NCBI GenBank assembly: GCA_003235475.1
Contig: QJWC01000087.1
Coordinates: forward strand, 1 to 64,000
Length of the DNA stretch: 64,000 nucleotides
Direction: 5' to 3'
Origin: Acidimicrobiia bacterium
GTDB taxonomy: Bacteria; Actinomycetota; Acidimicrobiia; Spongiisociales; UBA5794
The position numbers and the translations under genes are program-made. The notes below the pieces were generated by a model. That model was given only the letters and a program-made list of their open reading frames with translations, did not search any database and was not told the origin of the DNA. Positions 1 through 64,000 of this stretch are shown here, one piece after another; the first letter of the stretch is position 1, and each line of letters opens with the position of its first letter.

Positions 1-738
1 GAAGACGAAGTTTGTCAGTGTGCCACCGAGCGTCGCCCATCGGAGCCGAGGATCAGCGAAGAGAACCTTCACCCCCGACTTGAGAGCTTCGCCGAAAGGT
101 TCGCGGACGGGCTTTGCGTGTGGCCGGATGGGCCGAACAAGGGCAAGGAAGAGGGCTGAAGCGACGAAGGTGGCGGCGTTGATGGCGAATGCGAGGGCGA
201 ACCCGCCCGCAAAAGCCACGATGAACCCGCCTGCGAGCGGGCCAATGCTGAGCGTGAGCGTTCTGGCGAGGCCGAGATCCGAGTTCGCTGCGACGAGATC
301 GTCCTCGAGCAGGCTCTGGGTCATCCAGGACTGAAGCCCCGAGTCGAACAGGACGGCCATCGCACCAACGACGAAAGCCACGAGGAACACGATCGCAGGC
401 GACGCCCAATCGGAGAGGGCCGCAATCGACAGCACGAGGAACGCAATGGCGCGAACGAGATCCACGCCGATGAGCGTCGTTCCCAGGCGCCTTCGTCGGT
501 CGAGGAAGACGCCTGCCGCGAGGCCGAACAAGAGCATCGGTAGCGTCTCAGCGGCTGCCGTCAACCCGAGGTCGAGCGCGTCCCCTGTGAGGGCGAGCAT
601 GAAGTAGGGAAGTGAGAAGAAGGCGATGTAATCGCCGAACAGGGAGATCGCCTGGCCGCCGACGATCGGAATACGGTTGCGCCTTGCCCGGCGCACCTGA
701 TCTTCGGACGGGATATCCACCGGTTTCGCAGTATCCAC
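1..738 (-). CDS. MFS transporter, partial (C-terminus outside window)
   Basis: Open frame from GTG at 738 to window edge (absent from ORF track because it has no stop in the window); translation VDTAKPVDIPSEDQVRRARRNRIPIVGGQAISLFGDYIAFFSLPYFMLALTGDALDLG... is multi-spanning MFS-like. Confidence 0.8.
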   Translation of the reverse strand, partial: MDTAKPVDIPSEDQVRRARRNRIPIVGGQAISLFGDYIAFFSLPYFMLALTGDALDLGLTAAAETLPMLLFGLAAGVFLDRRRRLGTTLIGVDLVRAIAFLVLSIAALSDWASPAIVFLVAFVVGAMAVLFDSGLQSWMTQSLLEDDLVAANSDLGLARTLTLSIGPLAGGFIVAFAGGFALAFAINAATFVASALFLALVRPIRPHAKPVREPFGEALKSGVKVLFADPRLRWATLGGTLTNFVF

Positions 739-821
739 GCGGCGAGCGTAGCGCACAGGCCCCGCGAGCCGAATCACGCCGTTCCGCCGCGCGTTAGCCT
801 TGTGGCGAAGGAGCGAACGCG

Positions 822-1163
822 ATGGCACAAATCAGCGACATACCGCGCCTCGTCGGCGAGTTCGTCGCGCTCGCGAAGGAGTACCTCCTCCAGGAGACCG
901 TTGAACCTGCCAAACGGCTCGGTCACTTCGCTGGCTTCTCGATCGGAGCGACCGGGCTCTGGACCATCGGATTCGTCCTCCTCGCGGTCGCCGGACTCCG
1001 GACGATCTACAGCGCCCTGCCCGAGGGCCCGTATTGGGAAGCACTCGCCTACCTCATCGCCACGATCGCCATTGGCGCCTTCATGGCGCTCGTGGTAGCG
1101 CTCGTCCCGGACCGCGGCGTGCACGACAGCCCGAAACCTGCGCCTGAAGGAGGCACGGAGTGA
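822..1163 (+). CDS. Small membrane protein, phage-holin-like superfamily (DUF1469-type)
   Basis: ORF of 113 aa, N-terminal amphipathic part then two TM segments. Confidence 0.6.
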   Translation: MAQISDIPRLVGEFVALAKEYLLQETVEPAKRLGHFAGFSIGATGLWTIGFVLLAVAGLRTIYSALPEGPYWEALAYLIATIAIGAFMALVVALVPDRGVHDSPKPAPEGGTE

Positions 1164-1357
1164 CCAGTGTCACGAGGTCGGACCTCGAAGCGAAACTGCG
1201 CGAGATCGAAGGCGTCGTCGTCGATGTCGAAGAAGAGGCAAAGTCGAGCGCCAGGATGCTCGCAATCGGCGCGGCCGTGCTCGTGATCGGCATCGTGGCC
1301 ATCTCGGTTTGGCGCTCCCGACGCAACAAGATCCGCGTCGAGGTGTACAAGCTGTGA
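1160..1357 (+). CDS. Small single-TM protein, unknown function
   Basis: GTGA overlap with previous ORF; MTSVTRSDLEAKLREIEGVVVDVEEEAKSSARMLAIGAAVLVIGIVAISVW... Confidence 0.6.
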   Translation: MTSVTRSDLEAKLREIEGVVVDVEEEAKSSARMLAIGAAVLVIGIVAISVWRSRRNKIRVEVYKL

Positions 1358-1614
1358 CGGGTGCCGTCGGCTATGCGATTCGCCGGAGGTTTCGGCGGCG
1401 ATTCCATCCGATGGTCCTCGTCGGGTGGAAGGTCCTCCGCCAGCGAACTGCGGCGGGTGGGACCAAGTCGGCCGTCGGCCTCGGGCTCATCGTGGCCGGG
1501 CTGCTCCTGAAGAAGTCGGATCCCGTGCTCGTTCACCGGGAGGTGATCGAAGGCACAGGGGACATTCGAGTGCACGTTGTCCCGGAGGTCGGAACAAGGG
1601 GATCGCGGCGATGA
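1354..1614 (+). CDS. Small basic membrane-associated protein, unknown function
   Basis: GTGA overlap with previous ORF; VTGAVGYAIRRRFRRRFHPMVLVGWKVLRQR...VGLGLIVAGLLLKK. Confidence 0.5.
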   Translation: MTGAVGYAIRRRFRRRFHPMVLVGWKVLRQRTAAGGTKSAVGLGLIVAGLLLKKSDPVLVHREVIEGTGDIRVHVVPEVGTRGSRR

Positions 1615-1712
1615 ATCGCAACCGACAGCGGTGGGTGAAGATCGTCATCTGGCTGGTGGTCGCGACGATGGTCATCACGCTCCTCGCGACGATCGCACCC
1701 GCGCTCACGTGA
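1611..1712 (+). CDS. 33-aa single-TM microprotein, unknown function
   Basis: ATGA overlap upstream and GTGA overlap with trmI; MNRNRQRWVKIVIWLVVATMVITLLATIAPALT. Confidence 0.5.
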   Translation: MNRNRQRWVKIVIWLVVATMVITLLATIAPALT

Positions 1713-2524
1713 GCGGCGGCCCGTTCGTCGAAGGGGAGAGCTGCCTCCTCCTTGACACACGCGGCAAGCAGTACCTCCTCACGCTCGACCCCTCGCTCAC
1801 CTTCCAGTGCGACATGGGCCAGATTCGCCACGGCGACATCGTCGGCACTTCCGAAGGGTCGATGATCCGTACGTCCAAGGCCTCGCCGATGGTCGCGCTG
1901 CGCCCTCGCCTCGCCGATTACGTCCTGAAGATGAAGCGGGGAGCGGCGGTTGTCTACCCAAAGGACGCTGCCGCGATCATCCACTGGGCAGATGTCGAGC
2001 CAGGGTCCACAGTGCTCGAGGCCGGAACCGGATCCGGAGCGTTGACCCTCGCGCTGTCACGAGCGGTCGGGGATCGTGGTCGCGTCGTCACGTGCGACGT
2101 GCGCGGCGACCACCAGACGCACGCGAAGCGTCTCATCGAGCGTTTTCGAGGAGCGGTGCCGGCGAACATCGAGTTCCGAGTCGGAGACGTGACCGACCAC
2201 ATCGCCGAGGTCGCGCCGGACCATCTCATCCTCGATCTTCCCGAACCGTGGCATGCGGCAACCGTCGGTGCAGACTTCATCAAGGGCGGCGGGTCACTCG
2301 CTGCGTATGTTCCGACGATCCCCCAGGTGGAGCAGCTCCGGTCAGCCGTCTCCGCGACGAAGGCGTTCGTCGAGGTCGACACGTTCGAGGTGCTGATGCG
2401 ATCGTGGAACGTGGACGGGGCGTCCGTACGACCGGACCACCGAATGGTCGGTCACACGGGCTTCATCACCGTTGCTCGCCGGCGTGTGAAGGAAGTCAGG
2501 GACGAGCTGGGCGACGCAGGCTGA
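1709..2524 (+). CDS. trmI: tRNA (adenine-58-N1)-methyltransferase TrmI
   Basis: GTG start overlapping previous stop; VLEAGTGSGALTLALSRAVGDRGRVVTCD SAM motif; located next to arc as in actinobacterial proteasome loci. Confidence 0.85.
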   Translation: MSGGPFVEGESCLLLDTRGKQYLLTLDPSLTFQCDMGQIRHGDIVGTSEGSMIRTSKASPMVALRPRLADYVLKMKRGAAVVYPKDAAAIIHWADVEPGSTVLEAGTGSGALTLALSRAVGDRGRVVTCDVRGDHQTHAKRLIERFRGAVPANIEFRVGDVTDHIAEVAPDHLILDLPEPWHAATVGADFIKGGGSLAAYVPTIPQVEQLRSAVSATKAFVEVDTFEVLMRSWNVDGASVRPDHRMVGHTGFITVARRRVKEVRDELGDAG

Positions 2525-2536
2525 CGGACGCCGCGC

Positions 2537-2782
2537 CTACGGCTCGATGTAGATGCACTCGCCCGGGCATTCCTCGGCCGATTCGACGACGAGATCGAGC
2601 TGCGCGTCAGGGAAGCTGGCCATGCCCTGGGCACCCTGGGGATTTCCCTCGGATGCTGCGTAGATCTTGTCTCCTTCGCGAACATACGCAAGGCCGTCGT
2701 CGAGCAGGACGAAGACGTCTGGCGCGATCTCCTCGCACAGCCCGTCGCCTGTGCACAGGTCTTGATCGATCCAGACCTTCAT
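2537..2782 (-). CDS. Ferredoxin, [3Fe-4S]-type
   Basis: MKVWIDQDLCTGDGLCEEIAPDVFVL...AEECPGECIYIEP; ATG at 2782. Confidence 0.85.
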   Translation of the reverse strand: MKVWIDQDLCTGDGLCEEIAPDVFVLLDDGLAYVREGDKIYAASEGNPQGAQGMASFPDAQLDLVVESAEECPGECIYIEP

Positions 2783-2915
2783 CGCCCATCCTCCCGGTCG
2801 AGTAGCTGGATCGTAGTGCCATCGAAGGCACCCAATGCGGTGATGTGGCACTTGCGAATGCGCCCTCTACACTCGGATTTCGACGCCACGGCATTCCGAG
2901 GTGGAGGAGGCAACG

Positions 2916-4628
2916 GTGTCCGCAAGCGATCGGCCAGCAGACCGGGCGATGGTCCGGGAGCTCGAAGAGGAAATCGCCGTGCTACGGCGGAGGCTCCAAG
3001 ATGCTCCGAGGAGGGTCCGCCTCCTCGAGGAGCGGCTGGTCGATGTCCGAAACCAGCTCGGCCAGGCATCCAGCCAGAACGAGAAGCTCGCGACCGCCCT
3101 TCGTGAGACGAGGGAGCAGCTCGCTCTCCTTCGGGATGAGGTGGAGAAGCTCACTGCGCCGCCTAATCCCTTCGGCACCGTCGTCCAGATGAACTCGGAC
3201 GGGACGGTCGACATCTATTCCTCCGGGCGGAAACTCCGTGTCGCCGTCGAGCCGACCGTTGAGATCAAGGAGCTGGAGGCCGGGCAGGAAGTCATCCTGA
3301 ACGAGGCATTCAACATCGTGGATGTCCGCGCGTACGAGCCGACCGGGGAGGTTGCGACCGTCAAGGAAGTGATGGGAGACGGTCGTCTCATCGTCCTCGG
3401 AAGGGGAGACGAGGAGCGCGTGGTCTCCCTCGGTGCACCGACCAAGGACACGTACATCCGCGTTGGCGACCACGTTCGCCTGGAACCGAAGACGAACTTC
3501 GTGTTGGAACGCCTCGAGCGGCCCGAGGTCGAAGAACTCGTCCTCGAGGAAGTCCCGGACATCACGTACGAGGACATCGGCGGACTCGACCAACAGATCG
3601 AAATCATCCAGGACGCGGTCGAGCTGCCATATCTGCACCGCGAGCGGTTCGCGGAATACGATCTTGCGGCCCCTAAGGGTGTCCTGCTGTACGGGCCCCC
3701 CGGCTGCGGCAAGACGCTCATCGCAAAGGCCGTGGCGAATTCCCTCGCGAACGCCGTGCGAGCGACCACCGGCCTCGCGGACGCACGGTCGTACTTCCTC
3801 AACATCAAGGGGCCTGAGCTCTTGAACAAGTACGTCGGGGAAACAGAGCGGCAGATCCGCCTCATCTTCCAGCGCGCCAAGGAGAAGTCCGACGAAGGCG
3901 TCCCCGTGATCGTCTTCTTCGACGAGATGGATTCCTTGTTCCGCACCCGGGGCACGGGCGTGTCGTCGGACGTGGAGTCGACTATCGTCCCGCAGCTCCT
4001 CAGCGAGCTCGACGGCGTCGAGTCCCTCAAGAACGTGATCGTGATCGGCGCCTCGAACAGGGAAGACTTGATCGATCCCGCCATTCTGAGGCCCGGAAGG
4101 CTCGACGTGAAGATCAAGATCGAACGTCCGTCTGCCGACGCCGCGCGACGCATCTTCGCGATCTACCTCTCAGGTGATCTGCCATTCGACGAGGAAGAGG
4201 TCGCCAGCTTCGAATCGCTCGACGCAATGCGTGAGGACCTCATCGAGCAGACCGTCACATCGATGTACGCCGAGGGCCCGAAAAACCGGTTCCTCGAGGT
4301 GACCTACGCGAACGGGGACAAGGAAGAGCTCTATTTCAAGGACTTCGCGTCCGGTGCGATGATCGAGAACATCGTCAGAAGGGCGAAAAAGGAAGCCATC
4401 AAGCGGGAGATCGACGGCGGGCCACGCGGGCTGCGCCAGGCGGACCTCCTCGAGGCTGTCTCGCAGGAGTTCAAAGAGCACGAGGACCTCCCGAACACGA
4501 CGAATCCCGATGACTGGGCGCGCATCTCAGGCAAGAAGGGCGAACGCATCGTCTACGTGCGGACGCTCATCGAAGGTGACGGCGAGCAGCGCACCATCGA
4601 AGCGGTGACGCCGGGCCAGTATCTCTAG
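2916..4628 (+). CDS. arc: Proteasome-associated AAA ATPase ARC/Mpa
   Basis: GTG start preceded by GGAGG; Walker [18 protein letters not shown], coiled coil, C-terminal GQYL. Confidence 0.95.
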
Positions 4629-4632
4629 GGCC

Positions 4633-6120
4633 GTGGAGACACGCGTTCTCGGCACGGAGGTCGAGTACGGCATCTCGGTCGCCGGAGATCCTTCCGCGAA
4701 CCCTGTGAACGCGTCGGGGACGGTCGTCAACGGCTATGCGGCAGGCGCAAACCGCATCCGGTGGTCCTACGAGGACGAGCATCCAGGGAGAGACGCACGC
4801 GGCTTCTCACTCGGAGACGTCCCCGTCGACGACATGGATTCGGGACTCGTCAACTCGGTGCTGGAGAACGGCGCACGCTTCTACGTGGACCACGCGCACC
4901 CGGAGTACGCGACACCCGAATGCGGTGATCCTCTCGAAGCCACGCTGCACGACAAGGCAGGGGAGGTCGTCGTCCACAGGGCCGCGCTCGGGGCCGCCGC
5001 GTTCCAGCAGGATCGCCGCAGGGTGCTCATCCACAAGAACAACTCGGACGGGAAGGGCAATTCCTACGGTGCGCACGAGAACTACCTCGTCGATCGGTCG
5101 ATTCCCTTCGGCCTGATCGCACAGACGATGCGCCCATTCCTGATCTCGCGCCAGCTGATATCGGGATCCGGCAAGCTCGGCTCGGAACACAACCGGCCGC
5201 ACGTGGATTACCAGCTCACCCAGCGAGCCGACTTCTTCGAAGAGGAGATCGGACTCGAGACGACGCTCAAGCGACCGATCATCAACACGAGGGACGAGCC
5301 CCACGCCGACCCGGCCAAGTACCGCAGATTCCACGTGATCTTCGGCGACGCGAACCTCAACGAGGTCCAGACATTCGTCAAACTCGGCTCGACCGCGTTG
5401 ATGCTCATGGCACTCGAAGCAGATGCGCTCGAAGAACCTGAGACGCTCGAGGACCCGGTTGCGGCCGTTACCACCGTGAGCCATGACCTGCAGTTCGACG
5501 CCACCCTCCCGACCGAAGGCGGCGGGCAGACGACGGCGCTCGAGATGCAATGGAAGTACCTCTCTGCGCTCGATTCCTTCGCATCGGAGTCCTCGGTGAG
5601 CGCGGTGTACAAGACCGTGCTCGTCGAGTGGCGCAAGCTTCTCAGCGACCTCGAACGCGGCTGGCGGAACGTCGCCGACCGACTCGATTGGGCTGCGAAG
5701 CTCTCCGTGATCGAAGGCTATAGGGAGCGAGACGGCCTCGCCTGGTCCGACCCAAAGCTCAGACTCCTCGGACTGCAGTACCACGACGTCGATCCCGATC
5801 GCGGCCTGTACCACACGCTGGTTCGCGCAGGGAGAGTCCGAAGGTTGTTCACCGACCGGGAGATCGAGGACGCAGTGTCCCAACCGCCACCTTCCACGCG
5901 AGCGTGGTTCAGGGGCGAGGCGATCCGTCGTTATCCGGATGCTGTCGTCGCGGCGAACTGGGACTCCCTCGTGTTCGATGTCGGGGGAGCGACATTGATA
6001 CGCGTTCCTATGATGGAACCGACTCGCGGAACGAGGGCATTGGTCGAGGAATTGCTCGACGCATGCCCAGACGCCGCGACCCTGATCGAACAACTCGGAG
6101 GCAGCAATGACGGAGCGTGA
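4633..6120 (+). CDS. dop: Pup deamidase/depupylase Dop
   Basis: [28 protein letters not shown], Dop-type insertion after VNASGT; adjacent to pup. Confidence 0.93.
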
Positions 6121-6292
6121 ACGCACTGGGGACAGGCGGGAGGCCGACGTCGACGAGGTGCAGGATGCACCAACCCAACGCGGCGAGGAAGTCGCGGACA
6201 AGATCGACGACCTGCTCGACGAGATCGACGAGGTCCTCGAGGAGAACGCCGAGGAGTTCGTGAAGAACTACGTGCAGAAGGGCGGCGAGTGA
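6107..6292 (+). CDS. pup: Prokaryotic ubiquitin-like protein Pup
   Basis: 61 aa, [32 protein letters not shown]-terminus; between dop and prcB. Confidence 0.97.
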
Positions 6293-7086
6293 CCGAACGG
6301 ACGACCGAAGTCGGGCCGCTCCGCCTCGGCGAAGCCGTCCCGGACGCGTCGTTCCTCTCCGTCCTCGAACACAGGGGCGCATCCCCCACATGGGACCTCG
6401 GCCCTGGCACAGCTTCTGGGATGCCTGAAGCGACGACGATCCTCGCTCTCACCTGGCCAGGTGGCGTCGTCATGGCCGGTGACCGAAGGGCGACTGCGGG
6501 CAACGTCATCGCCCACAGTCGCGTCAGGAAGGTGTACCCGGCAGACGAGCATTCGGCCGTTGCGATTTCCGGTACAGCTGGAATGGCACTCGAACTCATC
6601 AAGCTGTTCCAGACCGAACTCGAGCACTACGAGAAGATCGAGGGCACGTCCCTCAGCCTCGAGGGAAAGGCGAACTTCCTTGCCCGCATGATCCGCGGGA
6701 ACCTCGCGCTCGCGTTCCAGGGGCTCATTGTCATCCCTCTCTTCTGCGGGTACGACGTCAACGAAGGGACCGGCAGGCTCTTCAGCTTCGATGTCGTCGG
6801 CGGACGCTACGACGAGCTCCACTATGCAACCACGGGCTCAGGTGGCCAGGAGGCACGGAGCTTCCTCAAGGGGGCGTGGTCGCCGGACCTCACCCAGGAT
6901 CGCGCGGTGGCTACGGCCATCGAGGCACTCGTCGCGGCCTCCGAGGAGGACGCAGCGACCGGCGGCCCCGACATTCGGAGAGGCATCTTCCCGACCGTGG
7001 TCACCGTGACCCAAGGCGGCGTGGTGGAACTCACTGACGACGACATCGCTTCAGTGGCGGCGTCCGTGCTCGAGGGCAGGCCATGA
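6289..7086 (+). CDS. prcB: 20S proteasome beta subunit
   Basis: Propeptide then [25 protein letters not shown] overlap with pup. Confidence 0.95.
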
Positions 7087-7763
7087 CCACTCCGTTCTAT
7101 GTGCCCCCCGAGCAGCTCGTCAAGGACAGGGCCGACTTCGCGCGCAAGGGAATCGGACGCGGAAGGCCCATCGTCGTTCTCCAGATCGGATCGGGCATCC
7201 TCCTCGTCGGCGAGAACGGCTCGTCGTCGCTCCGCAAGATCGGCGAGATCTACGACCGGATTGCATTCGCGGGTGTCGGCCGCTTCAACGAGTTCGAGAC
7301 GCTGCGCGTCGCTGGCGTCCGCTACGCGGATCTCAAGGGGTACTCGTATGCGCGGGGTGACGTCACCGGGAAAGGGCTGGCGAACGCCTACAGCCAGACG
7401 CTCGGGCAGATCTTCTCCCACGAGATGAAGCCATTCGAGGTCGACATCGTGGTCGCTGAGGTAGGGCGGACGATCGACGGGGACAAACTCTTCAGGGTCC
7501 AGTTCGACGGGACACTGCGCGATGCGACCCACCTCGCGGTGCTTGGCGCACAAGAGGAGGAGATCACAGAGCGGCTCGAGGCCCAATACGACCCCGAGAT
7601 GGGGCTCCAGGACGCCTTGCGGGCTGCGTGCGATGCCATCGAGGCAGCAACGGAGCACACCGTCGAGGTCGACGCCTGGGAGTGCGCAATTCTCGAGCGA
7701 GACGCGACTCGCAGGTCGTTCCGTCGGCTCGACGAGTCCGAGGTCGCAGCTGCTCGTTCGTAG
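7083..7763 (+). CDS. prcA: 20S proteasome alpha subunit
   Basis: [38 protein letters not shown] overlap with prcB. Confidence 0.95.
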   Translation: MTTPFYVPPEQLVKDRADFARKGIGRGRPIVVLQIGSGILLVGENGSSSLRKIGEIYDRIAFAGVGRFNEFETLRVAGVRYADLKGYSYARGDVTGKGLANAYSQTLGQIFSHEMKPFEVDIVVAEVGRTIDGDKLFRVQFDGTLRDATHLAVLGAQEEEITERLEAQYDPEMGLQDALRAACDAIEAATEHTVEVDAWECAILERDATRRSFRRLDESEVAAARS

Positions 7764-7804
7764 CCATCGACGTGGGTTGAGGGGTCCTGCGGTACGCTCA
7801 GCTC

Positions 7805-9160
7805 GTGCAGCGAAGAATCTTCGGCATCGAGAACGAATACGGCGTGACGTGCGTGCTGCGCGGACAGCGGCGGCTCTCGCCTGATGAAGTCGCGCGCTAC
7901 CTGTTCCGGCGTGTTGTCAGCTGGGGCCGATCATCGAACGTGTTCCTCGAGAACGGCGCAAGGCTCTACCTGGACGTCGGCAGCCACCCTGAGTATGCAA
8001 CGCCGGAATGCGACAGCCTCCTCGACGTCGTCGCCCACGATCGTGCGGGGGAGCGGATCCTCGAAGGTCTGGTCGAATCTGCTGAGGAACGACTCATCGA
8101 GGAGGGCATACGCGGCGAGATCTACCTCTACCGCAACAACACGGACTCGGCAGGCAACTCGTACGGCTGCCACGAGAACTACCTGATCCGGCGGACTGCT
8201 GACTTTCAGAGGACCATCGACACCCTCATTCCATTCCTCGTCACCCGCCAGATCTGGGCAGGCGCGGGGAAGTTGCTCCACACCGCCCGCGGGACCGTCT
8301 ACTCCCTCGCACAGCGCGCCGAGCACATATGGGAGGGCAGCTCGTCGGCCACCACGAGAAGCAGGCCGATCATCAACACGAGGGACGAACCCCACGCCGA
8401 CGCAGAGCGCTATCGCAGACTGCACGTCATCGCCGGAGACTCGAACATGTCCGAGTACACGACCTACGTGAAGGTCGGGTCGATGGTGGCGCTGCTCCAG
8501 ATGCTCGAGGACGAGGTCGTGTTCAGGGACCTGACCCTCGAGAACCCGATCAGGGCGATACGCGAGATCAGCCACGACACGACATGTCGCCGCAAGATCC
8601 GGCTCGCCAACGGCCGCGAGCTCTCGGCTCTGGACATCCAGTGGGAGTACCTCGAGCGGGTCATGCGGTACATGCGCGGATCGGATCTCTCGCCCGAGGT
8701 CGAGCGCGCGGTCGCGATGTGGGAGCGCCTCCTCACCGGCCTCGAGAAGGACCCGCTGACGTTGTCGCGGGAGGTCGATTGGGTCGCCAAGTTCCACATG
8801 ATCGACCGGTACAAGGCGAAGCATGGGCTGCCGATGTCTTCTGCACGCCTTGCCCTCATCGATCTCAACTACCACGACGTCAACCGCCGGCGGGGCCTCT
8901 ACTACAAGCTCGAGAGGGCGGGGCTCGTCGACCGCATCGTCACCGACCAAGCCATCGAGCTGGCCATGTACGAACCACCGCAGACGACTCGGGCTCGCCT
9001 GCGCGGAGGCTTCATCAAGGCCGCCAAGGAAAAGCGGAGGGACTTCACGGTCGACTGGGTGCACCTCAAGTTGAACGATCAGGCACAGCGAACGGTGCTC
9101 TGCAAGGACCCCTTCAAGGCATACGACGACCGCGTGGACCGGTTGATCGAGACGCTCTGA
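7805..9160 (+). CDS. pafA: Pup--protein ligase PafA
   Basis: [36 protein letters not shown]. Confidence 0.95.
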
Positions 9161-9217
9161 GAAGCGTTCGGCTTCGCCTGGTTCCACTCGCGGTGGCTGC
9201 GGTTTACGCTGAACCCA

Positions 9218-10135
9218 ATGCACAACGTCATCGAGCGCATCCTCAACCTCCTGGCGTTTCTGCTGACCGTCAATCGCCCTGTGACCGCGGAAGAGATCCG
9301 GTTCACTGTGAAGGGATACGACCAACCCTCGGACGAGGCATTCCGTAGAACCTTCGAACGCGACAAGGACCTGCTGCGATCGCTCGGCGTCCCGCTCGAC
9401 ATGACCGCAACCGACATCTGGGAGGTCGAACTCGGATACGTCGTCCCGACCGAGGACTACATCCTCGACGATCCGGGCCTCACCGAGGAAGAACGGTCCG
9501 CGCTCTTCTTCGCCGCCCAGGCGGTGAAGTTCGGCGGTCAGCCGACGGAGATGGGAGCCCTGTTCAAACTCGGCGGTTCACTGTCGCCGCTGACGTCCCC
9601 GGTCGTCGGCGCAGACCTCGGACCCGGCCTCGATGTCGTCGGTTCCCTCTTCGGGGCGGTGAGTGAGCGAAGGCGCATCACCTTCGACTACCGCGGGAAG
9701 GCCCGTGTCGTCTACCCGTACGGCCTCCTCCACCGAAAAGGCCGCTGGTACGTGGTGGGCCCCGAGAAGGGTGACAGCGTGACCAAAGCGTTCCGTGTCG
9801 ATCGCATGGGCGCGATGACCGTGAAGGGCGACCCAGGGCAGTTCAAACGACCGCGTCGGTTCGATCCGTCCGCTGCGCTATCGGAGGTGACCGCGGTGCA
9901 GGGGGATCAGGAGGCCATTGTCAACGTGGACTCCGAGATCGCATCGGTCGCAATGGCGCGATGGCCGTTCGCCGAGCAGGTCGAGTCCACGGAAGACGTG
10001 ACGATTCTGCGCATCAGGTACGACGACGCGTTGCGGGTCGTCCAGTGGGCGCTTTCTTTCGACGATCGGATCGAGATCGTCTCGCCGGGCGCACTCCGGG
10101 ATCGGCTCGTCGCCCACGTGGAGCACGTCGCATGA
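9218..10135 (+). CDS. pafB: WYL-domain transcriptional regulator PafB
   Basis: HTH + WYL domain, directly downstream of pafA. Confidence 0.88.
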   Translation: MHNVIERILNLLAFLLTVNRPVTAEEIRFTVKGYDQPSDEAFRRTFERDKDLLRSLGVPLDMTATDIWEVELGYVVPTEDYILDDPGLTEEERSALFFAAQAVKFGGQPTEMGALFKLGGSLSPLTSPVVGADLGPGLDVVGSLFGAVSERRRITFDYRGKARVVYPYGLLHRKGRWYVVGPEKGDSVTKAFRVDRMGAMTVKGDPGQFKRPRRFDPSAALSEVTAVQGDQEAIVNVDSEIASVAMARWPFAEQVESTEDVTILRIRYDDALRVVQWALSFDDRIEIVSPGALRDRLVAHVEHVA

Positions 10136-11070
10136 CCAGCCCGCGAACCGTGCAGCGGCTCTCCCGCATCCTTTCAGTCCTGCCATACGTGATCGACAAC
10201 CCCGGCACCCACGTCGATGACCTCGCGTCCCGGTTCGGCTACGACGACTCGAACGACCTCGTGTCCGACCTTCACCTCGTGATCGTGACGGGCCTCCCGG
10301 GTTACGGCCCAGGCGACCTCATCGATGTCGACATCCTCGACGGGGAGGTCTACGTGGACGCGGCGGACTATTTCGCGCATCCCCTGCGCCTCACCGCCCC
10401 GGAGGCCCTCGGCCTGGTTGCGGCAGGAATGACTATGGCGAAGTCAGATCAAGCACCGAAAGCGCTGGGTTCGGCAGTCGCGAAGCTCGCGTCCGTCCTC
10501 GGTCCCGACGTGATGGATGCCGTGCAGTTCGAGGTGCAGACGCCTCCGGTGCTGTCCGAGCTTCGCGCTGCGATCGAGCAACGCCGTCCGGTGCGGTTCG
10601 ACTATGTGGGTATCGCGAACAACCGTCGCACCACGCGTACCGTCGAAGGCTGGGCGGTCACCTTCAACATGGGGAACTGGTACCTCACAGGCCATTGCCA
10701 TCTGGCAGAGGACCGCCGAGTGTTCCGCGTCGACCGGATCGAGAATCTCGAGACGTTGTCTGACGCGTACCTCGTGCCGGTCGACGAGGATGTGCACCAC
10801 GTTGGATATTCACCCACCGAGTCGGACGTCCAGGTCGTGTTCGACATCGAGCCGAGCTCCCGGTGGGTCACCGAGTACTACCCCGTCGAGACCGAACAGC
10901 TTGCAGACGGCGGACTCCGTGTCCGCATGAGCGTCGCGGATCCCCTGGTCGCGGCGAGGCTGATCCTCCAGCTGGGCAGTGACGTGCGAGCAGTGGAAGG
11001 CGACGCCGTCGTCGAGGCTCTCCAGGACCTCCGTTCGCGCATACGTGCCAGATACGCACGCACGAAGTAA
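10132..11070 (+). CDS. pafC: WYL-domain transcriptional regulator PafC
   Basis: ATGA overlap with pafB; RLSRILSVLPYVIDNPGTHVDDLASRFGY. Confidence 0.87.
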   Translation: MTSPRTVQRLSRILSVLPYVIDNPGTHVDDLASRFGYDDSNDLVSDLHLVIVTGLPGYGPGDLIDVDILDGEVYVDAADYFAHPLRLTAPEALGLVAAGMTMAKSDQAPKALGSAVAKLASVLGPDVMDAVQFEVQTPPVLSELRAAIEQRRPVRFDYVGIANNRRTTRTVEGWAVTFNMGNWYLTGHCHLAEDRRVFRVDRIENLETLSDAYLVPVDEDVHHVGYSPTESDVQVVFDIEPSSRWVTEYYPVETEQLADGGLRVRMSVADPLVAARLILQLGSDVRAVEGDAVVEALQDLRSRIRARYARTK

Positions 11071-11148
11071 CTACGGCGGGAATAGTCCTTTATCCGCCTC
11101 TTCGGATGCCGATGTCATTGGGGACACACGCCTACGAAGTGGCAGGAC

Positions 11149-11448
11149 ATGACGACAATTCGAACAACGTGCGGAGAGTGCGGGGACGTCGAACTCACGA
11201 CGAGCGACGTGGCGCTCGAGCTCACCGGCAACGGTGACGAGGGTACCTACCGATTCGTGTGCCCGACGTGCCTCTCCATCCAGCGTCGTCCGGCAACCAG
11301 GCGTGTCGTCAGCATCCTCCTCGCAACCGGCGTCGCGTACGAGGTCACGGTCGAGCGGGCCATGATCACGGAGCCCGAGATCTCACGCTTTGTCGACATG
11401 CTCGACAGCGACGACTGGTTCAACGAACTGGTGGCATCGGGCGGTTGA
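11149..11448 (+). CDS. Small zinc-ribbon protein, unknown function
   Basis: CGECGD ... FVCPTCLS two Cys pairs; 99 aa. Confidence 0.6.
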   Translation: MTTIRTTCGECGDVELTTSDVALELTGNGDEGTYRFVCPTCLSIQRRPATRRVVSILLATGVAYEVTVERAMITEPEISRFVDMLDSDDWFNELVASGG

Positions 11449-11561
11449 CCCGCTGTCACCCGAGGCGGGCCGTGTAGGGGCCGCGTGATGCCGTCGCACC
11501 AGCGGCGGCATCGTCGCGTTCGGAGTCCTCGCGCCGTGTGTTCCACCTACCATCCGTCGTC

Positions 11562-11900
11562 ATGATGGGCAGTGTCGGTTTCGGTGAGATCCTGGTGATC
11601 TGCCTTGTCGTGCTGATCGTGTTCGGTCCGAACCGCCTCCCCGAGTTGGCGCGGAAGATCGGAGATCTGCTCGCCAAGGCGCGGTCTGCCACGCGGGAAT
11701 TCGTGGATGCGATCGACGGCGAATACCGCGAGGGCGCCGCTCCGCTGAGGAACCTCAAGGAGGAGTACGACGCGGCCCGGCGGGAGATCTCGGACTCGGT
11801 CGCTCGTCTGACGGACATCTCCCCGAGCGATAGTGCTCCAGCCGAGCCACCGAGGGACGAGGGGAAAGACGAGCCCGAAGACGAAGGGCCGTCCCCGTGA
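11562..11900 (+). CDS. tatA: Sec-independent translocase TatA
   Basis: GSVGFGEILVICLVVLIVFGPNRLPELARKIGDLLAKAR; ORF begins upstream at 11538, ATG at 11562/11565 preferred. Confidence 0.85.
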   Translation: MMGSVGFGEILVICLVVLIVFGPNRLPELARKIGDLLAKARSATREFVDAIDGEYREGAAPLRNLKEEYDAARREISDSVARLTDISPSDSAPAEPPRDEGKDEPEDEGPSP

Positions 11901-12610
11901 CGACCGATCGCATGCCCATGACAGGTCACCTCGCCGAACTGCGCTCTCGACTCATCAAGGTGCTCATTGCGATCGTCGTGACGACGGTGATCACGTTCTT
12001 CGTGAGTGATGACCTCCTCGAGTTCCTCGTGCGGCCGCTGAGAGCAGCCGTGCCCGGTGCGAACCTCGCGTACTTCCGCCCGACGGAGGCCTTCTCGACG
12101 GTGATGCGGGTCTCCCTCTTCGGCGGGTTCATCCTCGCGTCACCCGTCGTGCTCTACCAGCTCTGGCGGTTCGTCGCACCGGCCTTGTCGAGGCGGGAGA
12201 AGCGTTGGGCCTACCCGCTCACGGCCGTGCTCGTCGCCCTGTTCCTCGGGGGAGTGGTCTTCGGGTACGTCGCTCTCGAGCGCGGCCTCGGATTCCTGCT
12301 CGATTTCGGCGGTTCGACGTTGGAGCCGATCATCAGGGCCGAGGACTACCTGAAGTTCGCGACCCGGTTCATCCTCGCGTTCGGCATCGCATTCGAGTTT
12401 CCGGTCTTCCTCTTCGCGGCGGCTGCATTCGGCGCGGTCACCTCGTCGGTGTTGAGCGGGAATCGAAGGTGGGCATTCGTCATCATCCTCGTCGCGGCGG
12501 CAATCATCACGCCATCGGGGGACCCGGTCACCTTGTTCCTCCTCGCCACGCCCCTCTACGTCTTGTACGAGCTGACCATCCTCGCGATCCGTTTCGTCCT
12601 GAAACGATGA
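11897..12610 (+). CDS. tatC: Sec-independent translocase TatC
   Basis: MPMTGHLAELRSRLIKV, six-TM pattern; GTGA overlap with tatA. Confidence 0.95.
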   Translation: MTTDRMPMTGHLAELRSRLIKVLIAIVVTTVITFFVSDDLLEFLVRPLRAAVPGANLAYFRPTEAFSTVMRVSLFGGFILASPVVLYQLWRFVAPALSRREKRWAYPLTAVLVALFLGGVVFGYVALERGLGFLLDFGGSTLEPIIRAEDYLKFATRFILAFGIAFEFPVFLFAAAAFGAVTSSVLSGNRRWAFVIILVAAAIITPSGDPVTLFLLATPLYVLYELTILAIRFVLKR

Positions 12611-15129
12611 CGGCGTCGACGTCCGTGGTCGATGCCTTCTTCGGCACGCTCGATTTCGACCCTGACCCCTTCCAACGTGCCGCCCTCGCGTCGCTCGAGG
12701 CTGGCCGCACCGTCGTCGTGACGGCCCCCACCGGCGCGGGAAAGACGGTGATCGCTGACGGCGGGATCGCGATTGCGAGATCGAAGGCGCGTCGCGCGTT
12801 CTACACGACGCCGATCAAAGCCCTCTCCAACCAGAAGTTCGCAGATCTCCGGGCCGTACACGGCGACCACGCCGTCGGCCTGCTCACGGGCGACAATGTG
12901 ATCAACGGCGACGCTTCGATCGTCGTGATGACGACTGAGGTTCTTCGGAACATGATCTACGAGGAGTCCCACGCCCTCGACAACCTCGGAATGGTCATCC
13001 TCGACGAGGTCCACTACCTCGCTGACCGAGAGCGGGGGAGCGTGTGGGAGGAGGTCGTGATCCATCTCGACCAGTCTGTCCAGCTGGCCTGCCTCAGCGC
13101 GACGATCGCGAACGCGGACGAGTTCACGGCGTGGGTCCGTGAACGCCGAGGCCCGACCGACCTCATCGTCGAGCACGTGCGGCCGGTACCCCTGACGTCG
13201 ATGTACGCATGGCGTGACCGGCACAAAGAGGGGTCTGTGCACGCGTTACCGGTGTTCGCCAGGAACGGCAGGCCGAACCCGACGATCGCCAAACTGATCG
13301 ATCGGTCACGAGGCCGGCACCGCCGCTTCTCTACTCCCCGGCGCACCGATGTCGTCGAGTACCTCCGTGACGAGGGCAAACTCCCTGCGATCTACTTCGT
13401 CTTCTCACGCAAGGGTTGTGACACCACGGCGCGCTCCCTCGCAGCCGCACAGCTCGGACTCACGACAGCCGACGAACGCGAGGCCATCGAAGCCATCGTC
13501 GAGCCCCACGTCGCTCCTGTCTCCCCTCAGGACCTGGAGGTGCTCGGATACCGCGGCTGGCTGTCGATGCTGAGGGCGGGCGTCGGGGCGCATCATGCGG
13601 GACTCGTGCCTGCGTTCAAGGAAGCGGTCGAGGAACTCTTCCTGAGCGGTCTGCTCAAGGTGGTCGTGGCCACCGAAACGCTGGCGCTCGGCATCAACAT
13701 GCCTGCAAAGACGGTCGTGATCGAGTCGCTCAGCAAGTTCAACGGCGAATCGCACGAGCTCCTCCAGCCGAGCGACTACACACAGCTCACAGGTCGTGCG
13801 GGTAGGCGTGGGATCGACACCGAGGGCACCGCCATCGTCCTCCACAGCAGCTATGTGCCGTTCGAGCGCGTCTCCGGCATCGCTGCTGCCGGCTCGAACC
13901 CGCTGCGGTCATCGTTCACGCCGACGTACAACATGACTGTGAACCTGATGGCGAGATACGGCAAGAAGGAGGCACTCTCGCTCCTCGAGGCCTCGTTCGC
14001 GAACTACGCCGAGAAGCAACGCCACGAGGCCCTCGAGCAGAACCTCGAAGCTCGGAGAGGCGACGTGGCGACGTATCGCAGGGCTGCCCGCTGCGAGCTC
14101 GGTGACATCACGACGCTGAACGACGACGGCGCGACCCCCAAGCGCCCGTCAGCGAATACCGAGCTGCTCGAGCCGGGAAGCGTTCTGAGGATCTCAGGAG
14201 AGACAAGGGTCGTCCTCGGGCGCTCGTGGGGCGGCGGACAGCCCCAACTCTCCCTGACCGACCGCAATGGGGCTCGTATCCGGCTGCGAACCCGTGAACT
14301 CCCTCTCGGAACGAAGGTCATCGGCGAGATGTCGCTTCCGACGCCTGTCGTGAGCTCCGACATCCGGTATCGGAAGGAAGTCGGGGGGATGCTCGATACG
14401 TTCGTCCCCGAATCGGAGGGGACGCCGCTTTTCGCCTCCGGCGTGTTCAACCCGGTTCTCGACTGCCCGGACCTTTCGGTGCATCTCGAATGGCTCGACC
14501 GTGCGAAACGGGCAGAGCGGGACGTTCGCAGGCTCGAACGCCGCGTCGGCCGCGAACAGGAGCACTCTGTCGTGACGGACTTCCGGGCCCTTCGTCGCGT
14601 GCTCGCGGACCTCGGTTACGTCGAGGGCTGGTCTGTGACCGACCTCGGCGAGCAGCTGCGGACGATCTACAACGAGTTCGACCTCGTCCTTGCTGAGACC
14701 ATTCGGTCGGGCGACCTCGACGGCCTCGATCCGCCAACCATGGCGGCGGTGCTCTCGGTCTTCACCTATGAGGCCAGGGGCGGCGACGAGTCCTCCGTGC
14801 CGCAGCTGTCGGGGGCGTCGGAGCCGATCGGCCGAATCCTCGAGCGGTGGGAGACGATCTCCGAGCTCGAGGCGAGACATGGCGTCGAACCGCGAAGGCA
14901 GCCCGACTACGGCCTCGTGGATGTGATCCACGGGTGGGCATCCGGCCACCCACTCGCAGACTTGTTCGAGGACGAGGATCTCCGCGCTGGCGACTTCGTG
15001 CGGTCTGCGCGACAGCTCCTCGACCTCATGCGGCGGATCAGGGATTCCTACGCACTCGTGGCCGAGCCGATCGGTCTGGCCATTCGCGAGATCGACCGCG
15101 GGATAGTCTCGACCGAGGTGATGATGTGA
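12607..15129 (+). CDS. helY: Ski2/Mtr4-like DEAD/DEAH RNA helicase
   Basis: TAPTGAGKT, DEVHYLADRERG, LTGRAGRRGID; ATGA overlap with tatC, synteny with tatAC. Confidence 0.92.
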   Translation: MTASTSVVDAFFGTLDFDPDPFQRAALASLEAGRTVVVTAPTGAGKTVIADGGIAIARSKARRAFYTTPIKALSNQKFADLRAVHGDHAVGLLTGDNVINGDASIVVMTTEVLRNMIYEESHALDNLGMVILDEVHYLADRERGSVWEEVVIHLDQSVQLACLSATIANADEFTAWVRERRGPTDLIVEHVRPVPLTSMYAWRDRHKEGSVHALPVFARNGRPNPTIAKLIDRSRGRHRRFSTPRRTDVVEYLRDEGKLPAIYFVFSRKGCDTTARSLAAAQLGLTTADEREAIEAIVEPHVAPVSPQDLEVLGYRGWLSMLRAGVGAHHAGLVPAFKEAVEELFLSGLLKVVVATETLALGINMPAKTVVIESLSKFNGESHELLQPSDYTQLTGRAGRRGIDTEGTAIVLHSSYVPFERVSGIAAAGSNPLRSSFTPTYNMTVNLMARYGKKEALSLLEASFANYAEKQRHEALEQNLEARRGDVATYRRAARCELGDITTLNDDGATPKRPSANTELLEPGSVLRISGETRVVLGRSWGGGQPQLSLTDRNGARIRLRTRELPLGTKVIGEMSLPTPVVSSDIRYRKEVGGMLDTFVPESEGTPLFASGVFNPVLDCPDLSVHLEWLDRAKRAERDVRRLERRVGREQEHSVVTDFRALRRVLADLGYVEGWSVTDLGEQLRTIYNEFDLVLAETIRSGDLDGLDPPTMAAVLSVFTYEARGGDESSVPQLSGASEPIGRILERWETISELEARHGVEPRRQPDYGLVDVIHGWASGHPLADLFEDEDLRAGDFVRSARQLLDLMRRIRDSYALVAEPIGLAIREIDRGIVSTEVMM

Positions 15130-16007
15130 CCTGGCTCGTCGTCGTCAATCCGAAGGCTGGGGGCCGGTCCGATCCCACGGAACCGGTACGGGCCGGACTC
15201 GACAAGCGGGGGATCCAGGCCAGACTCGAGATCACTCGCACCCTCGATGAGCTCGACGACGTCGTGGCCGCGGCGTCGGGCGACGGGGTCACGAGGTTCG
15301 CGACCGTCGGCGGGGACGGTTCTGCCCATCACCTCCTGAACGCCGTCCGCAGGACGATGCCCGACGCCAGGCCAACGCTGGCGATGATTCCGGGAGGAAG
15401 TGGCAGCGACTTCGTCCGGACTTTCGGGCACTCGACTGACCTCGACGCTGCCCTCGACCGGATCGCCGAGCCAGATCTCTATCCGACCGACATCGGACTC
15501 GTGACGGGATCCTTCGGCCAGCGGTGGTTCCTCAACGCGGCCAACGCCGGCGTTGCGGCTGCGAGCGCGCGCCGAGCGGAGCGCCTGCCGCGGTGGCTTG
15601 GCGGCCTGCGCTACACGGCCGCGTTCTGGTTGGCCCTTGGTCGATACCGCTCAGCTGACATCGAGGTGTCCATCGATCATCACCGGTTCTCGGGCGACGC
15701 GATCAACGTGGTGGTCGCCAACGGGCAGTTCTTCGGCGGGGGGCTGAACATCGCGCCGAAGGCGACCGTCGAGGACGGACGATTCGACGTCCAGGTCTTC
15801 TCTGGTCCGCGGCGTCGTGCGTTCGTCGTGATGCCCCGACTGGTCTTCGGCAGTCACCTCACCCATCGGGCAGTGCGCCGTTACGTCGGGTCCTCCGTCG
15901 TGCTCGACGTTCCCGATGACACCCCCGTCGAGGCGGACGGGGAGTTCCTGGGATTCGGGTCGGTGACAGTGGCAATGCACCACCATGCGGTCGATTTCGT
16001 GGTCTAG
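15126..16007 (+). CDS. Diacylglycerol/lipid kinase family protein
   Basis: VTWLVVVNPKAGGRS ... VGGDGSAHHLLNA ... GGSGSDFVRTFG. Confidence 0.87.
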   Translation: MTWLVVVNPKAGGRSDPTEPVRAGLDKRGIQARLEITRTLDELDDVVAAASGDGVTRFATVGGDGSAHHLLNAVRRTMPDARPTLAMIPGGSGSDFVRTFGHSTDLDAALDRIAEPDLYPTDIGLVTGSFGQRWFLNAANAGVAAASARRAERLPRWLGGLRYTAAFWLALGRYRSADIEVSIDHHRFSGDAINVVVANGQFFGGGLNIAPKATVEDGRFDVQVFSGPRRRAFVVMPRLVFGSHLTHRAVRRYVGSSVVLDVPDDTPVEADGEFLGFGSVTVAMHHHAVDFVV

Positions 16008-16017
16008 GAAACGTTGA

Positions 16018-16045
16018 TTGACCTTCGTCGACGGCACGGTATGCT
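16018..16045 (+). promoter_or_regulatory. Putative sigma-A-type promoter (TTGACC-N16-TATGCT)
   Basis: Sequence match upstream of the DUF4193-like gene. Confidence 0.45.
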
Positions 16046-16075
16046 CCGCGCCGACCAGGCGGCCCCACGAGGATC

Positions 16076-16519
16076 ATGACCACTGAACTCACCGACGAAA
16101 CCCCCTCGGACGAAGATCTCGACGATGTCGAAGACGTCGATGTCGATGTCGACATCGACATGGAGATCGACGACGACGAAGAGATCGACCTCAGCGACGA
16201 GGTCCTCGAAGTGACCTCCGAGGACGACGATGACGATGAGGAGCGCGAGGGCGAACCCGAGGAGGAAGAGGCCGAAGCGCTCGACGAGCTCGAGGCTGAG
16301 GAACTCGAGATGCTCACCGAGGACGAGTCTGTGGAACGACTCGTCGTCGATGAGGCCGCCGAGATGCGGGCGATCCGACGTGCTGAGATCGCCATGGAGG
16401 GTGAGGCCGCCGAGGGAGCAGCGTCGGGCGAGTTCGTGTGCACCGAGTGCTTCCTCGTGAAGCGCTCGAGCCAACTGGCGAACAAGCGCAAGAAGATCTG
16501 CGCAGACTGCGCATCCTGA
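16076..16519 (+). CDS. DUF4193-like acidic protein with C-terminal zinc ribbon
   Basis: Asp/Glu-rich N-terminus and EFVCTECFLVKRSSQLANKRKKICADCAS. Confidence 0.7.
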   Translation: MTTELTDETPSDEDLDDVEDVDVDVDIDMEIDDDEEIDLSDEVLEVTSEDDDDDEEREGEPEEEEAEALDELEAEELEMLTEDESVERLVVDEAAEMRAIRRAEIAMEGEAAEGAASGEFVCTECFLVKRSSQLANKRKKICADCAS

Positions 16520-16603
16520 ATCGCAGGGCACACCAAGCGCATCGCGCGCTCCCATCAAGGGTCGCTTCTCGCACGCCGATAGACCGGTATGGGAATAGTT
16601 GAC

Positions 16604-17317
16604 ATGTCCGTCCTCGTGATCGTGCCGACCTACAACGAGCGGGAGAACATCGAGGCAATCGCCGCCGCGGTCCGCGGCCACGGTTACGACCTGCTGATCG
16701 TCGACGACGGATCCCCTGATGGCACGGGGGACATCGCAGACGCTCTCTCCGACAGGGATCACGGAGTACATGTCCTCCACCGTTCCGAAAAGCAGGGGCT
16801 CGGTCCGGCATACGCAGCCGGTTTCGCGAAGGGCCTCGCGTCCGGCTTCGACATCCTCTGTGAGATGGATGCCGACTTCAGTCATGATCCTGCAGACCTC
16901 CCTCGTCTCGTGGCCGCTGTTGGTGAGGGCGCTGACCTCGCAATCGGGTCGCGATACGTCAAGGGAGGGGGAACCGAGGGCTGGAGCTGGCACCGGTCGT
17001 TGCTGTCGCGCGTCGGCAACCTCTACGCATCGGTGATGCTCGGCGTCCACGTGAAGGATGCAACCGCAGGTTTCCGAGCATTCCGCGACACGACGCTCCG
17101 CAAGATCGACCCCTCCACCTGTGAGGCGTCCGGCTACGGGTTTCAGGTCGAGATGGCCTGGCGGACCGAGCGTGAGGGCCTCGCGATCACGGAGGTCCCG
17201 ATCATCTTTCGGGATCGCGTACTCGGCACATCGAAGATGAACCTCGCGATCGCGATCGAAGCGATCGGATTGATCACCAAGTGGGGACTCGGCCGATTGG
17301 TTCCCCGCCGTTCCTAG
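16604..17317 (+). CDS. Polyprenol monophosphomannose synthase-like GT2 glycosyltransferase
   Basis: VLVIVPTYNERENIEAI, LCEMDADFSHDP; ORF start at 16589 also possible. Confidence 0.88.
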   Translation: MSVLVIVPTYNERENIEAIAAAVRGHGYDLLIVDDGSPDGTGDIADALSDRDHGVHVLHRSEKQGLGPAYAAGFAKGLASGFDILCEMDADFSHDPADLPRLVAAVGEGADLAIGSRYVKGGGTEGWSWHRSLLSRVGNLYASVMLGVHVKDATAGFRAFRDTTLRKIDPSTCEASGYGFQVEMAWRTEREGLAITEVPIIFRDRVLGTSKMNLAIAIEAIGLITKWGLGRLVPRRS

Positions 17318-17344
17318 ACGGGCCCGGTGGCTACGCTCGCCGCC

Positions 17345-17821
17345 ATGGAACTGACCGTTCGCCAAGCGTCTCTCGACGACGTCCCGGCCCTCGTCGAGCT
17401 GTATGCGGCGATGGAACCCGAGCAGACGGAGCGCAAACCTGTCTGGGCGCTGACGGACGGCTTCGATCTTCCGATCGAGGAAACGATTCGTCTGGCGGTC
17501 GAGGATCCGGATTCTTGGTACGTCGTCGGCGAGATCGATGGCGTCGCCGTCGGCATGGCCTGGGGAACGCGTGAACCCATGCTCCGTCGCGCCGGCGGAC
17601 GCATGATCGGGCGCATCCGCATCATCTACACGCTGCCAGAGGCGCGCGGCGTCGGCGTTGGCCACGCGATGCTCGAGGCGGTGCTGCAGTCGATGCGGGA
17701 GGTGGGCATCACGTCCTTCGACGCGCCCGTCGGCCCAGGACAGAGGTCGACCAAGAACTTCTTCGAGGGCCACGGCTTCGCTGCACGATCGATCGTCATG
17801 CATTCGCAGGATCCCGAATGA
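17345..17821 (+). CDS. GNAT family N-acetyltransferase
   Basis: LPEARGVGVGHAMLEAVLQSMREVG acetyl-CoA-binding pattern. Confidence 0.82.
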   Translation: MELTVRQASLDDVPALVELYAAMEPEQTERKPVWALTDGFDLPIEETIRLAVEDPDSWYVVGEIDGVAVGMAWGTREPMLRRAGGRMIGRIRIIYTLPEARGVGVGHAMLEAVLQSMREVGITSFDAPVGPGQRSTKNFFEGHGFAARSIVMHSQDPE

Positions 17822-19182
17822 CCACCGGCGCCCTGTGGGCCGACGAAGCGGTGCAGCTCACGATCGACCTGATCCGCAATGCGTGCGTCAACGACGGCAC
17901 GCCCGACTCGGGGAACGAGATCAGATCGGTTCGGACCGTCCAGGAATACCTCGGGGACACAGGAACGGTGATCGAGCCCGCGCCGGGGAGGGGCTCGGTC
18001 ATCCTGAGGATTCCGGGGACCGACCCGGATGCACCGACCGTCCTCATGCTCCCGCACCTCGACGTCGTTCCCGCGAGCCCTCATGACTGGACCCACCCGC
18101 CCTTCGAAGGCAAGGTCGTCGACGGCATGATCTGGGGGAGAGGCGCGGTCGACATGCTCAACGTGACCGGTGCGATGGTCGCGGTGTTCAAGGCCTTGCG
18201 CGATGGCGATCTGGCGCCGCCTGCTGGCGACGTCATCCTCGCTTGCGTCGCAGACGAGGAGGCCGGGGGCTCTCTCGGCGCAGCACACCTCGCGGAGCAC
18301 TATTGGGATCTCGTCGAATGCGATGTGGTCCTCACCGAGGTGGCGGGACCGAATCTTCGCGGCAGCCATGGAAGCGCCATCCCTGTCACCGTCGCTGAGA
18401 AGGGCCCGGCGTGGCGCCACGTGGTGGCGCACGGCGTCGCTGGCCACGGGAGCCAGCCATACGCGCGGTCGAACGCCGTCCTCTCGCTTTCTTCAGCGTT
18501 CGCAGACATCGGGTCAGTGCCCCAACCCGTCCACCTCTCGGACGAGTGGCTCGCGACCGTCCCGCATCTTCCCATCGACACTGCGACCCGGGCGCGTCTC
18601 ACACACGAAGAGACCGTGGATGTCGCGATCGACGACATCGCGGAGGACGATCCGACCCTTGCACGGTGGATCCACGCGTGCACCCACCTGACCTTCTCCC
18701 CGAACGTCATCCACGGGGGAGCGAAGTCCAACGTCGTTGCGGATGCCGCCGAGGGCGACATCGACGTACGGATGCTTCCCGGCCAGGATGCGACCGACGT
18801 GAACGACCACCTCCGCAAGGTGCTCGGGCCTGCAAGATTCGATGAACTCGACTTCGTGCCAGTGCTCGAAATGGAGGCCAATGCATCGCCCACCGGCGGC
18901 GCGATGTGGGAGGCGCTCGGCGACGCCGCAGAGGAGCTGACGGGCAGCCGGACCCTTGCACCGTTGATCACCCCCGTATCCACCGACGCGAGGTTCTTCA
19001 GGACACGAGGCGTGCCCGCATACGGTGCGGGGCTGTTCGATGACAGGGTGAGCTTCGCCGAGATGCTTGCCATGTTCCACGGTGCCGACGAGCGGGTGTC
19101 GGTCGAATCGGTACGTCGGACGGCAGCGTTCATCGGTGCGGCCATCGGGGCGTACGGGCGTCGAACCAGCCGGCACACCTAG
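17818..19182 (+). CDS. M20 family metallopeptidase
   Basis: LMLPHLDVVPA, WGRGAVDMLN, ADEEAGG. Confidence 0.9.
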   Translation: MTTGALWADEAVQLTIDLIRNACVNDGTPDSGNEIRSVRTVQEYLGDTGTVIEPAPGRGSVILRIPGTDPDAPTVLMLPHLDVVPASPHDWTHPPFEGKVVDGMIWGRGAVDMLNVTGAMVAVFKALRDGDLAPPAGDVILACVADEEAGGSLGAAHLAEHYWDLVECDVVLTEVAGPNLRGSHGSAIPVTVAEKGPAWRHVVAHGVAGHGSQPYARSNAVLSLSSAFADIGSVPQPVHLSDEWLATVPHLPIDTATRARLTHEETVDVAIDDIAEDDPTLARWIHACTHLTFSPNVIHGGAKSNVVADAAEGDIDVRMLPGQDATDVNDHLRKVLGPARFDELDFVPVLEMEANASPTGGAMWEALGDAAEELTGSRTLAPLITPVSTDARFFRTRGVPAYGAGLFDDRVSFAEMLAMFHGADERVSVESVRRTAAFIGAAIGAYGRRTSRHT

Positions 19183-19203
19183 ACCGCCCAACGGGAGGCG
19201 ATA

Positions 19204-19365
19204 ATGGAACCCATGGATGCCACCAGACAGGACGAGCAACCCGTCGACAAGCAGGCTGCCCTCGAGGCAGCAGACCCGGCCGATGCGCCGGACGTCGCAG
19301 AAGAACTCGCGAGAACGCTCCAGGACGATCTCGACAGGGTCGCGGGTTCGGAGACGGAAGCCTGA
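19204..19365 (+). CDS. 53-aa acidic protein upstream of tlyA, unknown function
   Basis: MEPMDATRQDEQPVDKQAALEAADPADAPDVAEELARTLQDDLDRVAGSETEA; ATG with GGAGG-like upstream; stop overlaps the inferred tlyA start. Confidence 0.5.
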   Translation: MEPMDATRQDEQPVDKQAALEAADPADAPDVAEELARTLQDDLDRVAGSETEA

Positions 19366-20150
19366 CACGTCGCAGGCTCGACGTCGAGCTCGTCAGGCGG
19401 AAGCTCGTCAGTTCCCGGGCTGAGGCACAGAAGGCAATCGACGCGGGACTCGTGCGGGTCTCATCGACCGCGGTTCCGAAGAGTTCGACGCTCGTCGCGG
19501 ACTCGGATGCGATTCACCTCCAGGCACCGCCCGAGCCGTTCGTTGCACGGTCAGGACGCAAGCTTGCGGGAGCGTTGGATCACTTCGGCGTTGACCCGAA
19601 GGGTCGGCATTGTCTCGACGTCGGGGCCTCCACCGGTGGCTTCACCGACTGTCTCCTCCAACGGGGCGCTGCCGACGTCGTCGCGCTCGACGTTGGCTAC
19701 GGCCAACTCCACTGGCGAATACGGTCAGACCCTCGGGTGACCGTCGTCGAGCGCACGAACTTTCGGCTGGTGGATCCTGCCACCGTCGGGGCCCCGTTCG
19801 ACCTCGTCGTCGCAGATGTCTCCTTCATCTCACTCGGCCTCCTCGCAAGGCAGTTCGAGCGGGTGGGCTCCGCCCAGGCGTCGTGGGTGCTCCTCATAAA
19901 GCCGCAGTTCGAGGCAGGGAGGGAAGATGTCGGCCGCGGCGGGCTCGTGAAGGACGAAAGCACCCATCGCCGCGTCCTCAGGCGTGTGGTCGACGAGTTC
20001 CACGACGTTGGCCTGGAATGTCAGGAGCTCGTTGTATCGTCGATCACCGGCACCAAAGGCAACACCGAGTTCGTCGGCTGGTTCACACGATCCGGGCCTG
20101 GCATCGGCGACGAGGCAATCGACATCGCAGTGAGGAACGCACACATATGA
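19362..20150 (+). CDS. tlyA: TlyA family rRNA (cytidine-2'-O)-methyltransferase/hemolysin, inferred CTG start
   Basis: S4 domain TRRRLDVELVRRKLVSSRAEAQKAIDAGLVRVS lies upstream of the GTG at 19452 used in the ORF track; SAM motif LDVGASTGGFTDCLLQRGA. Confidence 0.85.
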   Translation: MTRRRLDVELVRRKLVSSRAEAQKAIDAGLVRVSSTAVPKSSTLVADSDAIHLQAPPEPFVARSGRKLAGALDHFGVDPKGRHCLDVGASTGGFTDCLLQRGAADVVALDVGYGQLHWRIRSDPRVTVVERTNFRLVDPATVGAPFDLVVADVSFISLGLLARQFERVGSAQASWVLLIKPQFEAGREDVGRGGLVKDESTHRRVLRRVVDEFHDVGLECQELVVSSITGTKGNTEFVGWFTRSGPGIGDEAIDIAVRNAHI

Positions 20151-20926
20151 AGACGATCATGCTCGTGACCCGGGACGGCCCCAAGCGGGCAACCTCCGTC
20201 GCGGCCAAGGCTGCGTCCGCGTTCACCGATGCGGGTCTCACGATCGTCGAGGGCGGTACGCCGGACTGTTTCGTCGCAATCGGTGGCGACGGAACCGTGT
20301 TGAGGGCTGGAGCCATAGCCATCGATCGAGATGTCCCCGTATGCGGGATCAACGTCGGGCGTGTCGGTTACCTCGCTGAGTACGAAGCCGCCGAGATCAC
20401 CGATCTCGCCGCGGCGCTCGCGGCCGATTCCTACTCCCTCCGACAGCACAGCGTCCTCGAGGTCTCCTCCACGGACGTGACGGCGTACGCGATCAACGAC
20501 GTCGTCATCGAGAAGGTTGTCAGTCAGCGGATCATCAACGTCGCCGTGGCCATCAACGATCGGCCCCTCGCGACGTATCGGACAGACGGCATCGTCGTCG
20601 CGACGCCGCTCGGGTCAACTGCCTATTCGCTCTCGGCGGGAGGTCCCGTCGTCGACCCGTCTGTCGATGCCATCATCCTCACTCCCGTTGCGCCCCACAG
20701 CCTCGTGACGCGCCCTGTCGTGCTCACCCCTGACTCGGAGGTGTCCTTCACCGTGACTGTCGACCGCCCAGCGCGCATCAACGTCGACGGCCAGGAGCTG
20801 ACCGAGGTCCAACCGGGCGGGACCGCGAGGGTCCGAAAGTCAGAGCGGACGGTTTCCTTTGTGAGCCTCGATCGGCATCCGTTCCCTGAAGCCGTCAGGG
20901 AACAGTTCGGCCTCAAGCATGCTTGA
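20147..20926 (+). CDS. nadK: NAD kinase
   Basis: IGGDGTVLRAG, GINVGRVGYLAE, TPLGSTAYSLSAGGP; ATGA overlap with tlyA. Confidence 0.93.
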   Translation: MKTIMLVTRDGPKRATSVAAKAASAFTDAGLTIVEGGTPDCFVAIGGDGTVLRAGAIAIDRDVPVCGINVGRVGYLAEYEAAEITDLAAALAADSYSLRQHSVLEVSSTDVTAYAINDVVIEKVVSQRIINVAVAINDRPLATYRTDGIVVATPLGSTAYSLSAGGPVVDPSVDAIILTPVAPHSLVTRPVVLTPDSEVSFTVTVDRPARINVDGQELTEVQPGGTARVRKSERTVSFVSLDRHPFPEAVREQFGLKHA

Positions 20927-22526
20927 CGAGATCACCGCGACCAATCTCGGAATCATCGATCATGCCGCCGTCGCCCTTGGTCCGGGGTTGACCGTCATCA
21001 CGGGCGAGACGGGAACGGGCAAGACCCTCATGCTCGGAGCGCTGCGGCTCCTCAGGGGTGACAATGCCCCGAAGAGGTCGATCGGCCCCGGCGGCGAGTC
21101 AGCTGAGGTCTCAGCCCGCTTTGTCGGGGCTGACGGCGAGGAACTCGCTGTGCGACGGACGGTCGCGGCATCCCGGTCGAGGGCCTATCTGAACGGCTCC
21201 GCTGCCGCGGCCAGCGAGCTCACCGAGGTCGTCGGCAGCCGTGTCTCGATTGTCGGCCAACACGACCATCTCAGGCTCTCGACGGCTGCAGGTGTGAGGT
21301 CCCTCCTCGACCAGGCGCTCGATCGAACCGGTCAGAAGGCGCTCGACGCGTATGCCGAGGCGTGGGACGCGTACCAAAAGCTCATCACTGAGGCGAAGGC
21401 GCTCGGTGGCGACCCGCGGACGATCGAGCGCGAGCGGGACTCGCTCGAGCGTCAAGTCCACGAGATCGAATCCGCGGCCCTGCAGCCGGACGAGGATGAC
21501 GATCTGCGGGCGTCCCTCATGCGGATGCGGAATGCAGACGCGCTCGCCGAGGATCTCGACACCGCGCTACGCGCTGCTGGCGACGAGGGCGGGGGAGCGA
21601 TGCTCGCCGACGCCGTCGCTGCCCTCGCGAGAGCGTCACGGTTGGACGAGGGCCTGAGCGATCTCGCGGAATCGCTCACAGCCGTGGCAGACACGTTGAA
21701 CGAGGTCACGTCGGAGATTGCCCGAGTAGCCCTCGACCTCGATGCGGACCCGGAGAACCTCGCGGCCGCTGAGGCACGCATGGCCGAAATCGGGACGCTC
21801 AAGCGGAAGTACGGCGACACACTCGGTGAGATCGCGCGCTTCCACGACGATGCGGTCGATCGCATCGAGGTGCTGATCAACCTCGAGCAGCGTGCGGCTG
21901 TCATCGACGCAGAAGTCATCGCGGCGCGGGCCGTGCTCGAAGACGCGGCGCAAGCCTTGTCCGAAGCGCGCCGGTCGACGGGCGAGCGGATCTCGTCGGC
22001 TGCTGTCGCTCACCTCGAAGAGCTCGGCTTCACGAGCCCCGTGCTCGCATTCACGCTCCGCCCCGCGGATCCCGGTCCTCACGGCGCCGACGCAATCGAG
22101 TTGCTGTTTGCGTCGTCCAAGACGCTGAAGCCTGCGCCCGTCGGTGCTGGTGCGTCCGGGGGAGAGCTCAGCCGAATCGTGTTGGCGCTCGTGCTTGCCT
22201 CAGGGACCGCGGACGCCGAACTGGTCGCGTTCGATGAGATCGACGCCGGCGTAGGCGGTGAGACGGCGCTCTCGCTCGGCGCAAAGCTCAAGGCGCTCTC
22301 CCGGAACCAGCAGGTCGTGTGCATCACGCATCTCCCGCAAGTGGCCGCGTTCGCCGATACGCACGTCGTTGTGGAGCGGGTGTCCGATGTGGCGGCCGTC
22401 CGAAGCCTCGACGATGCCGATCGCGCCGTCGAATTGTCGCGGATGCTCGCCGGCCTCGGCGACTCGACCAAGGGCAGGGAGCATGCGGCCGAGCTGCTGA
22501 CCGTCGCCGCGACGATGTCTGAATGA
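20919..22526 (+). CDS. recN: DNA repair ATPase RecN
   Basis: MLDEITATNLGIIDHAAVALGPGLTVITGETGTGKT; LVAFDEIDAGVGGETA. Confidence 0.93.
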   Translation: MLDEITATNLGIIDHAAVALGPGLTVITGETGTGKTLMLGALRLLRGDNAPKRSIGPGGESAEVSARFVGADGEELAVRRTVAASRSRAYLNGSAAAASELTEVVGSRVSIVGQHDHLRLSTAAGVRSLLDQALDRTGQKALDAYAEAWDAYQKLITEAKALGGDPRTIERERDSLERQVHEIESAALQPDEDDDLRASLMRMRNADALAEDLDTALRAAGDEGGGAMLADAVAALARASRLDEGLSDLAESLTAVADTLNEVTSEIARVALDLDADPENLAAAEARMAEIGTLKRKYGDTLGEIARFHDDAVDRIEVLINLEQRAAVIDAEVIAARAVLEDAAQALSEARRSTGERISSAAVAHLEELGFTSPVLAFTLRPADPGPHGADAIELLFASSKTLKPAPVGAGASGGELSRIVLALVLASGTADAELVAFDEIDAGVGGETALSLGAKLKALSRNQQVVCITHLPQVAAFADTHVVVERVSDVAAVRSLDDADRAVELSRMLAGLGDSTKGREHAAELLTVAATMSE

Positions 22527-22535
22527 CGGGGTTGT

Positions 22536-24237
<1,702 letters not shown>

Positions 24238-24250
24238 CGTTCCAGGGCGT

Positions 24251-25135
24251 GTGACACTTCCCCCACACGGTTCCGACTTCCTCGCATCGGTTCAAGCCGA
24301 GCGGGGCCTTTCCCGGAACACCGCCACCGCCTACCGCATAGACCTCGAGCAATATCAGGCGACCGTCGCCGCGCTCGGCGGCGCGCCCGATGAGGGAGCG
24401 ATACGAAACCATCTCGAGGCCCTCAGGGACCTCGGCCTGGCTGATGCGTCGATCGCTCGCAAGTTCGCCTCCATCAGGGCGTACCACCGCTTCTTGATTG
24501 CAGAGGGCCTCTCGGGAGATGACCCGACGGCGTCCTTGGCACCGCCCATGCGACCTCGGTCACTCCCACGGGCGTTGACGGTCGACGAGGTCACAGCGAT
24601 CATCGACGCGATCGGGATCGATACACCGATCGGCCGCAGGGACCGAGCGATGATCGAGGTCTTGTACGGCACCGGTTGTCGTGTGTCCGAACTCATCGGC
24701 GTCGACCTCCACGACCTCGACCTCGAGACACGGACGATGCTCGTCACGGGTAAGGGCTCAAAGCAGCGAATCGTTCCGATCGGTCGATTCGCGATCGACG
24801 CCGTCACGGTGTGGCTCGACGATCGGCTCTCGCTGCGGGTTCCGGGCCGCGATCCCGGCGCGCTCTTCCTCTCGTCGCGGGGCAACCGGATGACCCGCCA
24901 AGCGGTGTGGCGGGTGGTGAAGGCATCGGCTGGCCAGGCCAACATCGACCCTGGCCGCGTCTCGCCGCACGTGTTCCGGCACTCCGCCGCGACGCACATG
25001 GTCGAAGGTGGCGCTGACCTGCGGACGGTCCAGGAGCTGCTCGGCCACGCCAGTCTCAGCACAACGCAGATCTACACGAAGGTGACGGCTGAGCATCTTC
25101 GGGAGGTGCTCGTCACCAGCCATCCGAGGGCGTAA
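24251..25135 (+). CDS. xerD: Tyrosine recombinase XerC/XerD
   Basis: LYGTGCRVSELIGVDLHDLD, PHVFRHSAATHMVEGGADLRTVQELLGHASLSTTQIYTKV. Confidence 0.9.
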   Translation: MTLPPHGSDFLASVQAERGLSRNTATAYRIDLEQYQATVAALGGAPDEGAIRNHLEALRDLGLADASIARKFASIRAYHRFLIAEGLSGDDPTASLAPPMRPRSLPRALTVDEVTAIIDAIGIDTPIGRRDRAMIEVLYGTGCRVSELIGVDLHDLDLETRTMLVTGKGSKQRIVPIGRFAIDAVTVWLDDRLSLRVPGRDPGALFLSSRGNRMTRQAVWRVVKASAGQANIDPGRVSPHVFRHSAATHMVEGGADLRTVQELLGHASLSTTQIYTKVTAEHLREVLVTSHPRA

Positions 25136-25182
25136 CTCCGCCATGAGGGCAGACTTCGACACGCTGATCATTAGTCTCGTGG

Positions 25183-25196
25183 GGGTGCCGGCACCC
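25183..25196. repeat. Perfect 14-nt palindrome GGGTGCCGGCACCC
   Basis: Read directly; located between xerD and DksA-like gene. Confidence 0.8.
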
Positions 25197-25221
25197 GCAC
25201 CGCCGCCACGCTGGAGGAACC

Positions 25222-25572
25222 ATGACCACGGTTGACCGCGCCAAAGCGGAGGCAACGCTTCACGCCGAACGAGCGCGCCTCGTGCACCAGCTGGGAGAGC
25301 TCGGTGCCGACGAGTCTGGCGAACTCACCGGTGAGGTCGACTTCGGAGACGCCTTCGCCGATGCCGGTTCTGCGACCGCCGAACGCACGGAAACGCTCGG
25401 CATCGTCGACGCGCTCAAGCGTCAGGTCGACGACATCGACGCAGCACTCGCAAGGATCGAGGACGGCACCTATGGCGTCTGCTCCATGTGTGGCGACGAC
25501 ATCGGCGCGGCACGGCTCGAGTTCAGGCCGATGTCCCTTCTCTGCGTCGATTGCAAGCGACCGATGCCGTAG
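25222..25572 (+). CDS. DksA/TraR family zinc-finger protein
   Basis: ALARIEDGTYGVCSMCGDDIGAARLEFRPMSLLCVDCKR. Confidence 0.85.
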   Translation: MTTVDRAKAEATLHAERARLVHQLGELGADESGELTGEVDFGDAFADAGSATAERTETLGIVDALKRQVDDIDAALARIEDGTYGVCSMCGDDIGAARLEFRPMSLLCVDCKRPMP

Positions 25573-25589
25573 AAGGCCATCTCCGGGTC

Positions 25590-26042
25590 ATGCTGTCCCA
25601 CCTCATCCGTCGGTTCTTCGGCCACATCACGGCCAGAGCCCTCTCACCGAGCGAACAACATGACATCTCCGAGTGGCTGACCGCCCCGCTGCGAGAGCTG
25701 TTCTACGCACAGCCCGTCGGTGACCAGCGTCACGCCTACAGCGTTGCGGCACGAGTTCCGCCCCACCTTCGGGAGGCCGCCCTCCTCCATGATGTCGGCA
25801 AGAGCATGTGCGGAATCGGCGCCGTCCAGCGTTCCCTTGCGACGGTCTGGGCATGGCTCGGGCTTCCGGTGTGGGGAGCCTGGGAGTGCTACCTCACCCA
25901 TGGACATCGCGGAGCGGCCCTGATCGAGATTGCGGGGGGCTCAGAGCTCAGCGTGGCATTCGCTCGCCACCATCCCGGCCCCACACCAGAGGGATTCGAC
26001 GGCGAGGCCTGGTTTGCCCTCTCGACTGCCGACGACGCATGA
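25590..26042 (+). CDS. HD-domain protein
   Basis: HAYSVAARVPPHLREAALLHDVGKSMCGIG ... ARHHPG. Confidence 0.7.
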   Translation: MLSHLIRRFFGHITARALSPSEQHDISEWLTAPLRELFYAQPVGDQRHAYSVAARVPPHLREAALLHDVGKSMCGIGAVQRSLATVWAWLGLPVWGAWECYLTHGHRGAALIEIAGGSELSVAFARHHPGPTPEGFDGEAWFALSTADDA

Positions 26043-26104
26043 CGCCGATCATGTGCGCTGCAAAGCCTCCTGTCCGTGCCGGGGTCCAATAGCATGACGA
26101 CCTC

Positions 26105-26881
26105 ATGACATTCGAAGTCCGCACGAAGGTGTTCGAGGGGCCCCTCGACCTCCTGCTCCAGCTCATCACGAGCCACCAACTCGCGATCACGGAGCTGTCG
26201 TTGCTCGGGATCGTGAACGAGTACCTCGCGTTCCTCGACGATGTCAAGGAGCTCGACCTCGAGGTCACGAGCGAGTTCCTCCTCATCGCGGCGACGCTGA
26301 TCCAACTCAAGGCTCGGCATCTCCTTCCAGACGACGAACCGATGGATCTCGACGAGGAGCTTGCGCTTGCCGAAGAGCGGGACCGCCTTCTTTCGCGGCT
26401 CCTCGCGTGCCTCACCTTCAAGGATGTCGCTGCGGTCCTGGAACACCGGATGGACGCAGCTGCAAGGCGATACGGGCGCACGGCTGGCATACCGGTCGAG
26501 GTCACGCCCCAGGCGCCAGAGGTCGTGCTTCCCGTGGATGGCGTGGGCCTCGCGCGCGTCGCCGAGCTCGCATTCTCCACGCCCATCACCGAGCCGGACC
26601 TCGATCACCTCGACCTCAATCTCCCGTCGATACAGGACGCCATCGTGGACCTCCAGGGACGGATGGCCGAATCGATCGTCGCCGACTTCGACGATCTCGT
26701 ATCCGGCTTCGATCGCGAAGCAGAGGTCGTTGCGTACTTTCTCGCGCTCCTCGAACTCGCGAGATGGGGGATCGTCCGTGTCTCGCAAGAGACGATGTTC
26801 GAGGGGATTCGGGTCGCCTACGACCGCGCCGCCGCGGAGGCGAACTTCGAAGACTTCGTGGCAGGCGGGGACGCCGCATGA
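26105..26881 (+). CDS. scpA: Segregation and condensation protein ScpA
   Basis: FEVRTKVFEGPLDLLLQLI; followed by scpB. Confidence 0.93.
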   Translation: MTFEVRTKVFEGPLDLLLQLITSHQLAITELSLLGIVNEYLAFLDDVKELDLEVTSEFLLIAATLIQLKARHLLPDDEPMDLDEELALAEERDRLLSRLLACLTFKDVAAVLEHRMDAAARRYGRTAGIPVEVTPQAPEVVLPVDGVGLARVAELAFSTPITEPDLDHLDLNLPSIQDAIVDLQGRMAESIVADFDDLVSGFDREAEVVAYFLALLELARWGIVRVSQETMFEGIRVAYDRAAAEANFEDFVAGGDAA

Positions 26882-27456
26882 ACGAACTCGAACGAACCAT
26901 CGAGGCCATCTTGTTCGTGTCGGACCGACCGGTCACGACCGCCGAACTCGCCGAGGTCACCGAAACGTCCCTCGCAGGCGTCGAGGAAGCACTCGAGGCC
27001 ATCCGCGTCGAGCTCGACGATGGGCACGGGATCCAGCTCGACGCGGTCGCCGGCGGTTGGCGCCTCTACACGAAACCCGAAATGATGGACTATCTCGAGC
27101 GGTTCGCTTCGACCGATCGATCCCGTCAACTCTCGAAGGCGGCAGTGGAGACGCTCGCCGTCGTGGCATACAAACAGCCCGTCTCGAGGGGGCAGGTCAC
27201 CGAGATCAGGGGCGTGGATTCTGAGCAGGCGCTCAAGACCCTCGAGCGCCGCGGAATGGTTGCAGAGGTCGGACGCGCCCCGGGCCCCGGGCAGGCGGTG
27301 CTCTACGGGACGACCGAGCTCTTCCTCGAAAAGGTCGGCGTCGATTCCCTCGCGGACCTTCCTCCGCTTGCTGATCATGTGCCACCGGCCCAGATCATGG
27401 ATACGCTCGAGATGCCGTTGCGTTCGGAGGCATCATCGAACGACTCAATCGACTGA
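26878..27456 (+). CDS. scpB: Segregation and condensation protein ScpB
   Basis: ATGA overlap; TIEAILFVSDRPVTTAELAEV, QLSKAAVETLAVVAYKQPVSRGQVTEIRGVDSEQAL. Confidence 0.93.
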   Translation: MNELERTIEAILFVSDRPVTTAELAEVTETSLAGVEEALEAIRVELDDGHGIQLDAVAGGWRLYTKPEMMDYLERFASTDRSRQLSKAAVETLAVVAYKQPVSRGQVTEIRGVDSEQALKTLERRGMVAEVGRAPGPGQAVLYGTTELFLEKVGVDSLADLPPLADHVPPAQIMDTLEMPLRSEASSNDSID

Positions 27457-28157
27457 TCGCCCAGACCGGGTACGCGTCGCGCCGGAAGGCGGATGTCCTG
27501 ATCGGCCAGGGACGCGTCACCGTTGACGGGGATCCTGCGTCGATAGGCCAGAGGATCGACCTTTCGGCCGTCGTTGCTGTCGACGGCGTGCGCCTGCCGA
27601 TCGATCCCGACCTCGTCTCGTATCTGGTCTACAAGCCCGTCGGGGTCGTCACCACCATGGACGACCCCCAGGGGAGGCCCACGGTCGTCGATCTCGTTCC
27701 GCCGGAACCGGTGACGAAACCTGTCGGGAGGCTCGACATCCACTCCGAGGGGCTCCTGATCATGACGAACGATGGGTACCTTGCCGACGTGTGCCTCCAT
27801 CCGCGTTATCAGGTTCCGAAGACGTACCACGTCCTCAGCACGCAGCGTGTGACCGATGCGCATGTTCGGTCGCTGAGCGAGGGCATCGACCTCGACGATG
27901 GCCTCGCGCGCGCCGAATCGGCGAGGGTGCTCGACCGAAGCGGTGACCGCACCATCGTGGAACTCGTCCTCACAGAAGGCCGAAAACGCGAGGTTCGGCG
28001 GATGTTCGAAGCGATCGGAGTCGATGTGTCGCGCCTCGTCAGGACATCGATCGGCCCGGTCTCGGACAGGACGCTGCAGCCGGGCGGGTTCCGACCGCTG
28101 ACCTTCGACGAGACACGGGGACTGCTCGCATACGCAAGGGACGCCGACCGTGGCTGA
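27435..28157 (+). CDS. rluB: rRNA pseudouridine synthase (RluB family), non-canonical start (ATC 27435 or CTG 27453)
   Basis: S4 domain ERLNRLIAQTGYASRRKADVLIGQGRVTVDG precedes first GTG (27588); GRLDIHSEGLLIMTNDG catalytic motif. Confidence 0.82.
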   Translation: MERLNRLIAQTGYASRRKADVLIGQGRVTVDGDPASIGQRIDLSAVVAVDGVRLPIDPDLVSYLVYKPVGVVTTMDDPQGRPTVVDLVPPEPVTKPVGRLDIHSEGLLIMTNDGYLADVCLHPRYQVPKTYHVLSTQRVTDAHVRSLSEGIDLDDGLARAESARVLDRSGDRTIVELVLTEGRKREVRRMFEAIGVDVSRLVRTSIGPVSDRTLQPGGFRPLTFDETRGLLAYARDADRG

Positions 28158-29421
28158 CGCGACGCTCTCGGGCCCTGGAGGCGCCTTCGATGCAGATGTG
28201 TTCGTCGGGGGCGACAAGTCGCTTTCACACCGAGCCCTCCTCTTTGCCGCTATCGCAGAGGGCGACAGCCTCATCGAGGGCCGCGGGGCGGGTGAGGACA
28301 TCCGGTCGACGGAGCGTGCGCTGCGATCGCTCGGCGTGCTCATCCACAACGACCGCGTGCGGTCACCCGGTATCCGCGGTTGGGCAACTCCCGGCGGCCC
28401 TATCGACTGCGGCAACTCCGGGACCACGATGCGGCTCCTCGCTGGCGTTCTGTCGACGTCCTCCATCGAGGCGGAGCTCATCGGCGACGAGTCGCTCTCA
28501 GCGCGGCCGATGTCCCGCCTCGTAGGGCCTCTGGCGGCGATTGGGGGAGTCATCGAAACGACCATGGGCACCCCGCCCCTGAGGGTCGGTGGCTCGGGGC
28601 AGGCCACGGCGTCTGAGGTCCAGATCGATATCGCCTCCGCACAGGTACGGACCGCCGTGGAGCTTGCAGCGCTCGCGGTGAACGGCGAGACCACCATCGA
28701 TTCCCCTGGTGGTTTCCGGGACCACACGGAGCGGTGGCTCTCTGCGATTGGACGCGGCCGATGGGTGACGGACACGAAGTTCGCGGTCACCGGTGGCCCG
28801 ATACCGCCAGCGCGGTACGAGATACCCGGTGATCCGTCGTCCGCGGCGTTCCTCTGGGCGTGCGCCGCGATTCACGAAGGTTCCCGAGTCACGACCCGCC
28901 AGGTCTCGCTGAACCCCGGAAGGCTCGGCTTCCTGCAGATCCTCGAATCGATGGGCGCTTCGGTGGAAGCCGTGGTGACCGGGGCAACCGGAGGGGATCC
29001 TGTGGGCGACGTGACGGTTGCCGCCCGCCCCCTTCACGCCATCGACATCGGGGGAAGCCTCGTCGCATCAGCGCTCGACGAGCTACCGCTCGTCGCCATC
29101 CTCGGCGCATTCGCCGAAGGGGTGACCACCGTGTCGGACGCGGGTGAACTCAGGGTCAAGGAAAGCGACCGCATCGCGTCGGTTGCCGCGATGCTCAGGG
29201 CACTCGGGGGAGGGATCGAGACGGCCGACGACGGGTTCTCGGTGGTCGGCACGGGGTTTCTCGAAGGCGGCACGGTGGACAGCGCCGGTGACCATCGAAT
29301 CGCCATGTCGGCCGCGATTGCCGCGACACGGGCTGACGACCCCGTCACGATCCGGCGGGCAGAAGCCGCGGCGGTATCGTGGCCCGACTTCTTCTCGGTG
29401 CTGGAGGGTTTGTGGTCATAG
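28150..29421 (+). CDS. aroA: 3-phosphoshikimate 1-carboxyvinyltransferase
   Basis: DKSLSHRALLFAAIAEG, DCGNSGTTMRLLAG, LRVKESDRI. Confidence 0.95.
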   Translation: MADATLSGPGGAFDADVFVGGDKSLSHRALLFAAIAEGDSLIEGRGAGEDIRSTERALRSLGVLIHNDRVRSPGIRGWATPGGPIDCGNSGTTMRLLAGVLSTSSIEAELIGDESLSARPMSRLVGPLAAIGGVIETTMGTPPLRVGGSGQATASEVQIDIASAQVRTAVELAALAVNGETTIDSPGGFRDHTERWLSAIGRGRWVTDTKFAVTGGPIPPARYEIPGDPSSAAFLWACAAIHEGSRVTTRQVSLNPGRLGFLQILESMGASVEAVVTGATGGDPVGDVTVAARPLHAIDIGGSLVASALDELPLVAILGAFAEGVTTVSDAGELRVKESDRIASVAAMLRALGGGIETADDGFSVVGTGFLEGGTVDSAGDHRIAMSAAIAATRADDPVTIRRAEAAAVSWPDFFSVLEGLWS

Positions 29422-30095
29422 CCATCGACGGACCAGGGGGCGTCGGCAAGAGCACGGTCGCCAGGCGCGTGGCGGCCGATCTCGGCCTTGCGTACCTCGA
29501 TACCGGCTCGACCTACCGCGCAGCGACGCTGATCGTGCTCCGCGAAGGCATCGATCCGAGCGACCAAGACGGCATCCTCACGGCACTTGACACCCATCGC
29601 ATCGACTACGGGGAGTCGGGCGTCACGATCGACGGCGAACGGGTGGCAGACCAGGTGCGTACCGAACGGGTCACGGCGAACACGAGCGCGGTGTCCGCAC
29701 ATCCTCTGGTGCGTGACCGCATCGTCGCCATCCAGCGGAGGTGGGTCGATTCCCGCAACGGTCGAGCCGTGGTGGAGGGTCGCGACATCGGAACGGTCGT
29801 GTTCCCTGATGCGCCGGTGAAGGTCTTCCTCACCGCTCGCCCCGAGGTTCGAGCCAGTCGCCGGGCGCGGGACGCCGAGACCGGTACCGCCACGGTCGAC
29901 GAGATCCTGGCGGCGCTCGAGGCGCGTGACAGCGCAGACGCCTCCCGTTCGACGTCGCCGATGCGGCCAGCAGACGACGCCGAGATCATCGACACGAGCG
30001 ACATCGACATCGAGGGAGTGGTTGGTGCGGTACTGGGGCTGGTGGCCGCTTTCGAGGCGTCAGAGCCCGAGGAGATCGAGGGCCTCGGTCGCTGA
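29412..30095 (+). CDS. cmk: Cytidylate kinase
   Basis: VVIAIDGPGGVGKSTVARRVAADLGLAYLDTGSTYRA; GRDIGTVVFPDA. Confidence 0.95.
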   Translation: MVIAIDGPGGVGKSTVARRVAADLGLAYLDTGSTYRAATLIVLREGIDPSDQDGILTALDTHRIDYGESGVTIDGERVADQVRTERVTANTSAVSAHPLVRDRIVAIQRRWVDSRNGRAVVEGRDIGTVVFPDAPVKVFLTARPEVRASRRARDAETGTATVDEILAALEARDSADASRSTSPMRPADDAEIIDTSDIDIEGVVGAVLGLVAAFEASEPEEIEGLGR

Positions 30096-31106
30096 GAACT
30101 CGCGGTCGAGATCGATGGGCCCCTGATCCGTCCCGTGGGGAGCCCCGTACCCACCTTCGACGAGCAGTTGCAGTGTCTCCATGAGACTTCTGAGCTGTGG
30201 CGGGAGCGGGAAGTACTCGTCCTCTTCTGTGAGGAACAGCCGCTCGACGCCTTCCGAAGGGTCGATGGCTGCGATCACATCCTGCACCCGTTTGTCCGGC
30301 GCGGAAGCCCCGGCCGTCACCCCTACGACGTCGGCGCCTTCGAGCCATGCGTCGTCCACGTCGCCGGGCCCGTCGACCCGGTAGCTGGGGACGCCAGCTT
30401 TGCGGCCGACCCGGACGAGCGCCTGGGTGTTCGAGCTGTTCTCGGAGCCCACCACGAGGAGCACGTCTGCCCGGTCCGCGAGGGCCTGCACCGCCGACTG
30501 GCGGTTGGTCGTCGCGTAGCAGAGGTCGCTCTTGCGCGCGGTCCACAGGTCGGGGTAGAGGCTCCGCGCCTCGTCGAGGACGCCCTCCCACTCGTAGAGG
30601 CCAAGGGTCGTCTGGGCGAGGAGGGCCACGTTGGTGCGGTCCTTCGACGCGAACGCCTCCATGCCGATGCGCGGATCAACCAGCTCGGTCGCCTGCGGTG
30701 CCTCGGCGAGGGCGCCGATTGCCTCGTCGTGGCCTTCATGGCCCACGTAGAGGATGTCGTACCCCTTCGATGCCATGCGCCGCACCTCGTGGTGCACCTT
30801 GGTCACGAGCGGGCACACCGCATCGACCATCACCGCGGCACGTTCGTTCGCACCAGCCACGACATCGGGGGACGATCCGTGCGCAGACAGCATGATCGGA
30901 GCGCCTTCCGGTACCTCGCTGATGTCGTCGACGAATACGACGCCCGCGGCCTCGAAGGCCTGGACGACGGCCGCGTTGTGGACGATCTCGTGATAGCAGT
31001 AGACGGGGGGATCAAAGACCTTCACCATCCAGGTGAGGGCTTTGATCGCCATTTCAACGCCAGCACAGAAGCCCCTGGGCTCGGCCAACAACACTTTCGA
31101 CGGCAT
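30060..31106 (-). CDS. ispH: 4-hydroxy-3-methylbut-2-enyl diphosphate reductase
   Basis: MPSKVLLAEPRGFCAGVEMAI ... YCYHEIVHN ... GSENSSNTQAL. Confidence 0.96.
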   Translation of the reverse strand: MPSKVLLAEPRGFCAGVEMAIKALTWMVKVFDPPVYCYHEIVHNAAVVQAFEAAGVVFVDDISEVPEGAPIMLSAHGSSPDVVAGANERAAVMVDAVCPLVTKVHHEVRRMASKGYDILYVGHEGHDEAIGALAEAPQATELVDPRIGMEAFASKDRTNVALLAQTTLGLYEWEGVLDEARSLYPDLWTARKSDLCYATTNRQSAVQALADRADVLLVVGSENSSNTQALVRVGRKAGVPSYRVDGPGDVDDAWLEGADVVGVTAGASAPDKRVQDVIAAIDPSEGVERLFLTEEDEYFPLPPQLRSLMETLQLLVEGGYGAPHGTDQGPIDLDREFSATEALDLLGL

Positions 31107-31167
31107 GGCGGGGAGGTTAGGTTCGGTCTTCGGGGTGAAGGGCAGCCACCGGTAGGCTTCCACCGTC

Positions 31168-32547
31168 ATGTCCCTTCCCATCGTCCTCGAAGTGATCGCG
31201 GGTTCACCCGCGGAAAGCGCTGGCATCACCGTTGGTGATGCGCTCGTGTCGATCAACGACGTCATCCCGAACGACGTGATCGAGTACCAGCAGCTCGTCG
31301 ACGATGCGGATCCCGTGTTCTTGCTCGAGCGGAACGGGCTTCAGAGGGAGTTCACGGTCGCAAAGGACGTCGGAGAGCCGATCGGACTGCGGTTGAACGC
31401 CTCGATCTTCGACCGGGTCCAGACGTGCGACAACCACTGCGGGTTCTGCTTCATCTATCAGCTCCCGCCGGGGATGAGGAAGTCCCTCTATCTCAAGGAC
31501 GACGACTATCGGCTGTCGTTCCTCTACGGGAACTTCACGACGCTCACGAGGTTCACCGAACTCGACCTGTCGAGGGTCGTCGAGGAGAAGCTCGGCCCCC
31601 TCTACGTCTCGATCCACGCCACGGACCCCGACGTGAGAAGTGCCATGCTGCGCAATCCACGGGGAGCCACCAGCCTGCGGTGGCTGTCTGCCCTCCTCGA
31701 TGCGGGCGTGGTCGTGCACGGCCAGGTGGTGTTGTGCCCCGGTATCAACAACGACGCCGTGCTCGAACGAACCCTTGCGGAGACGATCATCCGGTTCCCG
31801 AAGCTGGCGACGCTTGGCATCGTGCCTCTCGGCCTCTCCAAGTACAACCGCGAAGCTGATTTGCAGGTGCACACACCCGAGGAGGCCGCGGCGGACCTCG
31901 AGATCATCCACTTCTGGCAGGAGCGGGCGCTCGACGCGGTCGGTCGACGGATTTTCCAGGCGTCCGACGAGCTGTACCTCACCGCCGGTCTGGATGTGCC
32001 CGCCTCGGAGCACTACGAGGCGTTCGCCCAGCACGAGAACGGCATCGGCATGGTCCGCGCCTTCTACGACGAGCTCGACCGACTCGAACACGGCCACGCG
32101 AGCACGGATCCGATCGTGACCGGGGAGTGGCGATCGGTTCCCGCGGCGCCTTCCGAGGGCTATCGGGCGCCACGGCATCACGCGGATGACCCTGACCCTG
32201 CAGACGGGCCGATCGTGATCGTGACAGGCACCTACGGGCGCAAGGTCATAGGAGCGGTGCTCGAGCGGATCGAACGGCTCACGGCACGTGACATCCGCAT
32301 CCTCGAGGTCGAGAATGGCTTTTTCGGCGGCAACACCGCCGTGGCCGGCCTGATGGCTGGCATCGACGTACGCGCGGTGCTCGAGGCTGACAGCCAGCCA
32401 GCCGGTGCCTATGTGCTGCCCGACGTGGCGCTCTCCGGCGACACCTTCATCGACGACATGCCGCTCGCCGATGTCCTTCAGAGTGCGAAGGCACCCGTCG
32501 TGGTCGCGCCAGCGACGGTGTCCGGACTGCTTGGAGCGGCCCGATGA
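31168..32547 (+). CDS. DUF512 family PDZ/radical SAM-like FeS protein
   Basis: N-terminal PDZ GSPAESAGITVGDALVSIND, CDNHCGFCFIYQLP cluster motif; precedes der. Confidence 0.88.
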   Translation: MSLPIVLEVIAGSPAESAGITVGDALVSINDVIPNDVIEYQQLVDDADPVFLLERNGLQREFTVAKDVGEPIGLRLNASIFDRVQTCDNHCGFCFIYQLPPGMRKSLYLKDDDYRLSFLYGNFTTLTRFTELDLSRVVEEKLGPLYVSIHATDPDVRSAMLRNPRGATSLRWLSALLDAGVVVHGQVVLCPGINNDAVLERTLAETIIRFPKLATLGIVPLGLSKYNREADLQVHTPEEAAADLEIIHFWQERALDAVGRRIFQASDELYLTAGLDVPASEHYEAFAQHENGIGMVRAFYDELDRLEHGHASTDPIVTGEWRSVPAAPSEGYRAPRHHADDPDPADGPIVIVTGTYGRKVIGAVLERIERLTARDIRILEVENGFFGGNTAVAGLMAGIDVRAVLEADSQPAGAYVLPDVALSGDTFIDDMPLADVLQSAKAPVVVAPATVSGLLGAAR

Positions 32548-33854
32548 GCCGGCGCCCGATCGTTGTCGTGCTCGGCCGACCGAACGTCGGCAAGTCCACG
32601 CTCGTCAACCGCATCATCAGGCGAAAGGCAGCCGTGACGAACCCCGAGGCCGGTGTCACGCGGGATCGGCGCCGATTCGACGCCGAGTGGGACGGCAGGG
32701 ACTTCCAGGTCATCGACACAGGAGGGTGGGAGGCGCGGCCCGGCCAGCAGCTCACCGCTGATATCAGGGAACAAGCCGAGATCGCGGTCACCGGTGCCGA
32801 TCTCGTCGTGTTCGTGGCGGACGCAACCACCGAGGTCACCGACGACGACGCAGGCGTGGCTCGCGTCCTCCAAGAGAGCGGGCTGCCGTACGTACTGGTC
32901 GCCAACAAGGCGGACTCTCCTGCGGTGGAGTCCGAGCTGACGCACCTCTGGGGGCTCGGCCTGGGAGAACCGATCCCCGTGTCCGCGCTACACGGGCGGA
33001 ACACGGGTGATCTGCTCGACCGGATCGTCAGCGCGCTGCCCGAACCCGGGGACGGGGACGACGCTCCAGACACCATCGCGAGCCTCGCGATCGTCGGGAG
33101 GCCGAACGTCGGCAAGTCAACGCTCCTGAACCGCCTCGCGGGGGAAGAGCGCGTGCTCGTGTCGGAGGTGCCCGGCACGACGCGTGACCCCATCAACGAG
33201 ATCGTGATGATCGACGGCGAGTACTTCGAGGTGATCGACACCGCCGGCATCAAGAGGCGGACCCGTATCACCGATGACACCGACTTCTACGCCGTGCTCA
33301 GGGCACACGGCATCGTGAAGCAAGCAGATGTCGTGCTCTTCATGATCGATGGGAAGAGAGGCGCGACGCACCAGGAGCAACGCCTCGCCGAGGAGATTGC
33401 AAGTGCCGGGGCCGGAATCATCCTCGTCCTCAACAAGTGGGACGACCTCACTGAGGAGGAACGACTCTTCACGGAGGACTCCGTCGCCGACCGCTTGGCT
33501 TTCATCGATTGGGCGCCGATCGTCCGGATGTCCGCAAAGACCGGCGCACGCACGCACCGCCTTCCGAAGCACATCCGCATGGTGCTGGAGAACCGCAGGC
33601 AGCACATCCCTGCAGCCGACGTCAACAAGCTCGTGCGCGGCCTCCAGCAGGCTCATCCGCCACCCGTCCGAAAGGGAAGGCGCGCCAAGATCCTCTATGC
33701 CGTGCAGGCAGAGACCGAGCCGCCCGTCTTCGTCCTCTTCGTGCGCGGCGGAGAACTCGGCCCTGACTACATTCGGTTCATCGAGAATCGAATCCGGGAG
33801 GCATACGACTTTGAGGGAACTCCCATCAGGATCAGCACGAGGAACCGCCACTGA
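32544..33854 (+). CDS. der: Ribosome biogenesis GTPase Der (EngA)
   Basis: Two G domains: LGRPNVGKSTLVNRI and VGRPNVGKSTLLNRL; KH-like C-terminus. Confidence 0.96.
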   Translation: MSRRPIVVVLGRPNVGKSTLVNRIIRRKAAVTNPEAGVTRDRRRFDAEWDGRDFQVIDTGGWEARPGQQLTADIREQAEIAVTGADLVVFVADATTEVTDDDAGVARVLQESGLPYVLVANKADSPAVESELTHLWGLGLGEPIPVSALHGRNTGDLLDRIVSALPEPGDGDDAPDTIASLAIVGRPNVGKSTLLNRLAGEERVLVSEVPGTTRDPINEIVMIDGEYFEVIDTAGIKRRTRITDDTDFYAVLRAHGIVKQADVVLFMIDGKRGATHQEQRLAEEIASAGAGIILVLNKWDDLTEEERLFTEDSVADRLAFIDWAPIVRMSAKTGARTHRLPKHIRMVLENRRQHIPAADVNKLVRGLQQAHPPPVRKGRRAKILYAVQAETEPPVFVLFVRGGELGPDYIRFIENRIREAYDFEGTPIRISTRNRH

Positions 33855-35374
33855 TGGATGAGCGGCTGACCGAGGCGACCCGCAGGGCGCGTGGGGGAGG
33901 GCCCGACCGGTACCACGACAAGCTCAAGGTCCAGGGGAAGATCTTCGTTCGCGACCGGATGGCGCTTCTCGTCGATGCGCAATCTTTCGTCGAGGACGGG
34001 CTTCTCGCCCGGAACGACGACGACGAACTTGCCGCTGACGGGGTCGTGACGGGAAGAGCCCGCATCGAGGGGCGCCCGGTGATGGTGATCGCGAACGACC
34101 CGACAGTGAAGGCCGGATCTTGGGGGCGGATCACGGTCGAGAAGATCATCAGGGCGCTCGAGGCTGCCTACGACGAGTTGCTCCCCGTCTTCTTTCTCGT
34201 CGATTCGGCCGGGGCGCGGATCACCGACCAGGTCGAGTTGTTCCCCGGTCGACGGGGTGCCGGCAAGATCTTCTACAACCAGATCCGGCTCTCGGGGCGC
34301 GTGCCGCAGATCTGCTGCCTCTTCGGGCCATCGGCCGCCGGCGGTGCCTACATACCGTCGTTCTGCGACGTGGTCGTGATGGTCGAAGGACGCGCATCCA
34401 TGTATCTCGGTTCTCCTCGGATGGCACAGATGGTCGTCGGCGAGGAGACCACGCTGGAGGCGATGGGCGGAGCAAGGATGCACTGCGAGGTATCGGGGTG
34501 CGGGGATGCGCTCGTGTCCTCGGACGAGGAAGCGATCGAGTGGGCGAAGGAGTACTTCTCATACGTCGCGGATTCCTACCGGGTGCGGCCGATCTCGTAC
34601 CAAGGAGAGGCGCCAGCATCCACCGCTGACATCTCGGCCGTGCTTCCACCGGATCCCAAGGGCGTGTACGACATGCAGGACTTCATCGACGGGCTCGTCG
34701 ACGAGGACAGCTTCTTCCCCATCAAGCACTTGTTTGCGAAGGAGGTCATCACCGGTTTCGCCCGCCTCAACGGCAATCCGATCGGGATCGTCGCGTCACA
34801 GCCGAACCACCTCGGAGGAGTCCTGTTCGTCGACTCCGCGGACAAGGCCGCGCGATTCATGTGGCTGTGCGATGCGTTCAACATCCCGCTGCTCTTCCTG
34901 GCCGATGTCCCCGGTTTCATGATCGGGTCACAGGTCGAGGCCCAGGGCATCATCCGCCACGGCGCAAAGATGCTCACCGCCATGGCAGAGTCGACCGTGC
35001 CGCGCATCTGCGTGGTGGTCCGAAAGGCGTACGGGGCCGGTTTGTACGCCTTCTCAGGCCCCGGTCTCCGCCCGGAAGCGACGATCGCGCTGCCGGGTGC
35101 GGAAATCGCCGTCATGGGGCCTGAGGCCGCGGTCAACGCCGTGTACTTCAACACGATCGAGTCGCTCGAGGAGCCGGAGCGAAGTTCCTTCATCGAGGAG
35201 AAGCGGCGAGAATATTCCGAGGATGTCGACTTGTTCCGGCTCGCCGCCGAAGGCGTGATCGACGCCGTGATCGAGCCGGTCGATCTCAGGGATGAGCTCG
35301 TGCGCCGATTTGCGATCGCGAGCGGCAAGGACCGCCTCTTCTCGGAACGCCGCCACGGCGTGCCCCCCGTGTGA
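33854..35374 (+). CDS. Acyl-CoA carboxylase carboxyltransferase subunit
   Basis: FLVDSAGARITDQVELFPGRRGAGKIFYNQ, GPSAAGGAYIPSFCD, RKAYGAGLYAFSGP. Confidence 0.9.
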   Translation: MDERLTEATRRARGGGPDRYHDKLKVQGKIFVRDRMALLVDAQSFVEDGLLARNDDDELAADGVVTGRARIEGRPVMVIANDPTVKAGSWGRITVEKIIRALEAAYDELLPVFFLVDSAGARITDQVELFPGRRGAGKIFYNQIRLSGRVPQICCLFGPSAAGGAYIPSFCDVVVMVEGRASMYLGSPRMAQMVVGEETTLEAMGGARMHCEVSGCGDALVSSDEEAIEWAKEYFSYVADSYRVRPISYQGEAPASTADISAVLPPDPKGVYDMQDFIDGLVDEDSFFPIKHLFAKEVITGFARLNGNPIGIVASQPNHLGGVLFVDSADKAARFMWLCDAFNIPLLFLADVPGFMIGSQVEAQGIIRHGAKMLTAMAESTVPRICVVVRKAYGAGLYAFSGPGLRPEATIALPGAEIAVMGPEAAVNAVYFNTIESLEEPERSSFIEEKRREYSEDVDLFRLAAEGVIDAVIEPVDLRDELVRRFAIASGKDRLFSERRHGVPPV

Positions 35375-35517
35375 ACGAGCCCGGAAACGGGTTCGTGCCG
35401 GACGGGCCGGGTCCGGAGGAGCCGGGGTGGCCGTGGAGCTTCATCCTGCTCGTCGTGGCAGGGGGCCTCTACCTCGTCTTCCGGTTCGTCGAGCTTGCCG
35501 TCAAACTGTTTCGCTAG
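35371..35517 (+). CDS. 48-aa single-TM protein, unknown function
   Basis: GTGA overlap with carboxylase stop; VNEPGNGFVPDGPGPEEPGWPWSFILLVVAGGLYLVFRFVELAVKLFR. Confidence 0.5.
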   Translation: MNEPGNGFVPDGPGPEEPGWPWSFILLVVAGGLYLVFRFVELAVKLFR

Positions 35518-35566
35518 CCATCCGACCGGGTGCTACCGGGGCGACGCCTTCTAGTCTCCATCGCTA

Positions 35567-35643
35567 CGGGCTGTGGCGCAGTCTGGCAGCGCACTGGTCT
35601 GGGGGACCAGGGGTCGCCGGTTCAAATCCGGCCAGCCCGACCA
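35567..35643 (+). tRNA. tRNA-Pro (anticodon GGG), CCA encoded
   Basis: Cloverleaf: CGGGCTG acceptor pairs CAGCCCG; anticodon stem CTGGT-CTGGGGG-ACCAG; T-arm GCCGG-TTCAAAT-CCGGC; discriminator A then CCA. Confidence 0.95.
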
Positions 35644-35704
35644 CTTCTTGACGGCGGTTCTCGTCGTTGATCTTCCTGTCATACCTGCGGGATATGTTGG
35701 GTGG

Positions 35705-37000
35705 ATGGATGCGATGACGGCGGTTCCGCCGAACATTGACTCGATGGAGCCCGGTCCCGTCCTTGCGGCGTTCCTCTCGTCGGTGGATGTGTTTGCGTTG
35801 GGTTGGGATGACCGGGTTGCGGTGTTGCGGGCGTTTGACCGGATGCGGTCCCATTATGAGGCTCAGAGACTCCGGGCGGTGTCTGGGGTGGTGGATGCCT
35901 ATGTGCGTCTCGAGGGTCTCGACGCCCACGATGCGCCGGATGCGGCGTCGGGCGAGTTGCAGGCCGCGTTGGCGCTCACTCGCCGGTCCGCAGACGTGGA
36001 AGTCGAACTGGCGATGGCGTTACGCGAGCGTCTACCAGCCGTGTGGGAATGGCTCGAGCAGGGCCGCATCGATGCACGGCGTGCGAAGGTGATCCACACC
36101 ACCACCGAACATCTCGATCCCGACACGGCTCGTGCGGTGGTGGATCGTCTGGAAGGCTCCGTGGAACGACTCACCACCTCCCAGCTCGCTGCCCGGCTCC
36201 GCAGGTACTGCTTGGACCACCACCCCGGCGACGCCCAGGACCGCTACGAACACGCCGTCGACCAGCGTCGGATCACGATCTACCCATACCCCGACGGCAC
36301 CGCAGGCATCAACGCCACCAACCTCCCTCCGGACCGTGCTTGCCAGCCAATGGATCACATCGACACATTGGCCAAGGAGATGCGCACCGACGGTGAGACC
36401 CGCACGATGGACCAACTCAGAGCCGACATCGCCCTGGCCCTGTTGAACGGAGAACACCTCACTACATCGGGCAGACAGTCGAGTGGTGTCATCGAACTGC
36501 GCACCGACCTCGAGACGCTCGCCGGGCTCGCCCACCATGCTGGCGAGATCAACGGGTTCGGCCCGGTGATCGCCGACATCGCGCGCAAGATCGCAGACGA
36601 CAGCCACGATGCCGAGTGGCGCTGGACGATCACGGACACCGAAACGGATCAGCCGCTCGTGACGGGCACGACACGCAGACGCCCCGATGTTCGACGTCGG
36701 CTTCCTTCTGCCCAACAGCGCCGTGCCGTACAGGTTCGTGACCTCACGTGCGTGTTCATGGGGTGCCGGATGCCGGCCTCCGACTGTGACGTCGACCACA
36801 CCGTCGCATACGAGGATGGCGGTCCCACGACCATCGAGAACACGGCGGCGCTTTGCCGCTACCACCACCACCGGATGAAACACCGAGGGGGCTGGCGATA
36901 CCGCCGCCTGCGCACCGGTGCATACGAGTGGCGCAGTCCTCTCGGACCGGCGTACATCAACACAGAGCCCGAGCGGCAGGTGATCGTGGCGCCACCGTAA
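35705..37000 (+). CDS. HNH endonuclease, DUF222/13E12-repeat family
   Basis: N-terminal DUF222-like domain and C-terminal DLTCVFMGCRMPASDCDVDHTVAYEDGGPTTIENTAALCRYHHHRMKH; in-frame start at 35573 lies within tRNA so 35705 preferred. Confidence 0.85.
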   Translation: MDAMTAVPPNIDSMEPGPVLAAFLSSVDVFALGWDDRVAVLRAFDRMRSHYEAQRLRAVSGVVDAYVRLEGLDAHDAPDAASGELQAALALTRRSADVEVELAMALRERLPAVWEWLEQGRIDARRAKVIHTTTEHLDPDTARAVVDRLEGSVERLTTSQLAARLRRYCLDHHPGDAQDRYEHAVDQRRITIYPYPDGTAGINATNLPPDRACQPMDHIDTLAKEMRTDGETRTMDQLRADIALALLNGEHLTTSGRQSSGVIELRTDLETLAGLAHHAGEINGFGPVIADIARKIADDSHDAEWRWTITDTETDQPLVTGTTRRRPDVRRRLPSAQQRRAVQVRDLTCVFMGCRMPASDCDVDHTVAYEDGGPTTIENTAALCRYHHHRMKHRGGWRYRRLRTGAYEWRSPLGPAYINTEPERQVIVAPP

Positions 37001-37014
37001 TGCGGCGCGCTGAC

Positions 37015-37632
37015 TCAGTTGGCAGACAAATCGGGGGAGTTCCAGCGATTGCGGTGGAGTTGTTCCTCGAGTGGGCGGCGGCGCCTCGTGGTGCCCGATC
37101 CGATTGGGCGCTCATGGTCCGAGCGGTATCCCAGGCCGACGACGCCGACCTGATGGCATCGATCCGGCACCCCGAATGCGGCGCGGACCTCGGCTTCGCC
37201 GCGGCTGATGCCGAAGATCCACGTGTCGAGCCCTTCGTTGATCGCCGCGAACTGCAACGCCATGGCAGCCATACCCCCATCGACGTCCCAGAACTTCACG
37301 GGCCACGCAGCGGCGTTGTCCAGTCCGAAGGCGATCTTGTCCTCAGCCGAGTACCGCGCGAGGTACCGCTCAGGATCCGACCAGACGATCACGAGACACG
37401 GCGGCGTGTCGACGCCTTCGGGCAGCTCGTACCCGTCGTCCGTGGTGAGGTCCCAGTACGTCGCGACGGCAGCCGGGTCGTCGAGCACGAGGAACTCGGT
37501 GCCCTGCGAGAACCCGGCGGTCGGGGAACGGCGCGCGATGTCGACGATGCGGTCGAGAACCTCGGGCGGCGGAATGTCCCTTCGGTAACTCCGAATGCTG
37601 CGACGACGGCGAATGATGTCGGAGAAGTCCAT
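37015..37632 (-). CDS. Nitroreductase family protein
   Basis: MDFSDIIRRRRSIRSYRRDIPPPEVLDRIVDIARRSPTAGFSQG. Confidence 0.88.
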   Translation of the reverse strand: MDFSDIIRRRRSIRSYRRDIPPPEVLDRIVDIARRSPTAGFSQGTEFLVLDDPAAVATYWDLTTDDGYELPEGVDTPPCLVIVWSDPERYLARYSAEDKIAFGLDNAAAWPVKFWDVDGGMAAMALQFAAINEGLDTWIFGISRGEAEVRAAFGVPDRCHQVGVVGLGYRSDHERPIGSGTTRRRRPLEEQLHRNRWNSPDLSAN

Positions 37633-37720
37633 CCGGCGACTCTAGGTACAACCCCGCGCCCGTGTGCATGGGAACCTCGCACGCCGAATCGACGTTGACT
37701 GGGTACCCCGGGGAGGGAAC

Positions 37721-38311
37721 GTGGAGCGCATTCGGCGGTACAAATGGCTGATCATCGCGGGAGGTACGGCCCTCGCGCTCGTCGCATTTCTGCTGTTCCG
37801 CCCGGACAAGCTCTTCGTCGACGACGTGGTCGACGAGTCGCTCGCTGATGCGTTCACCACGACGTCGACGACTCTCGTGTCGAACGCACCGGAGAACCCG
37901 GCGACGACGACCGGGCCCACGAACGACACCCCGACGTCCGGGGAGGTCTCGACGACAACCACCCAGCCAGCAGCCAGCGAACCTGAAGCGATCGCAACGG
38001 GCTCCTGGGTAGGGATCGATCATTCGGCAGTCGGGACGGCAACGGTGTATGAGTTCGATGGCGAATACATCCTCCGATTCGAGGACGACACGGACATCCA
38101 GAACGGACCGGATCTCTACGTGTGGGTCCTCCCCGGCACCGAGTTCACCGGGGCGATTCCCGACGAATATCTCGACCTCGGCAAGATCAAGGGCAATGTC
38201 GGCGGTCAGAACTACGAACTCCCGGACTCCTTCGACCCGGAGGTCCACGGAACGGTCCTCGTCTGGTGTCTTCGCTTTTCGGTTCCGTTCGCTGCGGCCA
38301 GCCTCGCGTAG
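37721..38311 (+). CDS. Membrane-anchored DM13-domain protein
   Basis: Signal anchor, Thr-rich linker, then GSWVGIDHSAVGTATVYE...NGPDLYVWVLP...YLDLGKIKGNVGGQNYELPDSFDPEVHGTVLVWCLRFSVPFAAASL; GTG with GGGAGGG upstream. Confidence 0.78.
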   Translation: MERIRRYKWLIIAGGTALALVAFLLFRPDKLFVDDVVDESLADAFTTTSTTLVSNAPENPATTTGPTNDTPTSGEVSTTTTQPAASEPEAIATGSWVGIDHSAVGTATVYEFDGEYILRFEDDTDIQNGPDLYVWVLPGTEFTGAIPDEYLDLGKIKGNVGGQNYELPDSFDPEVHGTVLVWCLRFSVPFAAASLA

Positions 38312-38354
38312 TCGTCGGGGGGCGCAGACGGAAGCGCGACGCTATCTTCGCCAC

Positions 38355-38696
38355 ATGGAAGCGACACTCGACCATCTCTACCGCGAGACCCATCACTGGG
38401 ACTCTTCCGTTGCCTTCTGGGCGAACCTCGGGTACGGCTTCGCCGAACAATGGGGGAGCGAACCACACCGCGCCGGCAGGTTGACGAACGGCACGACCAG
38501 CATCGTGCTCGCGGAGGTACCCGAGGACACCCAACCCGACAGCGTCGCGTTTCTGTCATCGGGGAACCTGGAAGACGTTGCGGAAGCAACGAACGGCAAC
38601 ATCGTGGAGACCCACTGGGGCACACGCATGATCTCCCTGAAGGACCCTGAAGGACGGACGGTCAACGTCGAAGCGCGATCCGGGGAGGACTCGTGA
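38355..38696 (+). CDS. VOC/glyoxalase-like family protein
   Basis: DSSVAFWANLGYGFAEQWG ... MISLKDPEGRTVNVEA. Confidence 0.72.
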   Translation: MEATLDHLYRETHHWDSSVAFWANLGYGFAEQWGSEPHRAGRLTNGTTSIVLAEVPEDTQPDSVAFLSSGNLEDVAEATNGNIVETHWGTRMISLKDPEGRTVNVEARSGEDS

Positions 38697-39100
38697 GGCT
38701 CACATCTGCAATGCTCGCCGACTCCGCCCAGGTGCAGAGTGGCAAGCTCTTCGTCCTCGGAGGCGGTTTCGACACCATCTCCGTTCGTTCCGTCCCTGCC
38801 GTACACCGCTCCCTGAGCCTCGCGATGGTCGCCGAGGTCGAACCTGAAGAGCGCCAACGCGACCTCGAACTCGGCATCAAGCTCATCGACGAGGACGGAA
38901 ACGACATCGGCGTCGAGGCCAAGGGGAAGCTGCGGGTCGGTGCGCCACCCAACCTTCCTCCCGGTTCGGCGAGCATCGTCCCCATCGTCAGCCCGTTTCA
39001 CAACATCACGTTCCCCGAGGCGAAGGGGTACACCTTCGTCGTCTCGCTGAACGAGGTCGAACTCGCCCGCGTCGCGTTCCGGGTGGTCGCAGCGCAGTGA
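38693..39100 (+). CDS. Conserved hypothetical protein (DUF6941-like)
   Basis: ADSAQVQSGKLFVLGGGFDTISVRSVPAVHRSLSLAMVAEV; GTGA overlaps on both sides. Confidence 0.55.
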   Translation: MRLTSAMLADSAQVQSGKLFVLGGGFDTISVRSVPAVHRSLSLAMVAEVEPEERQRDLELGIKLIDEDGNDIGVEAKGKLRVGAPPNLPPGSASIVPIVSPFHNITFPEAKGYTFVVSLNEVELARVAFRVVAAQ

Positions 39101-39648
39101 TCAAGGATCTCTGGAACGTCCCGAACGTCGTTTCACTCCTCAGGCTTGCGCTCATCCCCGGATTTGTCTGGTTGGTCGCTGCAGGGGAACACGGCTGGGC
39201 CGGCGTCCTTCTCGGGGTGATCGGCGCAACGGATTGGGTCGACGGATACCTGGCTCGGAGACTCGACCAGGTCACGGAGATCGGCAAGTTCCTCGACCCG
39301 CTTGCCGATCGCATTGCCGTCATCGTGGCCGTCATCGCCGGGCTTGCGTCCGGGGTGCTCCCGTCCTGGTTCGCCATCACCCTGATCGTTCGTGAGGCTC
39401 TCATGGCGGTGGGAGCTGCGTACGGTTGGTCGAAGGGTGTGACGAGACTGGACGTCAGATGGATCGGGAAGGCAGCGACCATGGCCGTCTACATGTCGGT
39501 CGGCTTCTTCTACATCGGGCGCGGCTTCGATGTGGACGCGGTGGTCGCTGCCGCCTACGTGTTCGGCCTCCCCGGGCTGATCCTCTACTACGTCGTCGGC
39601 ATTCAGTACTTCGGCGACATGAAGAAGGCGATTTCCGTCGCAAACTAG
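39097..39648 (+). CDS. pgsA: CDP-alcohol phosphatidyltransferase (PgsA-like)
   Basis: NVPNVVSLLRLALIP, GATDWVDGYLARRLDQVTEIGKFLDPLADRI. Confidence 0.88.
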   Translation: MIKDLWNVPNVVSLLRLALIPGFVWLVAAGEHGWAGVLLGVIGATDWVDGYLARRLDQVTEIGKFLDPLADRIAVIVAVIAGLASGVLPSWFAITLIVREALMAVGAAYGWSKGVTRLDVRWIGKAATMAVYMSVGFFYIGRGFDVDAVVAAAYVFGLPGLILYYVVGIQYFGDMKKAISVAN

Positions 39649-39675
39649 GATGTCGGGACCCAATCGGAGGACACG

Positions 39676-40056
39676 TTGAACTACCCGGAAGACCTCAAGT
39701 ACGCCGAGAACCACGAGTGGGCTCGGCTCGAAGCCGACAACCGAGTCCGCATGGGTATCTCGGACTACGCGCAGGATGCACTCGGCGACGTCGTGTACGT
39801 CGAACTCCCGGAACTCGGCGCAAAGGTCGCACAAGGGGACCCGTTCTCCGAGGTCGAGTCGACCAAATCCCTCTCCGACGTGTACGCCCCTGTCTCCGGA
39901 TCCATCGTCGAGGTCAATGACGCCCTCGAAGACCATCCCGAGCTCGTCAACGCATCCCCCTACGGTGACGGCTGGTTCTGTGTGATCGCGGCGGACGATC
40001 CATCCGAACTCGACAGCCTCATGGACCAAGCCGCCTACGCCGCGACCCTCGACTGA
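39676..40056 (+). CDS. gcvH: Glycine cleavage system H protein
   Basis: TTG start; DVVYVELPELGAKVAQGDPFSEVESTKSLSDVYAPVSG lipoyl-lysine motif. Confidence 0.94.
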   Translation: MNYPEDLKYAENHEWARLEADNRVRMGISDYAQDALGDVVYVELPELGAKVAQGDPFSEVESTKSLSDVYAPVSGSIVEVNDALEDHPELVNASPYGDGWFCVIAADDPSELDSLMDQAAYAATLD

Positions 40057-40115
40057 TTCTCGCCCCTCGGATAACACTCGACCACAACTTGAGGGTTCGC
40101 GAGTACCATGAACCC

Positions 40116-40526
40116 ATGGCTGATGACGCGCGGAAAGATGCGGTCGAGATCGAGCAGGAACCCACTGTCTCATGGGAGCCGGGGCTACCGGACCCGGACG
40201 CACCCGCGGGCGGCAAGGTCGAGGGAGCATTCTCTTGGGCCTTGACGATCGAGGGCGGGCCGCAGACCGGGCTCACCTATGTGCTCGGCCCAGGCAACAC
40301 CGTCGCCGGTCGATCGGGAGAGGCCGAGATCTTTCTCGCCGATGTCACCGTGTCACGAGAGCATGCGCGGTTTTCCGTCGACTCCATGGGCCTCTCGGTT
40401 GCCGATCTCGGGTCGACGAACGGCACGTACGTGAACGGGCGCCGACACGAAGCCGGGATGCTCAACGAGGGGGACGAGTTGATGATCGGTCGATTCCACC
40501 TCCGGGTGTCAAAGGGCCATGGCTGA
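40116..40526 (+). CDS. garA: FHA-domain protein, GarA homologue
   Basis: TVAGRSGEAEIFLADVTVSREHARF...GSTNGTYVNGR; between gcvH and merR as in mycobacteria. Confidence 0.82.
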   Translation: MADDARKDAVEIEQEPTVSWEPGLPDPDAPAGGKVEGAFSWALTIEGGPQTGLTYVLGPGNTVAGRSGEAEIFLADVTVSREHARFSVDSMGLSVADLGSTNGTYVNGRRHEAGMLNEGDELMIGRFHLRVSKGHG

Positions 40527-41238
40527 GCTCAGAGCCGTCGGCAGCCCGACCAGGCGGACACACTCGATCGGCCAGGTGATCAACCTCCTCCGGGACGAGT
40601 TCCCCGATGTCTCCGTCTCCAAGATCCGTTTCCTCGAGACAAAGGGCCTCGTCCGACCGGACCGGTCGGCATCCGGATATCGCATGTTCACGGACGAGGA
40701 CGTCCAACGGATCCAGTACATCCTGTCCGAACAGCGTGATCACTACCTGCCGCTCAAGGTCATCAAGTCGAAGCTGTCGGCGTGGGAACACGGCGACGAG
40801 TCTCCGGTGGCGCCCGACGGCGGCCCGCCTCCCGAGGCCTACTTCGCATCATCTGGCGTCAGCCTCTCAGCGTCCGAGATCGCACGCTCGTCTGGACTGT
40901 CGAGGGAGCAGCTCGCATCGGTGGTCGACGAGGGGCTCCTGAGACCGACCATGCTGCCTGACGGTTCGCAGGTCTTCACCGACGCAGACCTCCAGATCGC
41001 GAGGGGCGTGCACCGGCTCTTGTCACGCGGTCTCGAGCCGCGCCACCTGCGATCGCTGCGGCTCAGCGCCGACAAACAGGTGGACCTTCTCGGGCAGCTC
41101 GTCGCTCCGATGCTGCGGCATCGGAATCCCGACAACCAGCGGAGGTCCGCCGAGATCCTCGCGGACACGGCACAGGCGTCTGCGCACATCCAGGAAACCA
41201 TCGTGCGCAGTAGGCTTCGCAAACTACTCGAGCACTGA
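40519..41238 (+). CDS. MerR family transcriptional regulator
   Basis: YSIGQVINLLRDEFPDVSVSKIRFLETKGLVRPDRSASGYRMF-like HTH; downstream of garA. Confidence 0.88.
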   Translation: MAELRAVGSPTRRTHSIGQVINLLRDEFPDVSVSKIRFLETKGLVRPDRSASGYRMFTDEDVQRIQYILSEQRDHYLPLKVIKSKLSAWEHGDESPVAPDGGPPPEAYFASSGVSLSASEIARSSGLSREQLASVVDEGLLRPTMLPDGSQVFTDADLQIARGVHRLLSRGLEPRHLRSLRLSADKQVDLLGQLVAPMLRHRNPDNQRRSAEILADTAQASAHIQETIVRSRLRKLLEH

Positions 41239-42302
41239 TGTTTGGTACCTCCCTCGTCTCCCTCACCCTTGTCGCGTCGTCATTGACGCTGCCGCTCGGC
41301 ACAGCGCCGCGCAGCGTCGATGTCGCACCGCCCCCCACGCTCACCGCTGAGCGATGGATCGTCTACGACGCGGACGCCGACGTGGTCCTGGCATCGTGGA
41401 ACGCCAACGATCAGGCATCGATGGCGTCCGTGACCAAGGTCATGACGGCGATGATCGTCATCGACAACGCGGATCTCAGCGAGCTCGTCACCGTCCCCGG
41501 ATTCGCCGTGAACAGCCGCGGGTCCGTCGCTGGCCTCGTCGCCGGCGAGCGGCTCACGGTCAGTGACCTCCTCATCGCCATGCTCGTCCGCAGCGGCAAT
41601 GACGCCGCGATCACCCTCGCCAACCACGTCGGAGGCGGCAGCACAGAGGCGTTCGTCGCGAAGATGAATGCGCGGGCTCAACAGCTCGGGATGACGAACA
41701 CACACTTCGCCAATCCGAATGGCCTCGACGAGGAACGCCACTACTCGACGGCTCGCGATCTCCTCACCCTCATCATCGCGTCCCAGGAATACCCGGATAT
41801 CGCGAGGTTGGCCCGCATCAAGGTGGTCAGCATGCCTCCGGACCCCACCGGCAAGGCGCGGCTCTTCACGAACACCAACAAGCTGCTCGGCACCTATCCG
41901 GGGAACATCGGGCTCAAGACTGGTGACACGCCGTGGGCAGACAAGGTCTTCCTCGGTGTCACAGAGCGTGCCGGAAGACGCATCTACTCGGTCGTCATGC
42001 ACAGCGACGACCATTTCGCGGACACGCGGGCGCTCGTCGAGTGGGCCTTCAGCACCTATTCGGTTCGCGATCGACTCCTCAGACCGCTGTACAGCGAGAT
42101 CGGTGGCGGGGGAGGCGCCTATCCGAAGCCCGACCTGTCCGAAAGCCACGAGCGCCGCCTCTTCGCCATGCCGCCTCTCGATGACGGCCGCTGGCGCACC
42201 TCATCGCTCGGTGACCTGCCGAAGGCCGGTGAGATCGGCCGATGGATAAGAGAGGCGCTTCCGGAGGTCGCAGGCGGGGCCGCGGGCGGCGACGATGGAT
42301 AG
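41238..42302 (+). CDS. D-alanyl-D-alanine carboxypeptidase (S11 family)
   Basis: ASMASVTKVMTAMIV, VRSGNDAAITLANHVGG, GLKTGDT. Confidence 0.9.
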   Translation: MFGTSLVSLTLVASSLTLPLGTAPRSVDVAPPPTLTAERWIVYDADADVVLASWNANDQASMASVTKVMTAMIVIDNADLSELVTVPGFAVNSRGSVAGLVAGERLTVSDLLIAMLVRSGNDAAITLANHVGGGSTEAFVAKMNARAQQLGMTNTHFANPNGLDEERHYSTARDLLTLIIASQEYPDIARLARIKVVSMPPDPTGKARLFTNTNKLLGTYPGNIGLKTGDTPWADKVFLGVTERAGRRIYSVVMHSDDHFADTRALVEWAFSTYSVRDRLLRPLYSEIGGGGGAYPKPDLSESHERRLFAMPPLDDGRWRTSSLGDLPKAGEIGRWIREALPEVAGGAAGGDDG

Positions 42303-42855
42303 CTTGTACGTCGAGGTCATCGACGAAGACACCTTGCAGCGTCGCGTGGCGGAACTGGGAGCCGAGGTCCGCTCCAGCTATGACACGGACGACGTCGTCG
42401 TCGTTGGGATCCTCAAAGGCTCCCTGCTCTTCATGCGCGACCTCCTGCGACACCTCCCGCTGACCTACACGACCGAGTTCCTCGCGCTCACACGATTTGG
42501 CCGTGCCGGACGCGTCGGCGTCTCGCTCGACGTGTCGGTACCCATCGAAGGGCGCGAGGTGCTCCTCGTCCTCGACACGGTCGACACCGGCCTGACGGTG
42601 AACACGATCCACGATCTGCTCGTCGCGAGGGGAGCGGCGAGGGTGCAGACCGTCGCCCTGCTCGACAAGGTGCCCAGGCGGATTGTCGACGTTTCCATCG
42701 ATTTCAGGGGGTTCGAAGTCGGCGACGAGTACCTCCTCGGATACGGCCTCGACTTCGAGGGCCGTTACCGAAACCTTCGCTCGGTGTGGGCCGTGATGGA
42801 CATGGCGCACCTCACCGAGACGCCTGACGCATTCGCTTCGACCGCGTACGGCTGA
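42295..42855 (+). CDS. hpt: Hypoxanthine-type phosphoribosyltransferase
   Basis: GILKGSLLFMRDLLRHL, VLLVLDTVDTGLTVNTI. Confidence 0.8.
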   Translation: MDSLYVEVIDEDTLQRRVAELGAEVRSSYDTDDVVVVGILKGSLLFMRDLLRHLPLTYTTEFLALTRFGRAGRVGVSLDVSVPIEGREVLLVLDTVDTGLTVNTIHDLLVARGAARVQTVALLDKVPRRIVDVSIDFRGFEVGDEYLLGYGLDFEGRYRNLRSVWAVMDMAHLTETPDAFASTAYG

Positions 42856-42892
42856 CGTTTTCGGCTCCAACCTGCCTGATAGTGTTGGGTCC

Positions 42893-43387
42893 ATGAGCGA
42901 CCTCGTACCGCTTGACTTCGTCGGAATCAGGGTCGAGCTGCCCACGAACTCCCCGATTCTCCTCCTTCGGGAGCGAAACGGCACCCGCTACATCCCGATC
43001 TGGATCAACACGCCTGAAGCGACCTCCATCGCGCTGGCGCACGACGGCATCACCCCCCAGCGGCCGTTGACCCACGATCTCGTGGTCTCGGTCATCGAAG
43101 AGCTCGGCGGCCATGTCCGCGACGTCGTCATCACCGAGCTCCGCGGCGGCACCTTCTTCGCCGATCTCACGCTTGTCGTCGGGGACGACGTCCACACGAT
43201 CTCGGCAAGGCCCTCGGACGCCGTCGCGCTGGCGGTCCGCATGGACGCACCCTTGTTCGGCGATCCAGGCGTGCTCGAAGAAGCAGGCGTCGAGATCGCC
43301 GACGAGACCGAAGAGGACGAGATCGAGAAGTTCCGGGAGTTCCTCGACGACATCGACCCCGGCGACTTCGCCGCGAGCGAGCAGTAG
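42893..43387 (+). CDS. Bifunctional nuclease family protein (DUF151)
   Basis: YIPIWINTPEATSIALAHDGITPQRPLTHDL; SARPSDAVALAVRMDAPLF. Confidence 0.88.
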   Translation: MSDLVPLDFVGIRVELPTNSPILLLRERNGTRYIPIWINTPEATSIALAHDGITPQRPLTHDLVVSVIEELGGHVRDVVITELRGGTFFADLTLVVGDDVHTISARPSDAVALAVRMDAPLFGDPGVLEEAGVEIADETEEDEIEKFREFLDDIDPGDFAASEQ

Positions 43388-43395
43388 GCGCGGCC

Positions 43396-44403
43396 TTGCG
43401 GGTCCCCGTCAATCTTCGGTTCGGGCTGTTCGCTCTCGTGAGCGTGGTCGTCATCGGCACCGTCGGTTTCATCGTCATCGGCGACCTCGACGTCGGCGAA
43501 GCGCTCTATCTCACAATCATCACGATCACAACGCTCGGCCTGAGTTTCACGACGGACCCCTTGACTGGGGTGGAGAAGGCGTGGCTCGCGATCGTGCTCC
43601 TGTCAGGCATGGGAGCAGCCCTGTTCACCCTCACTGCGTCGATGGAGTACGGTTTCGAACTGGTCATCGGGTCCGACTATCGGAAGCGAAGGAAGATGGC
43701 ACGCAGCATCGCATCGTTGAGGGACCACGTCATCGTCTGCGGTTACGGGCGCGTCGGCCACACCGCCGCGGCAACCCTCACTGCTGGCGGAATCGACGTT
43801 GTCGTGGTCGAGCGCGACGCTGAGGCGGCGAGAGACGCCATCAGCCACGAAATCCCGGTCGTCGAGGGCGACGCGACCCGCGATGAGATCCTGATCGAGG
43901 CTGGCATCGAGCGCGCACGCTCCGTGATCGCATGCGTCGAGAGCTCCTCCGACAACCTCGTCATCACGCTCTCTGCAAAGGCGCTCCGCTCGAACATCAG
44001 CGTGACGGCGCGGGCAATCGACCGGGAGACAGAAAAGAAGCTCAACCTCGCAGGGGCCGACGCGGTCGTGACACCTGAACTCGTCGGGGGAGCTCGGATG
44101 GCCCTCCTCGCCACTCGCCCGGACTTTGCCAAGTTCATCGAAACCGTCGTCGACGACACCGGCCACGAGTACCGCATCGAACGCTTCCACATTGCCGAAG
44201 GCTCGCCGATCGTCGGCAAGTCCCTGATGCAGCTCGACCTCAGGGGCAGGGCGGGGGCGATGGTCGTCGGGGTGTCCCGCCACGGCGGCGCCATGAGGGT
44301 CAACCCGGACCCGGCAGAGCCGTTCCGCGCAGGTGACGGCGCGTACGCCCTGGGGACGAAAGAGCAGCTCGCGAGGCTGCGAGTCTTCTTCGAAACGACC
44401 TGA
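43396..44403 (+). CDS. Potassium channel protein with TrkA-N/TrkA-C domains
   Basis: TIITITTLGLSF pore-like segment, VIVCGYGRVGHTAAATL Rossmann motif; TTG start. Confidence 0.87.
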   Translation: MRVPVNLRFGLFALVSVVVIGTVGFIVIGDLDVGEALYLTIITITTLGLSFTTDPLTGVEKAWLAIVLLSGMGAALFTLTASMEYGFELVIGSDYRKRRKMARSIASLRDHVIVCGYGRVGHTAAATLTAGGIDVVVVERDAEAARDAISHEIPVVEGDATRDEILIEAGIERARSVIACVESSSDNLVITLSAKALRSNISVTARAIDRETEKKLNLAGADAVVTPELVGGARMALLATRPDFAKFIETVVDDTGHEYRIERFHIAEGSPIVGKSLMQLDLRGRAGAMVVGVSRHGGAMRVNPDPAEPFRAGDGAYALGTKEQLARLRVFFETT

Positions 44404-44436
44404 TCGGCCCTCAGAATCGGCTTTTCGCGCGAATGA

Positions 44437-44465
44437 TTGACATGCGCGCGCGGCCACCGTAAGTT
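44437..44465 (+). promoter_or_regulatory. Putative sigma-A promoter TTGACA-N17-TAAGTT upstream of MerR gene
   Basis: Perfect -35 hexamer and 17-nt spacer. Confidence 0.55.
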
Positions 44466-44555
44466 TCATGCGCGTAGTTCGACGGGCGGAATTACACGGG
44501 CGTAACCGAAGCGCGTAACCTACGGACACAGTCACTGGGTGAGGAGACGCAGGAA

Positions 44556-45050
44556 ATGACGGACAACATCGTGGATACAAATCTCGGATTCGGGTCGCCG
44601 CAGGTGTGCAAAGTGGTGGGTATCAGCTACCGCCAGCTCGACTACTGGGACCGCACCGGCCTGCTCGGCCCATCGATGAAGGCGGCCGCAGGTTCGGGTA
44701 CGCAGCGGAAGTACTCATTCCAGGACATCGTCACCCTCCGCGTCGTGAAGGGCCTCCTCGACGGCGGGACCACCCTCCAGAAGATCAGGCAGGCATTCGA
44801 CCACCTCGAAGAGGAGATCGGCGACGACTGGCGGTTCCAGGACATCACCCTCATCGGTGACGGGACGACCGTCTACGCCGCACGAAGCATGGAGGAGGTC
44901 GTCGACCTCTTCCGGCGCGGCCAGGGTGTGTTCGGCATCGCAGTACAGCCCGTGGTCGATGAGGTTCGCGGCGAGATCCATAGACTGTATCCGGATCAAG
45001 CGGACCTGGCCCCCGCTGCAGAGACCCTCTCGGAAGCGACTGCCACCTGA
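44556..45050 (+). CDS. MerR family transcriptional regulator (second)
   Basis: FGSPQVCKVVGISYRQLDYWDRTGLLGPS HTH. Confidence 0.9.
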   Translation: MTDNIVDTNLGFGSPQVCKVVGISYRQLDYWDRTGLLGPSMKAAAGSGTQRKYSFQDIVTLRVVKGLLDGGTTLQKIRQAFDHLEEEIGDDWRFQDITLIGDGTTVYAARSMEEVVDLFRRGQGVFGIAVQPVVDEVRGEIHRLYPDQADLAPAAETLSEATAT

Positions 45051-45487
45051 CCCACGACGACCTCTTCGCCCCGGCGCCAGCCGACACCACCGACTTCGCA
45101 CACAACAGCGAACGGGAGTTCGCGAGGCTCCTCGATTTCTACGGGATCGAATGGGAGTACGAGCCGAAGGCGTTCGTGGTCGAGTGGGACGAGAACGGCG
45201 AGCCGGCCAAGCACTTCCGTCCTGACTTCTACCTCCCCGCCGAGGATGTGTTCATCGAGATCACCACGATGAGCCAGAAGCTCGTCACGAAGAAGAACCG
45301 GAAGGTCAAGCGGTTGCGAGAGCTCTATCCGGACGTCGAGTGCCGCGTGTTCTACCAGCGCGACTACCTGCACCTCCTCGTCAAGTATGGCCTCGAGGAA
45401 CCAGACGCCGAGATCGACACACCTGCGCCGACCCGGATACCCGGCCCACCCGACGTGACCGACCTGGGACTCGCTGCGGAAGCGTGA
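45047..45487 (+). CDS. TnsA-like/PD-(D/E)XK-type nuclease domain protein, inferred CTG start
   Basis: NSEREFARLLDFYGIEWEYEPKAFVVEW...FRPDFYLPAEDVFIEITT; no ATG/GTG/TTG between the in-frame stop at 44981 and GTG 45176; CTG overlaps MerR stop. Confidence 0.68.
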   Translation: MTHDDLFAPAPADTTDFAHNSEREFARLLDFYGIEWEYEPKAFVVEWDENGEPAKHFRPDFYLPAEDVFIEITTMSQKLVTKKNRKVKRLRELYPDVECRVFYQRDYLHLLVKYGLEEPDAEIDTPAPTRIPGPPDVTDLGLAAEA

Positions 45488-45538
45488 GGCACCGGCGGTA
45501 GCATCGCACCCGTCAAGCAGCGACACCGGGATAGCTCC

Positions 45539-46585
45539 GTGCCACAGTCTCCGATTCACGCCGTCCACGAGGCCGAAGGGGCTCGTTTCGTCGATTTCGG
45601 CGGTTGGACGATGCCCGTCCAATACTCCGGCGTGCTCGCCGAGCACGCGGCAGTGCGCGAGAACGTCGGGATCTTCGATGTCTCGCACCTCGGACGATTC
45701 GAGGTTGCGGGGCCCCACGCCACCGACGTCCTTCGACAGCAGCTCTGCAACGACATCACAAAGGTCGAGCCAGGCCGCGCCCAGTACACGATGGCGCTCA
45801 ACGAGCGGGGCGGGGTCGAGGACGACATCATTGTGTGGCGCCTCGAGAAGGACCGCTACTGGGTGATGCCCAACGGCACGAACTCGGACGAGATCGTTGC
45901 CCGCTTCCGGGCAGGCGTCGGCGCCGAAACGACCGTGGAGGACATCCGCGACTCCTCGGTTCTCTTCGCCGTGCAGGGGCCGAAGGCGGCAGACGTGCTC
46001 GAAACGGTCCTCGGAGTCGTTCCGGGAAGGTTCCGGATAATCGACGCCGAGTATCGCGACACGATGGTCATCGCAGCGGGCACGGGCTACACGGGGGAGC
46101 GAGGCGCCGAGATCTGGGCGCCGCTGTCTGTCGCTTCCGGCCTCTGGATGGATCTGAGGGCCGCCGGAGCAACCGCATGCGGGCTCGGCTCGAGAGACAC
46201 GCTGAGGCTCGAAATGGGATTCCCCCTGTGGGGACAGGACCTCGACGAGGACACGACGCCACTCGAGGCGGGTCTCGGGTGGGTCGTCGCGTGGGACCAC
46301 GACTTCGTCGGCAAGGATGCGTTGCTTGCCCAGAAGGGGAACCTCACGAAGGAACTCGTCGCCTTCACCACCGAGGGGCGCGCGATTCCGCGTCACGGCT
46401 ACGAGGTCACGACCTCGTCCGGTTCGGGCGTCGTCTCGTCGGGCAACTTCTCGCCGACCCTCGGACACGGCATCGGCATGGCATACGTCAGCCCACCCAT
46501 GGGCGACGAAGACACGCTCACCGTGACCATTCGCAAGGACCGGGTTCCCGGCACCCGCGTCACGCTCCCGTTCCTCGACCGGTAG
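45539..46585 (+). CDS. gcvT: Aminomethyltransferase (glycine cleavage T protein)
   Basis: ARFVDFGGWTMPVQYSG, SHLGRFEVAGPHATDVLRQ. Confidence 0.92.
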   Translation: MPQSPIHAVHEAEGARFVDFGGWTMPVQYSGVLAEHAAVRENVGIFDVSHLGRFEVAGPHATDVLRQQLCNDITKVEPGRAQYTMALNERGGVEDDIIVWRLEKDRYWVMPNGTNSDEIVARFRAGVGAETTVEDIRDSSVLFAVQGPKAADVLETVLGVVPGRFRIIDAEYRDTMVIAAGTGYTGERGAEIWAPLSVASGLWMDLRAAGATACGLGSRDTLRLEMGFPLWGQDLDEDTTPLEAGLGWVVAWDHDFVGKDALLAQKGNLTKELVAFTTEGRAIPRHGYEVTTSSGSGVVSSGNFSPTLGHGIGMAYVSPPMGDEDTLTVTIRKDRVPGTRVTLPFLDR

Positions 46586-46591
46586 CACGCC

Positions 46592-47080
46592 ATGACGGTT
46601 GCCGTTTCACGACTGCACTGGGATGACGGCACGGTCCCGGCGTTCGACTTCGAGATTCCGCACATCCGCGGTGTCCCCGTCCGCGCCACGCTTCCCGACG
46701 ACGCAGAGGTGCATCGCTACGTCCCCAACAGGCTCGGCGTCGCCGAGGGCGGATCGGACTCTGACACGGTGCATCGCATCGAGGACCTCGATCCGGACGT
46801 CGCCAGGTTCCGGAGACTCCTTCGACGGTTGGCTCAGATCAACGGTGTGGCACCCATCGTGGATCCCGAGATGGCATGTGGGGTCGTCCTGACACACGGC
46901 GTTGCGGCTGATGCGTTGGCTGGCGTCAACACCATGTTTCCCGGGTCGGTCGCTCCGACCCCTGCCCGACTCGCCGAGTTCCCCGGTGGCGTCCAGATCG
47001 TGGCAAACCCCTCCGTGGCGTCCTCGTTCGACTCCTTCGCCGACAGCCTCGAGCAGTGCCTCAGAGGTGGCCCCGTATGA
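46592..47080 (+). CDS. Hypothetical protein
   Basis: 162-aa ORF tightly between gcvT and ppgK; ATGA overlap with ppgK; no recognisable domain. Confidence 0.6.
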
Positions 47081-47820
47081 ACCGCGCGCTGGGCATCGAC
47101 ATCGGGGGCAGTGGCATCAAGGGCGCCATCGTCGACCTCACGACGGGCAAGCTGCTCACGGAGCGGCACCGCGTGCCGACCCCTGAGGATTCGCACCCGA
47201 CAGCCGTGATGGGCATCGTGACCGAGCTCGCGGCCTTCCACGGATGGGAAGGGCGCATTGGGGTCGCGGTTCCGGCCGTTGTCCTGGACGGGATCGTGCA
47301 GACCGCGGCGAACGTCTCAGACGCGTGGATCGGTTTCGATGTGCCCCAGGCCGCGAAGCACCTCGGCTTCGACGCTGTCGCTCTCAACGACGCCGACGCT
47401 GCAGGACTCGCTGAGGTGGCGTTCGGGGCCGCGAGGAAGCTCCAGGGCGTGGTACTGCTTCTGACGTTTGGCACGGGGATCGGATCGGCGCTCATCCACA
47501 ACGGCGTTCTCCTCCCGAACACCGAACTCGGCCACCTCGAATACAAGGGTGACGACATCGAGAAGTACGCTGCGGCGCGCCTCGTGAAACGCGATGGGCG
47601 CGATCTGGACTGGTGGGGGAGTCGGGTGAACGAAGTGCTTCAGTACGTTGAGATGCTCCTCACCCCTGACACGATCGTGTTCGGCGGCGGGATCTCCAAG
47701 CGATTCAAAGAGTTCTCGCACATGTTCGACACAAGGGCCCGCGTCGTGCCCGCAAAGCTGAGGAACAATGCGGGGATCGTTGGGGCCGCGCTCAGCGCCG
47801 CGACGAACGTAGGCTCTTGA
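47077..47820 (+). CDS. ppgK: Polyphosphate glucokinase (ROK family)
   Basis: [35 protein letters not shown]. Confidence 0.9.
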
Positions 47821-47821
47821 C

Positions 47822-48661
47822 ATGACTGAGACCACGAGCACCTTCGACACCCATGACGGCACGGAGATCTTCGTGCGCCAGTGGAAGACCGACACGCCAC
47901 GATACGAGGTCCTCATCGTCCACGGCCTCGCGGAGCATTCTGGGCGGTTCACCCATGTGGCGGCCTTCTTCAACCGTGCCGGCGCGAACGTCACAGCCTT
48001 CGACGTCCGGGGCCACGGCAAGAGCGGTGGCATCCGCACCCACACCTCGTCGTGGGAGCACCTTCACGCAGACATCGAGGAGGTCGCGAAGCGAACCGTC
48101 GACACGAGCGGGCTTCCCTGGGTGCTCTACGGCCACTCCTTCGGTGGACTCCAGTGTGCGGGGTACGTGATCGACCGGCACGAACCGCGTCCGAACGCTG
48201 CCGTGCTCTCGTCGCCCGTGATGCGGACAACGCGTCCGGTCGACAAGGCCCTCAAGGTCGTGGCGAACGTCCTCGGGCGGGTCGCCCCGACGCTCAGGAT
48301 CAATCCCGGGATCAAGGGCCATCAGCTCTCGACAGACCCTGCCGTGGGCGAGGCCTACTTCTCGGACGAGCTGGTGGAGGACAAGACGACGACTCGAAAG
48401 GGCCTCCTGGCGTTGAAGGAGATGGACAGGCTCACCTCACTTCACGAGACGATCGATATCCCGACCCTCGTGACGCACGGTGCCGATGACACCCTGATCT
48501 TCCCGAAGGCGTCGTCTGGTCTCGCAGCATCGCCTTCAGTCGAGCGCAAGCTGTTCCCCGGCTACCGGCACGAACCCCACAACGAACCCACCGAGAAGGC
48601 CGAGGCGTTCCTCGGTGACATCGCGGACTGGATCGACAGGAAGCTGTTCGGCGCCTCCTGA
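47822..48661 (+). CDS. Alpha/beta hydrolase, monoacylglycerol lipase-like
   Basis: VLIVHGLAEHSGRF, GHSFGGL. Confidence 0.88.
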   Translation: MTETTSTFDTHDGTEIFVRQWKTDTPRYEVLIVHGLAEHSGRFTHVAAFFNRAGANVTAFDVRGHGKSGGIRTHTSSWEHLHADIEEVAKRTVDTSGLPWVLYGHSFGGLQCAGYVIDRHEPRPNAAVLSSPVMRTTRPVDKALKVVANVLGRVAPTLRINPGIKGHQLSTDPAVGEAYFSDELVEDKTTTRKGLLALKEMDRLTSLHETIDIPTLVTHGADDTLIFPKASSGLAASPSVERKLFPGYRHEPHNEPTEKAEAFLGDIADWIDRKLFGAS

Positions 48662-48670
48662 CGACGGGTC

Positions 48671-49711
48671 CTAGATTCCGTACGCGGGTTCGATCACCTC
48701 TGCGATCAGCCGTCGCCGGACATCCCAGTCGCCAAATCCCGCCTCCACGGCCCGTACCGTGATCTTCCCGAGGTCCTCCGTGACGAGCCCGAAGTGATTC
48801 GCGGCGAGCTCGTACTCCGAACCGACGGTCACACCCGACATGAGCTTGTTGTCGGTGTTGATCGTGACATTGAACCCTGTGTCGTAGAGCGCCCGGAGCG
48901 GGTGCATGTCGAGCCCATCAACCGCCGACGTGTGGACGTTGGACGTGACCGAGATCTCCAGGGGGATGCGGTGGTCGCGGACCCGCCGCGCCATCGGCCC
49001 GAGGGCGGTGATCGAGGAGCCGTCGAAGTCCGTGTCTTCTGCAATGCGTACGCCGTGGCCGATCCGTTGGGCTCCGCACAACGCAAGCGCCCGCCACATC
49101 GAATGCACGCCGTCGCCCTCTCCGGCATGGAGGGTGATGCCGAGTCCCGCGTCGCGTGCCACTTTGATCGCGGCGAGGTGGTCGTCGGGAGGGAAGCCTG
49201 CCTCCGGCCCCGCGAGGTCGAAGGCGACGACGCCTTCGTCCTTGAACCGGACGGCAGCACGAGCGGTGTCCTCAGACCCGGGGAGATGGCGCAGGGCGAT
49301 CACGATGGCACCGATCACGATGCCGGATGCGTCGCTCGCACGGCGGAATCCGTCGAGGGCCGCCTCGATCACATCTTCACGCGTCAGGTCGCCCTGCGTC
49401 GAGAGTGTCGGATCGAATCGACTTTCTGCGTACACGACGCCGTCGGTCGAGTGGTCCATGGCCGACTCGTACGCAACGCGCGCCACGTTGTCCGCTGTCT
49501 GCATGACTGCGACCGTGTGATCGAACGCCTCCAGATACCTCTCGAGTGATCCCGAGCCTCCCTGGTTGAACCACGCACCGAGGTCTTCGACGCCGTTCGC
49601 CGGAAGTCGGTATCCGATGTCGTCTGCAAGTTCGAGGACCGTCTCGACGCGGAGACCGCCGTCGAGATGGTCATGCAGAACCGCCTTGGGAAGTGAGGAG
49701 ATGTCGGTCAC
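48671..49711 (-). CDS. Adenosine deaminase family protein
   Basis: LPKAVLHDHLDGGLR, LHAGEGDG, RIGHGVRI, TINTDNKLMSG. Confidence 0.92.
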   Translation of the reverse strand: MTDISSLPKAVLHDHLDGGLRVETVLELADDIGYRLPANGVEDLGAWFNQGGSGSLERYLEAFDHTVAVMQTADNVARVAYESAMDHSTDGVVYAESRFDPTLSTQGDLTREDVIEAALDGFRRASDASGIVIGAIVIALRHLPGSEDTARAAVRFKDEGVVAFDLAGPEAGFPPDDHLAAIKVARDAGLGITLHAGEGDGVHSMWRALALCGAQRIGHGVRIAEDTDFDGSSITALGPMARRVRDHRIPLEISVTSNVHTSAVDGLDMHPLRALYDTGFNVTINTDNKLMSGVTVGSEYELAANHFGLVTEDLGKITVRAVEAGFGDWDVRRRLIAEVIEPAYGI

Positions 49712-50334
49712 GGGCAAATGCGGGGGTTGGTGGCGTACTTCACCGTGATCGACGCCTCGTCGAGCACGTGGCCCGCCATCGCGTCGGTCAGGTCGTCTCG
49801 GGTGAATCCTTCTCGCAGACCGAGGGTGTCCTGGTCGATGGCAAACACCGTGAAGATGTAGCGATGGGGTATGGAGTCGTTCCACGGAGGAGCCGCGCCG
49901 TCGTACCCGTGCCAGACGCCTCCGAGGTCGGGATCCCCTTCGAACCATGACGTGTAATCGTTCACGCCGTGTTTGCCAACGGGAGCGGCGTCGGCTGCCT
50001 TGCCACGTGCGGTGACGCCAGTCGAATGTGCTCCCTCCTCGATCTCGTGCGTGTCCGCAGGAATGTCGGCGAGGAGCCAGTGCGTGAAATCGACCCGCGG
50101 GAGCGTCTCCGGTACCTCGCGGTCCTGCTGGTTGACATCGTCTGGTGCGCTCGGGCAATCAACATCGATGACGGTGATCACGAACGACTTCGTCCCCTCC
50201 GGTTCATCGGACCAGCGAAGGTGGGGGTTCTGGTTGCCGCTGAACTCGACGGGCCCCGGATCAGCCAATCGGGCCAGGGCATGGGAAGCATCCTTCCACG
50301 CTCCGTCAGTGATCGAATCGCTTTGGAGCTGCAT
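49708..50334 (-). CDS. YbhB/YbcL (PEBP) family protein
   Basis: NQNPHLRWSDEPEGTKSFVITVIDVDCPS, phosphatidylethanolamine-binding-like signature. Confidence 0.85.
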   Translation of the reverse strand: MQLQSDSITDGAWKDASHALARLADPGPVEFSGNQNPHLRWSDEPEGTKSFVITVIDVDCPSAPDDVNQQDREVPETLPRVDFTHWLLADIPADTHEIEEGAHSTGVTARGKAADAAPVGKHGVNDYTSWFEGDPDLGGVWHGYDGAAPPWNDSIPHRYIFTVFAIDQDTLGLREGFTRDDLTDAMAGHVLDEASITVKYATNPRICP

Positions 50335-50374
50335 GGGCTCCCTCCTTCCGGTTTCTCCCTGCGACAATACTGTC

Positions 50375-51205
50375 GTGGACATCCGGCTCATCATTCTCGG
50401 CTCCGGCCAGGACGGCGGCTCGCCCCAGGTCGGCACGCGTGGGGGAGTGGGGCCTCCGAGAGCGGCCTCGAGCATCGCGCTGACAGGGGAAGACGCTCCC
50501 CGTGTCCTGTTCGACGCGTCGCCAGACCTGCGTATGCAGTACGCAGACCACCTGGCGCACCGGTACCCCGAGTCTCGTAGTCCTTTTGATGCCGTGTGCA
50601 TCACCCACGGCCACATGGGGCATTACGCCGGGCTCGTCCACTTCGGCAAGGAGGCGATGGCAAGCACTTCTGTGCCGCTCTATGCCGACCAAACGGTCCT
50701 CGCTCTCCTGAACGCGAACGAGCCGTGGAAATCCCTCTTCACCGCCGGCCACCTCAACGCGGTTGCCACGGACGCACCGCTGGAGCTCGGCGCCGTCTCT
50801 GTTTCGGCCATCCGAGTGCCACATCGCGACGAGTTCGGCGCGACCGTCGCGTTCTCGGTTGCCGTGAACAAGCGACCCTGGGCGCTCTACGTCCCCGACA
50901 TCGATGCGTGGGAGCCGTGGGACAGTGCAGGTGACGTCGTCGCGATGCACCGCGTGTGTCTCCTCGATGCGACCTTCGGAACGGAGGACGAGCTGCCGGA
51001 CCGCGAGCCATCGGAGATGCCGCATCCGCCGGTCACCGACACGATCGAGAGGTTCGCAGACCTCGCCGAGGGACGCACGGTCGTCCTCACCCACCTCAAC
51101 CATTCCAACCCGGTCGCGGATCCATCGAGTGAACTCCACCAGCGAGCGGTCAACGCCGGGTTCACCGTGGCACACGACGGTCTCGAGATCGCGTGGGCTC
51201 CATGA
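50375..51205 (+). CDS. Metallo-beta-lactamase fold protein, PqqB-like
   Basis: VDIRLIILGSGQDGGSPQVG, CITHGHMGHYAGL; GTG start inside longer ORF 49973..51205. Confidence 0.75.
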   Translation: MDIRLIILGSGQDGGSPQVGTRGGVGPPRAASSIALTGEDAPRVLFDASPDLRMQYADHLAHRYPESRSPFDAVCITHGHMGHYAGLVHFGKEAMASTSVPLYADQTVLALLNANEPWKSLFTAGHLNAVATDAPLELGAVSVSAIRVPHRDEFGATVAFSVAVNKRPWALYVPDIDAWEPWDSAGDVVAMHRVCLLDATFGTEDELPDREPSEMPHPPVTDTIERFADLAEGRTVVLTHLNHSNPVADPSSELHQRAVNAGFTVAHDGLEIAWAP

Positions 51206-51729
51206 ACCTCACGGGATCCTTTCTCGTTGCGACACCCCTCGTCGGTGGACCTCCGTTCGACCGAACCGTGATCGCGATGCTCGAACACGACGCAGACGGC
51301 GCGGTAGGCCTGATTCTCAATTCGCCAACGGACATCGACGCCGCACCACATGTTCCAGAGGTCGCTGACGTGCTCTTGGCTCCGTCCGTCGTCCATTTCG
51401 GCGGTCCGGTCTCGCCCGAGACGGCGGTCGTCGTGGGCCGTACGTCGTCGTTGGAGGGGACGGGCGCTGTGTTCGGAGCCATACGGGTCGTCGACCCGCA
51501 CGATCCGCCAGGCGATCTCACCGACGTGCGCGTGTTCGCCGGGTATGCAGGGTGGTCTCCTGGACAGCTCGACGCGGAAATCGAGGAAGGGGCGTGGTGG
51601 GTCATCCCTGCCCGAGCCGATGGATGGAGCGGCGAACGCGACGTCGCCTATTGGAAGGCGTGCGTGCTCGACGCGCCGGGGCAGATCCCGTTCCACGCCA
51701 CCTACAACGAGACGCCGTGGCTCAACTGA
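51202..51729 (+). CDS. YqgE/AlgH family protein (UPF0301)
   Basis: MNLTGSFLVATPLVGGPPFDRTVIAMLEHDADGAVGLILN; ATGA overlap. Confidence 0.9.
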   Translation: MNLTGSFLVATPLVGGPPFDRTVIAMLEHDADGAVGLILNSPTDIDAAPHVPEVADVLLAPSVVHFGGPVSPETAVVVGRTSSLEGTGAVFGAIRVVDPHDPPGDLTDVRVFAGYAGWSPGQLDAEIEEGAWWVIPARADGWSGERDVAYWKACVLDAPGQIPFHATYNETPWLN

Positions 51730-51769
51730 GGTGCGCCGGCGAGCCAGCGAGCGGAGGTAGGCTCGCCCG

Positions 51770-52468
51770 GTGACCACCACTGTTCCAAAACTCAGGCCCT
51801 CCCTGAGATCCAAGGCTCCGGGTATCGCGTACGAGTCGATGCTGTGGGCCGACGGGAAGGACATCGTCGTCGGCATCGATGAGGTCGGGAGGGGGAGCTG
51901 GGCCGGTCCGTTGACCGTTGGAGCCGTGGTCATCCCCAAGGATCAGCGGATCTACAAAGTCAGGGATTCGAAGCAGCTGACGCCCGCCGAGCGCGAGGCG
52001 ATGTTCGATCGGATCACCAATTGGGCGTCGCACTGGGCCGTGGGACACGCCACACACACCGAATGCGACGAACTCGGCATGTCGGAGGCGCAGCGACTCG
52101 CGACGAACCGGGCGCTCGCTGCGCTCGGCACCGACTTCGATCACGCCCTGGTGGACGGGACGTGGGACTTCGTCGCGCGGGGCAACACGACCACGATCGT
52201 CAAGGGCGATCGGAAGTCCCTGAGCATCGCCGCGGCATCGATCATCGCAAAGGTCACCCGGGACCGCATCATGATCGAGCAGAGCGCGACATATCCGTGG
52301 TACGCCTTTGACTCGAACAAGGGCTATCCGGGACCCAGGCACACCTCTGCCCTTGCGCTTCTGGGGCCCTCGACCATCCATCGAAGGTCATGGGTGTTCA
52401 TGGAGTCACTGCCCTGGTCGGGGATCGAGGAGTGCCGGCCCTCACCCGCGACCTTGCCGCTGTTCTGA
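51770..52468 (+). CDS. rnhB: Ribonuclease HII
   Basis: VVGIDEVGRGSWAGPLTVGAVV, SIIAKVTRDRIM. Confidence 0.93.
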   Translation: MTTTVPKLRPSLRSKAPGIAYESMLWADGKDIVVGIDEVGRGSWAGPLTVGAVVIPKDQRIYKVRDSKQLTPAEREAMFDRITNWASHWAVGHATHTECDELGMSEAQRLATNRALAALGTDFDHALVDGTWDFVARGNTTTIVKGDRKSLSIAAASIIAKVTRDRIMIEQSATYPWYAFDSNKGYPGPRHTSALALLGPSTIHRRSWVFMESLPWSGIEECRPSPATLPLF

Positions 52469-52475
52469 GATCACC

Positions 52476-53069
52476 GTGACCGGACCTCGCTTGATCCTCG
52501 CCTCGTCGAGTCCTCGCCGCCAGCTGCTCCTTTCGGCGGCGGGCTACCAGTTCGATGTCGTCCACCCCAACGTCGGCGAGGAACGCGAACCGGGCGAATC
52601 GCCGGACGCGATGGTCCTGAGACTCGCGACCGACAAGGCAGCCGCCGCACGCGTCGACGCAGGCCCGCAGAGCGTTGTGCTTGGTGCGGACACCGTGGTG
52701 ACCGTGGACGGCGACGTCCTGGGGAAGCCGGGTTCGACCGAAGAGGCGGTCGCGATGCTGCTGCGTCTCGAAGGACGGGCGCATCAGGTGCTCACCGGAT
52801 GGGCGATCGATGCGCCGCATGGGGAGCGGTTCGGTGTCGTGGAGAGCATCGTCCGCTTCAACCCCCGGTCCGAGGCCGAGCTGAGGGACTTCGTCGAGAG
52901 AACCGATCCTCTCGACAAGGCGGGTGCGTACGCGATTCAAGCGGACGACGGTTGGCTGATCGCGTCGGTTTCTGGTTCGCGATCGAACGTCATGGGCCTT
53001 CCCATGCGGGAAGTTGCCGAGGCGTTGGCGGAAGTCGGTGTCGCGCGCTCAGCCCCGGACGGCGTGTGA
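52476..53069 (+). CDS. maf: Maf-like nucleotide pyrophosphatase
   Basis: LILASSSPRRQLLLSAAGY, VVLGADTVVTVDG. Confidence 0.92.
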   Translation: MTGPRLILASSSPRRQLLLSAAGYQFDVVHPNVGEEREPGESPDAMVLRLATDKAAAARVDAGPQSVVLGADTVVTVDGDVLGKPGSTEEAVAMLLRLEGRAHQVLTGWAIDAPHGERFGVVESIVRFNPRSEAELRDFVERTDPLDKAGAYAIQADDGWLIASVSGSRSNVMGLPMREVAEALAEVGVARSAPDGV

Positions 53070-54752
53070 CGCAACCCGTGCAAGCTTGAACATCGTCGGG
53101 TCAGCCGCGTACTCCACGAGCGCCTCGCTCGTGCGGTGTGTCGACTTGTTGGAGACGAAGAACACCGGCTTTGGCGCCACGTTGAATTCGCCCTTCATCC
53201 ACGCCCGTTCCGAAGGCGCGAACGGGCCGGTGACGACGGATTTCTGCGGCTTGCCGAACATCATGGCGTTGTGGACGAATCCGACGCCGCTCTCGGTCTC
53301 GTTCCGTGGCGCGCCCGGATATGCGCCCCAGACACAGCGCGGGAAGAAGTACGCGACCGCGGTCCATGTGTTCACGGCGATCGTTCCGTACTCGAGGTCG
53401 GCGATCGCTTTGTCGTACGCGGCCCGGTAGCGTCTTCGGGTCCTCGGATGGATCAGAAGGCCTGCACCAAGGGTTCCGGAGAGACGCTCGTTCGCGAACC
53501 GAACCGCCCGCGTCAGGTATGTGTCGACACCTCCGCCCGGAAGGGCGACCACGCCGAGTACCGGCCCGAACACCTCCCTTTCGAAGAACCACTCCGACGC
53601 ATCCGCGGCATCGAGTCCCGAGATCAGATGTCGCTCGAAGTCGATGCCGAACGTCTCACTCGACGGTGCTGTCTCGAGCGCTCTCGCGCAGCGGGCATCG
53701 GCGCCTGGGTAGTACGGGTCGCGATCGGACAGCTCGCTCAGCACTGTTCGGATTTCGTCGAGCAACTCATCCTTCTGGTCCCAATCATCGGGAAGGACGA
53801 GGACCTGGGTTGCGACGCAGTTGAAGCCAACGTTGTGCATCTTCTGCGAGACGATGTGCTCCGCCTGGAAACGGATGTCGCGCTTCGACCACTTGCCCGG
53901 CACGACGATGGTCGGCGACACACCGCCGAGCTCAGCGGTCACGCGTTTGTTCGTGATCGGCCTATCGGCCGTGCGGTTCGCCTCTCCTTCACTTCCGGTC
54001 CCGTAAACGATGGCGTTGTACGTCCGGATGCTCCCGGTCAGGTGCACGGCGTCAGGTACTTCGTGCTTGGTGATGTATTCGCCGACATCCGCGTTCCCGT
54101 ACACGAACCGCACGAACCCATCCCTGATCAATTCAGCAAAGGAGGCCTCGAAGAACTCGCCGAGATAGTCGTTGACGGGATTCATCTTGACCATCACGAC
54201 GTTGCGGTTGTTGAACAGCGCGAAGAGCACGTCGAGTGGGGCGATCGATGCAACGTTCCCTGCAGCGAGTACGACCTCAACGCTGCCGGTGTGATCTTCG
54301 TCCTGATACGGCAACGCGAGGGTCGATGGAAGCGACTCCGTCGTGACCGACGGGTCCATCCACACCTCTCCCGAGTGGCCCGAGAAGAGAAGTCGATCTG
54401 CGGTCGAGTTCGGGAAGACATCCACCACGACCTGGCCATTGGGCAAGGTTCTCACCGTGAAGTCGTCAACCGTCGACCCTCCGTCCGCCATCCGCTTCAG
54501 CGATGCTTCGACGTCGTTGAGGTAGTAGAGCACGGAGAAGGGACCCCCCAGCCACTCCTCGGCGGCCAGTGGTTCTTCCATCGAAAGGCTCTTCGCCTTG
54601 GTCGCGGCCTCGACCCACCGCTTCGAGACCGCGAGCATGTTGCGTCGGATACCGTCGATGTACTCGATCCGCTCGGTGAATTCGAGGTCCGCCCAGCGGC
54701 CCTTTGCGGCTTCGAGTTCCGAGAAGGCTCGGTCGATTTGCGTGGTGTCCAT
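53049..54752 (-). CDS. Aldehyde dehydrogenase superfamily protein (567 aa)
   Basis: TAELGGVSPTIVVPG, NVGFNCVATQV catalytic Cys region; ATG at 54752. Confidence 0.82.
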   Translation of the reverse strand: MDTTQIDRAFSELEAAKGRWADLEFTERIEYIDGIRRNMLAVSKRWVEAATKAKSLSMEEPLAAEEWLGGPFSVLYYLNDVEASLKRMADGGSTVDDFTVRTLPNGQVVVDVFPNSTADRLLFSGHSGEVWMDPSVTTESLPSTLALPYQDEDHTGSVEVVLAAGNVASIAPLDVLFALFNNRNVVMVKMNPVNDYLGEFFEASFAELIRDGFVRFVYGNADVGEYITKHEVPDAVHLTGSIRTYNAIVYGTGSEGEANRTADRPITNKRVTAELGGVSPTIVVPGKWSKRDIRFQAEHIVSQKMHNVGFNCVATQVLVLPDDWDQKDELLDEIRTVLSELSDRDPYYPGADARCARALETAPSSETFGIDFERHLISGLDAADASEWFFEREVFGPVLGVVALPGGGVDTYLTRAVRFANERLSGTLGAGLLIHPRTRRRYRAAYDKAIADLEYGTIAVNTWTAVAYFFPRCVWGAYPGAPRNETESGVGFVHNAMMFGKPQKSVVTGPFAPSERAWMKGEFNVAPKPVFFVSNKSTHRTSEALVEYAADPTMFKLARVASHAVRG

Positions 54753-54822
54753 CCGGGCAATGTAGCCCGATCGCCGGGTAGGCGCCCGGAAGCAGGACTC
54801 CGGCTGGCAATAGGATTGGGAC

Positions 54823-55590
54823 ATGGACATCTCATCTTCATCAGCACTCATCACCGGCGGAGCATCCGGACTCGGCGCGGCCACCGCAGAGGCAGCCCTC
54901 GAGCGCGGTGCGACCGTCGTCATCGTCGATCTGAACGAAGCTGCCGGCCACTCGACGGCCGAACGACTCGGATCGAACGCACTGTTCGTGCGAGCCGACG
55001 TCTCGGACGCCTCGCAGGTCGAGGAAGCAGTCTCGGCTGCGATGGACGCAGGGCCGCTTCGCCTCGTCGTCAACTGCGCGGGCATCGCGATCGGTGAGCG
55101 CATGCTCGACAGGGAAGGGAACCACGCATCTCTCGAACGCTTCCAGAAGGTGCTCAACGTCAACCTCGTGGGTACCTACACGGTTTCGGCGATCGCCGCT
55201 GCAGCGATGGCCAAGACCGAGCCACTCGAGTTCGGCGAACGCGGCCTGATCGTGAATACGGCTTCGGTCGCTGCCTACGAGGGCCAGATCGGGCAGACCG
55301 CGTACTCTGCGTCGAAGGGCGGCATCGTCGGGCTGACGGTGCCCATGGCGAGGGACCTCTCTTCCGTCGGCATCCGTGTCAACACGATCGCCCCAGGCAT
55401 CATCGACACGCCGCTGCTCGCGGGGCTCGGCGATGCGGTACGTGATTCGTTGGCAGCGACGGTCCCGTTCCCGAAGCGCCTCGGCACACCTGAGGACTAT
55501 GCCACGCTCGTCATGGCGCTCGTTGACAACGGCTACATGAACGGCGAGACGATCCGCATGGACGGCGCCCTCAGGATGGCACCCAAGTAG
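54823..55590 (+). CDS. SDR family dehydrogenase (HSD10/3-hydroxyacyl-CoA dehydrogenase type II-like)
   Basis: ALITGGASGLGAATAEA, NCAGIAIGERM, YSASKGGIVGLT. Confidence 0.88.
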   Translation: MDISSSSALITGGASGLGAATAEAALERGATVVIVDLNEAAGHSTAERLGSNALFVRADVSDASQVEEAVSAAMDAGPLRLVVNCAGIAIGERMLDREGNHASLERFQKVLNVNLVGTYTVSAIAAAAMAKTEPLEFGERGLIVNTASVAAYEGQIGQTAYSASKGGIVGLTVPMARDLSSVGIRVNTIAPGIIDTPLLAGLGDAVRDSLAATVPFPKRLGTPEDYATLVMALVDNGYMNGETIRMDGALRMAPK

Positions 55591-55593
55591 CGA

Positions 55594-56223
55594 TCACGCG
55601 TTCTGCGGGATTTCGTGCTGTCGGCACCATTCGTACATCGCGATGCCTGAGGCGACGCCAACGTTGACCGACCGCGTCGAGCCATACTGTGTGATCTCGT
55701 AGACGGTCCCCACGACGCCGCGCATCTCGTCCGAGAGGCCGGGTCCTTCCTGGCCGAACACCATCACGCACCGTTCGGGGAGCGCCGCTGTCTCGATCGG
55801 CTGCGCCCCGACCACGATGTCGATGCCGACGATCGGGATGTCTGCGTCCCGTGCCCACGCATCGAAGGTCGCGACATCCGCATGGTGCTCGATGTGCTGG
55901 TACCTGTCGGTGACCATCGCCCCCCGACGGTTCCAACGACGCTTGCCGACGATGTGCACGGAGTGGGCGAGAAAGGCGTTGGCATTGCGCACGATCGTCC
56001 CGATGTTGAAGTCGTGCTGCCAGTTCTCGATCGCGACATGGAACGGGTGACGGCGCTCGTCGAGATCGGCGATGATCGCATCTCGCGACCAGTAGCGGTA
56101 GCGGTCGAGGACGTTGCGCCGATCTCCGTTTGAGAGGAGCGAGGGATCCAGCTTCGGGTCGTTCGGCCAGGGTTCGGGGTGCGGGCCGACTCCTATGGAT
56201 TCGACGGCCTCCTCGTCACCCAT
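55594..56223 (-). CDS. SpoU family RNA methyltransferase
   Basis: NIGTIVRNANAF, FGQEGPGLS, SVNVGVASGIAMYEW. Confidence 0.9.
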   Translation of the reverse strand: MGDEEAVESIGVGPHPEPWPNDPKLDPSLLSNGDRRNVLDRYRYWSRDAIIADLDERRHPFHVAIENWQHDFNIGTIVRNANAFLAHSVHIVGKRRWNRRGAMVTDRYQHIEHHADVATFDAWARDADIPIVGIDIVVGAQPIETAALPERCVMVFGQEGPGLSDEMRGVVGTVYEITQYGSTRSVNVGVASGIAMYEWCRQHEIPQNA

Positions 56224-57118
56224 CGTCGTCCGATGCCGCGAGCTCGAACCCGGCGAGGTCCTCGAGCGCCTTGACGAGGGCGTGGTTGCCCTCCGAGCCG
56301 AGCCCCTGTGCCTGGAGCGCCCGATACATCTGGAACACGAGCGCCGTCCCTGGGAGGGGCACGCCGAGCTCATCCGCGGCCTTCAGCACGATCCTCAGGT
56401 CCTTCTGCTGGAGATCGATCGTGAATCCCGGCCGCCAGTCCCTCTTGATCATCTGCGGCCCCCGATTCGAGAGCATCCACGACCCTGCAGCGCCGCCAGA
56501 AACGGCATCGAGCGTCTTGTTCAGGTCGAGTCCTCCGGCTTCAGCGAGCATGAGGGCTTCGGACGCGGCGAGCTGGTTCACGACGACGAGGATCTGGTTC
56601 ACAGCCTTGACCAGTTGACCAGCCCCCTGTTCCCCGACGTGGGTGATCGTCCCCCCAACCGCTTCGAGGAAGGGCATCGCACGCGTGACCTGCGCTCCAT
56701 CCCCGCCGATCATGATGCTGAGGGTGCCGTTCTTCGCTCCCTCGCTTCCGCCGGAGATCGGAGCGTCCAGCCAGTGGGCACCGACGTCGTTCACCCGCCT
56801 TGCAAACCCGACCGTTGCCGATGGGGAGATCGTGGAGTGATCGATCAGCAGCGAACCTTCGCGAAGGCCGTCCGCCACACCATCCTTGCCGAACACCACG
56901 GCCTCGACGTCGCCACTGTCCGAGACGCACACCATCACGATGTCGTTCACAGACGCGACCTCGGCTGGCGTCCCTGCAACGGAGATCGCGTCGGATGCCA
57001 TCGCCTCCGCCTTGGCGGTAGTCCGGTTCCACACGGTGACGTGATGGCCAGCGGCGGCGAGGTTGGCGACCATGCCGGACCCCATGATGCCGAGCCCTAT
57101 GAATCCGATCTCAGCCAT
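56216..57118 (-). CDS. 3-hydroxyisobutyrate dehydrogenase family NAD(P)-dependent oxidoreductase
   Basis: EIGFIGLGIMGSGMVANLAAAGH, DAPISGGSEGAKNGTLSIM. Confidence 0.9.
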   Translation of the reverse strand: MAEIGFIGLGIMGSGMVANLAAAGHHVTVWNRTTAKAEAMASDAISVAGTPAEVASVNDIVMVCVSDSGDVEAVVFGKDGVADGLREGSLLIDHSTISPSATVGFARRVNDVGAHWLDAPISGGSEGAKNGTLSIMIGGDGAQVTRAMPFLEAVGGTITHVGEQGAGQLVKAVNQILVVVNQLAASEALMLAEAGGLDLNKTLDAVSGGAAGSWMLSNRGPQMIKRDWRPGFTIDLQQKDLRIVLKAADELGVPLPGTALVFQMYRALQAQGLGSEGNHALVKALEDLAGFELAASDDDG

Positions 57119-57134
57119 GTGCAGCCCTCACGTG

Positions 57135-58183
<1,049 letters not shown>

Positions 58184-58187
<4 letters not shown>

Positions 58188-59413
58188 GGGACCCTGACCA
58201 TGTCTGGATTGAGTTCCTTCAACGTGGTGACCCCGAGAAGCTGCATCGTCCGAACGATGTCGGCGGTGAGGATGTCCGTTGCCCGTTGGACGCCGTCCTC
58301 GCCGCCGGCCATGAGCCCGTACAGGTAGGCACGCCCAACCAAGCATGCGTCAGCGCCGAGCGCCACGGCCGCAACGATGTCAGCGCCGTTCGTGACGCCC
58401 CCGTCGACCATCACCGCTGCCCGATCCGAGAGCGCCTCCCGTGTCGGATGCACCAGCCTGAGGGGGACGGTTGTACGGTCGAGCTGCCTGCCGCCGTGGT
58501 TTGAAAGGACGACGCCTGCCGCACCAGAATCGACGCATCTGACGGCATCCTCGACGGTCTGGACGCCCTTCACGACGACGGGCCCGTCCCAGTAGCCGAC
58601 GAGCCATTCGAGATCGGCATAGTTCAGGGACGCATCGAAGAGCTCGTCGACCGCGTCCGCAACGGTGCCTTCGGTCGATGAAAGGGAAGCGAACGTGAGC
58701 GGGGGCGTGGTGAACAGGTCCCACCACCATGCGGGATGCCTCGCCATGTCGACGATCGTCTTGATGCGAAGGTTCGGGGGGATCGACAGGCCGTTGCGGG
58801 CGTCCTTCCGTCGATCGCCGCCCACGGGGAGGTCGACCGTCAGCACGAGCGTCCGGAATCCGGAGTCCCGGGCCCTGTCCGCGAGGTCCTGCGAAACGGC
58901 TCGATCACTCCACACGTAGAGCTGGAACCACTTGTCGGCGTCGGGCGCGGCTTCGGCGACGCCTTCGGGGGTGGTCGTGCCCATCGTCGACAAGCAGTAC
59001 GGGATGCCTGTGCGCTGCGCCACGCGGGCGACCGCGGACTCGCCCTCGTGGTGCATCATCCTCGTGAACCCCGTCGGCGCAAATCCGAACGGGAATGCGA
59101 TCTCGGCCCCGAGCAGCGATGTCGAGGTCTCGACGTTCGATACGTCGTGGAGGACGCGGGGTTGGAACTCCAGGTTCCGGAACAGGTCCCGAGACCTGGC
59201 GAGGCTCACTTCGTCGTGCGCCGCTCCGTCGACATAGTCGAACACAGCCTTCGGGGCGCGGCGCTGGGCACGGGCGCGAAGGTCCCAGATGCTTGCGTCC
59301 CACGAAAGCTTCCTTTCCCGCCGCGACGACGGCCGCGGCGGCCGCGCGAGGAGCGGACCAAAGTCCTTCCAACGCGGGAATTGCCTACGTACCACGGGGA
59401 TACATTGCCACAC
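58184..59413 (-). CDS. FMN-dependent alpha-hydroxy-acid dehydrogenase (L-lactate dehydrogenase-like)
   Basis: FGFAPTGFTRMMHHEGE, VLSNHGGRQLD; exact start uncertain (59395 GTG also possible). Confidence 0.88.
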
Positions 59414-59522
59414 TCACGGTCTCACCGCACCATCGCGTCGGCAGTTCCAGGGTCGCGGATTTTGGCGAATGAGCACCGCCCTGTTTGATAGCATGCCCGC
59501 AGCACGGTAGGAGCTGGGCGCA

Positions 59523-60392
59523 ATGACGGACCTTCGGCATACAGAGGCAGACGAACTCCTCGAAGCCAACGCGCGCATCGCCGAGCTCGAAGCCGAGCGT
59601 GATGCCCTTCTTGTCTCCCTCCACAAGGACAAGCTCCTCAAACCGTTCCAGATCGAGCTCCTGAAGCTCCAACGGCACCTCGAGGCAGAGAAGACGCCGA
59701 TGATCGTCATCTTCGAGGGGAGGGACGCCTCCGGCAAGGGCGGGACGATCCGTCGCATCACCCGATACATGAACGAAAAGCGTTACCGGGTTGTTGCCCT
59801 CGGCAAGCCGACCGAGGAGCAGAACTCCCAGTGGTACTTCCAGCGCTACGTCGAGCAGTTCCCCGCCGGGGGAGAGATGGTGCTCTTCGATCGCTCCTGG
59901 TACAACCGGGCGATGGTCGAGCCCGTTTTCGGGTTCTGCACGAAGAAGGAGTACCGCGACTTCCTCAGGGGGGTTGTGGGGTTCGAAAAGGACATCGTGC
60001 GGCAGGGCACCGTGCTCGTGAAGCTCTATTTCAGCGTTGACAAGGAGACACAGAAGCGGCGTTTCGAGCGGCGCAGGAACGATCCGCTCCGCAACTGGAA
60101 GCTGTCGGAGGTGGACGTCCAGGCGCAGGAGTACTGGGACGACTTCACCGAGATGAAACACCGCATGCTGGAGCGCACGAACTCCGGCTCGGCAAGGTGG
60201 ACCATCATCCGATCGAGTTCGAAGTCGAAAGCGCGGCTCAACACCATGAAGGTGATCCTGAACGCCGTCGAGTACGCGGACCGTGACACCAGCCTCGACT
60301 GGAGCACCGACCCGGACGTCGTCGTCTCCGGAAAGGCCGAGCTCGCCCGGATGGACGAGGAGCGGGATCGCCTCGGCAGACCGCGACTGTGA
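59523..60392 (+). CDS. ppk2: Polyphosphate kinase 2
   Basis: VIFEGRDASGKGGTIRRITRYMNEKRYRVVALGKPTEEQNSQWYFQRY, FDRSWYNRAMVEPVFGFC. Confidence 0.95.
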   Translation: MTDLRHTEADELLEANARIAELEAERDALLVSLHKDKLLKPFQIELLKLQRHLEAEKTPMIVIFEGRDASGKGGTIRRITRYMNEKRYRVVALGKPTEEQNSQWYFQRYVEQFPAGGEMVLFDRSWYNRAMVEPVFGFCTKKEYRDFLRGVVGFEKDIVRQGTVLVKLYFSVDKETQKRRFERRRNDPLRNWKLSEVDVQAQEYWDDFTEMKHRMLERTNSGSARWTIIRSSSKSKARLNTMKVILNAVEYADRDTSLDWSTDPDVVVSGKAELARMDEERDRLGRPRL

Positions 60393-61588
60393 CCGACCTC
60401 AGGTCGCAGGCACACCGTCACAACGAACGTCTCCGAAGGCGCCTCGACTCGCTCGTACCGGCCCTGTTGGACGAGACCGGTGTCGACGCGTGGGTGCTCC
60501 TCGCACGCGAGTACGCCGAGGACCCGGTTCTCGCATCGATGCTGCCTGCGGAGTGGTTGTCGGCGCGCCGTCTCACGGTCCTGGTGCTGACGAAAGATCA
60601 ACGCTTCGCCGTGACGAGGTATCCCGTCGGAGACCTCTTCCCGTCTGCCTGGGATCCCGAAGAGGAGCCTGACCAGTGGCGCCGCCTCGCTGCATTGCTG
60701 AGGGAGATCGATCCTGCGACGATCGGGACCGGGACGAACCCGACACAGGCTCATTCCGACGGGCTCACCGCGACCCTCAGGGACCGCCTCCTCACTGAAC
60801 TCCCAGACGACCTCGCATCGCGGATCGTGAGCGCCGGGGAACTCGGCGTGCGATGGCTGGAGACACGACTCCCAGACGAACGAGCGATCCTCGCGCAAGC
60901 CGCGGCGAAGGCCCACGACATCCTCCGGCGCGGGTTGAGCCGTGAGGCGATCGAGCCGGGAACCACGACGACGGACGACCTCGTATGGTGGTATCGCCAG
61001 ACGGTCCACGATCTCGGCCTCGGAACGTGGTTCCACCCATCGGTGTCCGTCCAGCGGCACGGCGCGCCAGACTCCGTGATTCGTCCTGGCGATTTCGTGC
61101 ACGTCGACTTCGGGATCGTGTGGGAAGGGCTCTGCACGGACCAGCAGGAGCATGCCTACGTGCTGACGCCGGGTGAAGGCGACGCCCCTGAAGGCCTTCG
61201 ACGGGGGATCACGAGGGCGAACCGCGTCCAGGACATCCTGATGTCGGAGTTCGTGACGGGCAGGACCGGCAACGAGATCCTCGCCTCCGCGCTCTCAGCG
61301 GCCGCAGATGAGGGGCTCGACGCAACGATCTACACACACAGCATCGGAGTCCACGGGCACGGAGCCGGGATGACGATCGGCATGTGGGACCAGCAGAGCG
61401 GCGTGCCAGGCGCCGGTGACCACCGACTACAGGCCAACACCGCGTATGCGATCGAGCTTTCGAATGCCTCGGTCGTGCCAGAGTGGGGCGGCGCGAGGGT
61501 GTCGTTCATGCTCGAGCAGAACGGGTGGTTCGACGGCGAGGCGTGCGAGTGGCTCGACGGGCGCCAGACCGAGCTGTGGTTGATCTGA
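60389..61588 (+). CDS. M24 family Xaa-Pro peptidase
   Basis: VHVDFGIVWEGLCTDQQEHAYV, YTHSIGVHGHGAG; GTGA overlap. Confidence 0.87.
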   Translation: MTDLRSQAHRHNERLRRRLDSLVPALLDETGVDAWVLLAREYAEDPVLASMLPAEWLSARRLTVLVLTKDQRFAVTRYPVGDLFPSAWDPEEEPDQWRRLAALLREIDPATIGTGTNPTQAHSDGLTATLRDRLLTELPDDLASRIVSAGELGVRWLETRLPDERAILAQAAAKAHDILRRGLSREAIEPGTTTTDDLVWWYRQTVHDLGLGTWFHPSVSVQRHGAPDSVIRPGDFVHVDFGIVWEGLCTDQQEHAYVLTPGEGDAPEGLRRGITRANRVQDILMSEFVTGRTGNEILASALSAAADEGLDATIYTHSIGVHGHGAGMTIGMWDQQSGVPGAGDHRLQANTAYAIELSNASVVPEWGGARVSFMLEQNGWFDGEACEWLDGRQTELWLI

Positions 61589-61596
61589 GGAACGAT

Positions 61597-61665
61597 CTAC
61601 GCCCTTCCGAGCACCAGCGCGAGGAGTGCGATGCGGACGTACATGCCGTATTCGTGTTGATGTCT
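61597..61665 (-). repeat. In-frame duplicated 3' tail of pyrB ([22 protein letters not shown]-stop)
   Basis: 69-nt unit directly after the pyrB TGA; 47-nt core 61607..61653 vs 61676..61722 with 2 mismatches. Confidence 0.9.
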
Positions 61666-62628
61666 TCAGGCGCGGCCGAGCACCAGCGCGAGGAGTGCCA
61701 TGCGCACGTACATGCCGTATTCCATTTGCCTGAAGTACGCGGCCCGCGGATCGGTGTCGAAGTCCGTTGAGATCTCACCGACGCGGGGGAGGGGGTGCAT
61801 GACGGCCATGTCCGACTTCGCGCCCTTCATCACATCGGGTGTGATGACGTAGGAGTCCTTCACCTCGTCGTACTCGGACGGGTTCTCGAAGCGCTCTTTC
61901 TGGATGCGCGTCACGTAGAGGACGTCGGTTTCCGGCAGGACCTCATCGAGATCCGTCGTCGCGTGTTGTGGGATGCCCTTTTCGGCGACCGCATCCATGA
62001 AGTCCTGCGGCATCTGGAGAATCTCGGGCGAGACGTAGTTGATCTTGACGTCGAACAGCGTGAGCAGCTTCGCGAGCGAGTGGACGGTGCGCCCGTACTT
62101 CAGGTCGCCGAGCATCGTGACCGTCAGCCCGTCGAAGCGGCCCATCTCTTCCTTGATCGTGTAGGCGTCGAGGAGTGCCTGGGTCGGATGTTCACCGGGA
62201 CCGTCTCCTGCGTTGATGACAGGCTTCACTGCCGCGGCGGCCGCACGGGCAGCCGCGCCCTTCTCGGGGTGACGGAGCACGACGGCGTCCGTGTATTGCT
62301 CCATCGTCCGCACGGTGTCCTCGAGCGTCTCACCCTTCGACACCGACGAATAGGTGACGTTGTTGATCTGCACGACGCTTCCGCCGAGGCGCTCGATCGC
62401 AGCCACGAACGACGATGAGGTACGGGTCGACGGCTCGTAGAAGAGGTTCGTGAGCACCTTGCCCTTGAGGAGGTCGAAGGTGCCGACGCGTTGCACCATG
62501 CCGTACATCTCGTGGGCGACGCCGAACAGGTTCTCCAGATCGCTGCGGTCGAACTGCGACACCGAGAGGATGTCCTGGCCGAAGAACCTCGGGTTGCGTA
62601 CTTCGCCGAATGGCAGGTGGTCCGTCAT
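61666..62628 (-). CDS. pyrB: Aspartate carbamoyltransferase catalytic subunit
   Basis: [38 protein letters not shown] at 62628 with AAGGAG upstream. Confidence 0.95.
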
Positions 62629-62828
62629 GCATACTCCTTGTTCATCCCTGATGCCCGGCTCCGCCAGCGCGCGGCGTGACACACATGCGTGTGACATCGA
62701 AGCCCGGACATGGAAAATGCCGCTGCTCGGCGATCAGCTGAGCGAACGGCACCCTTGGTCATCAAAAGGCAACTGTAGCGCATCCGCGTCTGCACGAAAT
62801 GTCAGGCATGTAATTCGACAGCGAGGTT

Positions 62829-63488
62829 TCAGCAGCCGATGACCCGTCGGGCCGTGATCACCTGGTCTGCGAACATCTCCCCATCCGCGAGTGTCCGGAG
62901 ATGGTCGAGGCTCTCCGCGAGCGGCCCTTCAGCGGTCGCGTCCCCTGATGCGACCTTCGACAGGAGACCGAACGAGGTCGAAAGCGCGGCATCCGGCTCG
63001 GAACCGGCGCGCTGCGCTGCCTCGGCCGCAGAAGCGAACGAGATGGCCGCGTCGTCGTACATGCCGGCGGTGAGTTCGTGCGCGCCCACCATCCAGTGCG
63101 CCCTCGAGATCGCGAGATCGCCTTTGTCGAGGAACTCGGCGTAGGCGAGATTGCCCTTCGCCGCATCGAGCCCGGCAGCCGCCTCGGTGGGGGAGACGTC
63201 GATGCCCTGCTCGTCCCACCCCGGCCATGTGAACGATGCGATGTTGTAAAGGGTTGCCTTCACGCCGGAGAGGGCATCGTGCTCACCTTCGGGAGTAGAA
63301 GCGCTCTTCGCTACTGCAAGGAGTCGGCCGATCGACGAGTACCCGATGGCAAGAACATGGTGCAGGTTCCGGCGCTTCCAATACGCGTCCTTGAGGGCCG
63401 TGTCACATGCAACTCTCACATCCTCATCGCTCGTGTTGGCGAGATCTTCGAGGATCGCTGCTGCGGTGAATCGCGGGGTGATCGGCAT
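62829..63488 (-). CDS. Hypothetical helical protein
   Basis: 219-aa ORF, Ala-rich helical pattern, no recognised domain. Confidence 0.6.
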   Translation of the reverse strand: MPITPRFTAAAILEDLANTSDEDVRVACDTALKDAYWKRRNLHHVLAIGYSSIGRLLAVAKSASTPEGEHDALSGVKATLYNIASFTWPGWDEQGIDVSPTEAAAGLDAAKGNLAYAEFLDKGDLAISRAHWMVGAHELTAGMYDDAAISFASAAEAAQRAGSEPDAALSTSFGLLSKVASGDATAEGPLAESLDHLRTLADGEMFADQVITARRVIGC

Positions 63489-63520
63489 GACCCCCACGCT
63501 ACACGGCGAGCACCATCGCT

Positions 63521-63540
63521 CGTCCCGGCATGCCGGGACG
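63521..63540. promoter_or_regulatory. Perfect 20-nt palindrome CGTCCCGGCATGCCGGGACG in divergent intergenic region
   Basis: Read directly; between minus-strand gene (start 63488) and plus-strand deaminase (start 63584). Confidence 0.7.
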
Positions 63541-63583
63541 CGTCACCTAGGATCGCGGTGCATCTCGCGAACTGGACATTGCA

Positions 63584-64000
63584 GTGGAGTACAACCAGCC
63601 AACCGACGACGATCTCGCTGCCCTGGTTTCCGACAGGGCCGCCTTCGTCGACCGCGTGTTGTCAGTGATTTCCGATGAGATCGTGCCGCTCACCGAGAAG
63701 GGCGTCCGCGGGGGAAGCAAGATCTTCGGGGGCGCGGTCCTCGCGAAACACGATCTCTCGACGGTCGTCGCCGTCACGAACGAGGAAACCACGAACCCCC
63801 TCCATCACGGCGAGATCGCGACGATCAACGCGTTCTATGCGATCCCACAGTCGGATCGGCCAGCCGCGAAGGACACCATCTTCCTCAGCACCCATGAACC
63901 GTGTCCGCTGTGCCTGGGCGGGATCACGTGGGGAGGGTGGGACAACTTCTTCTACTTCTTCAGCTACGCGGACACGAAGGACGCCTTTGCCATCCCACAC
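63584..64000 (+). CDS. Cytidine/deoxycytidylate deaminase-like protein, partial
   Basis: Open frame from GTG to window edge (not in ORF track): ...NPLHHGEIATINAFY...STHEPCPLCLGGITW zinc motif HxE/PCxxC. Confidence 0.8.
   Translation, partial: MEYNQPTDDDLAALVSDRAAFVDRVLSVISDEIVPLTEKGVRGGSKIFGGAVLAKHDLSTVVAVTNEETTNPLHHGEIATINAFYAIPQSDRPAAKDTIFLSTHEPCPLCLGGITWGGWDNFFYFFSYADTKDAFAIPH

What the first reader, a model, noticed from the sequence alone, without database searches (positions are those of the whole stretch)
19350..19455. tlyA appears to start at CTG within a CTGA stop/start overlap
The S4 RNA-binding domain of TlyA (TRRRLDVELVRRKLVSSRAEAQKAIDAGLVRVS) is encoded upstream of the only canonical start (GTG 19452). 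Reading the frame back to about 19200 shows no ATG, GTG or TTG. A CTG at 19362 overlaps the TGA of the upstream 53-aa ORF as CTGA, with GGAG at 19350-19353 (8-nt spacing). This parallels the ATGA/GTGA overlaps used throughout the window and suggests termination-reinitiation on CUG. The same arrangement recurs at 45047 and possibly 27453.
Basis: partly seen in the sequence, partly recalled or inferred. Interest (0 to 1): 0.8.

Follow-up and report, generated by a model that had tools for sequence, protein, structure and literature searches.

The report
Conserved CUG start of tlyA
In an uncultured order of Acidimicrobiia bacteria, the gene for a ribosome-modifying enzyme has kept the rare start signal CUG, overlapping the stop of the gene before it, in dozens of genomes, and gene finders limited to the usual start codons would cut off the front of the protein.

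Summary
The tlyA frame is open from 19044 with no ATG, GTG or TTG before 19452. Most of the S4 domain lies upstream of 19452. CTG 19362 overlaps the upstream TGA as CTGA, with GGAG at 19350-19353. In 67 genomes of the same order the aligned start codon is CTG in 48 (47 as CTGA), GTG in 7, ATG in 8 and TTG in 1; 3 are unclear. Outside the order it is ATG/GTG/TTG in 18 of 19 same-class genomes, and CTG again in one family of another class. Conservation begins abruptly at the CTG, and an SD-like motif precedes it in 40 of 48 genomes (3-17 of 48 at shifted positions). So CUG is very probably the start.

Of the two parallels, 45047 is confirmed (a T7-endonuclease-I-like nuclease, CTGA in 30 of 31 order sequences). 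27453 is wrong: that CTG is a variable internal codon, and rluB more likely starts at ATC 27435.

CUG starts are otherwise rare here (2 convincing among about 606 genes), and initiator tRNAs in relatives have the normal CAU anticodon. Best reading: termination-reinitiation on a weak, probably IF3-sensitive start, like infC (AUC here) and Streptomyces sigR (GUC). Initiation, coupling and IF3 control are inferred and untested.

The parts
19204..19365 (+). Small upstream ORF (53 aa), stop TGA 19363-19365; member of a conserved small-protein family with a DPADAP..AEELA motif
   Evidence: similar ORFs of about 44-80 aa end at the same overlap in most relatives; no Pfam match
19350..19353 (+). Shine-Dalgarno-like GGAG, 8 nt before CTG
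   Evidence: SD-like 4-mer at this distance in 40 of 48 relatives with CTG, 3-17 of 48 at shifted positions
19362..19365 (+). CTGA: proposed CUG start codon of tlyA overlapping the UGA stop of the upstream ORF
19362..20150 (+). tlyA, 262 aa, TlyA-family rRNA (cytidine-2'-O)-methyltransferase; S4 domain about 19371-19463, FtsJ domain about 19539-20084
   Evidence: TIGR00478 222.9 bits; Pfam; aligned to M. tuberculosis TlyA 7s0s from residue 3
19452..19454 (+). First in-frame canonical codon (GTG); a start here would remove most of the S4 domain
   Evidence: the first downstream canonical codon is at scattered positions in relatives
44556..45050 (+). MerR-family regulator gene upstream of the nuclease; its TGA overlaps the CTG
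45047..45487 (+). Conserved nuclease-like gene (T7 endonuclease I relatives) with CTG start in a CTGA overlap
   Evidence: CTGA in 30 of 31 order sequences; profile match to endonuclease I 3cae E 6.2e-6
27426..27430 (+). GGAGG upstream of the proposed rluB start
27435..28157 (+). rluB-like pseudouridine synthase; probable ATC (AUC) start at 27435, not CTG 27453
   Evidence: ATC conserved directly before the GAR-CG codons in most of 30 relatives, GTG/ATG at the neighbouring place in four; RluB-type models
26407..27456 (+). scpB, whose TGA stop gives the CTGA at 27453

Best explanation
tlyA is translated from CUG at 19362. Ribosomes finishing the 53-codon upstream ORF stop at the overlapping UGA, are held by the GGAG 8 nt upstream, and reinitiate on the CUG with ordinary formyl-Met initiator tRNA, giving fMet-TRRRLDVELV... 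with an intact S4 domain. The codon is kept because it is weak: it limits TlyA, a catalytic rRNA-modifying enzyme, to a small amount tied to the upstream gene and probably subject to IF3 discrimination, as for infC and Streptomyces sigR. Shown: the anatomy, its conservation, the rarity of CUG starts elsewhere in the genome, the normal initiator anticodon in relatives. Inferred: initiation at CUG, coupling, selection for weakness, the role of IF3. My probabilities: CUG is the start codon 0.95; coupled reinitiation 0.8; kept for weak or IF3-sensitive expression 0.5.
For: Frame open to 19044 with no canonical codon before 19452. Aligned start codon CTG in 48 of 67 order genomes, 47 as CTGA; nearly all others GTG/ATG/TTG. 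In the 48 CTG genomes codon -1 is the most variable (entropy 3.5 bits), codon 0 is 48/48 CTG, codons 4-6 are invariant; the invariant Leu at codon 5 is CTC 38, CTG 5, CTT 3, TTG 2. SD-like motif 40/48 against 3-17/48 at shifted positions. Upstream ORF conserved. Outside the order 18 of 19 same-class genomes have ATG/GTG/TTG at the same position. The minimum number of changes between CTG and canonical on a 93-protein tree is 10. In 643 kb of this genome the base before TGA is C 172, G 102, A 93, T 29, yet 66 ATGA and 47 GTGA junctions stand against 2 supported CTG starts, so CUG is generally avoided. Initiator tRNA in relatives has CAT. infC starts at ATC/ATT behind an SD in 20 genomes of the order. 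Literature: CUG gives 0.86% of AUG and is 0.024% of bacterial starts (PMC11497404); IF3 represses the GUC start of sigR, and infC is ATC in Streptomyces (PMC5472188).
Against: No ribosome profiling, N-terminal peptide or reporter exists for these organisms here. In M. smegmatis reporters CTG was not enriched as a start (PMC4633059). TG of the CTG is also fixed by the overlapping stop, so only the C is free evidence, and C is the commonest base before TGA here. About a quarter of the order uses a canonical codon, so weakness is not required everywhere. Three CTG genomes have an upstream canonical codon (L025, L119, L120). The initiator tRNA gene itself was not found in this incomplete assembly.
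Confidence: 0.8

Rival explanations
1. Ribosomes of this order simply tolerate CUG, so the codon drifts neutrally and has no regulatory meaning; tlyA still starts there.
For: aceE begins at ATA here and ATC in G013 where other relatives have ATG/GTG/TTG, so odd starts occur in other genes; one further ATC candidate (L342). The codon does switch to canonical ones on the tree.
Against: Only 2 supported CTG starts among about 606 genes, although C is the commonest base before TGA; GTGA junctions number 47. Initiator anticodon normal in relatives.
Confidence: 0.25
2. TlyA is made by a -1 frameshift at CTGA from the upstream ORF, as a fusion protein.
For: The stop and the downstream frame overlap in the right register; both ORFs are conserved.
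Against: The sequence before CTGA varies freely with no shared slippery heptamer; many relatives have ATG/GTG/TTG at the same point; an SD sits at initiation distance.
Confidence: 0.03
3. The true start is the canonical GTG 19452 and the protein lacks most of its S4 domain.
For: It is what ATG/GTG/TTG-only ORF listing gives.
Against: S4 residues upstream of 19452 are highly conserved in 48 genomes and Pfam finds the domain there; the first downstream canonical codon falls at scattered positions, 5 to 78, in relatives.
Confidence: 0.02
4. Sequencing or assembly error destroyed a canonical start.
For: The genome is a draft of 117 contigs.
Against: The same codon occurs in 48 separate genomes.
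Confidence: 0.01

Closest known systems
infC (IF3) with AUU/AUC start, autoregulated by IF3
   Same: Conserved non-canonical start with an SD in a housekeeping gene of the translation apparatus; infC is ATC/ATT in this order
   Different: AUC/AUU rather than CUG; infC is not a CTGA-type stop/start overlap; IF3 control is proven for infC in other bacteria, not for tlyA
Streptomyces sigR with GUC start, repressed by IF3 (PMC5472188)
   Same: Rare start conserved within an actinobacterial lineage and missed by annotation
   Different: Different codon and gene; extended SD; effect shown by experiment there, not here
ATGA/TGATG termination-reinitiation gene pairs (PMC6728339, PMC10666635)
   Same: 4-nt stop/start overlap of co-directed genes, SD inside the upstream gene
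   Different: Those pairs are described with ATG; no CTGA in the text of PMC6728339
M. tuberculosis TlyA (PDB 7s0s)
   Same: Homologous over residues 3-257 of the window protein; S4 plus FtsJ domains
   Different: The window protein begins at CUG; it scores below the NCBI equivalog cut-off NF049952

Membership tests
TlyA rRNA 2'-O-methyltransferase | Family model match over the full length | tested here: met
   TIGR00478 222.9 bits against cut-off 185.8, profile positions 1-228; the stricter equivalog NF049952 scores 179, below its cut-off of 250
TlyA rRNA 2'-O-methyltransferase | N-terminal S4 domain plus FtsJ-like methyltransferase domain | tested here: met
   Pfam S4 and FtsJ above gathering scores; S4 is complete only if the protein starts upstream of 19452
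TlyA rRNA 2'-O-methyltransferase | Methylation of 16S and/or 23S rRNA cytidines | not testable with these tools
   Biochemical
Genes with a non-canonical start codon | No ATG/GTG/TTG that can serve; homology begins at the rare codon | tested here: met
Genes with a non-canonical start codon | Demonstrated initiation at that codon | not testable with these tools
   Needs N-terminal proteomics, ribosome profiling or a reporter
IF3-repressed start codons (infC/sigR type) | Rare codon conserved across a lineage, with an SD | tested here: met
   48 of 67 genomes; SD 40 of 48
IF3-repressed start codons (infC/sigR type) | Expression changes with IF3 level or infC fidelity mutations | not testable with these tools
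   Experiment
Termination-reinitiation coupled gene pair | Stop and start overlap by 4 or 1 nt in co-directed genes, both genes real | tested here: met
   CTGA; upstream ORF conserved
Termination-reinitiation coupled gene pair | Downstream translation depends on upstream termination at that site | not testable with these tools
   Experiment

The most novel reading that the evidence does not exclude
Acidimicrobiia carry a small conserved regulon marked by weak, IF3-discriminated start codons: infC (AUC), tlyA (CUG), rluB (AUC) and a T7-endonuclease-I-like nuclease (CUG in this order, AUC or CUG in several other families of the class). IF3 activity or initiation quality would then set rRNA modification together with this nuclease.
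Probability: 0.3. Interest if true: 0.8.

Novelty: new variant of a known kind. Interest (0 to 1): 0.62.

Why it matters
CUG is thought to be nearly unused as a bacterial start and is very weak in E. coli and mycobacterial reporters. A CUG kept in a housekeeping gene across an order, inside a stop/start overlap, would show that weak starts can be retained by selection and coupled to reinitiation. It also means tlyA, rluB, infC and the nuclease are likely truncated or mis-started by gene finders that allow only ATG/GTG/TTG in this uncultured group.

Tried and rejected
CTG 27453 as rluB start: rejected, the codon varies in relatives. Special CAG initiator tRNA: not found; the leucine tRNA set looks ordinary. 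Genome-wide CUG use: rejected; other CTGA junctions (window 40053, L186:16480, L193:6557, L329:13917, L334:16480) have good canonical starts nearby. aceE is a sporadic ATA/ATC case, not a conserved one. Structure prediction of the nuclease from one sequence was useless (mean pLDDT 38) and was not searched further. A literature search for CTG starts in Acidimicrobiia found nothing. The coding-potential survey cannot see odd starts followed within 8 codons by a canonical codon.

Full report
What is there. The window is on contig C59 of a 2.14-Mb draft genome. A relative in the same family is identical over 300 nt of tlyA to a GenBank MAG named Acidimicrobiia bacterium GMC6.maxbin2.077, which places the family in that class by NCBI's naming. 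At 19204-19365 a 53-aa ORF ends in TGA; at 19362 CTG overlaps it as CTGA; GGAG is at 19350-19353. The tlyA frame has no ATG, GTG or TTG between the in-frame stop at 19041 and GTG 19452. Read from 19362 the product is LTRRRLDVELVRRKLVSS..., matching TIGR00478 and M. tuberculosis TlyA 7s0s from residue 3, with S4 and FtsJ domains. The K, D, K, E residues expected for this kind of methyltransferase (from general knowledge of the family) are visible in GRKL, VVADVSF, IKPQFE and NTEFVGW.

Is CTG the start? I aligned the start region in 67 genomes of the order. The codon is CTG in 48, GTG in 7, ATG in 4 plus 4 with ATG one or two codons downstream, TTG in 1, and unclear in 3. In 47 of the 48 the CTG overlaps a TGA. 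Where a canonical codon is used it usually lies in the same overlap (ATGA, GTGA, TTGA). In 19 genomes of the same class outside the order, 18 have ATG/GTG/TTG and one has CTG; three genomes of one family in another class have CTG again. In the CTG genomes the reading frame is not conserved before the codon and sharply conserved after it; the codon is 48/48 CTG while the invariant leucine five codons on is CTC 38, CTG 5, CTT 3, TTG 2. An SD-like motif stands at the right distance in 40 of 48, against 3-17 at shifted positions. The upstream ORF is a conserved small protein. On a tree of 93 TlyA proteins the minimum is 10 changes between CTG and canonical: the codon does switch, yet it persists across most families of the order.

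Caveat on conservation. The T and G of CTG are also part of the overlapping stop, so the free evidence is the C and the absence of other starts. In this genome C is the commonest base before TGA (172 of 396). If CUG worked as well as GUG, CTGA starts should therefore outnumber GTGA starts. In 643 kb there are 66 ATGA and 47 GTGA junctions, but only two CTGA junctions that serve as starts by homology: tlyA and the nuclease at 45047. CUG is thus avoided in general and kept in particular genes.

The two parallels. At 45047 a conserved nuclease-like gene starts at CTGA overlapping the TGA of a MerR gene; CTGA is present in 30 of 31 sequences of the order, even where the flanking residues differ and lengths shift. 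The family matches T7 endonuclease I by profile (3cae, E 6.2e-6). In other families of the class its start is often also non-canonical: ATC after an SD in about six of 20, CTG in about four, ATG or TTG in others (the reading of individual starts is mine). The conserved start-like element is ATC at 27435, 4 nt after GGAGG, with GTG or ATG at the neighbouring place in four relatives. A coding-potential survey found tlyA, rluB and the nuclease in this genome, and the nuclease and rluB again in a complete genome of another family. Outside the order rluB mostly has canonical starts.

Mechanism. Established parts: 4-nt overlaps support termination-reinitiation (PMC6728339, PMC10666635). CUG is by far the weakest NTG codon: 0.86% of AUG in E. 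coli (PMC11497404), not enriched as a start in M. smegmatis (PMC4633059). AUG to CUG switches are very rare in reconstructed bacterial histories: 2 of 61,358 (PMC5622118). IF3 represses non-canonical starts, including infC (ATC in Streptomyces) and sigR (GTC) (PMC5472188). Here infC begins at ATC or ATT behind an SD in 20 genomes of the order, this one included, and the initiator tRNA of relatives is normal (GGGCTCATAACCC). The simplest account is coupled reinitiation on a weak codon that keeps TlyA low and linked to the upstream gene and probably to IF3. The direct evidence ends at sequence conservation; initiation, coupling and IF3 control are inferences.

Judgement. What is added is the depth of conservation of a CUG start in a housekeeping gene, the contrast with the rest of the genome, and a second case that extends to other families of the class. 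It belongs to the known kind 'non-canonical start codon', as a new variant (CUG in a stop/start overlap). Whether it is regulation or tolerated weakness is open and directly testable.

Noticed in passing
window 45047-45487; L346-L365: Nuclease of the T7 endonuclease I type with a non-canonical start (CUG or AUC) in many families of the class; a homologue in Thermomicrobium roseum lies under a feature annotated hpt.
   Followed up: partly
window 27426-27437: rluB appears to start at ATC 27435 behind GGAGG, conserved in most of 30 relatives of the order; outside the order starts are mostly canonical.
   Followed up: partly
L332 10132 (G000:C110:30132); L387: aceE begins at ATA behind GGAGAG in this genome and at ATC in G013, where other relatives have ATG, GTG or TTG.
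   Followed up: partly
L322 and L306-L325: infC starts at ATC (ATT in L313 and L316) in 20 genomes of the order.
   Followed up: yes
L342 3038 (minus strand): A phosphotransferase-like ORF (IKDYYELTEAGRRGRLKKV...) seems to start at ATC with no canonical codon for 31 codons.
   Followed up: no
L197 10292-10340: Acyl-CoA-dehydrogenase-like coding (VINGTKAFITNSG) directly after an in-frame TAG; possible pseudogene or frameshift.
   Followed up: no
window 19204-19365 and L004-L132: Conserved small protein family (about 44-80 aa, motif DPADAP..AEELA) directly upstream of tlyA in most of the order; no Pfam match.
   Followed up: partly
G000 assembly: No initiator tRNA gene recognised among 43 tRNA matches; probably an assembly gap, since close relatives have it.
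   Followed up: partly
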